NCBI RefSeq assembly: GCF_000261365.1
Contig: NZ_AJVC01000003.1
Span: forward strand, 930,001 to 994,000
Direction: 5' to 3'
From: Herbaspirillum sp. GW103
GTDB lineage: Bacteria; Pseudomonadota; Gammaproteobacteria; Burkholderiales; Burkholderiaceae_D
DNA length: 64,000 nucleotides
The notes below the pieces were generated by a model that was given only the letters and a program-made list of their open reading frames with translations, was not told the DNA's origin and did not search any database. Both the position numbers and the translations under genes were made by a program. The stretch's first letter is position 1; every line of letters starts with the position of its first letter. Of this stretch, positions 1-64,000 are shown one piece after another.

Positions 1-294
1 CACGTCACCGTTCTTCATCACCTTGTCGCCCGGGATGCCATGGCAGATCACGTCGTTGAGGGACGTGCAGATCGCCTTGGGGTAGGGCGTGTAGCCCGGC
101 GGACAGTAGTTCAGCGGGGCCGGGATGCTGCCTTGCACGTTGGTCATGTACTCGTGGCAGAGGCGGTCGATCTCGCCGGTGGTCACGCCCGGTTTCACGA
201 AGGGGGTGATGTAGTCCAGCACCTCGGCGGCCAGCCGGCCGGCCACGCGCATGCCTTCGATGTCTTCGGCGGTCTTGATGGTGATGTTGCCCAT
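1..294 (-). CDS. map: Methionine aminopeptidase type I, N-terminal 98 residues (cut by window edge)
   Basis: Removes the initiator methionine from nascent proteins in the cytoplasm using a two-metal centre. Only the N-terminal part is present, and the reading frame runs off the left edge. The visible protein begins MGNITIKTAEDIEGMRVAGR and contains the stretch around NDVICHGIP, the conserved region with the first active-site histidine of type I enzymes. The metal ligands lie beyond the edge. It is divergent from rpsB, the usual betaproteobacterial arrangement. The start at 294 fits the family N-terminus; no strong ribosome binding site is seen. Confidence 0.95.
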   Translation of the reverse strand, partial: MGNITIKTAEDIEGMRVAGRLAAEVLDYITPFVKPGVTTGEIDRLCHEYMTNVQGSIPAPLNYCPPGYTPYPKAICTSLNDVICHGIPGDKVMKNGDV

Positions 295-616
295 GATGAA
301 TCGCAATTCGCTAGAAAATCGTCAAGTCAGGATTATAGACGACGGGGGTGGTTTCTGTTTTGTGCGCTCGGGGCGACCTGGCTTCATGTGCTACTTGAAC
401 AAAAGGGCAGGGTCGAGTAGAATGCCGGGCTGATCTGAAACCACGGATTGGTTGTCGAATGTGATGTGCGGAATGATTCTTCATGTGGCTTTGACAATAA
501 ATGTTGTAAAAACTGTCGTAAAAATCTTTTGAAACGCGAATCCGTTCGCTAAAAGGGTGTCCGGCTGCATGAGCCAGATGACCGAGCGGATTCCAGACCT
601 AACCCTGGAGAAATTC
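295..616. other. Divergent map / rpsB intergenic region with rpsB leader
   Basis: This 322-nt gap is more AT-rich than its surroundings and must hold the promoters of map (leftward) and rpsB (rightward). The rpsB mRNA leader is expected here; in many bacteria ribosomal protein S2 represses its own operon through this leader, but I cannot identify that structure by eye. Short reading frames across it look like chance. Confidence 0.5.
491..525 (+). promoter_or_regulatory. Candidate sigma-70 promoter of rpsB-tsf
   Basis: A perfect -35 hexamer TTGACA lies at 491-496, in the AT-rich stretch upstream of rpsB. The -10 is not clear: the region around 514-525 (TGTCGTAAAAAT) is the only candidate at workable spacing and is a weak match. 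The position, about 90 nt before the rpsB start, suits a ribosomal-protein promoter with a leader. Confidence 0.4.
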
Positions 617-1357
617 ATGTCCGTTACCATGCGCGAAATGCTGGAAGCCGGTGTCCACTTCGGTCACCAAACCCGCTTCTGGAACCCCAAGATGGCCCCC
701 TTCATTTTCGGCCATCGCAACAAGATTCACATCGTCAACCTGGAAAAGACCCTGGGCATGTACCAGGAAGCCGTCAAGTACGTGCGCCAGCTGTCGGCCA
801 ATCGCGGCACCATCCTGTTCGTCGGCACCAAGCGTCAAGCTCGCGACATTCTGGCCGCTGAAGCGCAACGCGCTGGCGTGCCCTACGTTGACCAGCGCTG
901 GCTGGGCGGCATGCTGACCAACTTCAAGACCATCAAGACCTCCATCAAGCGTCTGAAGGACATGGAAGCTGCCATGGAAGACGGTTCGGTCGAGAAGCTG
1001 TCCAAGAAGGAAGCCCTGCTGTTCAGCCGCGAGCAAGAAAAGCTGCAGAAGGCCATCGGCGGCATCAAGGACATGGGCGGCATTCCTGACGCCATCTTCG
1101 TCATCGACGTCGGCTACCACAAGGGCGCCATCACCGAAGCCGCCAAGCTGGGCATTCCGGTCATCGGCGTGGTCGATACCAACCACTCGCCCGAAGGCGT
1201 CACCTACGTGATCCCGGGCAACGACGACTCCGCCAAGGCGATCGCTCTGTACGCTCGCGGCATGGCTGACGCCGTGCTGGAAGGCCGCGCCAACGCCGTC
1301 AACGACGTTGTCGAAGCAGTCAAGGGCGATGAATTCGTCGAGGTCGAGCAGGCTTGA
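617..1357 (+). CDS. rpsB: 30S ribosomal protein S2
   Basis: Binds the 30S subunit between head and body and is needed for S1 binding. The 246-aa product matches the normal size and carries the conserved N-terminal motif GVHFGHQ at residues 12-18, followed by [11 protein letters not shown]. The frame stays open further upstream, but the start at 617 is chosen because GGAG at 607-610 is correctly spaced and because the family begins MSVTMREML. It is followed by tsf after a 136-nt gap holding a hairpin with a T tract, the classic S2/EF-Ts arrangement, so tsf expression may depend partly on read-through. Confidence 0.98.
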
Positions 1358-1385
1358 TTCTGCTCTTCCGGTAGTACGGTAGTCC

Positions 1386-1430
1386 AAAAAGGGGTGACAG
1401 CGGGTAGTGACGCAGTGGCCCCTTTTTTTT
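1386..1430 (+). terminator. Terminator or attenuator between rpsB and tsf
   Basis: AAAAAGGGG at 1386-1394 can pair with CCCCTTTTT inside 1419-1430 around a 24-nt loop, and the right arm runs into eight T residues. The loop is large, so partial termination is more likely than a complete stop, which would give S2 in excess of EF-Ts. Confidence 0.6.
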
Positions 1431-1493
1431 GATTCAATTTTCGAGTTTCAGGCATGCCGCAAATGCGGGATGCCTCCAAGTCAGGAGAAAAGT

Positions 1494-2381
1494 ATGGCGG
1501 CAATTACCGCAGCAATGGTGGGCGATCTGCGTGCGAAGACCGACGCGCCGATGATGGAATGCAAGAAGGCGCTGACCGAAGCCGATGGCGACATGGCCAA
1601 GGCCGAAGAGATTCTGCGCGTCAAGCTGGGCAGCAAGGCTTCCAAGGCATCTTCCCGCATCACCGCAGAAGGCGTGATCTCGACCTACATCGCTGGCAAG
1701 GTCGGCGCGCTGGTCGAAGTGAACTGCGAAACCGACTTCGTGACCAAGAACGACGAGTTCATCGGTCTGGTCGAAGCCGCTGCCAAGCTGGTGGTGGAGC
1801 AGAACCCGGCTGACGTGGCTGCCCTGGGCGCCTGCAAGCTGGCCGACGGCAAGACCCTGGAAGAACTGCGCACCGAACTGATCGGCCGCATCGGCGAGAA
1901 CATGTCGTTCCGTCGCTTCCAGCGTTTCGAAACCACCGGCAAGCTGGCTTCCTACCTGCACGGCACCCGCATCGGCGTGATCGTCGAGTTCGACGGCGCC
2001 GAAGAGCAGGTCGGCAAGGACGTGGCCATGCACATCGCCGCCATGAAGCCGGTCGCTCTGTCGGCCGAGCAAGTGCCGGCTGACCTGATCGAGAAGGAAC
2101 GCTCGGTCGCGGCCCTGAAGGCTGCCGAATCCGGCAAGCCCGCTGATATCGTCGCCAAGATGGTGGACGGTTCGGTGCAGAAGTACCTGAAGGAAGTGTC
2201 GCTGTTCAACCAGGCTTTCGTGAAGAACGACAAGCAAAGCGTCGAACAGATGTTGAAGGCTGCCAATACCACCGTCAAGTCGTTCGCCATGTACGTGGTG
2301 GGCGAAGGTATCGAGAAGAAGCAGGACGACTTCGCAGCTGAAGTCGCAGCGCAAGTGGCTGCAGCGAAACAAGCTCAGTAA
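1494..2381 (+). CDS. tsf: Elongation factor Ts
   Basis: Nucleotide exchange factor that releases GDP from EF-Tu during translation. The 295-aa product has the N-terminal UBA-like domain with [13 protein letters not shown] at residues 15-27 and the core motif TDFVTKN starting at residue 80, which contacts EF-Tu. Start 1494 is set by AGGAG at 1483-1487 and by the family N-terminus MAAITA; an in-frame upstream extension has no support. A strong terminator follows at 2392. Confidence 0.98.
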
Positions 2382-2705
2382 GCGTCGCAGGAAAAACGGG
2401 CCGAGAGGCCCGTTTTTTTAAGCCGGCCACCGGGAACTTTCGCGGCCGCCTGCATCTACAGTCAGGGTCAGCAATTGGCTGGCGTTGATGAGGGCAGGGC
2501 AAGGCAGGTGGAATCTGCAGTACCAGCAGCAAGCAGCAATAAAGGCAATACAGGCAGTACAGGCAGTACATCAAGGCGCAGCAGCACAATCCCCTCATGC
2601 GTTCGGACGATCCCTGATGACGAAAATGCGCCATTTCGTCGGGCTACAGCGAGTGCCGGCGCGTCAATACGTAATTCAACCTCGGAAAGAACACGGAGCC
2701 CTGCA
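2382..2705. other. tsf / pyrH intergenic region
   Basis: Gap of 324 nt. It holds the tsf terminator (2392-2418) and, further on, the pyrH leader with a short tandem repeat: AAGGCAATA (2542-2550) followed by two copies of CAGGCAGTA (2551-2559 and 2560-2568). A pyrH promoter must lie here, but no convincing hexamer pair is visible. Confidence 0.5.
2392..2418 (+). terminator. Intrinsic terminator of tsf
   Basis: AAAACGGGCC, loop GAGA, GGCCCGTTTT, followed by a T run. This is a textbook intrinsic terminator 10 nt after the tsf stop codon. Confidence 0.9.
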
Positions 2706-3422
2706 ATGACAACACCAGCTTACAAGCGCGTACTCCTCAAACTCTCCGGCGAAGCACTCATGGGCGACGACGCCTACGGTATCAATCGCGCGACCATCGA
2801 ACGCATGGTCGCGGATGTAGCAGAAATCAGCAAACTGGGCGTGGAACTGGCCATCGTGATCGGCGGCGGCAACATCTTCCGCGGCGTGGCGCCGGGCGCC
2901 CAGGGCATGGATCGTGCGACCGCCGACTACATGGGCATGCTGGCCACTGTCATGAACTCGCTGGCCCTGGCCGATGCCATGCGCCAGGCCGGCCTGACGG
3001 CCCGCGTGATGTCGGCCATCGGCATCGAGCAGGTGGTCGAGCCCTACGTGCGCCCCAAGGCGCTGCAATACCTGGAAGAAGGCAAGATCGTGGTCTTCGC
3101 CGCCGGTACCGGCAACCCCTTCTTCACCACCGACACCGCGGCCGCCCTGCGTGGTTCGGAAATCGGTGCCCAGATCGTGCTGAAGGCCACCAAGGTCGAT
3201 GGCGTCTACACCGCCGACCCCAAGAAGGACCCGACAGCAACCCGCTACCAGTCGATTTCCTTCGACGAAGCCATCGCCAAGCACCTGCAGGTGATGGATG
3301 CGACCGCCTTTGCGCTGTGCCGTGACCAGAAGCTGCCGATCAAGGTGTTTTCCATCGTCAAGCCGGGCGCGTTGAAGAGCGTGGTCATGGGTGATGACGA
3401 AGGGACCCTGGTCCACGTCTGA
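2706..3422 (+). CDS. pyrH: UMP kinase
   Basis: Phosphorylates UMP to UDP with ATP in pyrimidine nucleotide synthesis; bacterial enzymes are hexamers of the amino-acid kinase fold, activated by GTP and inhibited by UTP. The 238-aa product shows the phosphate-binding KLSGEAL at residues 12-18, the glycine-rich IGGGNIFRG, and the C-terminal AT(A)FAL/CRD region. The start at 2706 has GGAG at 2695-2698; a longer in-frame reading from 2475 is rejected because it adds a non-conserved low-complexity segment. frr follows after 126 nt. Confidence 0.97.
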
Positions 3423-3548
3423 TCATATCTGAACGATATTGCAGTGCAGAAACCGGCCGCAGGCCGGGATTCCCGTTTACAATGCCCGTCTTTCAGGCAT
3501 TTGCCATCAAGACAAGCCAAGTTATTGCACCAAAGTTAGGAGAGCAGC

Positions 3549-4109
3549 ATGAGTGTCGCTGACGTCAAGAAAAATACCGAGCAGAAGATGGCCAAGTCCA
3601 TCGAAACCCTGAAGGCCAACCTGGCCAAGGTCCGTACCGGCCGTGCCCACACCGGCCTGCTGGACCAGGTCATGGTCGAATACTATGGTTCGCCGACCGG
3701 CCTGTCGCAGGTCGCCAACCTGACTCTGATCGATGCCCGCACCATCGGTGTGCAGCCCTTCGAGAAGAAGATGGCCGCCGTCATCGAAAAGGCCATCCGC
3801 GAAGCCGACCTGGGCCTCAATCCGGCCACCCACGGCGACCTGATCCGCGTGCCGATGCCCGCGCTGACCGAAGAACGCCGCAAGGAAATGGTCAAGCTGG
3901 TCAAGAGCGAAGCCGAAGATGCCAAGATCGCCGTGCGCAACATCCGCCGCGAAGGCAACGAAGGTCTGAAGAAGCTGGTCAAGGACAAGATCGCCTCGGA
4001 AGACGAAGAGCGTCGCGGCCAGGACGAGATCCAGAAGCTGACCGACAAGTTCGTCGCCGACATCGACAAGATGGTCTCCGAGAAGGAAAAGGAAGTCATG
4101 ACGGTGTAA
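3549..4109 (+). CDS. frr: Ribosome recycling factor
   Basis: Splits post-termination 70S ribosomes together with EF-G and IF3. The 186-aa protein is the standard length, with the helical-bundle signature [13 protein letters not shown] near residues 29-41 and [10 protein letters not shown] around residue 130 in the second half of the long helices. AGGAG lies at 3538-3542 before the ATG. It sits in the conserved pyrH-frr-uppS order. Confidence 0.97.
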
Positions 4110-4298
4110 GCCGTCCTTGCAGGGCCTACGCGCGGCTGCTCTGGCGACCGCGCTGCACGACCAGTCGAAGACAGAAAAAGTGCAGGCGGGGAGCGGGGAA
4201 GGCGGTAGGGGCAGAACTGGCCGGTTTGTCAAAGCGGCCCCGCCCCATTACCATGAGTCGCTTCCCTCCCTTGCACGGAAAAGCAATAAATCATTTAC

Positions 4299-5057
4299 AT
4301 GAAGCATCAAAGCTCAACTCTGGCGGTTCCGGAGACCTCCGCGGTACCGCGCCATGTTGCCATCATCATGGACGGCAATGGTCGTTGGGCGACCAAACGT
4401 TTCCTGCCGCGTGTGGCGGGCCATGCCAAGGGGGTGGACGCGGTGCGCTCCATCGTCGAGGCCGCCGCCGAGCGCGGTATCGAATTTCTCACCCTGTTTG
4501 CCTTCAGCTCCGAGAACTGGCGCCGTCCTGCCGACGAAGTGTCGGTCCTGATGCGTCTGTTCATGACGGTGCTGGAGCGCGAAGTGGGCAAGATGGCCAA
4601 CAATGGCATCCGCCTGCGCATCGTCGGCGATATGAGCCGTTTCGATCCCAAACTGCAGGAAATGGCGGCCAAGGCCGAAGCCCAGACCGCCGCCAACAGC
4701 CGCCTGACGCTGACCGTGTGTGCCAACTATGGCGGCCGCTGGGATGTGATGCAGGCTGTCTCCAGGATGGTCAAGGACAAGCCGGGTGCGACCGACTACA
4801 CCGAAGAAGAGCTGGCCCCTTACCTGGCCATGGCCTACGCTCCCGAGCCTGACCTGTTCATCCGCACCGGCGGCGAGCAGCGTATCTCCAATTTCCTGTT
4901 GTGGCAGCTGGCCTATAGCGAGCTGTATTTCACCGAGACTTTCTGGCCTGATTTTGATGCCAAGGCGCTGGACCAGGCGATCGGTTCCTATCAACAACGC
5001 GAGCGCCGCTTCGGGCGCACCAGCGCCCAGGTGCTGGACCAGAAAAAGGTTTCCTGA
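4299..5057 (+). CDS. uppS: Undecaprenyl diphosphate synthase (cis-prenyltransferase)
   Basis: Condenses isopentenyl diphosphate onto farnesyl diphosphate to make the C55 lipid carrier for peptidoglycan and O-antigen. The 252-aa protein has the diagnostic MDGNGRWA at residues 24-31 (catalytic Asp25), the FAFSSENW motif, and the C-terminal [19 protein letters not shown] region. The N-terminus carries about 20 extra residues relative to E. coli. Its stop overlaps the cdsA start (TGATG), showing translational coupling. Confidence 0.96.
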
Positions 5058-5884
5058 TGCTCAAGACGCGTGTCATCACGGCGTTGATCCTGCTGGCAAT
5101 CCTGTTGCCGATCCTGTATTTCGCTTATTTCCCGGCCTTTGCCATGGCGGTGCTGGTATTTTTTGCCGCCGGTTCGTGGGAATGCTTCCGGCTCTTCAAG
5201 AGCCCGCGGCCGACCCTGTGGGCGGCCGTGTGGACGCTGGTCTTCAGCGTGATCCTGTTCTTCTCGGGCCTGCCCAGCGTGCGCGCCCTGTACGTGTTGT
5301 GCGTCCTGTTGTGGGTCTTGCGCTTCGTACCGGCATTGGGGCTGGGGCTGCCCGGGATCGAGGCCTTCAGCAATCGCCTGCTCAACGCTACCTACATGCT
5401 GTCCATCCTCGGTTGCTTCGTGGCCATCGTGGACCTGTTCCAGCATTCGCCGCTGTATCTGCTCTCGGTGATGGCGGTGGTGTGGGTGGCCGATATCGGC
5501 GCCTATTTCTCGGGCAAGGGGTTCGGCCGCCACAAGCTGGCGCCCACCATTTCCCCGGGCAAGTCCTGGGAAGGTGCCATCGGCGGCTGGCTGGCCGTGC
5601 TGGTGATCTCGGCGGCGGTGGCCATGTCCATGGGCGGGGGCGAGACCTTCCAGTATCAGCTCTTCAATCGCTGGGGCTGGGGCGGCTTTGTCGGCGTGTT
5701 GAGCCTCATGGTGGCCGCCAGCGTGGTCGGTGACCTGTTCGAGTCGCAGCTCAAGCGCCGCGCCGGCATGAAGGACAGCAGCAACCTGCTGCCCGGCCAT
5801 GGCGGTGTGCTCGACCGTATCGATGCGCTCATCCCGGTGCTGCCGCTGGCAGCGTTGGTCGATCTGTGGCTGGCGGCTGCCTGA
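5057..5884 (+). CDS. cdsA: Phosphatidate cytidylyltransferase
   Basis: Makes CDP-diacylglycerol from phosphatidic acid and CTP at the inner membrane, the branch point for all phospholipids. The 275-aa protein is strongly hydrophobic with multiple membrane helices, and residues ~230-254 contain the complete CDP-alcohol signature (SQLKRR...[16 protein letters not shown]). It starts inside the uppS stop codon and is followed by dxr 26 nt later, so the three form one operon. Confidence 0.96.
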
Positions 5885-5910
5885 GCCGCCACTTTCCTCC
5901 TGGAAATTCC

Positions 5911-7083
5911 ATGCAGTCCATCAGCATTCTCGGCGCTACCGGCTCCATCGGCGTATCCACGCTGGACGTGGTGGCCCGTCATCCCGACCGATATCGCGTC
6001 TTTGCGTTGAGCGCCCACTCCCGGGTGGCCGAGCTGGCAGAGCAGTGCCGGCGTTTCCGTCCGCAAGTGGCGGTGGTCGGCTCGGCCGATGCGGCAGCCC
6101 AATTGCAGGCCCTGCTGCGTGCCGCCGACCTGTCCACCGAGGTGCTGCACGGCCCACAGGCACTGTGCGATATCGCCGCGGCCGACGGCTGCGACATGGT
6201 CATGGCGGCCATCGTCGGTGCCGCCGGGCTGGCCTCTACCCTGGCTGCGGCGCGTGCCGGCAAGAAGATCCTGCTGGCCAACAAGGAGGCGCTGGTCATC
6301 TCCGGCCAGCTGCTCATGGATGCGGTACAGGCCCATGGCGCCAGCCTGCTGCCTATCGACAGCGAGCACAACGCCATCTTCCAGTGCCTGCCTGCGGGCT
6401 ATACCCGCTCGATGGCGGCGCACGGGGTCGAGAAGATCCTGTTGACGGCTTCCGGCGGCCCATTCCTGCAGCGCGACGTGAATACGCTGGACCAGGTCAC
6501 GGTAGAGGAGGCGGTGGCCCATCCCAAGTGGGTGATGGGGCGCAAGATCTCGGTGGATTCGGCCACCATGATGAACAAGGGCCTGGAAGTCATCGAGGCG
6601 CACTGGCTCTTCGGGGCGCCGGCCGAGAAGATCGAGGTGGTCATTCACCCGCAGAGCGTCATCCATTCCATGGTCTCCTATGCCGATGGCTCGGTGCTGG
6701 CGCAACTGGGCAATCCCGACATGCGCACGCCCATCGCCAATGCGCTGGCCTATCCGGAGCGTATCGCCTCGGGCGTGGCGCCGCTGGAACTGGCGCAGAT
6801 TGCCCAATTGTCCTTCCTTGCGCCGGACTATCAGCGCTTCCCCTGCCTGAAACTGGCGTATGATGCCCTGCGAGCCGGTGGTACGCTGGCGGCCATCCTC
6901 AACGCCGCCAACGAAGTCGCCGTGCAAGCCTTCCTCGATCGCCGCATCGGCTTCGGGAAGATCGCCCCCCTGATCCAAGAGGTCATGTCCGCCATTCCCA
7001 ACCGGCAAGCCGACGACATCACGGCCCTGCTGGATCAGGACCGGCAGGCGCGTGACCTTGCCTGCGCCCTGATTTCACGATGA
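5911..7083 (+). CDS. dxr: 1-deoxy-D-xylulose 5-phosphate reductoisomerase
   Basis: Second step of the MEP isoprenoid pathway: DXP is rearranged and reduced to MEP with NADPH and a divalent metal; this enzyme is the fosmidomycin target. The 390-aa product has the NADPH-binding GATGSIG at residues 8-14, ANKEALV, and the metal-site sequence DSEHNAIFQ. The start at 5911 ([11 protein letters not shown]) matches the family; the frame is open upstream into cdsA but those residues are not family-like. Its last four bases overlap the rseP start. Confidence 0.96.
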
Positions 7084-8453
7084 CCCTGCTGCATACCCTG
7101 ATCGCTTTCTTCGTGGCCCTGGGCACCCTGGTGGTGGTCCATGAGCTGGGGCATTACCTGGTGGCGCGATGGTGTGGTGTGAAGGTATTGCGCTTTTCGG
7201 TCGGCATGGGCCGGGTGATCTGGTCCCGCCGCTTCGGTCGCGACCAGACCGAGTGGGCCATCTCCATCCTGCCGCTGGGCGGCTATGTGAAGATGCTGGA
7301 TGCCCGCGAGCAGCCGCTGGAAGACATCCCGGAAGCCGATCTCAAGCGCGAATTCACCCGCCAATCCGTCTGGCGTCGCATCGCCATCGTGGCCGCCGGT
7401 CCGATCGCCAATTTCCTGCTGGCCATTGTCCTGTTTGCAGGTCTTTACATGCACGGCGTGCCGGAGCCGGTGCCCGTACTGCGCGCGGCGGCCGAACAGA
7501 CGGCAGCCTACCAGGCCGGCCTGCGGGCAGGTGACCGCATCACCGCCATCAATGGTGCGCCGGTGCAGGTATGGTCAGAGGTGCGCTGGAAACTGATGCA
7601 GCTGGTGCTGGAAAAGGCCGACGCCCGCATCGACGTCGAGCGCCCCAATCGCGACGGCAGCGGCAAGCTGCTCGACACCGTCACCCTGCGCCTGGGCGGC
7701 ATCGACAGCAATGACCTGGAAGGCGACTTCCTGGCCAAGCTGGGCCTGGCACTGGCTCGTCCACCCGCCGTGCTGGGCAAGATCATGGAGGGCCCGGCCA
7801 AGGCGGCGGGTCTGCAAAGCGGCGACCGCATCACGGCCATCGATGGCATGCCGGTACAGGATGGTCTGGCCTTCGTGGAAAAGATCCGCGAGTCCGCCGG
7901 CAAGCCATTGCTGTTGCAGGGGCTGCGCGGTAGCGCAGCGCTTGAGGTGCGGGTCACCCCGGACACGGTGGAAGAGGCCCAGAGCGGCAAGCGCATCGGT
8001 CGCATCAAGGTTGAAATACCGCTGGCACCCGAGATGGCGACCATCAGTGACGGGCCGCTGACGGCGGTGGCCAAGGGCGCCCGGCGTACCTGGGATACCA
8101 GCGTGATGACCATCAAGATGATCGGCAAGATGGTCATCGGCCAGGTCTCGCTGAAGAACATCACCGGCCCCATTACCATTGCCGACTATGCCGGACAGAC
8201 CGCCCGCGTGGGTCTGGTGAGCTACCTGAGTTTCCTGGCCTTCATCAGTATCAGCCTGGGGGTGATGAATCTGTTGCCAATCCCGGTTTTAGACGGCGGT
8301 CATTTGCTGTATTATGCGCTGGAGATTTTGACAGGGCGGCCCGTTTCCGAGCGGTTTGGGGAAATCGCGCAGCGCGCCGGCCTGGGATTACTGATGGCGC
8401 TGATGCTCGTTGCCGCATTCAACGATATCGTGCGACTGATGTTCCAAGGATGA
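7080..8453 (+). CDS. rseP: Site-2 zinc protease RseP
   Basis: Inner-membrane metalloprotease that cuts anti-sigma factor transmembrane segments (RseA in the sigma-E response) and clears signal peptides. The 457-aa protein has HELGH at residues 21-25 in the first membrane helix, two PDZ-like domains in the middle (each with a GD-R-I-T-A-I pattern), and the second metal motif [11 protein letters not shown] near residue 395. The ATGA overlap with dxr, and bamA downstream, are the normal proteobacterial arrangement. Confidence 0.96.
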
Positions 8454-8655
8454 ATCCGGCCTGATGCCGCCCCCGCCGTGCAGTCGAGCAATCGAATGAC
8501 GGCAGGGCAGCGAGAAAGACCGGATTTTTTACATTTGCCGGCCAACCCCGATGGCAGTTGTTAATCAATTGGCAATGGATCAGGAATCCGTTTTCAATTG
8601 CTTACCAGCATCATGTCAGGCAGTGCCGCGGCGAAAAACTGTAGATGAACGATAG

Positions 8656-11037
8656 ATGAAATTACACCCTGCGCAACATCCCATTCCGACTCTCTCCCGT
8701 CGCCTGATTGCCGCTGCCGCCTTTGCCCTGTGCTCCAGCCAGGCCATGGCCATCACGCCGTTCGTGGTCAAGGATATCCGCGTCGAAGGCATTCAGCGTA
8801 CCGAGGCCGGCACCGTCTTCAGCTACCTGCCGGTGCGCGTGGGCGATACCTTCAATGATGAAAAGGCCACGGCCGCCATCAAGGCGCTGTATGCCACCGG
8901 TTTCTTCCGCGACGTGCGCATCGAGGCCGAAGGCGACGTGCTGGTGGTGCAGGTGGTCGAGCGTCCGGCCATCGCCAGCGTTGACTTCTCCGGCATCAAG
9001 GAATTCGACAAGGAACAGCTGACCAAGGCCCTGAAGGAAATCGGCGTGGCCGAGTCGCGCATCTTTGACCGTTCGCAGGTCGATCGCGCCGAACAGGAAC
9101 TCAAGCGTCAGTACCTCTCGCGCGGCCTGTATGGCGCCAAGGTCACCACCACCGTCACTCCGGTGGAGCGCAATCGCGTGGCCATCACCTTCTCGGTGGA
9201 CGAGGGTGAAGTCTCCCGCATCAAGCAGATCAACTTCGTCGGCAACAAGGTCTTCTCCGACAGCACCCTGCGTGACCAGATCAAGCTGACCACGCCGGGC
9301 TGGTTCACCTGGTACACCAAGGCCGACCAGTACTCCAAGGAAAAGCTGCAGGGCGACATCGAAACCCTGCGTTCCTACTACCTGGACCGTGGCTATCTGG
9401 AAATGCAGGTCGAATCGACCCAGGTGTCGATCACGCCCGACAAGAAAGACATCTACATCACGGTCAACATCAAGGAAGGCGAGAAGTACACCGTCTCCGA
9501 CATCAAGCTGGAAGGCGAGATGTTCGGCATGGAGCCGGAACTGGCCAAGCTGGTGCAGCTGAAGAAGGGCGACGTCTATTCCGGCGCCAAGCTCACCGAG
9601 AGCACCAAGAAGATCGGCGAACGTCTGGGCAACTTCGGTTACGCCTTCGCCAACGTCAACGCCAATCCCAATGTGGACCGCGAGAAGAAGCAAGTCGCCT
9701 TCACCATCATGGTCGATCCGGGCAAGCGCGTCTACGTGCGTCACGTCAACATTGCCGGCAACACCAAGACCCGCGATGAAGTGATCCGCCGCGAATTCCG
9801 CCAGTTCGAGGATTCCTGGTATGACGGCGAGAAGATCAAGCTCTCGCGCGACCGTGTGGACCGTCTGGGCTACTTCAAGGAAGTCACCATCGATACGCCG
9901 GAAGTGCCGGGCACCAGCGACCAGGTCGATGTGAACATGAAGGTCGAGGAAAAGCCGACCGGCAACATCATGGTCGGTGCCGGCTTCTCGCAATCGGACA
10001 AGCTCAGCCTGACCGGCTCGATCTCGCAGGAAAACGCCTTCGGCAGCGGCAATACCGTCGGGATCGACATCAACACCAGCTCGCGCTATCGCACGATCTC
10101 GGTGTCGACCACCAATCCCTACTTCACCGATGACGGCATCAGCCGCACCTACGAAGTCTACCTGCGCACGATTCGTCCCTCGGTCTACGCGACCGGTGAC
10201 TACCGCGTCAAGACGCTGGGTGGCAGCATCAAGTTCGGCGTGCCGTTCTCCGAACTGGACCGCGTGTTCTTTGGTATCGGCCTGGAAAATACCCAGGTCA
10301 GCACCGACAGCACCAGCCCCTCGCTGTATCGCCAGTATGTGCGTGACTTCGGCGGTGCCGGCGGTGCCGGTTGCGACGTGACCGACGTTTCCTCGACGGC
10401 TACCTGCGGCATCGGCAGCGCCCGTACCACCAGCATCCCGCTGACCGTCGCCTGGCAGCGTGACGGTCGTGACTCGGCCCTGGTGCCGACCACGGGTCGC
10501 TACCAGCGAGCCAACTTGGAAGTTTCCTACCTGGGTTCGCTGAAGTACTACCGCGCCAGCTACCAGCACCAGTACTTCCAGCCGTTCTTCAGCAAGGCCG
10601 TCACGCTGGCCTTGAACGGCGAGGTCGACTATGGTCGCGGCATCGGCGGTAAACCCTATCCGGTGTTCAAGAACTACTATGCCGGCGGTATCGGCACCGT
10701 CCGCGGCTATGAAGCTTCGTCCCTGGGTAGCCTGAAAGACCAGTACGGCGACTCCATGGGTGGCGCCTCGCGTCTGTACGGCAACGCCGAATTGCAGTTC
10801 CCGTTCCCGGGCTCGGGCCAGGACCGCACGCTGCGCTGGTTCACCTTCTTTGACGGCGGCAACGTCTTCGCCGACGGCCAGAACATCAAGTTCAACGACC
10901 TGCGCTATTCGGCCGGTGTCGGTATCAGCTGGGTATCGCCGATCGGCCCGCTGAAGCTCAGCTTCGGCAAGCCATTGAACCTGAAGACGGGTGACAAGTC
11001 TCAAACCTTCCAGTTCCAACTGGGTACCGGCTTCTAA
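8656..11037 (+). CDS. bamA: Outer-membrane protein assembly factor BamA
   Basis: Omp85-family core of the BAM complex that inserts beta-barrel proteins into the outer membrane. The 793-aa precursor has a Sec signal peptide (residues 1 to about 32, ending AMA), five POTRA repeats beginning at FVVKDIRVEG, and a C-terminal 16-strand barrel containing the lid-lock motif VRGY and ending in phenylalanine, the barrel recognition signal. skp follows 36 nt later. The 202-nt gap from rseP leaves room for its own promoter. Confidence 0.97.
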   Translation: MKLHPAQHPIPTLSRRLIAAAAFALCSSQAMAITPFVVKDIRVEGIQRTEAGTVFSYLPVRVGDTFNDEKATAAIKALYATGFFRDVRIEAEGDVLVVQVVERPAIASVDFSGIKEFDKEQLTKALKEIGVAESRIFDRSQVDRAEQELKRQYLSRGLYGAKVTTTVTPVERNRVAITFSVDEGEVSRIKQINFVGNKVFSDSTLRDQIKLTTPGWFTWYTKADQYSKEKLQGDIETLRSYYLDRGYLEMQVESTQVSITPDKKDIYITVNIKEGEKYTVSDIKLEGEMFGMEPELAKLVQLKKGDVYSGAKLTESTKKIGERLGNFGYAFANVNANPNVDREKKQVAFTIMVDPGKRVYVRHVNIAGNTKTRDEVIRREFRQFEDSWYDGEKIKLSRDRVDRLGYFKEVTIDTPEVPGTSDQVDVNMKVEEKPTGNIMVGAGFSQSDKLSLTGSISQENAFGSGNTVGIDINTSSRYRTISVSTTNPYFTDDGISRTYEVYLRTIRPSVYATGDYRVKTLGGSIKFGVPFSELDRVFFGIGLENTQVSTDSTSPSLYRQYVRDFGGAGGAGCDVTDVSSTATCGIGSARTTSIPLTVAWQRDGRDSALVPTTGRYQRANLEVSYLGSLKYYRASYQHQYFQPFFSKAVTLALNGEVDYGRGIGGKPYPVFKNYYAGGIGTVRGYEASSLGSLKDQYGDSMGGASRLYGNAELQFPFPGSGQDRTLRWFTFFDGGNVFADGQNIKFNDLRYSAGVGISWVSPIGPLKLSFGKPLNLKTGDKSQTFQFQLGTGF

Positions 11038-11073
11038 AGCGGTCATCATTGATTCGTAATACGGAGAGTAATC

Positions 11074-11592
11074 TTGAAGTTCATGACCAAATCGTTCCTG
11101 TCCCTGCAGACCATCGTGATGGCTGCCTGCCTGTTGAGCTTTGCCCCCGCCCATGCGCAGGAAGGCTCCAAAATCGCTTTCGTGAGCACCGAGCGCATCT
11201 TCCGCGAGGCAGCCCCTGCCAAGGCAGCGCAGGCCAAGCTGGAAGCCGAGTTCGCCAAGCGTGACCGCGACCTGCAAGACATGGCTGCGCGCCTGAAGGC
11301 CCAGTCCGACAAGCTGGACAAGGATGCCGCCGTGCTGTCGGACTCCGACCGCGCCAAGCGCCAGCGTGACCTGTCCGACCTGGACAAGGAATTCCAGCGC
11401 AAGCAACGTGAATTCCGCGAAGACCTGAACCAGCGTCGCAACGAGGAACTGGCCGTGGTCCTGGAGCGCACCAACAAGGTGATCCGCCAGATCGCCGATG
11501 CCGAGAAGTACGACATCGTCTTCCAGGAAGCCGTCTACGCTTCCAAGCGCATCGACATCACCGACAAGGTCCTGAAGGAACTGGCCAAGTAA
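11074..11592 (+). CDS. skp: Periplasmic chaperone Skp (OmpH family)
   Basis: Trimeric periplasmic chaperone that carries unfolded outer-membrane proteins to BamA. The 172-aa precursor has a signal peptide ending AHAQ and a long charged coiled coil (residues ~55-125). The start is placed at TTG 11074 because GGAGAG at 11063-11068 is correctly spaced for it; the ATG at 11083 would leave a spacing of about 14 nt. Both give a workable signal peptide. Confidence 0.92.
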   Translation: MKFMTKSFLSLQTIVMAACLLSFAPAHAQEGSKIAFVSTERIFREAAPAKAAQAKLEAEFAKRDRDLQDMAARLKAQSDKLDKDAAVLSDSDRAKRQRDLSDLDKEFQRKQREFREDLNQRRNEELAVVLERTNKVIRQIADAEKYDIVFQEAVYASKRIDITDKVLKELAK

Positions 11593-11605
11593 TCGCTGTG
11601 ATACC

Positions 11606-11642
11606 GTGCGGGCGCGGGGTGGCGACACCCTGGCGCCCGCAC
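11606..11642 (+). other. Strong hairpin between skp and lpxD
   Basis: GTGCGGGCGC (11606-11615) pairs with GCGCCCGCAC (11633-11642), with an inner GGGTG-GCGA-CACCC stem. No T tract follows, so it may be a processing or mRNA-stability element or a weak or Rho-assisted terminator. Confidence 0.65.
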
Positions 11643-11721
11643 GTCGCTTCAGGGGCTGCCATGATGGCGGCCTTTGTTCTACCGTAACGCCAAGCAAGAC
11701 CTATCATTCGGAAAAGCCAAG

Positions 11722-12810
11722 ATGAGTATTCGACTGCAGCAACTGGTCGAGCGCCTGGGCGGCCAGTTGAAGGGGGATGCGACCATCGCCGTCCAGGGCA
11801 TCGCGCCGCTGGATGCCGCAGGTGCCAGCCACATCACCTTCCTTTCCAATCCCAAGTTCCGCGCGCAGGCCGACCAGACCCAGGCGGCGGCGCTGATCCT
11901 GTCCGAGGCTGACGACGCCCAGGTGCAGGGCTACGCCGGTGCCCGTATCGTCACCCGCAACCCCTACGCCTATTTCGCCCGCGCCGCCCAGCTGTTCCAG
12001 GCCGAGGCCGAAGTGCGCGCACCGGCGGGGATCCACCCCAGTGCCGTGGTCGATCCATCGGCGCAGGTGGCTGCGGATGCCGTGATCGGCCCGCTGGTGG
12101 TGATCGAGGCCGGTGCCGTCATCGGCGCCCGCGCCCGCATCGACGCCGGCAGCTTCATCGGCCACCATGCCCGGGTGGGCGAGGACACCCATTTCCACGC
12201 CCGTGCCACGCTGCATCACGCCTGCGAGATTGGTGCTCGCGGCATCGTCCATTCGGGTGCCGTCATCGGGGCCGATGGCTTCGGCTTTGCCAATGAAGGC
12301 GGACAATGGATCAAGATTCCCCAGGTAGGTCGTGTGATGATCGGTGACGACGTCGAAGTCGGCGCCAATACCACCATCGACCGTGGCGCCCTGGCCGATA
12401 CCGTGATCGAGGAGGGTGTCAAGCTCGACAACCAGATCCAGATCGCCCATAACTGCCACATCGGTGCTCACACCGCCATTGCCGCCTGCGCCGGTATCGC
12501 AGGCAGCGCGAAAATCGGCAAATACTGCTCCATCGGCGGCGCGGCCATGATCCACGGCCACATCACCATCGTCGACAAGGTGCACGTCTCGGCCGGTACG
12601 CTGGCCTTGCGTTCCATCCTGGAGCCGGGGCAGTACACCGGCTTCTATCCCATCACCGAACACCGCGACTGGGAAAAATCCGCTGCATTGGTGCGCAATC
12701 TGGGCACGATGCGTGAGAAAATCCGGGCGTTGGAAAAATCGCTTAAGACGTTGACACAAGAACAAGCAGGCCAAGCCCTGCTTTCAGAGAATCAAGAAGA
12801 GAATGAATAG
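11722..12810 (+). CDS. lpxD: UDP-3-O-(3-hydroxyacyl)glucosamine N-acyltransferase
   Basis: Third step of lipid A synthesis: transfers a 3-hydroxyacyl chain from ACP to the 2-amino group. The 362-aa protein has an N-terminal uridine-binding domain (residues ~1-100, with ITFLSNPKF) and then a left-handed beta helix of hexapeptide repeats, with the conserved IGADGFGFA and catalytic-histidine region IAHNCHIG. The start at 11722 fits family N-termini better than an upstream in-frame extension. It overlaps fabZ by 8 nt. Confidence 0.95.
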
Positions 12811-13267
12811 CCTCGACATCAATCAAATCAAACAGTACCTGCCGCACCGCTATCCGCTGCTGCTGGTCGATCGCGTGCTGAACTGGGAGAGCGGCAAGAC
12901 GATCACCGCGATCAAGAACGTGACCGTGAATGAAGAATTCTTCAACGGCCACTTCCCGCACAAGCCGGTGATGCCGGGCGTGCTGATGATCGAGGCACTG
13001 GCCCAGACGGCTGCGCTGCTGTCCTTCCTGACCGAAGGCCGCAAGCCCGATGAAAATACCGTGGTCTACTTCGTCGGCATCGACAATGCCCGCTTCAAGC
13101 GTCCGGTGGAGCCGGGCGACCAGTTGAAGATGGAAGTGGAAATCACCCGCCGTGCCCGTGGCATCTGGAAATATCGCGCCGTGGCCACCGTGGACGGCCA
13201 GGTGGCCGTGGAAGGCGATCTGATGTGCACCATGCGCAGCGCCGCCGACGCCAGCCAGAGCGCCTGA
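12803..13267 (+). CDS. fabZ: 3-hydroxyacyl-ACP dehydratase FabZ
   Basis: Dehydrates 3-hydroxyacyl-ACP in fatty acid elongation and competes with LpxA/LpxD for the same substrate, which explains its place in the lpx cluster. The 154-aa hot-dog protein has [12 protein letters not shown] at residues 14-25 and the active-site histidine 50 in [12 protein letters not shown] with glutamate 64. It begins within the last codons of lpxD, so the two are translationally coupled. Confidence 0.96.
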
Positions 13268-13285
13268 CCACAGGCCACCCTGCAA

Positions 13286-13340
13286 GGCTTGACGCATCAA
13301 GCCAGGCCCGGCGGTGATCGGCAAGATCGCGCCGGGCCTG
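13286..13340 (+). other. Paired hairpins between fabZ and lpxA
   Basis: First stem GGCTTGA/TCAAGCC (13286-13303, 4-nt loop). Second stem CAGGCCCGGCG (13303-13313) with CGCCGGGCCTG (13330-13340). No T run follows, so a regulatory or stability role is as likely as termination. Confidence 0.6.
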
Positions 13341-13403
13341 ATTCATTGTACAGATTGCTTCATTGCAAGATGTGCAACTCGTGAACCCATCGAAGCACAG
13401 GAC

Positions 13404-14192
13404 ATGTCCAAGATCCATCCCAGCGCAGTGATCGCTCCCGGAGCGCAGATCGACGAATCGGTCGAGATCGGCGCCTACGCCGTCATCGGCCCCGACGTGC
13501 GCATCGGTGCCGGCACGCGCATCGGTCCTCACGTGGTCATCGAAGGCCACACCACGATTGGCCGCGACAACGAGATTTTCCAGTTCGCCTCCATCGGCGC
13601 GGCCCCGCAGGACAAGAAGTACGCAGGCGAGCCGACCACCATGGAGATCGGCGACCGCAACACCATCCGCGAATTCGTCACCTTCAACCGGGGCACCGTC
13701 CAGGATGCCGGTGCCACCCGCATCGGCAACGACAACTGGATCATGGCCTACGTCCACCTGGCGCATGATTGCCAGCTGGGCAGCCATATCATCCTGGCCA
13801 ACAATGCCACCCTGGCCGGCCACGTGCATCTGGGTGACCACGTGTTCCTGGGCGGTTTCACCACCGTGCACCAGTTCTGCCATATCGGTGCCCACGCCAT
13901 GACCGCCTTTACGGCGGCCGTGAGCCAGGACGTGCCGCCCTTCGTGACGGCCGCCGGTAACCGTGCGGTGCCGGCCGGCATCAACAGCGAGGGCCTGAAG
14001 CGGCGTGGCTTCAGCAGCGAGCAGATCATGGAGATCAAGCGCGCCTACAAGGTGATCTACCGCGCCGGCCTGCCGCTGGAAGAAGCCAAGCAGCAACTGG
14101 CGGACATGGAAGCCAAATCCACCCACAGCGCCGAACACATCCGCCTGCTGCGCGAGTTCATCGAGGCTTCGGCCCGTGGCATCATCCGCTGA
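13404..14192 (+). CDS. lpxA: UDP-N-acetylglucosamine O-acyltransferase
   Basis: First step of lipid A synthesis: acyl transfer from 3-hydroxyacyl-ACP to UDP-GlcNAc. The 262-aa protein, the same length as the E. coli enzyme, begins with the hexapeptide repeats [13 protein letters not shown] and has the catalytic-histidine region [13 protein letters not shown] near residue 120. A longer frame from 13314 exists but its N-terminus is not family-like. The end overlaps the GTG start of lpxB by 17 nt. Confidence 0.96.
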
Positions 14193-15351
14193 CATCACGC
14201 GCCGCCAGTCGATCGCACTGGTGGCCGGCGAAAGCTCGGGCGACCTGCTGGGCAGCCGCCTGCTGGCCGGCGTGCGCGAGCGCCTGCCGGAAGTGCGCCT
14301 GCATGGCATTGGCGGCGAGCACATGATGGCCCAGGGTTTTGCCAGCGACTGGCCGATGGACAAGCTGACCGTGCGGGGCCTGTTCGAGGTGATTCCGCGT
14401 TACCGCGAGATCAAGGGCATCCAGGAGTCGCTGCGCGACAAGCTGCTGGCGGACCGGCCTGACGTCTTCGTGGGTGTCGATTACCCCGGTTTCAACCTGG
14501 GCCTGGAAGAGCAACTCAAGAAGTCCGGTATCCCGACCATCCACTTCATCGGCCCGCAGATCTGGGCCTGGCGCGGCTGGCGCATCAAAAAGATCCAGCG
14601 CGCCGTGTCGCACATGCTGGTGATCTTTCCCTTCGAGGAAAACCTGTATCGCCAGGCGGGCGTCCCGGTCACCTATGTGGGCCACCCGCTGGCCGAGGTG
14701 ATCCCGCTGCAACCCGATACCGAGGGCGCACGCCAGCGTCTGGGCCTGACCGGGCCGGGCAGGGTGGTGGCCATCCTGCCGGGTAGCCGCATGAGCGAAC
14801 TGAAGCAGAATGGCGAAGGTTTCCTCGCCGCAGCACGGTTGTTGCGGCAGCGTGATGCACAATTGCAGTTCGTCACGCCCATGGCGGGCGAGCGCCAGAT
14901 GGCCTTTTTTGAAGAACAGATTCGCCAGCGTGGATATGAAGATCTTGGCATCAGCGTGATCCGTGGCCAGTCGCACAGCGCCATGGAGGCTTCGGACGCC
15001 GTGCTGGTGGCCTCCGGAACGGCCTCGCTGGAAGTGGCGCTGTACAAGAAACCGATGGTGATCTCCTACAAGGTCAACTGGGCCTCGTACCAGATCATGC
15101 GGCACATGGCCTACCAGCCCTGGGTGGGCCTGCCCAACATCCTGGCGCGCGATTTCCTGGTGCCGGAACTGTTGCAGCACCAGGCCACGCCCCAGGCGCT
15201 GGCCGATGCCATGTGGCACCAGCTGGAAGACCATGCACACCAGCAGCGCCTGGTGCGGCGTTTTGCCGATATACATCAGTCCCTGTTGCGCGATACCAGC
15301 CGGGAAGCCGCCAATGCGGTCTGTGAAGTCATGGGTGCGCGGCGCCGCTGA
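14176..15351 (+). CDS. lpxB: Lipid-A-disaccharide synthase
   Basis: Glycosyltransferase of family GT19 that joins UDP-diacyl-GlcN to lipid X, giving the lipid A disaccharide at the inner membrane. The 391-aa protein begins near [15 protein letters not shown], the family N-terminal motif, and has [15 protein letters not shown] and the C-terminal GTASLE region. The start is GTG 14176, inside the end of lpxA; no ATG is available close to the conserved N-terminus. Confidence 0.94.
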
Positions 15352-15419
15352 TCGGCGGATCTACCGGGAAGAAGGATCGCTGCGGCGATCCGTTTGAGAG
15401 TTTGATGAAGGAATTTGCT

Positions 15420-16052
15420 ATGCCCAAGGCGGCCCCCCAGACCCTGGCTTTGTTTGACGACCATACCGGCGAGATCCTCTGCGGGGTCGATGAGGCCGGC
15501 CGAGGTCCGCTGGCCGGGCCGGTGTTTGCGGCGGCCGTGATCCTTGATCCGGCACGTCCGATCAAGGGCCTGCGCGACTCCAAGAAGCTCTCCGAAGCCG
15601 CGCGCGACAGCCTGGCGCTGGAAATCAAGGAATCGGCCCTGGCCTGGGCCATTGCCTCCTGCAACGAGCAGGAGATCGACGAACTCAACATCCTGCACGC
15701 CAGCATGCTGGCCATGCGGCGCGCGGTGGAAGCGCTCTCCACGCCGCCCACGCTGGCCCTGATCGACGGCAACCGCTGCCCGGTCATGAGCATTCGCTGC
15801 GAAGCCATCGTCAAGGGCGACGACAAGGTGCCCGCCATCTCGGCCGCCTCCATCCTGGCCAAGACGGCGCGCGATGCGGCGCTGATGGTCTTGCATGACA
15901 CTTATCCGCATTACGGTTTTGATCGCCACAAGGGCTATCCCACCCCGCTGCACCTGGAGATGCTGCGCCTGCATGGCGTCTCGCCGGTGCATCGTCGTTC
16001 CTACGCGCCGGTCAGGGCCTTGCTGTCGAGCCAGGCCGCAAGGATGGCGTGA
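15420..16052 (+). CDS. rnhB: Ribonuclease HII
   Basis: Removes RNA from RNA-DNA hybrids and starts ribonucleotide excision repair. The 210-aa protein has the catalytic motif [13 protein letters not shown] (Asp24, Glu25) and the [17 protein letters not shown] region. The start at 15420 is chosen over ATG 15405 because AAGGAA at 15408-15413 has ideal spacing to it. Like its neighbours it continues the conserved lpxB-rnhB order; it ends touching the next gene. Confidence 0.95.
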
Positions 16053-16057
16053 ACGTG

Positions 16058-16855
16058 ATGAGCACGAAACTGATCACCTCCAAGGACAATCCGGTCTTCA
16101 AGGACTTGAAGCAACTGGCCACCAGCAGCCAGGCCCGCCGCCGTGCCGGCCAGAGCCTGCTGGATGGCGTGCATCTGGCGCAAGCCTGGTTGCAGCATCG
16201 CGGCGCGCCACAGGTCTGCGTGGTGGCCGAGGGTGCCCGGTATCACCCTGAAGTGGCACCCATTCTGACGCAATGTGAAGCATTGCGCGCGCAATGCCTG
16301 GTGCTGGCCGACAAGCTCTATGACGCCATCAGTACGGTGGAAAACGGCGTGGGCTTGTTGCTGTTGGTGACGACGCCGGAGCCTGCTGCCCCCACGTCCT
16401 TGAAGGAGTCGGCCATCTTGCTGGACGGCCTGCAGGATCCGGGCAATCTCGGCTCCATCCTGCGCAGTGCGGCCGCTGCGGGCGTGAAACAGGTGTTTTG
16501 TTCGCCGGGTACGGCGGCCGCCTGGTCGCCCAAGGTCTTGCGGGCCGGCATGGGCGCGCACTTCGTGCTGGATATCTTCGAGAATGCCGATCTGGTGGCC
16601 CTGTGCGCCGCCAGCCGCATCCCCTTGCTGGCCACCAGTTCGCATGCGGCCCAGACCATCTATGACTGTGACCTGTCCGGTCCGGTCGCCTGGCTGCTGG
16701 GGCATGAAGGGCAGGGCGTGTCGCCGGCCTTGCAGGATGCGGCCACGCATGAAGTGGTGATTCCGCACCTGGGCCAGATGGAGTCGCTCAACGTGGCTGC
16801 TGCCGCCGCCGTCTGCCTGTTCGAACAACTGCGTCAGCGCACCGTCGGGCGTTGA
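16058..16855 (+). CDS. RNA 2'-O-methyltransferase of the SpoU/TrmH (SPOUT) family
   Basis: Predicted S-adenosylmethionine-dependent ribose methyltransferase acting on rRNA or tRNA. The 265-aa protein has the N-terminal substrate-binding domain (ITSKDNPVFKDLK...) and the SPOUT knot motifs in order: LDGLQDPGNLGSILRSA, GHEGQG, and SLNVAAAAAVCLFEQ at the C-terminus. The closest functional class is 23S rRNA methyltransferase (RlmB-like), but substrate cannot be read from sequence. GTG 16049, overlapping the rnhB stop, is an alternative start. Confidence 0.88.
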   Translation: MSTKLITSKDNPVFKDLKQLATSSQARRRAGQSLLDGVHLAQAWLQHRGAPQVCVVAEGARYHPEVAPILTQCEALRAQCLVLADKLYDAISTVENGVGLLLLVTTPEPAAPTSLKESAILLDGLQDPGNLGSILRSAAAAGVKQVFCSPGTAAAWSPKVLRAGMGAHFVLDIFENADLVALCAASRIPLLATSSHAAQTIYDCDLSGPVAWLLGHEGQGVSPALQDAATHEVVIPHLGQMESLNVAAAAAVCLFEQLRQRTVGR

Positions 16856-16869
16856 CGGCGGTGCCGACC

Positions 16870-17364
16870 ATGGCTGTCTTTCCGCCCAAGGACATGGCCG
16901 CCATGGCCGACTATTTCCGCGGCGAGTGGCTCTTCACCCGGACCATCTGGGAGGGCAGCGCGTCCCCCCAGGCGACGGCCACGGGTGAATTGAGCTTCAC
17001 CACGGGCGCGCTGCCCGGCCAGCTGATCTATCGCGAGCAGGGGCAGTTGCGCATGGTAGCGGCGCCGGCTCGCCTGATCCCCTTTACCCGCGTCTTTGAC
17101 TATCGTTTCAGCGCTGATCGCCTGGCAGTGCTGTTTGCCGACGGCGAGCGCATCGGCCAGCCTTACCAGGACTACCTGCTGCAAGGACAGGCGCTCATGC
17201 CGGCCGCCGATCACCTGTGCGGCCCGGATTGCTATACGGCGGCGTATACAGCCCATAGTGAAAATTCCTTCACCATGGACACGTCCATCCAGGGCCCCAG
17301 GAAGCGCACCCGCGTGCTTACTGAATTTTCACGCCGATTTTCGCTCAGCGCGTCTCCAGCTTGA
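16870..17364 (+). CDS. DUF6314-like conserved hypothetical protein
   Basis: A 164-aa soluble protein without signal peptide or membrane segment. The layout ([12 protein letters not shown] near the N-terminus, then [25 protein letters not shown], and [13 protein letters not shown] followed by [13 protein letters not shown]) resembles the small DUF6314 beta-barrel proteins, whose function is unknown. The conserved histidine/cysteine/aspartate cluster could bind a ligand or metal. It starts 14 nt after the methyltransferase and its 3' end overlaps the convergent ppsR by 20 nt. Alternative starts are GTG 16861 and TTG 16852. Confidence 0.7.
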
Positions 17365-18199
17365 TCTCCTGCAGGATGGTGGCGGCGATTTCCTCGATGG
17401 ACTTGGTGGTGGAGGACATCCAGCGGATGCCTTCGCGCCGCATCATCTTCTCGGCCTCATTGATCTCGTAGCGGCAATTCTCCAGCGAGGCGTACTTGCT
17501 GCCGGGGCGGCGCTCATTGCGCACTTCCGACAGGCGTTCAGCCGCAATGGTCAGCCCGAAAATCTTCTTCTTGTGCAGCACCAGGCCGCTGGGCAGCTTC
17601 TCGCGCTCGAAGTCTTCCGGAATGAGCGGATAGTTGGCGCATTTGATGCCGAACTGCATGGCCAGGTACAGGCTGGTCGGGGTCTTGCCCGAGCGCGACA
17701 CGCCCACCAGGATTACGTCGGCTTCCGACAGGTTCTTGTTGGATTGCCCGTCATCGTGCGCCAGCGAGAAATTGATGGCCTCGATGCGGTTGCGGTATTC
17801 CTCGGAATCGGTGGTGTTGTGGCTGCGGCCGATGGTGTGGGTGGACTTCATCTCCAGTTCCTGCTCCAGCGGCTCCACGAAGGTCTGGAACAGGTCCATG
17901 TGCATGGCCTTGGCGCGGCGGATCACCGAGGACAGTTCCGACTTCACCAGCGTAGAAAAGACGATGGGCAGCTTGCCATCCACCGCATAGGCTTCATTGA
18001 TCTTGCGGGTGGCGTCGTGGGCCTTTTCCAGGGTATCGATGAAGGGCAGGCGGATCTGCTTGAAACGCAGCTCGAACTGGCTCAGCACCGAATGCCCGAA
18101 GGTCTCCGCCGTGATGCCGGTGCCGTCGGAGACGAAGAACACGGTACGGTTGGCGGCCAGAACGGGGGAAGGGTGCGGGATCGGCATGGGGTCGAGCAT
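17345..18199 (-). CDS. ppsR: Phosphoenolpyruvate synthase regulatory protein (bifunctional kinase/pyrophosphorylase)
   Basis: DUF299 protein that inactivates PEP synthase by ADP-dependent phosphorylation and reactivates it by phosphate-dependent removal. The 284-aa protein begins [17 protein letters not shown], the family opening, and has the P-loop-like [16 protein letters not shown]. It is divergent from ppsA, its target, with 305 nt between them. Confidence 0.95.
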
Positions 18200-18504
18200 T
18201 TAGTTGTCTTTTGGAAAATAGAAAAAGTATTAGGTGCTACGAACAAAAATGATTTCACGCGGTACAATGCTTGGCAACACTTTCGAGAAGCCCATCTTGA
18301 TGACCGTCATGCACCTGCGCAATTGGCCCGAGTTCCTGATGATGTTTGCACTGGCAAACGTCCTCGGTGCGGCTGCGCGCCTGATGCTGTCCATGGGCTG
18401 GTCCTCGATGCCGCACCTGCTGCCGCAACCGTCGCAGAATAACAAAAATAAACCGACCCATGCCGCGCCCGCGAAGATTTCTTATCATCAAGCTAGGGGT
18501 TGTC
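18200..18504. other. Divergent ppsR / ppsA promoter region
   Basis: Gap of 305 nt. TACAAT at 18263-18268 is a possible -10 for ppsA without a good -35; on the other strand, TAATAC (18227-18232) could serve ppsR. A reading frame at 18234-18554 crosses the ppsA start and encodes nothing recognisable. Confidence 0.4.
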
Positions 18505-20919
18505 ATGTCCAACGCAGTAAACACCCAGGGGGCGGTATACGTAGCCTCCTTTGAAAATCTTCGCATGACGGACGTCGAGTCCGTCGGTGGCAAAAACGCA
18601 TCGCTGGGTGAAATGATCTCCCAGCTGGCCGGCGCGGGCGTTCGCGTGCCGGGCGGTTTTGCCACGACTGCGCAAGCTTTCCGCGATTTCCTGGAGCACA
18701 GTGCCGATGGCGGCCCGACCCTGGCCGCCCGTATCGCCAAACGTCTCGAAGGTCTGGATATCGATGACGTGCGCTCGCTGGCGCAAGCCGGTGCCGAGAT
18801 CCGTCAATGGATCGTCGAAACCCCGTTCCAGCCGCGCCTGGATCAGGAAATCCGTGCCTTCTACGACAAGCTGGTAGCCGATTCGACCGCCGAGATGTCC
18901 TTCGCCGTGCGTTCTTCGGCCACTGCAGAAGACCTGCCTGACGCGTCCTTCGCCGGCCAGCAGGAAACCTTCCTGAACGTGGTCGGCATCGACAACGTGC
19001 TCGAAGCCATGAAGCACGTCTTCGCCTCGCTCTACAACGATCGCGCGATCTCCTATCGCGTCCACAAGGGCTTCACCCACGCGGAAGTGGCCCTGTCGGC
19101 CGGCGTGCAGCGCATGGTTCGTTCGGACGTGGGCGCGGCGGGCGTGATGTTCACCATCGACACCGAATCCGGCTTCAAGGATGTGGTCTTCATCACCTCC
19201 AGCTATGGCCTGGGTGAAACCGTGGTGCAGGGCGCCGTCAACCCGGACGAATACTACGTCCACAAGCCCATGCTGGAACTGGGCAAGCAACCGGTGATCC
19301 GCCGCAACCTGGGTTCCAAGCTGATCAAGATGGAATTCACCGGCGAAGCCAAGGCCGGCCGTTCGGTCAAGACCGTGGATGTGCCGGTGGAACTGCGCAA
19401 CCGCTATTCCCTGACCGACGCTGAAGTGGTGGAACTGGCCAAGTACGCCACCATCATCGAGAAGCACTACCAGCGTCCGATGGACATCGAATGGGGCAAG
19501 GACGGCCGCGACGGCAAGCTCTACATCCTGCAGGCTCGTCCGGAAACGGTGAAGTCGCAGCAAAAGGCCACCGATGCGCAACAGCGCTTCAAGCTCAAGA
19601 GTTCGGGCACCGTGCTGGCCACCGGCCGTGCGATCGGCCAGAAGATCGGCGCCGGTCCGGTGCGCGTCATCAGCGATCCGGCTGAAATGGAACGCGTGCA
19701 GCCTGGCGACGTGCTGGTGGCCGACATGACCGACCCCAACTGGGAACCGGTCATGAAGCGTGCCTCGGCCATCGTCACCAACCGTGGCGGCCGTACCTGC
19801 CACGCCGCCATCATCGCGCGTGAACTGGGCGTGCCGGCGGTCGTGGGTTGTGGTGATGCCACCGAAGTGCTCAAGGATGGCACCCTGGTGACGGTCTCCT
19901 GCGCCGAAGGCGACGAAGGCAAGATCTACGACGGCCTGCTGGAAACCGAAGTGACCGAAGTGGCCCGTGGCGAACTGCCGCCGATCCCGCTGAAGGTGAT
20001 GATGAATGTGGGCAATCCGCAGCTGGCCTTCGACTTCCAGTCGATTCCCAACGGCGGTGTCGGCCTGGCGCGTCTGGAATTCATCATCAACAACAACATC
20101 GGTGTGCACCCCAAGGCCATCCTGGAATACCCGAACATCGACGCCGACCTGAAGAAGGCCGTCGAATCGGTGGCCCGTGGCCATGCCTCGCCCAAGGCCT
20201 TCTACGTCGACAAGCTGGCCGAAGGCATCGCCACCATCGCCGCCGCCTTCTGGCCCAAGCCGGTGATCGTGCGTCTGTCGGACTTCAAGTCCAACGAGTA
20301 CAAGAAGCTCATCGGCGGTTCGCGCTACGAGCCGGACGAAGAAAACCCGATGTTGGGCTTCCGTGGCGCCGCGCGCTACCTGGCCGACGACTTCGCCGAA
20401 GCCTTCCAGATGGAATGCCTGGCCATGAAGCGCGTGCGTGAAGACATGGGCCTGACCAACGTCGAGGTGATGGTGCCCTTCGTGCGTACCCTGGGCCAGG
20501 CCGAGAAGGTCATTGGTCTGTTGGGCAAGTATGGTCTCAAGCGTGGCGAGAACGGCCTGCGCGTCATCATGATGTGCGAAGTGCCGTCCAACGCGATTCT
20601 GGCCGAGCAGTTCCTGGAGCACTTCGATGGCTTCTCCATCGGTTCCAACGACCTGACCCAGCTGACCCTGGGCCTGGACCGCGATTCCGGCATGGAACTG
20701 CTGGCCGCTGACTTCGACGAGCGTGATCCGGCCGTGCAGGCCTTGCTGACCAAGGTCATTGCTACCTGCCGCGAAAAGGGCAAGTACGTCGGCATCTGTG
20801 GTCAGGGTCCGTCGGATCATCCGGACTTCGCCGAATGGCTGATGGAGCAGGGCATCGAGTCCATCTCGCTGAACCCGGATACCGTCATCGACACCTGGCA
20901 GCAACTGGCAAAGAAGTGA
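18505..20919 (+). CDS. ppsA: Phosphoenolpyruvate synthase (pyruvate, water dikinase)
   Basis: Makes PEP from pyruvate and ATP (producing AMP and phosphate), allowing growth on three-carbon compounds. The 804-aa protein has the N-terminal ATP-grasp domain ([11 protein letters not shown], then [19 protein letters not shown]), the central phosphohistidine domain [14 protein letters not shown] with His433, and the C-terminal PEP-binding barrel with [10 protein letters not shown] and CGQGPSDHP. The start at 18505 has AGGGG at 18495-18499. Its regulator ppsR is adjacent. Confidence 0.97.
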
Positions 20920-20960
20920 TGAAGCTTTAAGCGTCACTCACGACGGACTTCGAAAGAAGT

Positions 20961-20996
20961 AAAAGGCGCGGGCAGAAATGTCCGCGCCTTTGTTTT
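20961..20996 (+). terminator. Intrinsic terminator of ppsA
   Basis: AAAAGGCGCGG pairs with CCGCGCCTTT around a short loop, followed by TGTTTT. It lies 42 nt after the ppsA stop. Confidence 0.85.
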
Positions 20997-20998
20997 AA

Positions 20999-21158
20999 GA
21001 ACTCATTTCACCAATAGGCGTGAGCGCAAGCGGCCCGTTTGGGCGAATTGCTGCGTTACGAATTAGGGTCAAGACGCCCAGTCTTGACCCTAATTCGCGC
21101 CTTGCACTTCATCCCAAACGGACTCGCTCACACTCACGCCTATTGGTGAAATGAGTTC
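20999..21158. repeat. 160-nt imperfect inverted repeat (MITE-like or extended hairpin)
   Basis: The outer 26 bases at 20999-21024 are the exact reverse complement of 21133-21158. Inside, CCGTTTGGG (21035-21043) pairs with CCCAAACGG (21113-21121). The core is a perfect 17-bp stem, 21059-21075 with 21081-21097, around the loop GCCCA. Together nearly the whole element can fold into one rod. It contains no reading frame of note and sits between the ppsA terminator and the nfeD-SPFH genes. It could be a miniature mobile element, a palindromic intergenic repeat or a processing site. Confidence 0.85.
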
Positions 21159-21218
21159 TATTTTCCCAAGCTGCGGTAGACTTGCCGTGTTTGCAGTTTT
21201 CTTCATGGGGGTTCAACG

Positions 21219-21653
21219 ATGACCGACTGGGCTATCTGGCTGGTGCTGGCTGGCGGGCTGCTGGGTGCAGAACTCTTCACAGGCACCTTTTACCTGCTCA
21301 TGATCGCGCTGGGCATGGCGGCCGGTGCCATCGCCGCGTGGTGCGGGCTGGTGCTGGAGTGGCAGTTGCTGATGGCCGCCGTGGTGGGTGTGGCTGCCGT
21401 GCTGGGCTTGCGCCGCAGTCCTTATGGCCGCCTGCGCCGCAGCAGCGCCAACGATGATCCCAATCTGCTGCTGGATATCGGCCAGAGTGTCGAGGTTGCG
21501 GCCTGGCAGTCGCACGGCAACCAGTTCATGGCGCGCGTGCCTTATCGCGGCGCACAGTGGGATGTGGAGCTGCTGCCCGGCCATCATGCCAGTCCCGGCA
21601 GCTTCGTCATCCGCGAAATCCGTGGCAGCCGCTTGCTGGTTGCGCCGCGTTGA
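21219..21653 (+). CDS. NfeD-family membrane protein
   Basis: A 144-aa protein with two or three hydrophobic helices (residues ~5-65) followed by a soluble C-terminal OB-fold (residues ~80-144, with GQSVEVAAW and VPYRGAQWDVEL), the short NfeD architecture without the serine-protease domain. NfeD proteins are genetically paired with SPFH/stomatin proteins, as here, and are thought to act together in membrane quality control. Confidence 0.88.
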   Translation: MTDWAIWLVLAGGLLGAELFTGTFYLLMIALGMAAGAIAAWCGLVLEWQLLMAAVVGVAAVLGLRRSPYGRLRRSSANDDPNLLLDIGQSVEVAAWQSHGNQFMARVPYRGAQWDVELLPGHHASPGSFVIREIRGSRLLVAPR

Positions 21654-21671
21654 TCGGTATCTTCATTCCTT

Positions 21672-21680
21672 CCCCCCCCC
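21672..21680 (+). repeat. Nine-C homopolymer upstream of the SPFH gene
   Basis: A run of nine cytosines lies 22 nt before the start of the SPFH gene and just upstream of its AGGAG. Tracts of this kind can vary in length by slippage and change expression; here that is only a possibility. Confidence 0.7.
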
Positions 21681-21701
21681 TCTCGTTTTCAGGAGAATTC
21701 C

Positions 21702-22613
21702 ATGCTGGGTAGCGTTACTCTGGTCATTTTCTTCCTTGCCATCGTCTTCGTCGTGCAGACGGTCAAGGTGGTCCCGCAGCAGCACGCCTGGGTGGTCGAA
21801 CGCCTGGGCAAATACCACGCCACGCTGGCCCCGGGTCTGAACATCGTGGTGCCCTTCATCGACCGCGTGGCCTACAAGCACATCCTCAAGGAAATCCCGC
21901 TGGATGTGCCGCCGCAGGTCTGCATCACCAAGGACAACACCCAATTGCAGGTCGACGGCATCCTGTATTTCCAGATCACCGATCCGATGCGCGCCTCTTA
22001 TGGCTCCTCCAACTACATCGCCGCCGTCACGCAACTGGCCCAGACCACGCTGCGCTCGGTGATCGGCAAGATGGAACTGGATAAAACCTTTGAAGAACGC
22101 GACCACATCAACACCGCCATCGTCAGCGCCATCGATGAATCGGCCGAGAACTGGGGCGTGAAGGTGCTGCGCTACGAGATCAAGGACCTGACCCCGCCCA
22201 AGGAAATCCTGCATGCCATGCAGGCCCAGATTACCGCTGAACGCGAAAAGCGCGCCCTGATCGCCGCCTCCGAAGGCCGCAAGCAGGAGCAGATCAACAT
22301 TGCCACCGGCGAGCGTGAAGCCGCCATTGCCCGCTCCGAAGGCGAGAAGCAGGCTTCCATCAACCGCGCCCAAGGTCAGGCCGCCGCCATCCTTGCGATT
22401 GCCGAAGCCAGTGCCGAGGCCATCCGCAAGACCGCCGCCGCCATCGAGCAGCCGGGCGGCTCGGACGCCGTCAACCTGAAGGTGGCCGAGCAGTACGTGG
22501 AAGCCTTCGGCAAGCTGGCCAAGACCAACAATTCCATCATCGTGCCGGCCAACCTGTCGGACATGAGCGGGCTGATCGCTTCGGCCCTGCAAGTGGTGAA
22601 ACAACAGAAATAA
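21702..22613 (+). CDS. SPFH/stomatin-like membrane protein (QmcA type)
   Basis: A 303-aa protein with one N-terminal membrane helix (residues ~2-22), then the SPFH/band-7 domain with VPQQHAWVVERLGKYHATL near residue 26 and DVPPQVCITKDNTQLQVDG, and an alanine/glutamate-rich coiled coil (residues ~175-260). Relatives form large membrane-anchored assemblies that bind FtsH-type proteases. AGGAG lies before the ATG. It is co-directional with nfeD, 48 nt downstream. Confidence 0.92.
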   Translation: MLGSVTLVIFFLAIVFVVQTVKVVPQQHAWVVERLGKYHATLAPGLNIVVPFIDRVAYKHILKEIPLDVPPQVCITKDNTQLQVDGILYFQITDPMRASYGSSNYIAAVTQLAQTTLRSVIGKMELDKTFEERDHINTAIVSAIDESAENWGVKVLRYEIKDLTPPKEILHAMQAQITAEREKRALIAASEGRKQEQINIATGEREAAIARSEGEKQASINRAQGQAAAILAIAEASAEAIRKTAAAIEQPGGSDAVNLKVAEQYVEAFGKLAKTNNSIIVPANLSDMSGLIASALQVVKQQK

Positions 22614-22616
22614 GTC

Positions 22617-23873
22617 ATGCGTCCACGTTTTACGTCCGTTCTCATGGTCAGGCTGCTGGCGGCTGGCCTGGTGTGCATTTCCGTTGGCGCCGCCGCGCAG
22701 GAGGTCGACCAGGCCGCCCTGGCCGAACGCGTCGACCAGCAGATGACGCAATTGCTGGCGCAATATCCGGTGCCGGGGGCCAGCATCGCGATTGCCTATC
22801 AGGGCAGGCCGGTCTACCAGCGCGGCTATGGCATGGCGGTGACCGAAACCAACACGCCGGTCACGCCCATCACACGTTTTCGTATCGGCAGCATCTCCAA
22901 GGCGGTGACGGCTGTGGCGGTGCTCAAGCTGTTCGAGAAGGAATTGCCGCAGGCGCTGGATCGTCCCGTGTTCGGCCCGGAGGGCTTGTTGCCGGACTCG
23001 GCCTATCCCGATTTCGCCCAGCCGCTGGATCAGCGGGTGTTGAAGATCACCCTGCGCGAACTCCTGCAGCACACCAGCGGCTGGGGTGGCAGCGACTATG
23101 ATCCGCAATACGATCTGGTCAACATCGCCAGGGCGCGCCAGGTGCCGGCCCCGGCCTCGGCGTACGACGTGATGGCCTACGTGCTCAAGCAACGCTTGCT
23201 GGATGCAGCGCCCGGAAGTGAATATTTCTACAGCAATTTCGCCTACAACGTCCTGGGCCGCATCATCGAGCAGAAGTCCGGCATGTCCTACGAGCAGGCG
23301 GTACAGTCGCTGGTGTTCCAGCCTTCCAGGGTGGAGGACGCCGCCATCGCCGGCGACCGCCGCATCGAGCGCGCGGCCAATGAGACTGTCTACTACGATG
23401 ACCCGCGCTGGCCCGCGGTCGCCGATCGCGACGGCAGCGGCGCCACCGGTCCGGAGTCCTACTCGGGGCTGCACTTCCGGAGCATGGATGCCACCGCTGG
23501 CTGGATCGCCACGGCCACCGATCTGGTGCGCTTTGCCGATGCCACGCAAGGACGCGGCATGCCGGCCTTGCTGCAGCCGCAGACGCTGGCGCTGATGCAG
23601 CAGCGCAATCCCGCCCAGGCCGAGAACAACTACGGGCTGGGCTGGGTCGTCACCCGCAGCCATGGCGTGGAGATCCTCTCCCACAGCGGCGCACTGACTA
23701 CCGGCACCTATGCCTACCTGCAATGGCGTGCCGATGGCTGGACTTGGGCCGTGCTGATGAACCGCTTGCCGATTCCCTATCCGCCCGAGCAAGGCGTGAC
23801 CGAGCTGCAGGCTTTCCAGGTGGCGGTGCAGCGCGGGCTGATGAATGCCATCATCAATCCGGCTGCGCCCTGA
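22617..23873 (+). CDS. Secreted serine hydrolase of the beta-lactamase class C / penicillin-binding-protein-like family
   Basis: A 418-aa precursor with a signal peptide (residues 1 to about 27, ending AAAQ). Active-site motifs in order: SISK with Ser92 and Lys95, YSN at 205-207, and HSG at 356-358, the trio of the Pfam beta-lactamase (PF00144) family. Members include esterases, D-aminopeptidases and AmpC-type lactamases; the substrate here cannot be told. It begins 3 nt after the SPFH stop, so it is probably co-transcribed. Confidence 0.88.
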   Translation: MRPRFTSVLMVRLLAAGLVCISVGAAAQEVDQAALAERVDQQMTQLLAQYPVPGASIAIAYQGRPVYQRGYGMAVTETNTPVTPITRFRIGSISKAVTAVAVLKLFEKELPQALDRPVFGPEGLLPDSAYPDFAQPLDQRVLKITLRELLQHTSGWGGSDYDPQYDLVNIARARQVPAPASAYDVMAYVLKQRLLDAAPGSEYFYSNFAYNVLGRIIEQKSGMSYEQAVQSLVFQPSRVEDAAIAGDRRIERAANETVYYDDPRWPAVADRDGSGATGPESYSGLHFRSMDATAGWIATATDLVRFADATQGRGMPALLQPQTLALMQQRNPAQAENNYGLGWVVTRSHGVEILSHSGALTTGTYAYLQWRADGWTWAVLMNRLPIPYPPEQGVTELQAFQVAVQRGLMNAIINPAAP

Positions 23874-23897
23874 CCCAGGGATCAGCCGCACATTGAA

Positions 23898-23930
23898 AAG
23901 CCCCGTCCGGCTTGAAGCGGGACGGGGCTT
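23898..23930. terminator. Hairpin between convergent genes
   Basis: AAGCCCCGTC (23898-23907) pairs with GACGGGGCTT (23921-23930). It lies between the plus-strand hydrolase and the minus-strand kinase gene and could serve either; T tracts are short on both sides. Confidence 0.7.
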
Positions 23931-23956
23931 GATGTGATGGATGCTGACCGCGGCGT

Positions 23957-25378
23957 TCAGCTCTCCAGCGTTTCTCCGCGTGCCGGCTCGTCGGCCATGA
24001 AGGGCAGGGTAATGTCCACCCGCAGCCCGCCATCACGCCGGTTGGCGGCACGGATGAAGCCCTGGTGCGCCTCCACGATGCGGCGGGCAATCGATAGTCC
24101 CAGTCCATGTCCGGCACTGTTGCTCTTGGTACGGCTGCTGCGGAAGAACAGTTCGAAGATGCTGTCCATTTCTTCCTCCGGCACGCCCGGCCCGCGATCC
24201 AGGATGGACAGGTGCAGCAGCTTGTTGTCTTCGTCGATCTCGGTCACGACCTGTACCGCCGTCTCGGGCGCGGTGTGCTTGATGGCGTTGCGCAGCACGT
24301 TTTCGATGGCGCGGTAGAGCAGTTCAGGATTGCCCTTGACCTGCACCCTGCAATCGATGCTGCTTTCCACCTCCTTGCCCAACGCCTCGGCCTCGAAACT
24401 GGCGTCATTGGTCATGTCGGCCAGCAAGGGCTGGATGGCGATGGCTTCTTCCATGGAGCCGGGCACATTGGCTTCCAGGCGCGAGAGGGTCAGCAATTCA
24501 CCCACCAGCTTGTCCATGCGCACGCTCTCGCGTTCGATGCGTTCCAGGGTCAGTTCCAGCTTGTCCTTGTCTTGCACGCGCGCCAGGCCGATGGCCATCT
24601 GCAGGCGCGCAATGGGTGAGCGCAGCTCGTGCGAGACGTCGTGCAACAGGCGGCGCTGGCTTTCCATCAGGGTGCGCAGCTTGCTCGTCATGACGTCGAA
24701 GTCGCGGCCCAGGTCGGCCAGTTCATCGTTGCGGGCGCTCATGACCGGCTCCAGCTCAAGATCCAGATTGCCATTGGCGGCCTGGTTGAGGGCGTTCTTG
24801 AGATGCCGGATCGGATGCGAGAAGTACCAGGCCAGCAGCAGCGCAAACACCAGACTGGCCAGCAGCGCCACGACGATGGGCATGGTCGGGAAGAACAGCG
24901 GCTTGGGACCGTGCTCCTTCATGAAGCGCGGCTCGGGACCCGGCATGCCCCCCGGCGGCGGACCGAACTCGTCGTTGGGCGTGGGAATGAACATCAGGTA
25001 GCTGTGGCCGTTGGCGGCCTTGACCAGCTCCACCACCCGGCGATCACGCTCGGTGGTCAGCACCCGGCGTGCCTGTGCTACCAGATGCGCAGACACCTCG
25101 CGGCCCATCAGGTCCTGGTTGTTTTCGTCGACCGCATACAGTTGCAGGCGATGTGGCCGACCTTCGTTGATCAGGCTGCGCAGGGCTTCCGGGCCTCCGA
25201 ACTGCAGGGTGGCGGCGGCCGAGCGGATCATGAAGGAAGCCGGCGGACTGAGGTCGATCTCCGAATTGCGGTTGCTGCGTTCCAGATTCTCGATCCAGAA
25301 CAGCACGCCCACGCCGAAGGTGGCAGTGATCTGGGCGATCGCGATGAAGAAGAAGAACTTCCAGAAAAGCCGGCCCAC
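23957..25378 (-). CDS. Sensor histidine kinase, CpxA-like
   Basis: A 473-aa inner-membrane kinase: membrane helix 1 (residues ~7-29), a periplasmic sensor (~30-165, containing a glycine/proline-rich stretch near 138-150), helix 2 (~167-186), HAMP (~187-240), the dimerisation domain with phospho-acceptor His250 in SHELRSPIARLQ, and an ATPase domain with NVLRNAIKHT and GHGLGLSIA. This resembles CpxA. The start is GTG 25378, one base after the stop of the response regulator gene, so the two are one operon. The CpxR-type boxes upstream support the Cpx assignment. Confidence 0.88.
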   Translation of the reverse strand: MGRLFWKFFFFIAIAQITATFGVGVLFWIENLERSNRNSEIDLSPPASFMIRSAAATLQFGGPEALRSLINEGRPHRLQLYAVDENNQDLMGREVSAHLVAQARRVLTTERDRRVVELVKAANGHSYLMFIPTPNDEFGPPPGGMPGPEPRFMKEHGPKPLFFPTMPIVVALLASLVFALLLAWYFSHPIRHLKNALNQAANGNLDLELEPVMSARNDELADLGRDFDVMTSKLRTLMESQRRLLHDVSHELRSPIARLQMAIGLARVQDKDKLELTLERIERESVRMDKLVGELLTLSRLEANVPGSMEEAIAIQPLLADMTNDASFEAEALGKEVESSIDCRVQVKGNPELLYRAIENVLRNAIKHTAPETAVQVVTEIDEDNKLLHLSILDRGPGVPEEEMDSIFELFFRSSRTKSNSAGHGLGLSIARRIVEAHQGFIRAANRRDGGLRVDITLPFMADEPARGETLES

Positions 25379-25379
25379 T

Positions 25380-26069
25380 TTATTCCTTGATGAACTGATA
25401 GCCCAGGCGGTAGACGGTCTGAATGCAGCTCTTGTCGCTGCCCAGCGCGGCGATCTTCTGACGGATGCTGGAGAGGTGCACGTCGATGTTGCGGTCGAAG
25501 CGCGCCAGCGGACGGCCCAGGCCCTGTTCGGACAGGGTCTGCTTGCTGACCGGCTTGCCGGCGTTGCGGGCCAGGACTTCGAGCAGGTTGAATTCGCTGC
25601 TGGTCAGTTCCAGCGGGCGGCCGTTCCAGGTGGCGCGACGCTGTTCCGGCCACATCGACAGGGCACCCACGGCCAGCGGGGAATAGGGCGCCTGCTCACT
25701 GTTCTCGGCCGAGGCGCGGCGCAGGATGGCACGGATGCGTGCGGCAATCTCGCGCGGGGTGCAGGGCTTGGGGACGTAGTCGTCGGCACCCAGTTCCAGG
25801 CCGATGATGCGGTCGGTGTCGTCGCCCTTGGCGGTGAGCATCACCACCGGCATGTTGCTCTTGGCGCGGATGCGGCGCAGGGTGTCGACGCCGTTCAGGC
25901 GCGGCATCATCACATCCAGCACGGCGATGGCGTACTGTCCGGTAAGCGCCTCGGCGGCACCGGCTTCACCGTCATGGGCGACGTTGACTTCGAATTTTTC
26001 CTGCTCCAGGTATTCCTTGAGCATCTCGACGAGTTCCACGTCATCGTCGATCAAAAGCACTTTAGACAT
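25380..26069 (-). CDS. OmpR-family response regulator, CpxR-like
   Basis: A 229-aa protein: receiver domain (residues 1 to about 120) with acidic pocket DDD at 8-10, phospho-acceptor Asp52 in VLDVMMPRLNG and the conserved lysine in KPCTPRE, then a winged-helix DNA-binding domain ending VYRLGYQFIKE. The usual KPF is KPC here. The promoter region carries three TTTAC half-sites (GTAAA on the coding strand), two with 5-base spacing as in the E. coli CpxR consensus GTAAA-N5-GTAAA, suggesting autoregulation. Confidence 0.88.
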   Translation of the reverse strand: MSKVLLIDDDVELVEMLKEYLEQEKFEVNVAHDGEAGAAEALTGQYAIAVLDVMMPRLNGVDTLRRIRAKSNMPVVMLTAKGDDTDRIIGLELGADDYVPKPCTPREIAARIRAILRRASAENSEQAPYSPLAVGALSMWPEQRRATWNGRPLELTSSEFNLLEVLARNAGKPVSKQTLSEQGLGRPLARFDRNIDVHLSSIRQKIAALGSDKSCIQTVYRLGYQFIKE

Positions 26070-26168
26070 TGCTGCATTCCATTCTCGAATTGCCCTGCCT
26101 CCAGGCCGCAGGGCGTCGGCAGCCCGTAATATGCCGTAAAAGGTTTTGCAGAAGTGTTTCAGTCCTTC

Positions 26169-26197
26169 TTTACAATTGCATCTTTACATTCATTTAC
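26169..26197 (-). promoter_or_regulatory. CpxR-type binding site upstream of the response regulator
   Basis: Three TTTAC half-sites at 26169-26173, 26183-26187 and 26193-26197 (GTAAA on the minus strand). The last two are 5 bases apart, exactly the GTAAA-N5-GTAAA consensus known for CpxR. The site lies about 115-130 nt upstream of the regulator start codon. Confidence 0.7.
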
Positions 26198-26327
26198 CGC
26201 GCTTGGCGACCTGCCCGAAGAGCAGGTGAACTCGCATTTCGCTTCCCGGATATTCACCAGTGCCAGGCGGCAACCCGCATCGCGCCTGGCCTGGAGCGGG
26301 ATGGTGGGGAACCGGGCTTAACAAGAC

Positions 26328-26342
26328 TTTACTCGGCTTTAC
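26328..26342 (-). promoter_or_regulatory. Second CpxR-type binding site, proximal to the Ser/Thr-rich gene
   Basis: TTTAC at 26328-26332 and 26338-26342 with the 5-base spacer TCGGC: again GTAAA-N5-GTAAA when read on the minus strand. It lies about 100 nt before the start codon of the plus-strand gene. Confidence 0.7.
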
Positions 26343-26440
26343 GCAGCAGGCGTGAACTTAACACGTCTTGATGACCGATACTTTTGGCATGTACAAGGGA
26401 GCGATGCACGGGGCATCGCGCACAATAAAAGGAGTCCGTC

Positions 26441-27187
26441 ATGGCCATGAGCAGCGTGTCGTCCAGCAATTTCAGTCTCGCCAATCTGTCGGCGTTATCC
26501 GGTAGCAGCGGCTTTTCCACCAGCGCCACCGCGCGCACCGATGTGCCGCCACCGCCGCCGCCACCGCGCGCAGAGAAGGGCGGCGGCCTGATCGGTGCGC
26601 TCAAGGATATCCTGTCCTCGCTGGGCGTGGAGCTCGACAGCACCTCCACCAGTGCCACTTCGGCCAGTTCGGCCACCTCGACTTCCTCTTCCAGCAGCAT
26701 TTCGTCCTCCAATGTCGATTCCAAGCTCGATGCCTTCCTGCAGGAGCTGATGGCGGCGTTGCAGGGCCAGAACAATTCGCCCCCGGGGCCGCCGCCGTCC
26801 GGCGCGACCTCTTCCACGGACAGCGCCAGCAGCACCGACAGCGTGGCGGCGACCAGCGATACCAGCAGCACTGCCAGCACCAGTAGCACGGCCAGCACCG
26901 ACACTACCGTGCGTTCCTACACGCCTGGCGGCCGCCCGCCGCCGCCCGGGGGTGGTCTGGAGACCGATCTCCAGAGCCTCATTTCCAGTCTTTCCGGCAG
27001 CAGCAGCGGGACCGATGCCGGTTCCAGCGATGGCACCGTGTCTTCGCTGGAGAGCGCCTTCAGCAATCTGCTCAGTTCGCTGGGTGCGTCCTCGAGCACG
27101 ACGTCTCTCTCCAGCTTCCTGCAGAACCTGCAAAGCAAGCTGGCCGCAGGCAAGACCACCGGCAACCTGATCGACACGACCGCGTGA
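26441..27187 (+). CDS. Ser/Thr-rich low-complexity protein of unknown function, probable Cpx regulon member
   Basis: I do not recognise this 248-aa protein. It is dominated by serine, threonine, alanine and glycine, with two proline runs (near residues 35-42 and 165-171), and has no cysteine or tryptophan. Short hydrophobic modules recur: GALKDILSSLGV, LQELMAALQG, LQSLISSLSG and FSNLLSSLGA, each followed by a Ser/Thr-rich linker. No signal peptide or membrane segment is obvious. Harpin-like secreted proteins share such composition, but no homology is claimed. AAAAGGAG precedes the ATG and a CpxR-type box lies about 100 nt upstream, suggesting an envelope-stress-linked or secreted product. Confidence 0.75.
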   Translation: MAMSSVSSSNFSLANLSALSGSSGFSTSATARTDVPPPPPPPRAEKGGGLIGALKDILSSLGVELDSTSTSATSASSATSTSSSSSISSSNVDSKLDAFLQELMAALQGQNNSPPGPPPSGATSSTDSASSTDSVAATSDTSSTASTSSTASTDTTVRSYTPGGRPPPPGGGLETDLQSLISSLSGSSSGTDAGSSDGTVSSLESAFSNLLSSLGASSSTTSLSSFLQNLQSKLAAGKTTGNLIDTTA

Positions 27188-27233
27188 GGGGACGGGTGCT
27201 TCGGTCGACGGTGGCCGTGCTAAGCTGCCGGCC

Positions 27234-28820
27234 ATGAATGCTCCCGACCCCGCCACCCTGGCCGGCATCATGGGCCTGATGTGCGAGGCCATCGCCCTGC
27301 GCGGTGCCGGCCAGCCTGGCGCGGCCCTGGCCGCACTGGATCAGGCCCTGCTGCTCGATGCCGGCTTTCTTCCCGTGCACATGCAGCGCGCTGCCCTGCT
27401 GCTGGAGCGCGCCGATCTGGCCGGCGCAGCCGCCGCCTACGAAGCTTGTCTCGATCTGGTTCCTGACTACGACGAAGCCCGGGTGGCGCATCGCGCCGTC
27501 CTGCTGCAATGGATCGATGCCCTGGAAGCCCGGCGCGTCCAGCAAGACCTGTCGCGCACCGACAGGCTGGTTTTGCTGGCGCGCCTGCATTACCGGCTCG
27601 ACCAGCCGCAGCAGGCGCTGGCGGCCATCGAAGCCGCCTGCCCGCTGCCCTGGCTCGACCAGCAGACCCTGTACGCCGACATCCTGCTGCGGCTCAATCG
27701 ACATGAGCAAGCGCTGGATTGCTATTCCCCCGACGCAGAGGAGGGCGAGACGCGCGCCCTGATCGCCTTCAACCGTGCCGACATCCTGCGCCGCATGGGC
27801 CGGATCGAGGCGGCGCAGGCCGGATATGAAGAAGCCTTGCGTTGCTACCCCGACTTCCCCCAAGCCCAGGTGGGGCGCGCCCATATGCTGCTCACGCGCG
27901 GGGACTATGTCCAGGGATGGTGCGCACATGAAGTTCGCTTCCAGATTCCGGAGCTGGCGCGGCGTGCCATTGTCAGCCCCAGTGCGCGCTGGCAGCCGGG
28001 CGAGGCGCTCGGCGGCAAGCACGTACTGTTGTGGTCCGAGCAGGGGCAGGGCGATTGTCTGCAATTTGTCCGCTATCTGCCTTTGGTGGCGCAGCAGGCG
28101 GACCGGGTCACGCTGTGTGCACCGGCGGGCTTGCTGGCCGTTGTGGCCCCGTCCTTTCCGCAGGTGCGCTGCGTGGCGCATGTCGACGAGGTCGGAGCGC
28201 ACGATTGCCATGCTTCCCTGCTCAGCCTGCCCCTGCTGCTGGAGCGGCCGCATCCGCGCCAGGCACCGTCCCCTCCCTATCTGCTGGCCGACCCGGCACG
28301 CGTGCAGGACTGGCAACGGCGTCTCTGCGAGGGAGCCGGTGCCGCAAGCCCGGTCCGCCTTCCCCGTATCGGGCTGGCCTGGGCCGGACGCCAGTACGCC
28401 ACCCCGCATCCCAGCCGTGATGTGCCGCTGGCCGATCTGCTGCCGCTGTTTGATCTGCCGGTGGAAGTGGTCAGCCTGCAGAGGGAGATCCCGCTGACCG
28501 ATCAGGCGCTCCATCAGACCCTGGCCGCCAGGCTCACGACTCTGCCTCTTGCAGACTGGGGTGATACCGCTGCGCTGGCCTGTGCGCTGGACCTGATCAT
28601 CAGCGTCGATACCGCCGTGGTGCATCTGGCCGGTGCGCTGGGCTTGCCCTGTTTTCTGCCGCAGCGGCTGGAGGGGGAGTGGCGCTGGGGCAGGGAGGGG
28701 GAGCAGAGTGTCTGGTATCCCTCGGTGAAGCTGTTCCGGCAGCAAGAGCGCGGGCAGTGGGGCAGTGTCGTCGACGAGATCATTGCCGCTTGTCGTGCGC
28801 GTTTTGCCGAGTGGGCATGA
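27234..28820 (+). CDS. TPR-domain glycosyltransferase-like protein
   Basis: A 528-aa protein: residues ~10-240 hold tetratricopeptide-like repeats (A..G..AAALAALDQAL, YEACLDLVPDYDEARV, GYEEALRCYPDFPQAQV), and residues ~255-528 form a glycosyltransferase-9-like fold with LLWSEQGQGDCLQFVRYLP, GLAWAGRQ and the C-terminal ISVDTAVVHLAGALGLP followed by SVWYPSVKLFRQ. Such fusions are common in Burkholderiales, often in glycan or flagellin glycosylation settings; acceptor and donor are unknown. It begins 46 nt after the preceding gene, without a clear ribosome binding site. Confidence 0.8.
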   Translation: MNAPDPATLAGIMGLMCEAIALRGAGQPGAALAALDQALLLDAGFLPVHMQRAALLLERADLAGAAAAYEACLDLVPDYDEARVAHRAVLLQWIDALEARRVQQDLSRTDRLVLLARLHYRLDQPQQALAAIEAACPLPWLDQQTLYADILLRLNRHEQALDCYSPDAEEGETRALIAFNRADILRRMGRIEAAQAGYEEALRCYPDFPQAQVGRAHMLLTRGDYVQGWCAHEVRFQIPELARRAIVSPSARWQPGEALGGKHVLLWSEQGQGDCLQFVRYLPLVAQQADRVTLCAPAGLLAVVAPSFPQVRCVAHVDEVGAHDCHASLLSLPLLLERPHPRQAPSPPYLLADPARVQDWQRRLCEGAGAASPVRLPRIGLAWAGRQYATPHPSRDVPLADLLPLFDLPVEVVSLQREIPLTDQALHQTLAARLTTLPLADWGDTAALACALDLIISVDTAVVHLAGALGLPCFLPQRLEGEWRWGREGEQSVWYPSVKLFRQQERGQWGSVVDEIIAACRARFAEWA

Positions 28821-28842
28821 GCAGGCCAACCGTGCCGACATG

Positions 28843-28867
28843 AAAACGGCTGCCCAAGGCAGCCGTG
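28843..28867 (-). terminator. Intrinsic terminator of smpB
   Basis: ACGGCTGCC (28846-28854) pairs with GGCAGCCGT (28858-28866), with a TTTT tract on the minus-strand 3' side. It ends the leftward smpB transcript and may also stop the convergent gene. Confidence 0.8.
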
Positions 28868-28896
28868 GTCGCAGTGAGGGGGAATGCAGGTCGGGA

Positions 28897-29346
28897 TCAG
28901 CGGCGGTGCTGCTTCATCGCCGTCTGGATTTCACGCTGGCTGTCGCGTTGCTTTTCGGTCTCGCGCTTGTCGTGCTGCTTCTTGCCCTTGGCCAGGCCGA
29001 TGTCGCATTTGACGCGCCCTTTGCTGTAGTGCAGGTTCAGCGGCACCAGCGTGTAGCCGGAACGTTCCACCTTGCCGATCAGCTTGCTGATTTCGGCGGC
29101 ATTCAAGAGTAGCTTGCGGGTGCGCGTGGTTTCCGGATGCACGTGCGTGGAGGTGCTGGTCAGCGCACTGATGTGGCAGCCGAACAGATAGACCTCGCCA
29201 TTGCGCACGATCACGTAGGCTTCCTTGAGTTGCACGCGGCCGGCGCGGATCGATTTGACTTCCCAACCTTGCAAGACGAGGCCTGCTTCGAATCGCTCTT
29301 CGATGAAGTAATCGAAAAAGGCCTTTTTGTTATCAATAATGCTCAT
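28897..29346 (-). CDS. smpB: SsrA-binding protein SmpB
   Basis: Binds tmRNA and delivers it to stalled ribosomes for trans-translation. The 149-aa protein has the OB-fold core ([20 protein letters not shown], residues ~6-25, then [19 protein letters not shown]) and the basic C-terminal tail beginning [13 protein letters not shown] that reads the empty mRNA channel. It is divergent from ratA with 67 nt between the starts, the usual arrangement. The ssrA gene itself is not in this window. Confidence 0.97.
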
Positions 29347-29413
29347 CTAAATAAAAATTCGTCTCGTCGGTTAAAATTGTGCCTTTGCGATTTTATCAAA
29401 CGGATCACCCTCG

Positions 29414-29845
29414 ATGGCAGTCGTACACAAAACCGTTCTGATCAACTATAGCGCGCAGCAGATGTTCAACCTGGTCGACAAGGTTGAGGACTACCCTGAA
29501 TTCCTGCCCTGGTGTGGCGGTGTCGAGGTGTCTGAACGCAGTGACCAGAGTCTCACGGCCAAGATCAAGATCAATTATCACGGCTTGAAGCAATCCTTCA
29601 GCACCCAGAATACCAACGTGCCCCCCACCAGCATGACCATGCGCCTGGTGGAAGGCCCGTTCAAGCATTTCGAAGGCCGCTGGACCTTCAAACCGCTGCG
29701 CGAGGATGCCTGCAAGATCGAATTCGACATGGAATATGAATTTTCCAGCCGCATCCTGGAGGGAGTGATCGGGCCGGTCTTCAGCATGATCGCCAACAGC
29801 TTCGTCGATTCCTTCTGCAAACGCGCCGAACAGATATATGGCTGA
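29414..29845 (+). CDS. ratA: RatA-family START/polyketide-cyclase-like protein
   Basis: A 143-aa single-domain protein of the coenzyme Q-binding (COQ10/START) fold: VLINYSAQQMFNLVDKVEDYPEFLPWC near the N-terminus is the family hallmark, and the C-terminus has GPVFSMIANSFVDSFCKRA. E. coli RatA was described as a toxin blocking 70S assembly, while homologues are linked to ubiquinone binding; which applies here cannot be told. It overlaps the next gene by 8 nt. Confidence 0.92.
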   Translation: MAVVHKTVLINYSAQQMFNLVDKVEDYPEFLPWCGGVEVSERSDQSLTAKIKINYHGLKQSFSTQNTNVPPTSMTMRLVEGPFKHFEGRWTFKPLREDACKIEFDMEYEFSSRILEGVIGPVFSMIANSFVDSFCKRAEQIYG

Positions 29846-30143
29846 CGATGCCTTTTTGCAAGTCCAGCTCTGCTACGCCGCGCCCGGACTGCAGATTCTG
29901 AAAGACTTGCGGGTGGCGCCGGGTTGCACGATCCAGCAGGCCATCCTGGAGAGCGGCCTGCTGCGCGAGCAGCCGGCCATCGACCTGTCGGTATGCAAGG
30001 TCGGCATCTTCGGCAAGCTCAAGACCATGGATACGCCCCTGCGCGCGCGTGACCGCATCGAGATCTACCGGCCGCTGATTGCGGACCCCAAGCAGTCGCG
30101 CCGCCGCCGTGCCGCGCACCGGGAGCAAGCCGACCGCCCTTGA
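29838..30143 (+). CDS. RnfH-family ubiquitin-like protein (RatB)
   Basis: A 101-aa protein of the UPF0125/RnfH family with a beta-grasp fold: LQVQLCYAAPGLQIL at the N-terminus, then GCTIQQAILESG, VGIFGK and RDRIEIYRPL. A basic tail (KQSRRRRAAHR) follows. It is almost always downstream of ratA and was called RatB from that position; its biochemical role is unknown. It starts within the end of ratA. Confidence 0.9.
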   Translation: MADDAFLQVQLCYAAPGLQILKDLRVAPGCTIQQAILESGLLREQPAIDLSVCKVGIFGKLKTMDTPLRARDRIEIYRPLIADPKQSRRRRAAHREQADRP

Positions 30144-30243
30144 GCGGCGCTGCTGCCCGGCCCAGAGCCCCAGCCTTCCGGCATTTTTACGACGCCCGGA
30201 GGGCAAAACGCAAGTAGAGCAAGACGCGCGATCAGCTTTTCTG

Positions 30244-31745
<1,502 letters not shown>

Positions 31746-31760
31746 TTTTCGATGCGGCCA

Positions 31761-31812
31761 CAGCCCGACAGCCCACCGGCATCATGCCAGGCTGTCGGGC
31801 TGTTGATCTTTT
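31761..31812 (+). terminator. Terminator between guaB and guaA
   Basis: CAGCCCGACAGCC (31761-31773) pairs with GGCTGTCGGGCTG (31790-31802), with an inner GGCA/TGCC stem, then TTGATCTTTT. It may attenuate rather than fully separate the two genes, since guaA starts 38 nt later. Confidence 0.8.
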
Positions 31813-31850
31813 CAGAAGTCCATTTTTAACGTAGCCAGACCTCACTGCCC

Positions 31851-33443
31851 ATGTCCACGCATTCGCATTCGAAAATCCTGATCCTCGACTTCGGTTCCCA
31901 GGTGACCCAGCTCATCGCTCGCCGCGTGCGCGAAGCCGGTGTGTTTTCCGAGGTATTCCCGCATGACGTGACCGACGAGTTCGTGCGCAACTACGGCGCG
32001 GCCGGCGTCATCCTCTCCGGCGGCCCCAACAGCGTCACCGAAGGCGACACCCCGCGTGCGCCGCAAGCGGTCTTCGAACTGGGCGTGCCGGTGCTGGGCA
32101 TCTGCTACGGCATGCAGACCATGGCCGAGCAACTGGGCGGCAAGGTCGAGAACGGCCACCTGCGCGAATTCGGCTACGCCGAGGTACGTGCCCACGGCCA
32201 CACCAAGCTGCTGGACAACATCAGCGACTTCACCAATGCCCAAGGTCACGGCATGCTGAAGGTCTGGATGAGCCATGGCGACAAGGTCAATGACATGCCG
32301 GCCGGCTTCAAGCTGATGGCTTCCACCGGCAACTGTCCGATCGCCGGCATGGCCGACGAGGAGCGTCGTTTCTACGGTGTGCAGTTCCACCCGGAAGTGA
32401 CCCACACCGTGCAGGGCAAGGCCATGCTGGCCCGCTTCGTGCACGAGATCTGCGGCTGCCAGTCGGACTGGAACATGCCGGACTACATCGCCGAAGCCGT
32501 CGAGATGATCCGCCAGCAGGTGGGCAGCGATGAAGTCATCCTGGGCCTGTCTGGCGGTGTGGACAGCAGCGTGGCGGCAGCGCTGATCCATCGCGCCATC
32601 GGTGACCAACTGACCTGTGTGTTCGTCGACCACGGCCTGCTGCGCCTGGACGAAGGCAAGATGGTCATGGAGATGTTTGCAAAGAACCTGGGCGTGAAGG
32701 TGATCCATGTGGACGCCACCGCACAGTTCATGGGCCATCTGGCGGGCGTGACCGATCCGGAAGCCAAGCGCAAGATCATCGGCCGCGAGTTCGTGGAAGT
32801 GTTCCAGGCCGAATCGGCCAAGCTGACCAGCGCCAAGTGGCTGGCCCAGGGCACCATCTATCCGGACGTGATCGAAAGCGCCGGCAAGGGCAAGAAGACC
32901 GCCCACACCATCAAGAGCCACCACAATGTCGGCGGCCTGCCGGAAACGCTGAACCTGAAGCTGCTGGAACCGCTGCGTGAACTGTTCAAGGACGAAGTGC
33001 GCGAACTGGGCGTGGCGCTGGGTCTGCCGCCGGAGATGGTGTATCGCCATCCGTTCCCCGGTCCTGGCCTGGGCGTGCGTATCCTGGGTGAAGTGAAGAA
33101 GGAATACGCCGACCTGCTGCGTCGTGCCGATGCGATCTTCATCGAAGAACTGCGCAATACGAAGGATGAGGATGGCCAGACCTGGTACGAGAAGACCAGC
33201 CAGGCCTTTGCCGTGTTCCTGCCGGTGAAGTCGGTTGGGGTCATGGGTGATGGTCGTACCTACGAATACGTGGTGGCCTTGCGTGCCGTACAGACCCAGG
33301 ACTTCATGACCGCGCATTGGGCGCACCTGCCGCATGAGTTGCTGGGCCGCGTGTCCAACCGCATCATCAATGAGGTGCGGGGCTTGAACCGGGTGGTCTA
33401 TGACATTTCGGGGAAGCCGCCGGCGACCATTGAGTGGGAGTGA
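31851..33443 (+). CDS. guaA: GMP synthase (glutamine-hydrolysing)
   Basis: Converts XMP to GMP with ATP and glutamine. The 530-aa protein has a class-I amidotransferase domain (residues ~8-205; catalytic Cys85 in GICYGMQ and the FHPEVTHT motif), an ATP-pyrophosphatase domain with the P-loop [12 protein letters not shown], and the C-terminal dimerisation domain ending in [10 protein letters not shown]. The 3' end of guaA is a known integration point for genomic islands, which is of interest because accessory DNA begins right after it. Confidence 0.98.
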
Positions 33444-33490
33444 CCTGATGTCTGGAAACTGCCGGCATTGATCGGCAGAAAACAACACCC

Positions 33491-33518
33491 AAGCCTGTGA
33501 TTTCACGGGCTTTTTCTT
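33491..33518 (+). terminator. Intrinsic terminator of guaA
   Basis: AAGCCTGTGA and TCACGGGCTT form a stem (one G-T pair) followed by TTTTCTTG. It lies 48 nt after the guaA stop. Confidence 0.8.
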
Positions 33519-33642
33519 GTTCGGTCTGGCATTCAATGAGATGGGCTGGCTGGCGCTGGCAGCGGCAAGCAAGACTTTTCACGGCAGGTCAGCATGCGCG
33601 TCAATGCAGACCGTGCGGGCGAATCTTACAAGGAGTACGGGG

Positions 33643-34530
33643 TTGGTAAACAAATACGAAGGCGAGGTCACCACCGTCTTTCATGGCGACTGCCTTGAGG
33701 CTCTGGACAGCATTCCAGATGCGTCGGTCGACCTCATTTTTGCTGATCCGCCCTACAACATCGGCAAGAAGTTCGGTGAGTTCAGGGACGCCTGGCCTTC
33801 TGACCTCGCCTATGCCGAGTGGTGCTATCGGTGGCTTGAAGCCTGCATCCGCAAGCTCAAGCCCAGCGGGAGCCTGTATGTCATGAGCAGCACACAGGCG
33901 ATGCCCTATCTTGACCTGTGGCTGCGTCAACGGATGAGCATACTGTCTCGCATCGTCTGGCATTACGACAGCTCAGGAGTGCAGGCGAAGAAATTTTTCG
34001 GCTCGCTCTATGAGCCGATTCTTTATTGCGTCAAGGATGCGAAATCCTACACGTTCAATGCGGCCGACATTGAAGTCGAAGCGCGGACAGGGGCAGTGCG
34101 AAAGCTCATGGACTATCGAAAAGAGGTCCCAAGCCCCTACAAGACGACGAAAGTGCCAGGCAATACATGGTACCTGCCGCGTGTGCGGTACCGTATGCCG
34201 GAATACGAAGAGCACCCGAGCCAGAAGCCGGAGGCGCTCCTTGAACGCATCATCAAGGCCAGCTCCAACCCTGGCGACATGGTTCTCGACCCGTTCGGCG
34301 GGACGTTTACAACATGCGCCGTCGCGCAACGTCTGGGCCGGCGCTCCGTTGGTATCGAGCTGCAGACCGATTACGTGAAGATCGGCCTGCGCAGGCTTGG
34401 CATAGCGACCCAGCTCAATGGAGAAACCTTGGCGGCTCCGGACAAGACCTACGTTCGCAAGAACGGCAACGGGGCAAGAGGCGGGGCAGGTGCGCAGGAG
34501 CAGGGAGGGCTATTCGATGCCAAGCTTTGA
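33643..34530 (+). CDS. Type II DNA adenine-N6 methyltransferase, beta class, YhdJ-like
   Basis: Predicted to methylate adenine, probably within ATGCAT, since the sequence closely follows my recall of E. coli YhdJ (WHYDSSGVQAKK, FGSLYEPILYCVKDAK, HPSQKPEALLERII). The catalytic DPPYN is at residues 35-39 and the SAM-binding DPFGGTFTT starts at residue 216; motif IV before motif I defines the beta class. The start is TTG 33643: AAGGAG at 33630-33635 is ideally spaced and the resulting 295 aa equals the YhdJ length. The frame is open upstream to 33517 but without family resemblance. It overlaps the nuclease gene by 14 nt. Confidence 0.88.
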   Translation: MVNKYEGEVTTVFHGDCLEALDSIPDASVDLIFADPPYNIGKKFGEFRDAWPSDLAYAEWCYRWLEACIRKLKPSGSLYVMSSTQAMPYLDLWLRQRMSILSRIVWHYDSSGVQAKKFFGSLYEPILYCVKDAKSYTFNAADIEVEARTGAVRKLMDYRKEVPSPYKTTKVPGNTWYLPRVRYRMPEYEEHPSQKPEALLERIIKASSNPGDMVLDPFGGTFTTCAVAQRLGRRSVGIELQTDYVKIGLRRLGIATQLNGETLAAPDKTYVRKNGNGARGGAGAQEQGGLFDAKL

Positions 34531-35716
34531 CAGTGCCCATCACGCTTTCACCCCGACCCTCCTCGCCGTGCTGAAGAAGCACTTTGGAGACTATGCCCTC
34601 GATGTTTTCATGAGCAGCCCAATTCTGGGCTATCTGAACAACAAGACCAGGGCAGCCAACCGCGGATCGAAGGCCAGAGGCGCGTTCGCCAATCACTATG
34701 CGCTCTACGTCGTCGTTGAAGATTACATCCAGAAGGGCTACGCCAAGGAAAATGCTGGCCTGTCCTACGCGAAGTACGAGGGAGCTCGCTTTTCTGATTT
34801 GTTCCGGCGCCAGCGCGAGTTGCCTTTCGGCGCCAAGCTGCAGAATCATGCACTCAATTCGCGCCTGAATGACGAGTTCAAGAAATTCTACCCTTCTGTC
34901 GGCAAGCCTCCTATCGTTCGGGACGTGGCGACCCAGCGCTACTGGATCCAGGAAGATTTGCTGCAAGTCGCTGTCCGCCATAAAGATGGCAAGGACCACA
35001 TCTACAACATTGCCCCAGCGGTGATCGAGATCATCAATGCCTACGTGGAGGCCAAGCGTGCCGCCTTTGAAGGGTTCCTGGAAACCTGCCGGCAAATCGC
35101 GGAGCTGGGCAAGCAGGCCCCGGAGAAGGCCATCGCATTCGTTGTGCAGCAGCTTGCGTCGAACGTTGATGCGCGCGTCTTTGAGATAGTCAGCTACGCA
35201 ATTCTCAAAGCCAAGTACGGGCAGGAAAGCATTTGGATTGGTGAGACAGAGGAGACGGTTGCCAAGACCGCTCTCGTGCTCTACAAGACGGGTCGCACCA
35301 ATGCCAATGACGGCGGAATTGACTTCGTCATGAAGCCCCTGGGACGATTCTTTCAGGTGACGGAAACCATCGATGTCAACAAATACTTCCTCGATATCGA
35401 CAAGGTGCAGCGCTTCCCGATCAGCTTCGTCGTGAAGTCGGTCGAGAGCGCCGAGCAGATTCGAACAGCTATTCGCCAGCAGGCCTTGGCCAAATACAGG
35501 ATCGAGGCGATCGTGGAGACCTACATGAAGGCCGTGGAAGAGATCATCAACGTCAAAGACCTGATGACAGCTTTTGATGCCGTGGTGGAGTCGGGCGGGC
35601 TTCAGAGTGTCATGGATGAAATCGTCGTGCAGAGCAAGGTCGAGTTCAATTACAACGACGATGACGAGGAACAAGACGACGAGGGCGGCGCTACGCTGTC
35701 TCTTCTGGAAGGCTAA
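34517..35716 (+). CDS. Probable type II restriction endonuclease, family not recognised
   Basis: A 399-aa soluble protein, assigned as the nuclease mainly because its start overlaps a cognate-type methyltransferase by 14 nt. The ribosome binding site GGGAGG (34503-34508) lies inside that gene and sets the start at 34517. The region ARVFEIVSYAILKAKYG ... NANDGGIDFVMK ... FFQVTE (Asp269, then Gln280 to Glu283) looks like the core of a PD-(D/E)XK fold, but the usual E/Q-x-K lysine is replaced by Gln-Val-Thr-Glu. The C-terminus is acidic (DDDEEQDDE). Base composition is lower in GC than the core genes around it, consistent with transfer. Confidence 0.7.
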   Translation: MPSFDSAHHAFTPTLLAVLKKHFGDYALDVFMSSPILGYLNNKTRAANRGSKARGAFANHYALYVVVEDYIQKGYAKENAGLSYAKYEGARFSDLFRRQRELPFGAKLQNHALNSRLNDEFKKFYPSVGKPPIVRDVATQRYWIQEDLLQVAVRHKDGKDHIYNIAPAVIEIINAYVEAKRAAFEGFLETCRQIAELGKQAPEKAIAFVVQQLASNVDARVFEIVSYAILKAKYGQESIWIGETEETVAKTALVLYKTGRTNANDGGIDFVMKPLGRFFQVTETIDVNKYFLDIDKVQRFPISFVVKSVESAEQIRTAIRQQALAKYRIEAIVETYMKAVEEIINVKDLMTAFDAVVESGGLQSVMDEIVVQSKVEFNYNDDDEEQDDEGGATLSLLEG

Positions 35717-35767
35717 TTTTTTACATGCGCATGCGCTGAGCCCCGCACAGCGCCCCACCCGTCAGCA

Positions 35768-35801
35768 ATAAAAAACCGGACGCAATCTTCATTGCGTCCG
35801 G
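35768..35801 (-). terminator. Intrinsic terminator of the MFS gene
   Basis: CCGGACGCAAT (35776-35786) pairs with ATTGCGTCCGG (35791-35801) around CTTC; on the minus strand the stem runs into TTTTTT. It terminates the leftward transporter transcript and may also back the plus-strand nuclease gene. Confidence 0.88.
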
Positions 35802-35871
35802 CCGTCTTGCCTATCCTGCGACGTCCCTCAGCCAGGTCGGCCAAAGGGACGCGCATCAGATCATCATTGCA

Positions 35872-37533
35872 TCATTGGTGAATGTTGTTGTGCACGGTTT
35901 CCTTCACGAACAGCAGGCCGATCACCACGGTGATGACCGAGATCACGATCGGATACCACAGACCATAGTAGATGTCGCCCTTGAAGGCCACCAGCGCGAA
36001 GGAGGTGGTGGGCAGCAGGCCGCCGAACCAGCCGTTGCCGATGTGGTAGGGCATGGACATGGAGGTGTAGCGGATGCGGGTCGGGAACATCTCCACCAGG
36101 CAAGCCGCGATCGGGCCGTACACCATGGTCACGTAGAGCACCAGGATGAACAGCAGCAGCAGGACCATGGGCTTGTTCATCTGCTCCGGATCGGCCTTGG
36201 CCGGGTAGCCGGCGGCCTTGATGTCATCGGCCAGTTCCTTGGACAGTTGCTTGTCCTTGGCAGCCGCTTCTTCCTTGGACAGGCCAGCCGCATCATATGA
36301 AGTGATGATGCGCTCGCCGATCTTGACGGTGGCCACCGAACCCGGTGCACCGGCCACGTTCTGGTAGTTCACCGAAGCCGCCGACAGCTTGGCCTTGACG
36401 ATGTCGCAGGAGGAGGTGAACTTCTTGGTGCCGGTCGGGTTGAACTGGAACTGGCAGCTGGCCGGGTCAGCGGTGACGATCACCGGCGACTTCTTCAGGG
36501 CCGATTCCAGTGCCGGGTTGGCGAAGTGGGTCAGGCCGTTGAAGATCGGGAAGTAGGTCACGGCGGCGATCAGGCAGCCACCCAGGATGATGGGCTTGCG
36601 GCCGATCTTGTCCGACAGCGAACCGAAGAACAGGAAGAAGGGCGTGGCCAGCAGCAGAGCCACGGCAATCAGGATATTGGCCGTCGGGCCATCCACCTTC
36701 AGGGTCTGGGTCAGGAAGAACAGGGCATAGAACTGGCCGGTGTACCACACCACGGCTTGACCGGCGGTCAGGCCGACCAGTGCCAGGATGACCAGCTTCA
36801 GGTTCTTCCACTGGCCGAAGGCTTCGGTCAGCGGTGCCTTGGAGGTCTTGCCCTCGGCCTTCATCTTCAGGAAGGCCGGCGACTCGTTCATGGACATGCG
36901 GATCCACACCGAGATGGCCAACAGCAGGATGGAAACCAGGAAGGGAATGCGCCAGCCCCAGTCGGCGAAGGCAGCTTCACCCACCGCGGTACGCACGCCC
37001 AGGATCACCAGCAGCGACAGGAACAGGCCCATCGTGGCGGTGGTCTGGATCCACGCGGTAAAGGCGCCGCGGCGGCCTTCCGGTGCGTGCTCGGCCACAT
37101 AGGTGGCCGCACCGCCATATTCACCGCCCAGCGCCAGGCCCTGCAGGATGCGCAGGGCGATCAGGATGATCGGGGCGGTGATGCCAATGGAGTTGTAGTT
37201 GGGCAGCACGCCGACGATGAAGGTCGAGGCACCCATGATCAGGATGGTCACCAGGAAGGTGTACTTGCGGCCGACCAGGTCACCCAGGCGACCGAACACC
37301 AGCGCGCCGAACGGACGCACGATGAAACCGGCGGCGAAGGCCAGCAGGGCGAAGATGAAGGCAGTGTTGGGATCGGTGCCGGCGAAGAATTGCTTGGCGA
37401 TGATGGCCGCCAGCGAACCGTACAGGTAAAAGTCATACCATTCGAAAACGGTGCCTAGCGACGAGGCGAAGATGACTTTCTTCTCCTCCGGGGTGATGCC
37501 GCGCGCAGTCGTGTTGACTGATGCTGTGGTCAT
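35872..37533 (-). CDS. MFS transporter of the metabolite:H+ symporter (MHS) family
   Basis: A 553-aa inner-membrane proton symporter with 12 predicted helices. Family signatures are seen: GTVFEWYDFYLYG near the N-terminus, GRLGDLVGRKY between helices 2 and 3, RILQGLALGGEYGGAATYV and GSLSDKIGRKPII. Relatives carry proline/betaine, shikimate or dicarboxylates; the substrate is not clear. An unusual hydrophilic insert of about 100 residues (~350-450, with two cysteines) lies between two C-terminal-half helices. The start is ATG 37533, with AAGGAG on the minus strand before it; upstream in-frame residues look non-conserved. Confidence 0.85.
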   Translation of the reverse strand: MTTASVNTTARGITPEEKKVIFASSLGTVFEWYDFYLYGSLAAIIAKQFFAGTDPNTAFIFALLAFAAGFIVRPFGALVFGRLGDLVGRKYTFLVTILIMGASTFIVGVLPNYNSIGITAPIILIALRILQGLALGGEYGGAATYVAEHAPEGRRGAFTAWIQTTATMGLFLSLLVILGVRTAVGEAAFADWGWRIPFLVSILLLAISVWIRMSMNESPAFLKMKAEGKTSKAPLTEAFGQWKNLKLVILALVGLTAGQAVVWYTGQFYALFFLTQTLKVDGPTANILIAVALLLATPFFLFFGSLSDKIGRKPIILGGCLIAAVTYFPIFNGLTHFANPALESALKKSPVIVTADPASCQFQFNPTGTKKFTSSCDIVKAKLSAASVNYQNVAGAPGSVATVKIGERIITSYDAAGLSKEEAAAKDKQLSKELADDIKAAGYPAKADPEQMNKPMVLLLLFILVLYVTMVYGPIAACLVEMFPTRIRYTSMSMPYHIGNGWFGGLLPTTSFALVAFKGDIYYGLWYPIVISVITVVIGLLFVKETVHNNIHQ

Positions 37534-37770
37534 GTTTGTCTCCTTGGTTTTAATGAGTGTGCTACTACATGGAATGCAGCCAGGTACTCGGGGCAACAAT
37601 GCAGCAGATGGCCGAATGGGGCGTTATGCAGGAACGCACCGGAGAACAGAGCATGCAGAGCATGAAGAATCGCCTCCCCTCGCTTCCCCGTCTAACACAA
37701 ACCGCGATATTGACTTCGCATTGCCTGCGTAAGGACCCACTTGTCCATGCGGCGAGTGTGCGACGCCAAA

Positions 37771-37807
37771 CTTACGCAGGACTTGCTCCAAACTTACACA
37801 AGCTTAC
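37771..37807 (-). promoter_or_regulatory. Repeated GTAAG half-sites upstream of the MFS gene
   Basis: CTTAC at 37771-37775, 37793-37797 and 37803-37807; the last two are 5 bases apart. On the minus strand this reads GTAAG-N5-GTAAG, one base per half-site away from the CpxR consensus GTAAA-N5-GTAAA found twice at 26.2-26.3 kb. It may be a related operator or chance. Confidence 0.35.
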
Positions 37808-38011
37808 AGCGCAGCAAGCCGGTTTCTAGTTGCGATGCAGCAGCGCAAAGCCCTTCCGGCAAGACCTTGCGGGGTATCAGGGGATATTGCGTCGCAGCGA
37901 TTGCGGTCGGGGGCTCGCCTTTTGGGGAGGGGGGGCAAAAAAGATTTTCTGTCAGCAATGAGGAACAGAAAGTGAAGCATCTTGCCAGGCATGCGGGTCA
38001 GCGGCATGCCT

Positions 38012-38075
38012 GACCGGCCAGAAAGCCGGTCGTGACGGCGGTGACAGGGCGATGCAGATGCAAATCGCCCTGTCA
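38012..38075 (-). terminator. Two hairpins after the FAD oxidoreductase gene
   Basis: TGACAGGGCGAT (38042-38053) pairs perfectly with ATCGCCCTGTCA (38064-38075), and GACCGGC (38012-38018) pairs with GCCGGTC (38025-38031). They lie just past the operon's 3' end on the minus strand. Neither has a T tract, so this is a probable but non-canonical end. Confidence 0.55.
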
Positions 38076-38091
38076 GCCGGGGACAGCGACG

Positions 38092-39294
38092 TCAGGCCGG
38101 TGCGGTGGCCGGCGTGGCTTGCGCGCTCGGCGAGGGCAGGGCCTCACCTTCCAGCAGCGCCTTGACCACACGCTCGCCCAGTCCCAGTCCCACGCTCATG
38201 CCGATACCGGTGTGCATCAGCACCACCGAGGTGTGGTCGTCGATGGCCAGCGCCGAGAAGGGGCCAGGCCCCTTGCTGCCATAGACACCCTGCCAGCGCT
38301 CGATCACCTTCACGCGGGTGGCCAGGGTGTGCTCCACCAGACCCAGCAGCAGTTCATCGACTTCTTCGCTGTTGAAGGGGGGAGCATCGGTGCCGTAGTG
38401 GTGCGAATCGCCGACGATGAGCTCCTGGTAGGGCGTCGGGCTGACCAGCAGATGGATGCCGTGCTTGTTGAGCAGCGGGGCGTTGGCCTCGATCTCGGCA
38501 TGCACCGCGCGCGCGCTCGGCAGGTCCGAGAAGGCGCCATAGTGCGTGCAGGACAGGCCGGTCAGCACCGCATGGGTCAGCGGCAGCGGCTCCTCGGTCT
38601 TCAGACGCAGCATCTGCAGACGGCACTGCTTCAGGTTCATCGGCTGCAGGCGATCGGCGAAGAGGGTCTGGTAATCGTGGCCCGAGCACACCACCACGCG
38701 TTCGGCGTGAAACTCCCCGGCGGTGGTCGACAGACGTCCGTCGGCGGTGCCATGGACCAGCGTATTGAAGCGGAAATGCACGCCCTGCGAGTGCAGGTAG
38801 GCCACCAGCGCCGGCATGGCTTCACGCGAATAGAGTTGCAGGTCTTCGGTGCCATGCAGGGCCGAGCGGTGATGGCGGAAGCGCCCGTTGTAGAGGGTGT
38901 TGAGTTTGTCGCCTTCGAGCAGGCTGGCGCGGTAATCGTACTGGCGCGCTCGCACGGTCATGAATTCCAGCAGCACGTCATGCTCGGCCTGGCTGCGGGC
39001 AAACAGCAGGGTGCCGGCTTCACGGGCGCTGAAATGGGCGCGGGTGGACAGGTGCAGCCACAGGGCGCGGCTTTCGCGGGCCAGGTCCAGCATGATGCCC
39101 GGCGGCTGGCCGGTCACCAGGCCCATGCCGAAATTGCGCACGGAAGCGCCCAGGGGCGTACCGGTGCGTTCGAAGACGGCCACCTTGAGGCCGCGCTTGA
39201 CGGCGGCGTAGGCGTGGGCCAGGCCGAGGATGCCCGAGCCGACCACGGCCAGGTCGAAGTGCTGCGGATCGTGTTCTGAGAGGGAATTGGTCAT
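38092..39294 (-). CDS. FAD-dependent oxidoreductase, TIGR03364-like, associated with aminoethylphosphonate genes
   Basis: A 400-aa DAO-family flavoprotein: dinucleotide-binding DLAVVGSGILGLAHAYAA near residue 14, GASVRNFGMG, and C-terminal TGIGMSVGLGLGERV for FAD binding. This clade sits beside 2-aminoethylphosphonate (AEP) transport or breakdown genes, and members have been described that oxidise AEP or N-substituted AEP; the exact substrate here is not known. It is the last gene of the operon after the AEP-type transporter, 153 nt downstream of the binding-protein gene. No phnW, phnX, phnA or phnY is present in the window. Start ATG 39294; an upstream extension is not conserved. Confidence 0.82.
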   Translation of the reverse strand: MTNSLSEHDPQHFDLAVVGSGILGLAHAYAAVKRGLKVAVFERTGTPLGASVRNFGMGLVTGQPPGIMLDLARESRALWLHLSTRAHFSAREAGTLLFARSQAEHDVLLEFMTVRARQYDYRASLLEGDKLNTLYNGRFRHHRSALHGTEDLQLYSREAMPALVAYLHSQGVHFRFNTLVHGTADGRLSTTAGEFHAERVVVCSGHDYQTLFADRLQPMNLKQCRLQMLRLKTEEPLPLTHAVLTGLSCTHYGAFSDLPSARAVHAEIEANAPLLNKHGIHLLVSPTPYQELIVGDSHHYGTDAPPFNSEEVDELLLGLVEHTLATRVKVIERWQGVYGSKGPGPFSALAIDDHTSVVLMHTGIGMSVGLGLGERVVKALLEGEALPSPSAQATPATAPA

Positions 39295-39382
39295 GGGAGA
39301 TTGCTCCGTCGGAGTCAGTTGCGAGATGTCGTGTTGCCTGTTGTGCGGGGACACTCTGGCGGCGTCCTGCGATCCTCTCCTG

Positions 39383-39422
39383 GCACCGTCACGGTGACGC
39401 ACGAACGCGCCACCGTGACGGT
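39383..39422 (-). other. Perfect 13-bp hairpin between the binding-protein gene and the FAD gene
   Basis: CACCGTCACGGTG (39383-39395) and CACCGTGACGGTG (39410-39422) are exact reverse complements around a 14-nt loop. There is no T tract. In its position after the binding-protein gene it may protect that mRNA segment from 3' decay, giving excess binding protein, or act as a partial terminator. Confidence 0.75.
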
Positions 39423-39447
39423 GAGGTGTTGCCGACTGGCTCTGGTC

Positions 39448-40479
39448 TTACTGCTTCTTCTCGGACTTGCTTTCGTAACGCTTGCTCCACTCGGTCAGGA
39501 TGCGGTCGCGGTTGGTGCTGGCCCAGGTGAAGTCGTTCTTGATCAGGCGCTTCTCATAGTCGGCCGGCAGCAGTGGATCCGGCTTGGCCACGCCGGGAAC
39601 GGCGACCACGGCGAAGTTCTTTTCATACAGGGCCATGGCATCCTTGCTGGCCGAGAAGTCAGCCAGTTTCTTGGCCGCTTCCAGGTTCTTGGTACCCTTG
39701 ACGATGGCGGTGGCTTCGATATCCCAGCCCAGACCTTCGGAGGGCAGGATCACGTCGATCGGGGCGCCTTCCTTCTTGGTCTTGACGGCGCGGTACTCGA
39801 AGGCGATACCGATGGGGAATTCACCTGTCGCGGCCTGCTTGCAGGGCTTGGAGCCGGAGTGGGTGTACTGGCCGATGTTCTTGTGCAGGGCGTCCATGTA
39901 GGCCCAGCCTTTTTCTTCACCCATCATCTGCAGCCAGGCCGAGACATCCAGGTAGCCGGTCCCCGAAGAAGCCGGATTGGGCATCACGATCTTGCCGGCA
40001 TAGACCGGCTTGGTCAGGTCAGCCCAGGAGGTCGGCTTGGGCAAGCCTTGCTTTTGTGCTTCCACGGTATTGAAGCAGATCGCCGAAGCCCACACGTCCA
40101 TGCCGACCCAGGCCGGCGGATTGGCGGCGCTGCGGTACTTGGCATCGATGGCCGAGAGGCCGTGCGGGGCGTAGGGCGTCAACATGCCTTCCTTGTCCAG
40201 CAGGGCCAGGCTGGTGGCAGCCAGGCCCCAGATCACGTCGGCCTGCGGGTTGGCCTTCTCGGCCAGCAGCTTGGCCGTGACGATGCCGGTGGAGTCGCGC
40301 ACCCACTTGATCTCGATGTCCGGATTGGCCTTCTGGAACGCGGCCTGGTAAGCCTTGATTTGGTCGGCTTCGAGGGCGGTGTAGACGGTCAGCGTGGTGG
40401 CGGCGTGGGCCTGGGCCGAGAACAGCATGCCGGCGCCGATCAGCGATGCGAGCAGGGAAAACAGCTTGGTTTTTTTCAT
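39448..40479 (-). CDS. phnS: Periplasmic binding protein of a putative 2-aminoethylphosphonate ABC transporter
   Basis: A 343-aa precursor with a Sec signal peptide (residues 1 to about 26, ending AHAA) and the type 2 periplasmic-binding fold of the Fe3+/spermidine/AEP group: TLTVYTALEADQIKAYQAAF, then ADVIWGLAATSLALL and NPASSGTGYL. This matches the PhnS-like family placed with PhnT and PhnU-like proteins for AEP import. It is third in the operon; ligand specificity is inferred from family and neighbours. Confidence 0.82.
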   Translation of the reverse strand: MKKTKLFSLLASLIGAGMLFSAQAHAATTLTVYTALEADQIKAYQAAFQKANPDIEIKWVRDSTGIVTAKLLAEKANPQADVIWGLAATSLALLDKEGMLTPYAPHGLSAIDAKYRSAANPPAWVGMDVWASAICFNTVEAQKQGLPKPTSWADLTKPVYAGKIVMPNPASSGTGYLDVSAWLQMMGEEKGWAYMDALHKNIGQYTHSGSKPCKQAATGEFPIGIAFEYRAVKTKKEGAPIDVILPSEGLGWDIEATAIVKGTKNLEAAKKLADFSASKDAMALYEKNFAVVAVPGVAKPDPLLPADYEKRLIKNDFTWASTNRDRILTEWSKRYESKSEKKQ

Positions 40480-40560
40480 GATGGCCTTCGTCTGTGAATG
40501 GCTGGGTTGAAAACGCGTCGAGGACGCTAGGTGGGGAAATCGTGGTGTAGTCAGTCCGGT

Positions 40561-42318
40561 TCAGTGGGCGCGGCCCCGGCGCCAGGCCTGGGCCCGCGCC
40601 AGCCAGCCGCTGCCGGCCAGGTGCATGAGCAGCGAGGCCAGCGCCGAGCTCAGCAGGATGAGCGTGGACATGGCCGCCGCCGGACCGACGTCGCCGGCAT
40701 CGTCCATGTTGAGTACCGCCACCGAGGCCAGCACCGTATCGGGGCGATACAGGAAGATCACCGCCGATACCGTGGTCATCGAGGACACGAACAGGTAGCG
40801 GAAGATCTCCAGCATCTGCGGCAGGCACAGCGGTACGGTCACGCGCAGGAAGGTCTGCAGCAGTGGCACCTTCAGCGACAGCGAGGCGGCCTCGAATTCC
40901 GGATCGAGCTGTTTGAGGGCAGTGACGGCGCTCAGGTGCGCCGTGGTGTAAAAGTGCACGATGCAGCACAGCACCAGCAGTGTCATCGTCCCGTAGAGGA
41001 AGTTGAACGGATTGGCCGGACGGTTGAAGAAGAGCAGGCTGCCCAGGCCCAGCACCAGGCCGGGCACGGCCATGGGCAGGAAGCACAGCATGCGCAGCAG
41101 GGGCGAGAGCCAGCGCTGGCCGCGCGTCTTTTCCATCAGCCAGGCACCGGTGAAGATGACCACGGTGCCAGCCACGCTGGTGCCGCAGGCCAGTCTCAGA
41201 CTGTTCCAGTAGGCCAGCCAGCCGCCGCCATCCATGTTGTCGAAGTCGTAGTGCTGCCAGGTCAGCTGCAGGTTGTAGGGCCACAGCTTGACCACCGACG
41301 CACCCATGGCGACCACGATCATCATCAGGATGGCCGCAGCGATGAGCGCCACCGCCAGCAGGTTCAGGCCATCGCGGCGCCAGTCGGGACGCGGTATGTA
41401 GGCTTCCGAACGGCTGCTCATGGTGGCGCGCTGGCGGCGCTGCAGCCAGGCGTCCAGGGCGAAGGTCAACAGGGCCGGCACCAGCAGCAGCAAGCCGATC
41501 AGCGCACCGCGCCCGAACTGCTGCTGACCGACCACGGCCTTGTAGGCTTCCACGGCCAGCACGCTGTAGGCGCCACCGGTGATCTTGGGCACGCCGAAGT
41601 CGGTGATGGTGAGCGTGAAGACCAGACACAGCGCACCAAAGATGCCATAGCGCGTGGTCGGCAGGGTGACCGTGGTGAAGACGCGCCAGCGCGAGGCGCC
41701 CATGGCATGGGCCGCATCGTAGAGGCGACCGTCGGCCTGCGACAGCGCCGACAGCAGGATCATCATGGCATGCGGGAAGGTGTAGAACACTTCACCCAGC
41801 AGGATGCCCCAGAAGCCGTAGATGCTGCCATCCATCCATTCCTTGAACAGTCCCTGATTACCGAACAGGTAGATCAGCGCGATGCCCGGCAACAGCGACG
41901 GCGCCAGCAGCGGCAACAGGCCGATGCCGCGCCACAGGCCCTTGCAGGGAATGCAGCTGCGCTGCAGGGCGTAGGCGAACACATAGGCCAGCGGCACCGT
42001 GACCACGGCAGTGACTGCCGAGACCCACAGGCTGCGTCCCAGCAGCGGCAGGAAATTGATATTGGCAAACAGGGCTACGAAGGGCTGGATACCGGCCCAG
42101 TTGCCCTCGGGCGTAAGGAAAGCCTGTGCCAGGATGAACAACAGGGGGCCGCCCAGACCAAGCGACAGCAGCACCAGCAAGAGCCATTTCAATGCGCCCG
42201 GCAGCCACTGGCTGCGGTCGGTGCCGGCGCGGCCGGCCTGTGCCGTGGCGGGCAGGGTCTGGTCGAGTGCCATGGCAGTCAGTGAGCGGGCAGGGGGCAG
42301 GGAAGATTGCATCGTCAT
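40561..42318 (-). CDS. phnU: Putative 2-aminoethylphosphonate ABC transporter permease, two fused domains
   Basis: A 585-aa inner-membrane protein with about 12 helices and two permease domains in tandem (residues ~60-290 and ~335-575), each carrying an EAA-type loop (DAAHAMGASRWRVFTTVTLP and FEAASLSLKVPLLQTFLRV). The single chain thus supplies both halves of the channel, as in the PhnU2-like family for AEP. It lies 12 nt downstream of the ATPase gene. Confidence 0.82.
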   Translation of the reverse strand: MTMQSSLPPARSLTAMALDQTLPATAQAGRAGTDRSQWLPGALKWLLLVLLSLGLGGPLLFILAQAFLTPEGNWAGIQPFVALFANINFLPLLGRSLWVSAVTAVVTVPLAYVFAYALQRSCIPCKGLWRGIGLLPLLAPSLLPGIALIYLFGNQGLFKEWMDGSIYGFWGILLGEVFYTFPHAMMILLSALSQADGRLYDAAHAMGASRWRVFTTVTLPTTRYGIFGALCLVFTLTITDFGVPKITGGAYSVLAVEAYKAVVGQQQFGRGALIGLLLLVPALLTFALDAWLQRRQRATMSSRSEAYIPRPDWRRDGLNLLAVALIAAAILMMIVVAMGASVVKLWPYNLQLTWQHYDFDNMDGGGWLAYWNSLRLACGTSVAGTVVIFTGAWLMEKTRGQRWLSPLLRMLCFLPMAVPGLVLGLGSLLFFNRPANPFNFLYGTMTLLVLCCIVHFYTTAHLSAVTALKQLDPEFEAASLSLKVPLLQTFLRVTVPLCLPQMLEIFRYLFVSSMTTVSAVIFLYRPDTVLASVAVLNMDDAGDVGPAAAMSTLILLSSALASLLMHLAGSGWLARAQAWRRGRAH

Positions 42319-42330
42319 GAATGTTGCGGC

Positions 42331-43455
42331 TCAGGCAAAGACCCGCAGTGCCTGGCGCGGCAAGGCCACCCACAGATCGTCGTGTGCCGACAGGGCGGTC
42401 AGGCGCTCGTGCGAATCGCCGCTGACGTCGGCCAGCAGGGTCTGGCCCGGCAGCGCATCCGCTGACAAGGCCAGGCGGTAGCGGTGCCCGAGATAGATGC
42501 GATCGACCACACGCGCCCGGAAGCGGTTGGCACAGTCTTCGGTGGCGAACAGTTCCACGGCCTCGGGCCGGCAGAACAGGCGGCCGCTTTGCAGCTCCGC
42601 TTCTTCGGGACGCACTTCGAGGCGCAAGGCCCCCACGGTGACCTGCGACCCCGAGATGCGCGAAAACGGCAGCCAGTTGGCATGACCGATGAAGTCCGCC
42701 ACGAAAGGTGTGGCCGGACGGCGGTAGATCTCGGCGGGCGTGCCGAACTGCTCGATGCGCCCGTGCTGCATGACGGCGATGCGGTCGGCCATGACCATCG
42801 CTTCTTCCTGGTCATGCGTGACCATGAGGGTGGTGATGCGGAACTGCTTTTGCAGGCGGCGGATTTCCAGTTGCAGGTGTTCGCGTACCTGCGCATCCAG
42901 TGCCGAAAGCGGTTCATCGAGCAACAGCAGTGAAGGCGACGGCGCCAGTGCACGCGCCAGAGCCACGCGCTGCTGCTGGCCGCCGGACAGCTGGCCGGGA
43001 TACTTGGACTGACTGCCGTCCAGGCCGACCATGGCCAGCATCTCCGTGACGCGCGCCTGGCGTGCCTGGCGCTTCATATTGCGCAGGCCATAGGCGACGT
43101 TGTCGGCCACGGTCAGATTCGGAAACAGGGCATAGGACTGGAACAGAATGCCGTAATCGCGCGATTGCGGCGGCAGACCGGAAATGTCCCGACCGGCGGC
43201 CACGAGCTGGCCGGCGTCCTGGCGCTCCAGCCCGGCGATGGTGCGCAGCAGGGTGGTCTTGCCGCAGCCCGACGGGCCCAGCAGGCAGACCATCTCTCCC
43301 CGGTGCACTTCCAGCGACACCCCGTCCAGCGCGGTAAAGGCCCCGAAGCGTTTTTCGATACCGCGTACCGACAGGAAACGCTCGCCGGCATCGGCATCAT
43401 CAGGCGGACAAACCGGCATCGCGAGGGCGGCGGCGCAAGAGGGTGTGGGCATCAT
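42331..43455 (-). CDS. phnT: Putative 2-aminoethylphosphonate ABC transporter ATP-binding protein
   Basis: A 374-aa ATPase: Walker A GPSGCGKTT near residue 60, Q-loop FQSYALFPNL, signature [15 protein letters not shown], Walker B LLLLDEPLSALD, and switch histidine in VTHDQEEA, followed by a C-terminal OB-type (TOBE) domain (residues ~265-370). It energises the fused permease downstream. First gene of the operon; two adjacent ATGs (43455 and 43452) are possible starts. Confidence 0.85.
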   Translation of the reverse strand: MMPTPSCAAALAMPVCPPDDADAGERFLSVRGIEKRFGAFTALDGVSLEVHRGEMVCLLGPSGCGKTTLLRTIAGLERQDAGQLVAAGRDISGLPPQSRDYGILFQSYALFPNLTVADNVAYGLRNMKRQARQARVTEMLAMVGLDGSQSKYPGQLSGGQQQRVALARALAPSPSLLLLDEPLSALDAQVREHLQLEIRRLQKQFRITTLMVTHDQEEAMVMADRIAVMQHGRIEQFGTPAEIYRRPATPFVADFIGHANWLPFSRISGSQVTVGALRLEVRPEEAELQSGRLFCRPEAVELFATEDCANRFRARVVDRIYLGHRYRLALSADALPGQTLLADVSGDSHERLTALSAHDDLWVALPRQALRVFA

Positions 43456-43756
43456 CTCGGAAGGTGTCTGGCTGGCTCGTGGTTTTGCCCAAACGCAGCG
43501 CCCATGCGGGCTTGCGCCTGACGGGCCGACCCGTTCAAAGGCAAGCGGATGGTACGGGCCTAATATGACTGCTGGATGACACCCCCTGCTGTGATAGCGG
43601 ACTGGAATCCTTGCTATAGATTGAAGCTATGGATCGGCCTTCGGGCTCTCGCGGCGGGGGAATCCGCGGCGGAAATGACTGTCCAAATTTGGTCAGATCC
43701 TTCATTGACGCCGTACGGCGGGTGAAGCAAGATCATTCAGTCCTTTGGAGGAGCAA
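43456..43756. other. Divergent region between phnT and the lipoprotein gene
   Basis: Gap of 301 nt. Two perfect palindromes lie near the lipoprotein gene: CCAAATTTGG (43683-43692) and CGCCGTACGGCG (43709-43720), possible operator sites. Promoters for both directions should be here; TATAGA at 43615-43620 is a weak -10 candidate. Confidence 0.45.
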
Positions 43757-44281
43757 ATGAACAAAAACGGCAAGCCCGGGCGGCGACCCGGGATGCGGCT
43801 GGCGATGTCAGGCGTGGGCGTGGCCGCCATGCTGGCGGCCTGCTCGGCGCCGGAGAGCACCCAGCAGGAGCGTGACGCACTGGCACGCGCCCTGATCGAG
43901 CAGAAGAAGACCACCGAAGACGCCACCTCCACCGCCACCACCGTGGAGGGCTACAAGGTCGACCTGGCCAGGCGCATTTCCCAGGTCAATTTCACCAGTG
44001 TCTACATAGAGCGCCCGCAAGCCTTGCTGCGCTCGGTGATCGTCATCAAGTACGTGGTGGATGGTGAGGGAAACCTGGTCAGGAGCGAGATCCTGCGCAG
44101 CAACCGCGACAAGCACGCCGAGGCCAGCGCCCTGGGCAGCCTGAAAACCGCGGCGCCCTTTCCCAAGCCGCCACCGGCGCTGCTCAAGCAGGGCCGTATC
44201 GAACTCTCGGAGAGCTGGCTGTTCAACAACGATGGCCGTTTCCAGTTGCGCAGCGTGGCGCTGGCCCAGATGGACCGATAG
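43757..44281 (+). CDS. Lipoprotein with TonB C-terminal-like domain
   Basis: A 174-aa precursor with a basic N-terminus, a hydrophobic stretch and the lipobox LAAC (cysteine near residue 31), so it is expected to be lipid-anchored. The mature part has a charged linker and then a domain resembling the TonB C-terminal fold: RSVIVIKYVVDGEGNLVRSEIL and GSLKTAAPFPKPP. Unlike TonB it has no membrane-spanning anchor or long proline spacer, so it probably does not energise receptors in the usual way. The start is ATG 43757, with GGAGGAG at 43747-43753. Confidence 0.75.
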   Translation: MNKNGKPGRRPGMRLAMSGVGVAAMLAACSAPESTQQERDALARALIEQKKTTEDATSTATTVEGYKVDLARRISQVNFTSVYIERPQALLRSVIVIKYVVDGEGNLVRSEILRSNRDKHAEASALGSLKTAAPFPKPPPALLKQGRIELSESWLFNNDGRFQLRSVALAQMDR

Positions 44282-44319
44282 CGGTTCCCGGCAAAGATGC
44301 CTGCCGGCATTGGCATGTG

Positions 44320-44325
44320 TATAAT
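44320..44325 (+). promoter_or_regulatory. TATAAT element upstream of a short terminated segment
   Basis: A perfect TATAAT at 44320-44325 lies 63 nt before the terminator at 44388. No strong -35 is visible. If active, it would give a transcript of roughly 80 nt (see the 44388 terminator). Confidence 0.4.
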
Positions 44326-44387
44326 GTCGCGCGAGCATGACGGTGTGCGTTGTGTCTCCCGGGCCTGACGGGCCTGCGCCGGATCAG

Positions 44388-44413
44388 GGCGAACGCGAGT
44401 TCGCCTTTTTTCT
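44388..44413 (+). terminator. Intrinsic terminator upstream of ppiD
   Basis: GGCGAAC, loop GCGA, GTTCGCC, then TTTTTTCTT: a strong terminator 107 nt after the lipoprotein gene and 79 nt before ppiD. Confidence 0.88.
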
Positions 44414-44491
44414 TATCGGCGCGCGCCAGCGGCAGTCTTCGCTGATCCCCGCTGTCCTTCATTGACCAGATCGTTTATTGATTGGCTATAC

Positions 44492-46411
44492 ATGTTTGAT
44501 TTCATTCGTACTCACCAGCGCCTGATGCAGTTCCTGCTGCTGCTGTTCATCTTCCCGTCGTTCGCCTTCTTCGGCCTGGAGGGTTACAGCCGCCTGACCG
44601 ACGACAGCGGCGTGGCCAAGGTGGCCGGCCAGACCATCACCAAGGAAGAGTGGGATGCCGCGCATCGCCAGCAGCTCGAACGCATGCGCCAGGTGTATGG
44701 CAATCAGTTCGACAGCAAGATCTTCGATAGCCCGCAGGCGCGCCGCGCCATCCTCGACAACCTGATCGCCCAGCGCGCCCTGGGCGCCGAGGTGGTGGCC
44801 AGCAAGCTGGTGGTGCCGGACCAGGTACTGCAGCAAAGCATCCTGCAGATTCCCGGCCTGACCAAACCGGACGGGACCTTCGACAATGAGCAGTACCGCG
44901 TGCTGCTGGCCGCGCAGGGCATGACCCAGAAGTCCTACGAAGCCGGCCTGCGCCGCGAAATGGCCGTGCAGCAGTTGAATGCTGCCATCCAGAGCACCGC
45001 TTTCGCGCCCAGGACCGTGGCCGAGAACCTGTCCAACCTGAACGATCAGGAACGTACCGTCCAGATGCTCAACTTCAAGCCGGACAGCTACGCCAGCCAG
45101 GTCAAGGTGACCGACGACATGCTCAAGGCCTACTACGACAAGAACACCGCCCGTTTCGAGACCCCGGAACAGGCCGACATCGAGTACGTGGTCCTGGATG
45201 CGGCGGCCGTGGCTGCCCAGGCCACTGTCACCGATGACGATATCAAGTCCTACTACGAGCAGAACCAGAAGCAGTACGCCACCGAAGAACAGCGTCGCGC
45301 CAGCCACATCCTGATCACCGTCAAGAAGGATGCCTCGGCGGCCGACAAGGCTGCAGCCAAGAGCAAGGCCGATGCTCTGGTGGCGCAGCTGCGCAAGAAT
45401 CCGGGTGACTTTGCCAAGCTGGCCAAAGCCAATTCGCAGGACCCCGGCTCGGCCGCCAACGGTGGCGACCTCGGTTACTTCAGCCGCGACGCCATGGTCA
45501 AACCCTTCGCCGATGCCGCCTTCAGCCTGAAGCAGGGCGAGATCAGCGATCCGGTGGAGTCCGACTTCGGCTATCACGTCATCGAGGTGACCGGCATCAA
45601 GCCGGCGTCGGTCAAGCCGCTGGAATCGGTCAAGGCCGAGATCGGTGCCGACATCAAGAAGCAGATCGCCGCCAAGAAGTATTCGGACATGGCCGACCAG
45701 TTCAACAACCTGGTCTATGAAAACGCCGACAGCCTCAAAGCCGTCTCCGACAAGCTCAAGCTGAAGATCCAGACCGCCTCCGGCGTGACCCGCCTGCCCA
45801 ACCCGGCAGCCGGTGCGGCACCCTACAACAATGCCAAGTTCCTGAGCGCACTGTTCACCGACGACGTGATCAAGGGCAAGCACAACACTGAAGCCGTGCA
45901 GACCGCTCCCAACACCCTGGTGGCCGCGCGCATGACCAGCTACAAGCCGGTGTCCAAGCGCCCGTTCGAGGAAGTCAAGGCGGAGGTGCAGAAGGACGTG
46001 GTGGCAGCCGAAGAGCAATCCCTGGCAGTGAAGGCGGGCCAGGAACGCCTGGCCCAGCTGCAGGCCAAGGATGATGCCAGCGGCTTCAGCGAGCCCAAGG
46101 TGGTGTCCCGCGTGAAGTCCGACGGCTGGACCCAGGAAGCCTTCAACGCCGTCATGAAGGCCGATACCGCCAAGCTGCCGGTCTACGTGGGCGCCGAGAC
46201 GCGCGGCCTGGGCTACCAGATCTACCGTATCACCAAGGTGGAACAGCCCAAGACCGTCGACACCGCACGTCGCAAGGCCGAACAGGAGCAGATCACCGCC
46301 GCCTTGTCGCAGCAGGATGCCCTGGGCTACCTGGACTACCTGCGCGAGAAGGCCAAGACCAAGCTGCTCAAGGGGGCTGCTGCGGTGAGCGCGGATGATG
46401 CTGCCAAGTGA
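44492..46411 (+). CDS. ppiD: Periplasmic folding chaperone PpiD
   Basis: Inner-membrane-anchored chaperone at the exit of the SecYEG translocon. The 639-aa protein has one N-terminal membrane helix (residues ~12-32, within [15 protein letters not shown]), SurA-like N-terminal segments, a parvulin domain (residues ~265-370, with [25 protein letters not shown] and GYHVIEVTG) and a long C-terminal region. In E. coli PpiD the parvulin domain is inactive; activity here is unknown. The start is ATG 44492 ([14 protein letters not shown]); upstream in-frame residues are not conserved. E. coli ppiD is Cpx-regulated, but no box was found here. Confidence 0.93.
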
Positions 46412-46885
46412 GCGCCAAGTGAGCTAATCGCACGGCCCGCCGTGGGGCAGCCAGTGCAAGGAGCGCACCGGGATCGTGAATCGGTGCGCTGTGCTGCCCC
46501 AGCACGGGGAGTTGTCGGCATGACCGCCACAATTTGCTAAAAAATTTACACAGGCCGCTTTTCCAGCGGCCTTTTTTGTTTCATCATGGACACCGGCGCT
46601 GCATTCGAGCGGGATGCAACAGGGAGCCGGCACCGGGGAATCCGCTTCAATTCTTCCATCGTCCGTTGGCGTTTCGTCAGCTTTCCACCGTGTGGGAACA
46701 TGCAGCTTTTGTGCTGTCGAGATGAAATTCCTGTCATCCGCACGTCATGTTGCGCCGTTTCGGAAACAAACGGCTGCCGTACAAGTTGTCGCTTTCTCCA
46801 GTCGACATTCGAAAAGCATCGCAGGGGGTATTTCCACGAGGAGTGCTTCCGATGCGAGACTTGCCCTGAATACGACCCAGTTTTT
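46412..46885. other. Gene-free region between ppiD and the amidotransferase
   Basis: Gap of 474 nt. It holds the ppiD terminator (46552-46580). The remaining ~300 nt are less GC-rich and show no recognisable coding or RNA signal; an in-frame extension of the next gene through it is cysteine-rich and implausible. Confidence 0.5.
46552..46580 (+). terminator. Intrinsic terminator of ppiD
   Basis: AGGCCGCT (46552-46559) pairs with AGCGGCCT (46565-46572), followed by TTTTTG. It lies about 140 nt after the ppiD stop. Confidence 0.88.
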
Positions 46886-47605
46886 ATGCCTGCCCCAGTC
46901 CTGATCATTCGCACCGGAGATGCCAATCCTTCCCTCAAGACCAACTATGGTGGCTATGTCGACCAGATAGGCTGCGCTGCCGGTCTGTGCCGTACCGAGA
47001 TCGAAGTGGTGACCGTCTATGAAGGCGAGCGCCCGTCCTGCCCGCGCAGTTACCGCGCGGTTTTCATTACCGGTTCACCGGCCATGGTGACTGACAAGGA
47101 AGACTGGAGCGAGCGCACTGCCGAATGGATTCGCGACGCTGCCGAACTGGACACGCCCATGTTCGGCATCTGTTATGGCCACCAGTTGCTGACCCATGCC
47201 TTTGGCGGCGAAGTCGGCTACAACCCGGCCGGCCGCGCCGCCGGCACCATGCACGTGAGGACGCTGGAATGCTGTCGCCAGGATGAGTTGCTGGGCGTGC
47301 TGCCGGACGAATTCCCGGCCCACATGCTGCACATGCAGTCGGTGCTGCGTCCGCCCAAGGACGCCATCGTCATGGCCCGCTCGCCTATGGACCCGCACCA
47401 CGTCATCAAGCACAAGCACAACGTCTATTCGACGCAGTTCCATCCCGAGTTCTCGCCCGAGTTCGTGCGCGCCCATCTGCATTACTACGCCGATATCTAC
47501 CGTGGCTGCGGCATCGATGCACAGGCGCTGTGCGAGAAGGTCAGCGAGACGCCGCAATCGGCCGGGCTGCTGCGACGCTTCCTGGCGTTGTACGCGCGGC
47601 ATTGA
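46886..47605 (+). CDS. Class-I glutamine amidotransferase (GMP-synthase-like domain, stand-alone)
   Basis: A 239-aa protein made only of a GATase-1 domain: nucleophile Cys96 in GICYGHQLL and the catalytic pair His186/Glu188 in FHPEF. There is no synthase partner domain and no adjacent synthase gene, so it may act alone or on an unknown partner; stand-alone members include gamma-glutamyl hydrolases acting on glutamylated amines. The start at 46886 fits the domain boundary (MPAPVLIIRTGDANPSL), though no clear ribosome binding site precedes it. Confidence 0.85.
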   Translation: MPAPVLIIRTGDANPSLKTNYGGYVDQIGCAAGLCRTEIEVVTVYEGERPSCPRSYRAVFITGSPAMVTDKEDWSERTAEWIRDAAELDTPMFGICYGHQLLTHAFGGEVGYNPAGRAAGTMHVRTLECCRQDELLGVLPDEFPAHMLHMQSVLRPPKDAIVMARSPMDPHHVIKHKHNVYSTQFHPEFSPEFVRAHLHYYADIYRGCGIDAQALCEKVSETPQSAGLLRRFLALYARH

Positions 47606-47679
47606 AACACCTTCGCCATCAGGAAAAGAGCCCCTGATGCCCGCGACGGCACTGGGGCTTTGTGGCCGGACGATCGCGC

Positions 47680-48357
47680 TTACTTCAGCCCGACCAGCGG
47701 CTTGAGATGCGGCCAGACATTGTCCAGCAGCCTGGGCTGCGCCTGTTCATTGGGATGAATGCGATCAGCCTGGAACTGTGAGAGATCGGCCGCGATCCCC
47801 TCGAAGAAGAACGGCACCAGCGCCACCTTGTTGCTCTTGGCCAGCTCCTGGTACATCGCCGCGAAACGGTGCGTGTAGTCGGGGCCGTAATTGGGTGGAA
47901 TCTGCATCCCCACCAGCAGTACCTTGGCCTTTTGCTGGTGCGCCAGATCGATCATGGCTTGCAGGTTGTCCTGGCTGGTCTTGAGCGGCAGGCCGCGCAG
48001 GGCGTCGTTGGCGCCCAGTTCGATCACCACGACGGCCGGCTTGTGCTGCGCCATCAGCGGTGGCAGGCGGTTGCGCCCGCCGATGGTGGTGTCGCCGCTG
48101 ATGCTGGCATTGACCACCTGGTAATCCAGCTTGTTCTGCTGCAGCCGCTTCTGCAGCAGGCCGGTCCAGCCGGTGCCGCGCTGCAGGCCATATTCGGCGG
48201 ACAGGCTGTCACCGAGCACGAGCAGGTTTTTTGGGGCAGAATAAGCGCTCGTCGCCGCTACCATCAGCACGACGCCCGCCAGCAGACGCAACACCGCGCC
48301 CACCAGCCCGTTGCGCCGCGCACCTGTCCCGGACCCACTTGCCCGATTGCCCTGCAT
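47680..48357 (-). CDS. tesA: SGNH/GDSL esterase, TesA-like
   Basis: Periplasmic lysophospholipase/thioesterase family. The 225-aa precursor has a hydrophobic signal (residues ~18-40), then the blocks of the SGNH fold: GDSLS with Ser51, the glycine block, GAND and DRIHPNEQ (catalytic Asp/His). The start is uncertain: ATG 48357 overlaps the start codon of the divergent ATPase gene, and a shorter GTG start just before the signal (residue 19 or 22) is possible. The tesA / ATPase divergence matches the E. coli tesA-ybbA pair. Confidence 0.85.
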   Translation of the reverse strand: MQGNRASGSGTGARRNGLVGAVLRLLAGVVLMVAATSAYSAPKNLLVLGDSLSAEYGLQRGTGWTGLLQKRLQQNKLDYQVVNASISGDTTIGGRNRLPPLMAQHKPAVVVIELGANDALRGLPLKTSQDNLQAMIDLAHQQKAKVLLVGMQIPPNYGPDYTHRFAAMYQELAKSNKVALVPFFFEGIAADLSQFQADRIHPNEQAQPRLLDNVWPHLKPLVGLK

Positions 48358-49066
48358 GCCCGCTTCCGCTCCCGCCAGTTCTGCCGTCATTGCCGCCATT
48401 GAAGTCCTTCAGTTGTCCAAACATGTTGCCGATGTGGCCGCTCCATCCGGTCGCCTGACCATCCTGAGCGACATCGATTTTACCGTGGCCGCCGCAACCA
48501 CGGTGGCCATCGTCGGCGCTTCCGGTTCCGGCAAGTCGACCCTGCTGGGCCTGCTGGCTGGACTGGATACGCCCAGCGCAGGTTCCGTACGCCTCGATGG
48601 CGAAGACATCTACGCCCTCGATGAAGATGGCCGGGCGCTGTTGAGGAAGCGCAAACTGGGCTTCGTGTTTCAGTCCTTCCAGCTGCTAGGACACCTCAAT
48701 GCCCTGGAAAACGTGATGCTGCCGCTGGAACTGCGCGGTGACAACCAGGCGCGGGCCAAGGCGCAAGAGATGCTGGGTCGCGTGGGCCTGGGCAGCCGCC
48801 TGAAGCATTATCCCAAATACCTCTCCGGCGGCGAGCAGCAGCGCGTGGCGCTGGCACGCGCCTTTGTGACCGAACCGCCCCTGCTGTTTGCCGATGAACC
48901 GACCGGCAGCCTCGATGCGGCTACCGGCGAATCGGTCATTCAGCTGATGTTTGAACTGAACCGCGAGCGCGGCTCCACGCTGGTGCTGGTGACCCATGAC
49001 CCCGGCATTGCCGCCCGTTGCGAGCGCACCCTGACCATTGCCGCCGGGCGGCTGGTGCAGGACTGA
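48356..49066 (+). CDS. ABC transporter ATP-binding protein, LolD/YbbA-like
   Basis: A 236-aa MacB-type ATPase: Walker [10 protein letters not shown] at residues 54-62, Q-loop FQSFQLL, signature [15 protein letters not shown], Walker [13 protein letters not shown] and VTHDPGIA. In E. coli, ybbA is followed by the permease ybbP; here the next gene is an unrelated minus-strand transporter, so no partner permease is adjacent. The start at 48356 overlaps the divergent esterase start by two bases, which leaves no room for separate promoters unless one start is wrong. Confidence 0.85.
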
Positions 49067-50011
49067 TTAGACGGACTCCATCGGATCGGCCGGCGGCAGC
49101 GGGTGCGCGCGCTTGTGTTCGATGTAGGCGATGCCGATCCCGCTGGCGCAGATGATGGCGATGCCCAGGACCGTGATCTGGTCCGGGAACTGCCCGAAGA
49201 CCAGCCACCCCATGCCGCAGGCCGAGATGATCTGGGCATAGAAGAAGGGCGTCAGCACCGAGGCTTCGGCATGCCGGTAGGCCGAGTTCTGCAGGAAGTG
49301 GCCGATGGTGCTGGTGATGCCGGTGGAGACCAGGATCGCCAGTTCCACCATCGTGGGCGCATGACTGGTCCAGAAGAAGGGCACCAGCAGCGTCGAGACG
49401 ATGCTGCCCACCAGCGCGCCATAAAACAGCGTCACCATCGGGTTATCGGCCTGGCTGGCCTTGCGGTTGAGGATGGACAGCATGGCCTGGGTGAAGGCCG
49501 AGACCAGGCCCAGCGCCACGCCATAGGGCGGGATGTCGCCACTGGGGCGAATCACGATGAGCATGCCCGTAAATCCGATCAATACCGCAATCCAGCGCGA
49601 CAGATAGCTGCGTTCGCCCAGCAGCCACGGCGAGATGGCCAGCACGATCAGCGGTGCGCAAAAATTCATGGCCGTGCCCTCGGCCAATGGCACGATCTTC
49701 AGTACCGAAAAGAAAATCAGCGTCGACGCCAGCAGCAGCGCACCCCGTCCCAATTGCAGTCCGAGCCGGTTGGACTGCAGGATGCTGCGCCCGTGACGGC
49801 GCCGGTACAAGGGCGCCAGCGTGGCCGCCATGAAGAACAGATTGATGGTGTAGCGCATCCAGGCAATCATCACCACGTGATACCCCGCCAGGGCCAGCAG
49901 CTTGCCGGCGGTATCGAGCAGTGACAGTGTCCACAGCCCCGAAATCAGGAACAGGATACCCAGCTTATGGCTGGGGGCGATGCGTGGGTAGGGCAGGACG
50001 GCGCTGGACAT
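49067..50011 (-). CDS. EamA-family (drug/metabolite) transporter
   Basis: A 314-aa inner-membrane protein with about ten helices arranged as two EamA repeats (residues ~18-150 and ~165-300; RWIAVLIGFTGMLIVIRP closes the first). Substrate unknown. Its stop directly abuts the stop of the convergent ATPase gene. The start ATG 50011 lies 47 nt inside the upstream NAD(P)HX repair gene; no later in-frame Met precedes the first helix, so the overlap may be real. Confidence 0.82.
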   Translation of the reverse strand: MSSAVLPYPRIAPSHKLGILFLISGLWTLSLLDTAGKLLALAGYHVVMIAWMRYTINLFFMAATLAPLYRRRHGRSILQSNRLGLQLGRGALLLASTLIFFSVLKIVPLAEGTAMNFCAPLIVLAISPWLLGERSYLSRWIAVLIGFTGMLIVIRPSGDIPPYGVALGLVSAFTQAMLSILNRKASQADNPMVTLFYGALVGSIVSTLLVPFFWTSHAPTMVELAILVSTGITSTIGHFLQNSAYRHAEASVLTPFFYAQIISACGMGWLVFGQFPDQITVLGIAIICASGIGIAYIEHKRAHPLPPADPMESV

Positions 50012-51533
50012 GGTCTCGGAGAATCTGGTTGAAGACGGCACGGATGGCCGGGATGAATTCACTGGCGGTCAGCCCCACCGGTCCCTGTCCTGCCGCCACC
50101 AACTGGTCGGCGGCGGCGCCGTGGATCCAGGTGGCGGCCAGGGCGGCCGACGCGGTCGGCCAGCCCTGCGCCAGCAAGGCCCCGCACAATCCCGAGAGCA
50201 CGTCGCCGGTACCGGCGGTGGACAGCGCCGGATTGCCGCTGGGGTTGATGGCGATCTCGCCATCGGGGAAGGCGATGACCGTGCCCGCCCCCTTGAGCAC
50301 GGTGATGGCATTGAACTGCCGGGCCAGCAGCCGCGCCGCCTGCGGGCGGTCCTGCTGGATCTGCTGGGTGGTGCTGTCGAGCAGGCGGGCGGCCTCCAGT
50401 GGATGGGGCGTGATGATGCTGCACGGCTGCGTACCGCGCTGGCTGCGGCGGTGCAGCTTGTGCTGCAGCGTGGGCTCGGCCGAGATCAGATTGAGGGCAT
50501 CGGCATCGACGACGATATCGGCTTCGCTGTCGAGGGCGCGCGCCAGGATGTCATGCGCATGGCGCGAGGTGCCCATGCCGGGGCCGACTACCAGGGCCGC
50601 GCTGGCGCCGAATTCCACCCGGTCGGCCAGGCGGAACATCAGTTCGGGGTGCTTGTCGTCATAGGCCGGTCCCTCGTCCACGAAGGCCACATAGACCCGT
50701 CCGGCCCCGCCAAAAGCTGCCGTGCGCGCCGCCAGTACCGGCGCACCGGCCATGCCGCGCGCACCGCCCACCACGATCACATCGCCATAGCTGCCTTTGT
50801 GGCTGTTGTTGGCGCGCGGCTTGAGCGCGGTGGCAAAACTTTGCGGACCATTGAGGAAGGCGCGCGCCGGGGGTAGCAGCGCCGCGTCGATGTCCAGTGG
50901 CTCGACCACGATCTGGCCGCTGTGGTCACTGCCGTCACAGGTATGCAGACCGGGCTTGTCGCCGATGAAGCTCAGGGTATGCGTGGCCTGGACGGCCACG
51001 CCCTCGCGGCCGCCCACGATGCTGCCGGTGTCGGCATTGAGTCCGCTGGGGACATCGATGGACAGCACCGGGCAGCGCAAGCTGTTGACGTACTCGATGA
51101 TGGGGCGCAAGGCTGGTCCGGGCGGACGCGCCAGGCCGATGCCGAACAGCCCGTCGATCACCAGGGCCCAGGAGTGCGCCCGCAGCGGCGCATCGCCATG
51201 GCCTTCGATGAACTGGATTTCCGCTTCGCGGGCACGCGCCAACGCCCGGCGCGCATCGGCGGGCTGGCGGCTTTCGTCGGCATGCAGCTGCACGCTCACT
51301 TCGATGCCGGCTTCTTCCAGCAGGCAGGCCGCTTCCAGCGCATCGCCACCATTGTTGCCGGGCCCGGCCAGGATCAGCACCGCCGGCGAAGAGGCCGTGG
51401 CCGAACACAGCAACTGCTGGGCTTGCTCGGCAATGGCGGCGCCGGCGCGCTGCATCAGGGTGTAAGGGGGCAGGGCGGACAGGGCCGCTTGTTCAACCTG
51501 GCGGATCTCGGCAACGGTATGGAGCGCGCTCAT
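49965..51533 (-). CDS. nnr: Bifunctional NAD(P)H-hydrate epimerase / ADP-dependent dehydratase
   Basis: Repairs hydrated NAD(P)H: the N-terminal YjeF_N domain (residues ~1-215, with GPGNNGGDALEAA and SIDVPSGLNADTG) epimerises NADPHX, and the C-terminal ribokinase-like domain (~230-522, with GGARGMAGAPVLAARTA and STAGTGDVLSG) dehydrates the S-form using ADP. The 522-aa fusion is typical for proteobacteria. The start at 51533 matches family N-termini; an upstream extension is not conserved. Confidence 0.93.
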   Translation of the reverse strand: MSALHTVAEIRQVEQAALSALPPYTLMQRAGAAIAEQAQQLLCSATASSPAVLILAGPGNNGGDALEAACLLEEAGIEVSVQLHADESRQPADARRALARAREAEIQFIEGHGDAPLRAHSWALVIDGLFGIGLARPPGPALRPIIEYVNSLRCPVLSIDVPSGLNADTGSIVGGREGVAVQATHTLSFIGDKPGLHTCDGSDHSGQIVVEPLDIDAALLPPARAFLNGPQSFATALKPRANNSHKGSYGDVIVVGGARGMAGAPVLAARTAAFGGAGRVYVAFVDEGPAYDDKHPELMFRLADRVEFGASAALVVGPGMGTSRHAHDILARALDSEADIVVDADALNLISAEPTLQHKLHRRSQRGTQPCSIITPHPLEAARLLDSTTQQIQQDRPQAARLLARQFNAITVLKGAGTVIAFPDGEIAINPSGNPALSTAGTGDVLSGLCGALLAQGWPTASAALAATWIHGAAADQLVAAGQGPVGLTASEFIPAIRAVFNQILRDHVQRRPALPTHRPQP

Positions 51534-51771
51534 GATCGGGGTGGCGGGGACGTTGAGTGGATGGGCGTCAGTGCAGCGAGAAGACCGCTGGAACACCGCG
51601 CAAGGTCGGCGCTGGAGAGCCAAGTGCAGAAAAATTCACACGCTCAGGCGCTGGTTACGCGGGTGCTTGATTTTAAGTGAATTGTTCTGTCCGTGCAGGC
51701 CCTTGCGCGATCTTTATCGATGAAAAGAAGGCACGCGACCAGGGCCGCAGCAGACGGCAGAGACAGCCTGC

Positions 51772-53043
51772 TCAGGCCAGTACGTCGCGCGGCAGCAAGC
51801 CCTCGGCGGCAATCTCGGTCTGGTCGCCGCTGACCAGGTCAGCCAGCAGGCGCGCCGAACCCACGCTGGCGGCCCAGCCGGTGGCACCATGGCCGACGTT
51901 GACGAAGACATTGCCATGCCGGGTCGGCCCGACCACGGGCAGGCCGTGCGGCAAGAGCGCCATGGTATTGCTCCAGAAATGCGCCTGGTTGTAGTTGGCC
52001 GCATTGGGGTAATAGTCGCCGGCGATCTTGAGCAGGTTGCGCAGGGCCTTGGGCGGCAGGGTCTGACCCGGCGGCACGAAGCCCAGCAGGCCGCTGATGC
52101 GGATGCGTCCGCCCAGGCGTGTCATGGCGACCTTGTAGCTGTCGTCATAGAGCGCCATGCTGGGGGCATCATCCGGATTCTTGACCGGCACCAGCGCCGA
52201 ATAGCTTTGTACCGCCCGCAGCGGCAGGGCGGTATCAAGCGGGCGCAAGAGCTCGGCACTGGACATGCCGGCGGCCACCACCACGGCATCGACCCGCATC
52301 TGCGAGGCCAGATGGGGCGAGTTCACGCTCAGCGCCAGGCGGCCACCGAATTCGGCGTCGATGGCCGTCACGGTGGAGTCGAAATGGAAACTCACCCCCA
52401 GCTCCTGGGCCGCATTGCGCATCTGCTTGGCAAAGAGCACGCAGTTGCCGGCCATGTCCTCAGGATAGTAGAGCGCGCCGGAGAGTGTCGCTTCCGAGGA
52501 AAAGGCCGGTTCCAGCGCGCGGATGCCGGCGGCGTCCAGCGCCTGGTGCTTGAACTCGCATTCTTGCGCGGCTTGCTGCAAATGCGTCATGCGCGCCGCC
52601 TCGGAGGGATGGCGGAAGAGGTGGAAGACGCCCTGGCCGTTTTCATTGTCCAGGTTGTGGTGGGCCTGCAATTGCAGCACCAGGCTCTGGCCGTAGGCCG
52701 ACAGGCGCGTCAGGCGCAGCTTGTTCTGGGCAAAGTGGTGGTGCTGGGCCTGGCGCGTGGCGCGCATCCAGCGCCGACGACCGAAATCGGCACCGGGGGC
52801 CAGCAGCACGCGTGGCTCATCGCGGAAGCGGCAGGCGAAGGTTGCCATGGCACCCGGCAAGGTCAGCGGCATGGCCGCGCCCGGGGCCAGCAGGCCGGCG
52901 TCACCGAAGGTGGCTTCCTCGGCCACATGCGCACGGCGTTCGATGACGGCCACTTCATAGCCCTTCGCGGCCAGGAAGTAGGCGCTGCAAATCCCTGAAA
53001 GTCCCCCGCCGATGATGGCGATCTGTCGTTGTGTACTGTTCAC
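51772..53043 (-). CDS. dadA: D-amino acid dehydrogenase (DadA family)
   Basis: FAD enzyme that oxidatively deaminates D-amino acids at the inner membrane and feeds electrons to the respiratory chain. The 423-aa protein begins with the FAD-binding AIIGGGLSGICSAYFL (glycines 12-17) and ends with NVGHGATGWAASVGSARLLADL, the DadA C-terminal signature. No ATG occurs near this N-terminus, so the start is GTG 53043; an open frame upstream is not family-like. No alanine racemase or dadR gene is adjacent, so the physiological substrate is open. Confidence 0.85.
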   Translation of the reverse strand: MNSTQRQIAIIGGGLSGICSAYFLAAKGYEVAVIERRAHVAEEATFGDAGLLAPGAAMPLTLPGAMATFACRFRDEPRVLLAPGADFGRRRWMRATRQAQHHHFAQNKLRLTRLSAYGQSLVLQLQAHHNLDNENGQGVFHLFRHPSEAARMTHLQQAAQECEFKHQALDAAGIRALEPAFSSEATLSGALYYPEDMAGNCVLFAKQMRNAAQELGVSFHFDSTVTAIDAEFGGRLALSVNSPHLASQMRVDAVVVAAGMSSAELLRPLDTALPLRAVQSYSALVPVKNPDDAPSMALYDDSYKVAMTRLGGRIRISGLLGFVPPGQTLPPKALRNLLKIAGDYYPNAANYNQAHFWSNTMALLPHGLPVVGPTRHGNVFVNVGHGATGWAASVGSARLLADLVSGDQTEIAAEGLLPRDVLA

Positions 53044-53580
53044 TCTATTCGTCTTGGAAGCGGTCTGGCCGCTGTGGTCATGGGCATCGGGCAGTGGCTC
53101 GGGCGCCTCTTGCACCTGCTCTGGCAGGGGCCGATGCGGGCCGAATGATACCGCGAAATATCGCTGTCGTTTGGATATTGCCGCAGTGCTACATATCGAC
53201 CTGCCACCGACTGAAGCGAACTGCTCTCCAGAGGGACAACGCTCGGTGCTGCGGCTGCGATGACAACAGGCCCCGGTCAAGTGCGTCAATCCCCACCAAA
53301 GGGCAGGCCAGGCCATCCATCTTGCCCCTACAGGCCGCTACAGGCCGCCACAGGCAGGCTTGCGGGCCGGCTCGCTTTGCACGGGACTTGGCGCGGTGTC
53401 CACGGTATAATGCCGGCTTTGCCAGCAAACGCGCGCACGATCCATCATCTCGCCAGTCTCCGACCTGCACGATTTTTCCTTGTGCAATGCGTCATTCGGG
53501 GCGGCCGGTGTCGGTGGACCGGTCACTGCCGCGATGCTGCGACGGTTTTCCCGATTCAAGCTAACTGCCTCGACCTCGCC
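53044..53580. other. Divergent dadA / purL intergenic region
   Basis: Gap of 537 nt. It contains a tandem 10-mer, CTACAGGCCG at 53328-53337 and 53338-53347 with a degenerate third copy (53348-53357), and TATAAT at 53406-53411 as a purL -10. The purL frame is open across much of it but without conserved residues. No RNA gene is seen. Confidence 0.5.
53406..53411 (+). promoter_or_regulatory. Candidate -10 element of purL
   Basis: Perfect TATAAT at 53406-53411, about 170 nt before the purL start. No matching -35 hexamer at normal spacing. The long leader would allow post-initiation control. Confidence 0.5.
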
Positions 53581-56500
53581 ATGCTGATCCTGCCGGGCTC
53601 CAATGCCCTTTCCGCTTTCCGTACCCAACGCCTTCTGAGCCAATTGCAAGCCGTGGATGCCGCCATCACCGGCGTGTGCGGCCGCTACCTGCATTTCGTC
53701 GACGCCAAGGCCCTGACGCAAGAGGATGAGGCCCGCCTCAACGGCCTGCTGACCTATGGCGACCCCTTCAACGGCAGCGACGAGGGCGATGCCTTCGTGG
53801 TGATTCCGCGTTTCGGCACCATCTCGCCCTGGGCCAGCAAGGCCACCGACATCGTGCGCAATTGCGGTATGGGTCACATCCACCGCGTGGAGCGCGGCAT
53901 CATCTTCCGCGTGCAGGTCAAGACGGGCCTGTTGGGCGGAGCCAAGAAGCTCAATGAAGCCAGCATTGCGGCCGTGGCCGCGCTGCTGCATGACCGCATG
54001 ACCGAGACCGTGCTGCGTGATCCGCAGGACGCTGCCGGCTTGTTCACGGAGCTGCAAGCCAGGCCGCTGGAGTCGGTCGACGTGATCGGCGGCGGCCGTG
54101 CCGCGCTGGAACGCGCCAACACCGAACTGGGCCTGGCCCTGTCGGATGATGAGATCGATTACCTGGTGGACGCCTTCACCAAGGCCCAGCGCAACCCCAC
54201 CGACGTCGAACTGATGATGTTCGCCCAGGCCAACAGCGAACACTGCCGCCACAAGATCTTCAACGCCGACTGGACCATCGATGGTGAGAAGCAGGACAAG
54301 TCGCTCTTCGGCATGATCAAGAACACCCACCAGCTGGCGCCCAAGGGCACCGTGGTGGCCTATTCTGATAACTCCTCCATCATCGAGGGAGCCACCGTCT
54401 CGCGCTTCTACCAGCGCGGCGCTACCAAGGGCAACGTCTATGAAGCCTCCGACGAGCTGACCCACATCCTGATGAAGGTGGAAACCCACAATCACCCGAC
54501 CGCGATTTCCCCCTTCCCGGGCGCTTCCACCGGCGCTGGCGGCGAGATCCGCGATGAAGGCGCGACCGGCCGTGGCTCCAAGCCCAAGGCCGGCCTGACT
54601 GGCTTCACCGTCTCCAACCTGATGGTCACCCACGCCGTGCAACCCTGGGAAAACGCCCGTGACGTGGCCCAGCCGGTGGTGCAGCGCGATGAGCACGCCC
54701 AGGGCGGCATCTACGGCAAGCCCGAGCGCATTGCCTCGCCCTTGCAGATCATGATCGACGGCCCGCTCGGTGGCGCCGCCTTCAACAATGAATTCGGCCG
54801 TCCCAACCTGGGCGGTTACTTCCGCACCTACGAGCAGAACGTGGGCGGCCAGGTCATGGGCTATCACAAGCCCATCATGATTGCCGGCGGCATGGGCAAC
54901 ATCTCGGCCAAGCACACCAAGAAGAACGACCTGCCGGTGGGCAGCCTGCTGATCCAGCTGGGCGGCCCCGGCATGCGCATCGGCATGGGCGGCGGCGCTG
55001 CCTCCTCGATGGCCACCGGCGTGAACACCGCTGACCTGGACTTCGATTCGGTCCAGCGTGGCAACCCGGAAATGGAGCGCCGCGCTCAGGAAGTCATCAA
55101 CGCCTGCTGGGCGCTGGGTGACGACAACCCCATCCAGTCCATCCACGACGTGGGTGCGGGCGGCCTCTCCAACGCCTTCCCGGAAATCACCAACGACGCC
55201 AAGCGCGGCGCCATCTTCGATTTGCGCCGTGTGCCGCTGGAAGAAAGCGGCCTGGCCCCGCGCGAGATCTGGAGCAATGAATCCCAGGAGCGCTACGTGC
55301 TGGCCATCCTGCCGGAACACCTGGAACTGTTCCAGTACCTGTGCGAACGCGAGCGCGCACCCTTCGCCGTGGTCGGTACCGCCACCGAAGAACGCCAGCT
55401 GAAGGTGATCGACCCCGAGCACAACAACAACCCGGTCGACATGCCCATGGACGTGCTGCTGGGCAAGCCGCCCAAGATGCACCGTGACGTGCAGCACGTG
55501 CAAAAGCAGTTGCCGCCGGTGGACCTGACCGGCATGGACCTGGTGGAGGTGGCCCAGCGCGTGCTGCGCCTGCCGGCCGTGGCCGACAAGTCTTTCCTGA
55601 TTACCATCGGTGACCGCAGCGTCGGCGCCATGACCGTGCGCGACCAGATGGTCGGTCCCTGGCAGGTGCCGGTGGCCGACGTGGCCGTGACCGCCATGGG
55701 TCTGGAAGGCTATCTGGGCGAAGCCATGGCCATGGGCGAGCGCACCCCGCTGGCGGTGATCGATGCCCCGGCCTCGGGCCGCATGGCCGTCGGTGAAGCC
55801 ATCACCAACATTGCTGCCGCACCGATTGCCGAAATCGGCGACATCAAGCTCTCGGCCAACTGGATGGCGGCCTGCGGCCAGCCTGGCCAGGATGCCGCGC
55901 TGTTCGATACCGTCAAGGCCGTGGGCATGGAACTGTGCCCGGCGCTGGGCATGTCGATCCCCGTCGGCAAGGATTCCCTGTCCATGCGCAGCACCTGGAG
56001 CGATGAAGAGGGTGCCAAGTCGGTGACTTCGCCGGTCTCGCTGATCGTTTCCGGTTTCGCACCGGTGACCGACGTGCGCCGCGTGCTGACCCCGCAACTG
56101 CGCAAGGACAAGGGCGACACTGTCCTCATCCTGATCGACCTGGGCCGTGGCAAGAACCGCATGGGTGCCTCGGCGCTCACGCAAGTGATGCAGCAGATCG
56201 GCAACGAGACCCCCGATGTGGATAGCGCCGAAGACCTGAAGGCCTTCTTCAACGCCATTCAGCAACTCAACACCGAAGACCGCCTGCTGGCCTACCATGA
56301 CCGCTCCGATGGTGGCCTGTATGCGACCCTGGCCGAAATGGCCTTTGCAGGTCATACCGGCATCTCGGTCAACCTCGACATCCTGACCATGGAAGCCGAG
56401 CACGCCGCCGACTGGGGCGATTCCAAGAACTGGACCACGCAAGTGGCCGAGCGCCGCAATGAGCTGACCCTGCGCGCGCTGTTCAGCGAAGAGCTGGGCG

Positions 56501-57603
56501 CCGTGATCCAGGTCCCGGCCGAGCAGAAGTCGGAGGTCATGAACGTGCTGCGCAGCTACAACCTGGGCGCGTGCAGCCACATCATCGGCAAGCCCAATGA
56601 CCGCGACGTGATCGAATTCATGCGCGATGCCAAGAACATCTACAGCCAGCCGCGCGCCGAGCTGCATCGCGTCTGGAGCGAGACCAGCTGGCGCATCGCC
56701 CGTCTGCGCGACAACCCGGCCTGCGCCGATGCCGAATACGATCGCCTGCTGGATGCAGCCGATCCCGGCATGACGCCCAAGCTGACGTTCGATCCGCAGG
56801 AAGACATCGCCGCACCCTACCTGTCGCTGGGCGCAGCCGCCCGTCCCAAGGTCGCCATCCTGCGCGAGCAGGGCGTGAACTCGCACATCGAGACCGCCTA
56901 TGCCATGCACAAGGCCGGCTTCACCGCCGTGGACGTGCACATGAGCGACCTCATCGCCAATCGCGCCAAGCTGGATGACTTCAAGGGCTTCATCGCCGTG
57001 GGCGGTTTCTCCTACGGTGACGTGCTGGGCGCTGGCGAAGGCTGGGCCAAGACCATCCTGTTCAACGCGCAGCTGGCCGAACAGTTCTCGCGCTTCTTCC
57101 AGCGCCAGGACACCTTCTCGCTGGGTATCTGCAACGGTTGCCAGATGATGAGCAATCTGAAGTCCATGATCCCGGGCGCCGAAGCCTGGCCCAAGTTCAC
57201 CCGCAACAAGTCCGAGCAGTTCGAGGCGCGTTTCGTGATGGTGGAAGTGGCCGATTCGCCGTCCATCTTCATGCAGGGCATGGCCGGTACCCAGGCACCG
57301 ATTGCCACCGCCCACGGAGAAGGTTTTGCCGACTTCTCCCAGACCGGTGACATCGACCGTGCCATCATCGCCATGCGCTACGTCGACCATCGCGGCGCGG
57401 CCACCGAAGCCTATCCGTTCAACCCCAACGGTTCGCCCCAGGGCATCACCTCGGTGACCACCCCGGATGGTCGCTTCACGGTCCTGATGCCGCACGCCGA
57501 ACGCGTCTTCCGCACCGTGACCCAGTCCTGGCACCCGGAGTCGTGGGGCGAGGATTCGCCATGGATGCGCATGTTCCGCAATGCCCGCAAGTGGGTGGGT
57601 TGA
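53581..57603 (+). CDS. purL: Phosphoribosylformylglycinamidine synthase
   Basis: Fourth step of purine synthesis: FGAR to FGAM with ATP and glutamine. The 1340-aa single-chain form of proteobacteria has the PurS-like N-terminal part, two FGAM-synthase halves ([19 protein letters not shown] in the first) and a C-terminal amidotransferase with Cys1184 in GICNGCQMM and His1318/Glu1320 in HPE. The start ATG 53581 ([14 protein letters not shown]) matches the family. It is followed by a strong bidirectional terminator. Confidence 0.97.
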
Positions 57604-57686
57604 GCCTGAAATGGCTTGAGATGAAGTTTCCTGTTTCGATTGCCCGCTACGGCGGGTACTCGGGCAGGGGCTGAAAAAGCCAGGTG

Positions 57687-57725
57687 AAAAAAAACGCAGT
57701 TCCGAAAGGAACTGCGTTTTTTTTT
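57687..57725. terminator. Bidirectional terminator after purL
   Basis: AAAACGCAGTTCC (57691-57703), tetraloop GAAA, GGAACTGCGTTTT (57708-57720), flanked by A and T runs on both sides. It can stop purL and any leftward transcription. Confidence 0.93.
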
Positions 57726-57771
57726 CTGCAGTCGTTCCGGACTCGTTCCGGACTCGCTCAGCGCCAGCCAA

Positions 57772-57809
57772 AAAACAACATGCCCGGTCAGGAAACCTGG
57801 CCGGGCATG
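57772..57809 (-). terminator. Intrinsic terminator of the PpiC-type isomerase gene
   Basis: CATGCCCGGTCAGG (57779-57792) pairs with CCTGGCCGGGCATG (57796-57809) around AAA, with a T tract on the minus-strand 3' side. Confidence 0.88.
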
Positions 57810-57872
57810 CGGGAGAGCGGGCCAAGAGGAGTGCCGTGCGGGCCTTCCTCTTCGACGATCCGGGCGCGAGGC

Positions 57873-58649
57873 TTACTGCACCTTGGCCTTGGCGCGCAGT
57901 TGTTCCTGGTAGGCCTGCAGCTTCTTCTGTTGCAGGGCTTCAGCGATCTGCGGCTTGACTTCTTCCAGGGTCGGGACCTTGGCCGGACGCACGTCTTCCA
58001 GCTGGATCACGTGCCAGCCGAACTGGGTCTGTACCGGCGTCTGGGTGATTTCACCCTTCTTCAGGGCGACCATGGCGTCGGAGAAAGGCTTGACGAAGGA
58101 AGCCGGGGTAGCCCAGTCCAGATCGCCGCCGTTGGCTGCCGAACCGGTGTCCTTGGATTGCTTGGCCAGGTCTTCGAACTTGGTACCGGCCTTGAGCTTG
58201 GCGATGATGGCTTCGGCGTCTTCCTTCTTGTCCACCAGGATGTGGCGGGCGTGGTATTCCTTGTCGCCGGCCTGGGCCTTGAACTTGTCGTATTCAGCCT
58301 TGATGTCGGCGTCCGAGACCGGGTTCTTCTTCAGGTAGTCGGCGATCAGGGCGCGGATCACGATGGACTGGCGGGCCAGTTCCAGCTGGTTCTTGACGTC
58401 GGTGCTGTTGGACAGGCCCTGCTTGTCGGCTTCCTGCATCAGGATTTCACGGTTGATCAGCTCTTCCTTGATGGCACCGCGCAGCTGCGGGCTGTCGGGC
58501 TGGCCTTGCGCAGTCATCTGCTTGACCATCAGATCGGCGCGGGAAGAGGGGATCGCCTTGCCGTTCACGACGGCGAGGTTTTGTGCGAAGGCCGGGATGG
58601 AAGCGATAGCGAACAGCAGCACCAGCAGACGAGCGGGTTTGAATGTCAT
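57873..58649 (-). CDS. Periplasmic parvulin-type peptidyl-prolyl isomerase
   Basis: A 258-aa precursor with a Sec signal peptide (residues 1-22, ending AFAQ), a helical N-terminal chaperone part, and one parvulin domain (~130-225, with YHARHILV, NGGDLDWATPASFVKPF and FGWHVIQLEDVRPA). The PrsA/SurA-like layout suggests folding of secreted or outer-membrane proteins. A lysine/glutamine-rich tail follows. It is transcribed leftward away from bolA, with 91 nt between the genes. Confidence 0.92.
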   Translation of the reverse strand: MTFKPARLLVLLFAIASIPAFAQNLAVVNGKAIPSSRADLMVKQMTAQGQPDSPQLRGAIKEELINREILMQEADKQGLSNSTDVKNQLELARQSIVIRALIADYLKKNPVSDADIKAEYDKFKAQAGDKEYHARHILVDKKEDAEAIIAKLKAGTKFEDLAKQSKDTGSAANGGDLDWATPASFVKPFSDAMVALKKGEITQTPVQTQFGWHVIQLEDVRPAKVPTLEEVKPQIAEALQQKKLQAYQEQLRAKAKVQ

Positions 58650-58740
58650 TGTTGAATCCTAGAAAATAAAGGAAAGAATCAAAACGGAGAAGAAAAACAG
58701 GAGGGGCTGGATAAGCAGGTGTCGGTCTTTGTTCTTGGTC

Positions 58741-59025
58741 TCAGTTCGTTGCCTCTGACGGGGAGAGCGCCACTATGGCCAGCGCATGAATCTCCTGCTG
58801 CATCAGGTCGGACAGGCAATCATACACCAGCCGATGACGGTTCAAACGATTTTTGCCTTCGAACAGATTGGAAACCAGGCGGATCCTGTAATGTCCTCCG
58901 CCAGAGGCGGCACCGGCATGTCCTGCATGCAGCGCCGACTCATCCTCTACCAGACAGACCGAGGGCGAGAAAGTTGCAGTCAGGCGCTCGGTCATGCGCG
59001 CCACACGGGTATCGGCGGCGCTCAT
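58741..59025 (-). CDS. bolA: BolA-family protein
   Basis: A 94-aa protein of the BolA fold; family members bind monothiol glutaredoxins and [2Fe-2S] clusters and some affect transcription. The segment [27 protein letters not shown] (as separate blocks: [22 protein letters not shown]) contains the conserved histidine and the helix-turn-helix-like part. It overlaps yciB by 4 nt (ATGA) and is translated from the same mRNA. Confidence 0.9.
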
Positions 59026-59642
59026 TGCTCATCCTTCATGTACTTGGAGAGGAACAGGCTCTGGCCGATGATGAAGGCAAACATCAGGCCCATGCTGCCG
59101 AACATCTTGAAGTTGACCCAGGTATCGAGCGAGTAATTGAAGGCGATATACAGGTTCAGCACGCCCATGACCGCAAAGAAGACCATCCAGGCCAGGTTCA
59201 GGCGCGGCCAGATGGGTTCGGGCAGGGTGACCTGCTTTTCCATCATGACGCGGATCAGGTTCTTCTTCATGAACAGCTGCGACACCAGCAAGGCCAGGCC
59301 GAAGGCCCAGTAGAGGATGGTCGGCTTCCACTTGATGAAGGTGTCGTCACGGAAATAGATGGTGGCCCCGCCAAAGACCACGATGATGGCCAGGGACACC
59401 CACAACATGCCATCGACCTTGCGCCGGCGCAACAGCAGCCAGCCGATCTGGCCCAGCGAGGCGACGATGGCCACCGCCGTCGACAGCAGGATGGGCGCCT
59501 GGGTGGCGGTGACGGCGCCGGCCGACATGGCCCCGCCGAGGTATTGCATCACCAGATCCTGGGCAGCCGAGGGATGGCCTTCGGCCCATTTGAAGACGCC
59601 GAAAAACAGGATGACGGGGAACAGGTCGAACAGGAACTTCAT
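59022..59642 (-). CDS. yciB: Inner-membrane septation protein A (YciB/IspZ family)
   Basis: A 206-aa inner-membrane protein with five or so helices: [19 protein letters not shown] at the N-terminus is the family signature, and [16 protein letters not shown] lies near the end. Homologues affect cell division and envelope synthesis. It is 45 nt downstream of msrB and overlaps bolA, so msrB-yciB-bolA look like one operon. Confidence 0.93.
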
Positions 59643-59687
59643 CGCTTGGGCTTCTTCAGTATGTCAAAAAATCGTTGGAGGGCCGGC

Positions 59688-60083
59688 TTACGCCGGGTCG
59701 AAGCGCAGCGAAGCCGAATTGATGCAGTAGCGCAGTCCGGTCGGCGGCGGGCCGTCGGGGAAGACATGGCCCAGATGGGCGTCGCAGACGTTGCAGATGA
59801 TCTCGGTGCGAATCATGCCATAACTGCGGTCCACTTTCTCGCGTACGTTGGCCGGATCGATGGGTTCGAAGTAGCTGGGCCAGCCGCAGCCGGAGTCGAA
59901 CTTGGCGTCCGACGTGAAGAGCGGGGTGTCGCAACAGACGCAGGTATAGATGCCGGCTTCATGGTGATCCCAGTAGCGGCCGGTGAAGGCGCGCTCGGTG
60001 GCGGCTTCGCGGGTGACCTGATATTCCATCGGGTCCAGTTGGTCGCGCCATTGCGCTTCGGTCTTTTCTACACGTTTGTTCAT
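59688..60083 (-). CDS. msrB: Peptide-methionine (R)-S-oxide reductase
   Basis: Repairs methionine R-sulfoxide in proteins. The 131-aa protein has the zinc ligands Cys48/Cys51 and Cys97/Cys100, [11 protein letters not shown] near residue 65, [19 protein letters not shown] with catalytic Cys120, and no signal peptide, so it acts in the cytoplasm. First gene of the msrB-yciB-bolA set. Confidence 0.96.
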
Positions 60084-60169
60084 GCTTGACTCCTTGGGGA
60101 TGACGGACGGCGGGCAACGGCGGCCCGCTCAGGAAGAAAGTTTCAGAAGTGCCAAAAGTCAGGCCGGTC

Positions 60170-61645
60170 TCAGGAAGAGCAACTCACCTCCAGATGGCTG
60201 GCCCAGTCCGGCGGCAGGTCGGCATAGCGGTCGAATTCGGGTTGCTCGTCGAAGGGATGGCGCAGGATCTGCTGCAGGCGCGCCACTTCGCTGAAGTCTT
60301 TCTGTTGCGCCTTGTCGATGGCGACCTGGGCGAGGTAATTGCGTAGCACGTATTTGGGGTTGACCGCCTGCATTGCAAGCCGGCGGGCCTCGTCGTCGCT
60401 ATCCTCGGCGCGCAGGCGCTGGCGGTATTGCGCGGCCCAGGCATCAAAGGCGGGGCGGTCGAGGATGAGATCGCGCAGCGGCTCGTCCTGCTCGGGATTG
60501 CCGATGCGCAAGTCGCCCAGGCGACGGAAGAACAGGGTGAAATCGACGTGGTTGGCTTGCAGAATGGCAAACAGGGCCTGGATCAGTTGATCGTCATCGG
60601 GCTGGCGTGTGTTCAGGCCCAGCTTGGCATGCAGCAGCGCGTCGTGGCGGGCCTGGAAGATCGCCTCGTAATCGGCCAGCGCCGCCTCGGTCTGCTCCAC
60701 CGAGCCGATCAGCGGCAGCATGGCCTGGCCCAGCGCGAAGCAGTTCCACTGGCCGATGCGCGGCTGCATCTGGTAGCTGTAGCGGCCCTGGCTGTCGGTA
60801 TGGTTGCAGATGTGGCGTGCGTCGAAGGCTTCCATGAAGCCGAAGGGGCCGTAATCCAGCGTCAGGCCGAGGATGGACATGTTGTCCGTATTCATCACGC
60901 CGTGCATGAAGCCCACCGCCTGCCATTGCGCCATCAGGGTGGCGGTGCGGCGGGTGACTTCCCTGAGCAGGGCCTGATACGGGTTCGCTTCGGTCAGCAG
61001 CTGCGGATAGAACTGTTCCAGCACGGTATCGGCCAGGATCTTCAAGTCATCGAAGCGCTGGTTGTAGTACCAGTGTTCGAAGGAGCCGAAGCGGATGAAG
61101 CTGGGCGCCATGCGGGTGACGACGGCGGCGGTTTCCGGCGTTTCGCGCAGCACGCGCTGGTCCGAGCCGATCACGGTCAGGGCGCGGGTGGTCGGGATAC
61201 CGAGCGCGGCCATGGCCTCCGAGCAGAGGAACTCACGGATCGAGGAGCGCAGCACGGCGCGGCCATCGCCCATGCGCGAATAGGGCGTCTGGCCGGCCCC
61301 CTTGAGTTGCAGCTCGATGCGGCCCTGGCCGTCGGCCGCCGGCAGGTCGCCCAGGGTGATGGCACGGCCATCTCCCAACTGGCCCGCCCAGACACCGAAC
61401 TGATGCCCGGAATAGACCGCCGACAGCGGCAAGGAACCCGGTGCGATCCGGTTGCCGGCAAAGACGTCGAGGAAGCTGTCATCCTCGTGAGCCGGTCGCG
61501 ACAGTCCCACAGTGGCCGCTGCGGCCTCGCTGAAGCCGACCAGGTAGGGCGCGGGCAAGGGGGTGGGCTGCAGCCGGGTATGGAAAGCCGGCGGCAGTGC
61601 GGCGAAACGGTTCTCGAAGACGGGAAGCGGATAGGGTTGCGTCAT
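60170..61645 (-). CDS. selO: Protein adenylyltransferase SelO (YdiU family)
   Basis: Pseudokinase-fold enzyme that transfers AMP from ATP to serine, threonine or tyrosine of proteins, linked to redox stress. The 491-aa protein has the family blocks [49 protein letters not shown] and [20 protein letters not shown], and a C-terminal cysteine third from the end (SCSS), where a cysteine or selenocysteine is expected. The start at 61645 fits the family; upstream extension is rejected. It is next to msrB, in keeping with a redox role. Confidence 0.93.
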
Positions 61646-61807
61646 GGTCAGCCTGTGGCGCGCGGCCCGAACCGGGCCGCAATCCGCTATTTTGACAGAG
61701 AAGCGCGAATCCCATAGGATCGCTCCACTTTTGCGTGCGGCCGGGCTTGGCCGGGCGCGGCAAGCTTTTCTTCCTCTTTGACACGACATCCCGGCAAGGC
61801 TGGTACT

Positions 61808-62743
61808 TTGGAATTCGCGCTGATCACCTTCCTCAACGGCCTGGGCTACGGCTTTTTGCTGTTCCTGCTGTCCTCGGGCCTGACCCTCATCTACAGCATG
61901 ATGGGCGTGCCCAACTTCGCCCACGCCAGTTTCTACATGCTGGGCGCCTACGTGGCCTATGCGCTGGCCGGGGTCCTGGGATTCTGGTGGGCGCTGCTGC
62001 TGGCGCCGCTGCTCGTGGGCGTGGCCGGGGCGCTGGTGGAGCATTACGGCCTGCGCATCGTGCATCGCTACGGGCATGTGCCGGAATTGTTGTTCACCTT
62101 CGGCCTGTCCTATCTGGTGGTGGAACTGGTGCAGCTGGTGTGGGGACGCTCACCCGTGCCTTATCGCATTCCGCCCGAGCTGGACGGCACGCTCTTTACG
62201 CTCTATTCGACTGCCTTCCCGGTCTATCGCGGCTTCATGCTGCTGGTGGCGGCGCTCATGCTGCTGGCCTTGTGGCTGTTGCTGCGCCATACCCGCATCG
62301 GACTGGTGATCCAGGCCGCGCTGACCCATCCGCAGATGGTCGAGGCGCTGGGCCACAACGTGCCGCGCGTGTTCATGCTGGTCTTTGGCGGTGGCTGCGC
62401 ACTGGCCGCGCTGGCCGGGGTCATCGGCGGCAATGCTTTCGTCACCGAACCGGGCATGGCTGCCTCGGTGGGCAGCATCATCTTCGTGGTGGTGGTGGTC
62501 GGCGGCCTGGGCTCGCTGGCCGGAGCATTCATCACTTCGCTGCTGATCGGCATGATGCAGACCTTTGCGGTGGCGCTGGATATCTCCCTGGCCAGCCTGG
62601 GCGTGCAGGTGCCGGCGGGCAGTGCCCTGGCACCGCTGGTGCGGCTGACGCTGGCACAGGTGGCGCCGGTGCTGCCCTATCTGCTGCTGGTGGCCATGCT
62701 GATCGTGCGGCCCAAGGGTCTCATGGGCCGGCGGGAGGGCTGA
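61808..62743 (+). CDS. livH: Branched-chain amino-acid type ABC transporter permease LivH
   Basis: Inner-membrane permease of a LIV-family importer (branched-chain amino acids, amides or urea). The 311-aa protein has about eight helices and family motifs [28 protein letters not shown] near the N-terminus and [14 protein letters not shown]. The start is TTG 61808 (family N-terminus [11 protein letters not shown], with AAGG at 61796-61799); TTG 61778 is the other option. livM follows after 3 nt. Confidence 0.88.
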
Positions 62744-62746
62744 ACG

Positions 62747-63967
62747 ATGCGATCAAGCCTGCTTGCCTGGCTTTTGTTTGCCCTGGTGCTGCTGGCCGCC
62801 CCCCTGGTGTTCCCGCAGAGCGCGGCCTTGTCGCTGCTGTCGCAGATGGGCACGATGGTGCTGCTCTGTCTGTCCTGCAACATGCTCCTCGGTGAGGGCG
62901 GCATGCTCTCCTTTGGTCATGCGGTGTATTCCGGGCTCGGCGCCTTCGGCGCCATTGACCTCATGAATCGCATGGACGCTGGCGCGCTGGCCTTCCCGGT
63001 GACGCTGGTGCCGCTCGCAGGCGGCCTGACCGGGGCGCTCTGTGCGGTGGTTCTGGGTTATCTCACCACGCGTCGCGCCGGTACCACCTTCGCCATGATC
63101 ACGCTGGGGCTGGTGGAGCTGGTCTCGGCCAGCGTACTGATGTTGCCGGAGGTCTTTGGCGGCGAGGGCGGGATTTCGGGAAACCGTGTCATCGGCCAGC
63201 CCGTGCTGGGCATCAGCTACGGACCCCAAATCCAGGTGTATTACCTGATCGCCGGCTGGCTGCTGGTCTGCGCCATTGCCATCTACGCCCTGCGTCATAC
63301 GCCCCTGGGCCGCATCCTCAACGCCGTGCGCGACAATCCCGAGCGCGCCGCCTTCCTCGGCTACGATCCGCAGCGGGTGCGCTACCTGGCGTTGATCCTG
63401 TCGGCCTTCTTTGCGGGTGTCTCGGGCGGGCTCTCGGCCATCAACTTTGAAATCGTCAGTGCCGAATACGTGGGCGCGCTGCGTTCCGGCACCATCCTGC
63501 TGTTCACCTTCATTGGCGGCACCGCCTATTTTTACGGCCCCATCCTGGGGGGCGTGGTGGGGGTGCTGTTTTCTTCCTGGCTGTCGACCTTCACGCAGGC
63601 CTGGCAGTTCTACCTCGGCGCTTTCTTCATCCTGATCGTGATGACGGCGCCGGGCGGACTGGCCAGCCTGATCGACCGCAGCTGGCGCCTGCTGCGCGGC
63701 GGTGGCCTGGATGCCCGGCAGGCGTGGCGCCTGGGCTTGTGGCTGGCTGCAGCACTGTGCACGCTGGCCGGCGTGATCCTGGCTACCGAGATGGCTTACC
63801 AGGCCAGCCTGGGCAGCCTGGCCGACACAGGCGAGGGCGCTGCACCGCTGCTGCTCTGGGGCTGCGCCATCGACGTGCATGCGGCCCGACCCTGGATCAT
63901 CGCCATGGCACTGATCGGCGTGGGCAGCGCGGGCTTGCTGGCCTGGCATCGCAAGGGGAGGACATGA
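62747..63967 (+). CDS. livM: Branched-chain amino-acid type ABC transporter permease LivM
   Basis: Second permease of the LIV-type importer. The 406-aa protein has the LivM motifs CNMLLGEGGMLSFGHAVYSGLGAF and ALRHTPLGRILNAVRDNPERAAFLGYD, then a C-terminal extension of about 90 residues with further hydrophobic segments beyond the usual core. It overlaps the next gene by 4 nt (ATGA). Substrate is not shown by the sequence. Confidence 0.9.
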   Translation: MRSSLLAWLLFALVLLAAPLVFPQSAALSLLSQMGTMVLLCLSCNMLLGEGGMLSFGHAVYSGLGAFGAIDLMNRMDAGALAFPVTLVPLAGGLTGALCAVVLGYLTTRRAGTTFAMITLGLVELVSASVLMLPEVFGGEGGISGNRVIGQPVLGISYGPQIQVYYLIAGWLLVCAIAIYALRHTPLGRILNAVRDNPERAAFLGYDPQRVRYLALILSAFFAGVSGGLSAINFEIVSAEYVGALRSGTILLFTFIGGTAYFYGPILGGVVGVLFSSWLSTFTQAWQFYLGAFFILIVMTAPGGLASLIDRSWRLLRGGGLDARQAWRLGLWLAAALCTLAGVILATEMAYQASLGSLADTGEGAAPLLLWGCAIDVHAARPWIIAMALIGVGSAGLLAWHRKGRT

Positions 63968-64000
63968 TGACGACATCTTCCCCGCTGGTGCTGCAGGGCA
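63964..64000 (+). CDS. livG: Start of the ABC transporter ATP-binding protein gene (livG), cut by window edge
   Basis: Only the first 12 codons are present (MMTTSSPLVLQG), overlapping livM by 4 nt. The order livH-livM and the start pattern suggest the LivG ATPase; the assignment is by context only. Confidence 0.6.
   Translation, partial: MMTTSSPLVLQG

Follow-up and report, generated by a model that had tools for sequence, protein, structure and literature searches.

A YhdJ-type methyltransferase paired with a restriction endonuclease in Herbaspirillum sp. GW103, a genome nearly devoid of ATGCAT

Introduction

The palindrome ATGCAT is addressed by restriction-modification systems of the AvaIII/NsiI/EcoT22I type, and Csp68KIII of a Cyanothece strain represents another ATGCAT system. 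The system described here is likened to these by its predicted target and not by nuclease sequence; a sequence of an ATGCAT nuclease was not noticed in the best-ranked literature. Regarding modification, M.AvaIII methylates NsiI sites (excerpt of PMC7489255). In Escherichia coli, the second A of ATGCAT is the methylation target of YhdJ (M.EcoKII), whose overexpression blocks NsiI; the enzyme is described as an orphan that is silent in its native context (excerpts of PMC4444293). Furthermore, deletion of yhdJ in Salmonella abolished all detected methylation at the second A of ATGCAT, and loss of the enzyme was described there as having little effect (excerpts of PMC9239280).

Restriction systems can leave traces in the genomes of their hosts. 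In a large survey, orthodox type II systems led to avoidance of the recognition site in about half of the cases, and more so with longer residence, while other system types nearly never caused avoidance, GATC and CAGAG being named as exceptions (excerpts of PMC4687349).

Gene Pair and Methyltransferase

Within the window, i.e., the whole analyzed stretch of 64,000 nucleotides from Herbaspirillum sp. GW103, a gene encoding a YhdJ/M.EcoKII-type adenine-N6 DNA methyltransferase (33643..34530, + strand, TTG start, 295 aa) is overlapped by 14 nt (34517..34530, +) by a gene encoding a type II restriction endonuclease (34517..35716, +, ATG start, 399 aa). Both genes, their overlap and the motif DPPYN (residues 35-39) were found at the positions given in an earlier, sequence-only reading of this DNA, and the motifs YDSSGVQAKK and DPFGGTFTT named there are present. 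Its proposal of a YhdJ-like enzyme also held: the protein scored 447.9 bits against the NCBIfam equivalog NF008572/PRK11524, above the curated cut-off of 292, and is 58% identical to E. coli K-12 YhdJ over 276 aligned positions, with DPPYN located ahead of the DPF-G motif in both proteins. As judged from this homology, the YhdJ assignment is firm, and the enzyme would be expected to place m6A on the second A of ATGCAT. It differs from the orphan of E. coli in being paired with a nuclease.

An AAGGAG element resembling a Shine-Dalgarno sequence (33630..33635, +) is located 7 nt 5' of the TTG start, and the element AGGGAGGG (34502..34509, +), which lies within the methyltransferase gene 7 nt 5' of the nuclease ATG, likely represents the ribosome site of the nuclease gene; both were read from the sequence. 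Translation of the nuclease gene may be coupled to that of the methyltransferase gene via the overlap. The gene pair is flanked by guaA on one side and a convergent transporter gene on the other, and a consensus scan predicted terminator-like hairpins 3' of guaA (33491..33512, +) and between the pair and the transporter gene (35774..35803, -). The G+C contents of the methyltransferase gene (0.578) and the nuclease gene (0.552) are lower than those of guaA (0.625) and the window (0.628), as expected for acquired genes. Moreover, guaA was matched in the six congeners examined, and the DNA 3' of guaA in these six showed no match to positions 33444-37599 of the window; in the two congeners with listed open frames, different genes follow guaA.

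Endonuclease Family, Predicted Fold and Presumed Active Site

The partner gene had been described beforehand as encoding an unclassified endonuclease with a likely nuclease core. The nuclease part of this description is supported and the absence of a class is not, as residues 8-389 of the 399-aa protein matched the restriction-enzyme family REase_II PDLC03455 of PADLOC (profile positions 5-378 of 382, E 3.3e-153, 508 bits), and all 38 aligned sequences scanned, the window nuclease included, matched the same model. Thus, a new nuclease family is ruled out by the near full-length match. Among the sequences scanned singly, the Crocosphaera member showed the best fit (731 bits); the model was therefore probably derived from sequences close to those of cyanobacteria. 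No recognition sequence is mentioned in the PADLOC entry. The Pfam search yielded three sub-threshold matches and none above the cut-off, the NCBIfam search gave no matches, and a search of PDB sequences with the single protein returned nothing; with the nuclease profile, one weak match was obtained (6h9l, E 0.039, profile positions 150-215).

In the predicted structure, the N-terminal part (residues about 12-180; 34550..35056, +) gave a winged-helix-like match to ORC/Cdc6 domains and may be responsible for DNA recognition. A putative PD-(D/E)XK-like nuclease core follows (residues about 219-344; 35171..35548, +), comprising the family signature KTGRTNANDGGIDFVMKPLGRFFQVTE (residues 257-283; 35285..35365, +) with invariant D269, Q280 and E283; a further invariant residue, K307, is located C-terminal to the signature, and model confidence is low (pLDDT <50) at residues 260-266. 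D269 is followed by Q280-V-T282, i.e., a D..QxT signature in place of the canonical D..(D/E)xK triad, and residue 282 is T in 37 of the 38 aligned sequences and K in the remaining one. Because the canonical triad is lacking, the nuclease is named PD-(D/E)XK-like only. Variant active sites occur in the PD-(D/E)XK superfamily, and the nearby invariant E283 and K307 may substitute for the missing triad residues. The best match in the structural comparison was EcoT38I (PDB 7edb), with an rmsd of 7.7 over 268 residues and 8% identity. The target of this enzyme, GRGCYC, differs from the one predicted for the window nuclease.

Conservation of the Gene Pair

Relatives of the nuclease were collected in one scan of GTDB species genomes, resulting in 57 loci whose record titles name Proteobacteria, Cyanobacteria, Planctomycetota, archaea and others. 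A YhdJ-like gene is located directly upstream of the nuclease and on the same strand in 53 of them, including L022 and L025, where this gene is fragmented; two other loci have it on the opposite strand. The remaining two loci have partial nuclease matches: L057 is without a methyltransferase match, and L055 has a weak one (32%) downstream. The pairing is no chance neighbourhood. Methyltransferase and endonuclease are encoded by separate, linked genes, as is characteristic of orthodox type II systems and as judged here by sequence family; together with the adjacency across relatives, this bears out the compact type II pair that had been proposed from the window.

In L025 (Dechloromonas), the methyltransferase match at 3140-4011 is split into three pieces next to a long nuclease match; the locus either contains a sequencing error or has a nuclease that lacks its methylase.

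Among plasmid records, 11 nuclease matches were obtained, three of which are partial (<=74% of the query), and the phage collection searched yielded no match. An annotated yhdJ adjoins the nuclease in four of five plasmid neighbourhoods, the fifth record ending at the nuclease, and two of these four pairs are convergent, with a helix-turn-helix gene preceding the nuclease. The plasmid loci L059 and L063, from E. coli and Acetobacter, carry distant relatives (38-40%) convergent with yhdJ, and a small helix-turn-helix gene occupies the position directly 5' of the nuclease that is held by the methyltransferase gene in the window. This gene arrangement suggests controller-type regulation in the two loci.

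Loss of ATGCAT in the Host Genome

The count of ATGCAT sites that the sequence-only reading had suggested was carried out for the host genome (5.05 Mb) and its genus, represented by 34 genomes (32 of them with a completeness of 90% or more). Of the 34, the window genome was the only one to yield the nuclease, and likewise the close methyltransferase; in the others, the best methyltransferase matches have identities of 34-40%, except for one congener genome (63% complete) without any match. Only 52 ATGCAT sites were counted in the host genome vs. 496-1650 (median 818) in the 33 congeners, while the control word TACGTA occurs 146 times in the host vs. 96-509 times (median 153) in the congeners. 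The under-representation is very strong within the genus, and the sole genome with ATGCAT loss is the sole genome with the gene pair, a contrast of one carrier against 33 congeners. It supports ATGCAT as the target, as had been predicted. Recognition-site avoidance, common but not universal in long-term hosts of orthodox type II systems, is thus present in this host.

A second methyltransferase, 38% identical, is encoded at G000:C4:1085874-1086578 (-), where G000 denotes the host genome; 33 of the 34 genus genomes, the host among them, show some match. It may be a conserved orphan, for which a CcrM type is our guess.

An 864-kb host sample, consisting of the window and a further 800 kb (G+C 0.63), was compared with 200 kb from each of four relatives (G+C 0.576-0.65). 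ATGCAT was absent from this sample, where 125 occurrences were expected from the four relatives and 100 from a maximum-order Markov model, and it ranked lowest of 2050 hexamers with an expectation of at least 20 (ratio 0.004; next-lowest 0.255). CTCGAG was also under-represented in the host sample (35 observed, 173 expected under the Markov model); since the four sampled congeners are also poor in this word, its rarity is probably genus-wide and not tied to the gene pair.

Site retention was determined against two relatives of about 88% identity. None of their ATGCAT sites was kept in the host (0/26 and 0/51), whereas a comparison of the two relatives with each other showed 16 of 29 retained, and for six other palindromes taken together 520 of 857 sites were kept from G007 to the host. 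A further retention control from scattered congener stretches was thin, with 8 of 23 sites kept in pairs that are not independent. Among the 26 sites of the first relative, 16 are one base off in the host, and 12 of these 16 read GTGCAT or ATGCAC, the direction of change being unpolarised. Since no other genome of the genus was found to have the pair, the loss probably postdates the divergence from these relatives; a loss of the system with regain of the sites in the relatives is conceivable but seems unlikely.

Of the 52 remaining sites, 30 were inspected; they had been picked for clustering and represent a biased sample. Local G+C was below 0.60 at 25 of these 30 sites, compared to 0.63 in the host genome sample. 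Eight proteins encoded near remaining sites were searched against Pfam, and six matched families of mobile elements or restriction systems (TnsA-like, Mu transposase C-terminal, TniQ, serine recombinase, RepB, and type ISP methylase/specificity protein), while two gave none. In our reading, the word was lost from old DNA and is still present in newly arrived DNA. Two regions with remaining sites are L190 13608-18277 (G000:C6 about 453608-458277), where Tn7-like genes (TnsA-like, Mu-type transposase, TniQ) coincide with several remaining sites, and L187 17613-19961 (G000:C4 about 457613-459961), a low-GC stretch with ATGCAT sites that encodes a type ISP restriction-modification protein.

ATGCAT in Other Carriers and Clades

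Counts obtained for 50 of the 57 carrier genomes ranged from 8 to 1269. Several carriers are ATGCAT-rich, such as those with 1269 sites (3.7 Mb, Acinetobacter), 933 (9.7 Mb), 790 (3.5 Mb) and 513 (2.4 Mb); they may have acquired the system recently, or their enzymes may have a different target. Within the genus containing Microcoleus (29 genomes), a nuclease match was found in 17, two of which have broken pieces only and one more an internal stop. The contrast failed in this genus, as ATGCAT is low in all 29 genomes: the 15 fuller carriers have 15-114 sites, the two with broken pieces 52 and 54, and the 12 lacking the nuclease 22-261. In Methylomonadaceae, the contrast was partial (Fisher p 0.002, without regard to relatedness): the three full-length carriers have 31, 39 and 84 sites, a fragment carrier has 517, and the 77 non-carriers have a median of 632, with 100 sites or fewer in eight of them; the control word TACGTA is also low in two of the three carriers (19 and 15). 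In four Methylomonadaceae genomes without the nuclease (G125, G162, G169 and G172), ATGCAT and TACGTA are both very scarce (e.g., 35 and 1 sites, respectively, in 2.7 Mb), which hints at further systems or at a general avoidance of palindromes. Accordingly graded, ATGCAT is well supported as the target in this host and plausible for the nuclease family as a whole.

Proposed Function and Alternative Explanations

Based on these results, we propose an orthodox type II restriction-modification system that recognizes the palindrome ATGCAT and is long resident in its host, where the sites were probably lost through self-cutting; we assign this reading a probability of about 0.92. The YhdJ-type enzyme would methylate the second A, and the 399-aa enzyme, with its winged-helix-like part and putative PD-(D/E)XK-like core, would cleave incoming DNA at unmethylated ATGCAT, with ATGCA^T as a guess for the cut position. 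The target of the methyltransferase is predicted from its family, and that of the nuclease is deduced from the site loss. During a long residence, leaky cutting of sites in the host's own DNA would have selected against ATGCAT and nearly emptied the older chromosome of the word; most of the examined leftovers lie in low-GC stretches, several with mobile genes. By analogy with the surveyed systems, the host pattern fits a long-resident, active ATGCAT system. Points against this reading are the clades and carriers in which ATGCAT loss does not follow the nuclease, the D..QxT signature, the rmsd of the EcoT38I match, and the single carrier behind the genus contrast.

After such long self-attack, the core genome might even be protected by absence of the target instead of by methylation, which we regard as unlikely. 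If true, the methyltransferase would be important chiefly for DNA that has only recently arrived, and strong or even sole expression of the nuclease might cause little self-damage.

Alternatively, the ATGCAT loss could be the scar of another, lost ATGCAT system, the present pair being a later arrival or having another target. Avoidance without a resident system has been described (excerpts of PMC4687349), and the 12 nuclease-free genomes of the Microcoleus-containing genus and the eight ATGCAT-poor Methylomonadaceae non-carriers are examples of low ATGCAT without this nuclease. Against it, site loss and gene pair coincide in one and the same genome of 34, and ATGCAT specificity has been measured in the family of the methyltransferase, which makes a scar highly improbable.

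Still less credible is a regulatory orphan methyltransferase next to a 399-aa protein with a role other than restriction. The silent state of YhdJ in E. coli and its nearly harmless loss in Salmonella (PMC4444293 and PMC9239280, excerpts) are in line with it, and an effect of methylation itself on genomes has been raised as a possibility (excerpts of PMC4687349). However, the conserved adjacency of the two genes argues for a joint function, the 399-aa protein falls into a restriction-enzyme family with a restriction enzyme also as its best structural match, and methylation alone would hardly suffice for the loss of nearly all target sites.

Finally, a degenerate target such as ATNNAT, with ATGCAT only a part of it, was rejected with near certainty: a Caulobacter system is reported to protect ATNNAT, NsiI sites included (excerpt of PMC11945714), but in our host the 18 one-letter neighbours of ATGCAT occur at own/relative ratios of 0.44 (TTGCAT/ATGCAA) to 1.32, and ATCGAT was kept at 36/75 and 78/142 sites in the same two comparisons in which no ATGCAT site was.

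Conclusions

The system is ordinary in kind, and the genomic evidence for it within its own genus is unusually decisive. The findings represent a very strong case of restriction-site avoidance, based on one species vs. 33 congeners and a site-retention control with two relatives, and they provide a reading of the target, from sequence only, for a nuclease without curated specificity. Of interest are the near-complete loss of the system's own target and the nuclease family itself, which is widespread, lacks a structurally solved relative by sequence similarity, shows a variant of the presumed active site, and is tied here to ATGCAT in one host. Within the methyltransferase family, a silent orphan in E. 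coli contrasts with one half of a restriction system here.
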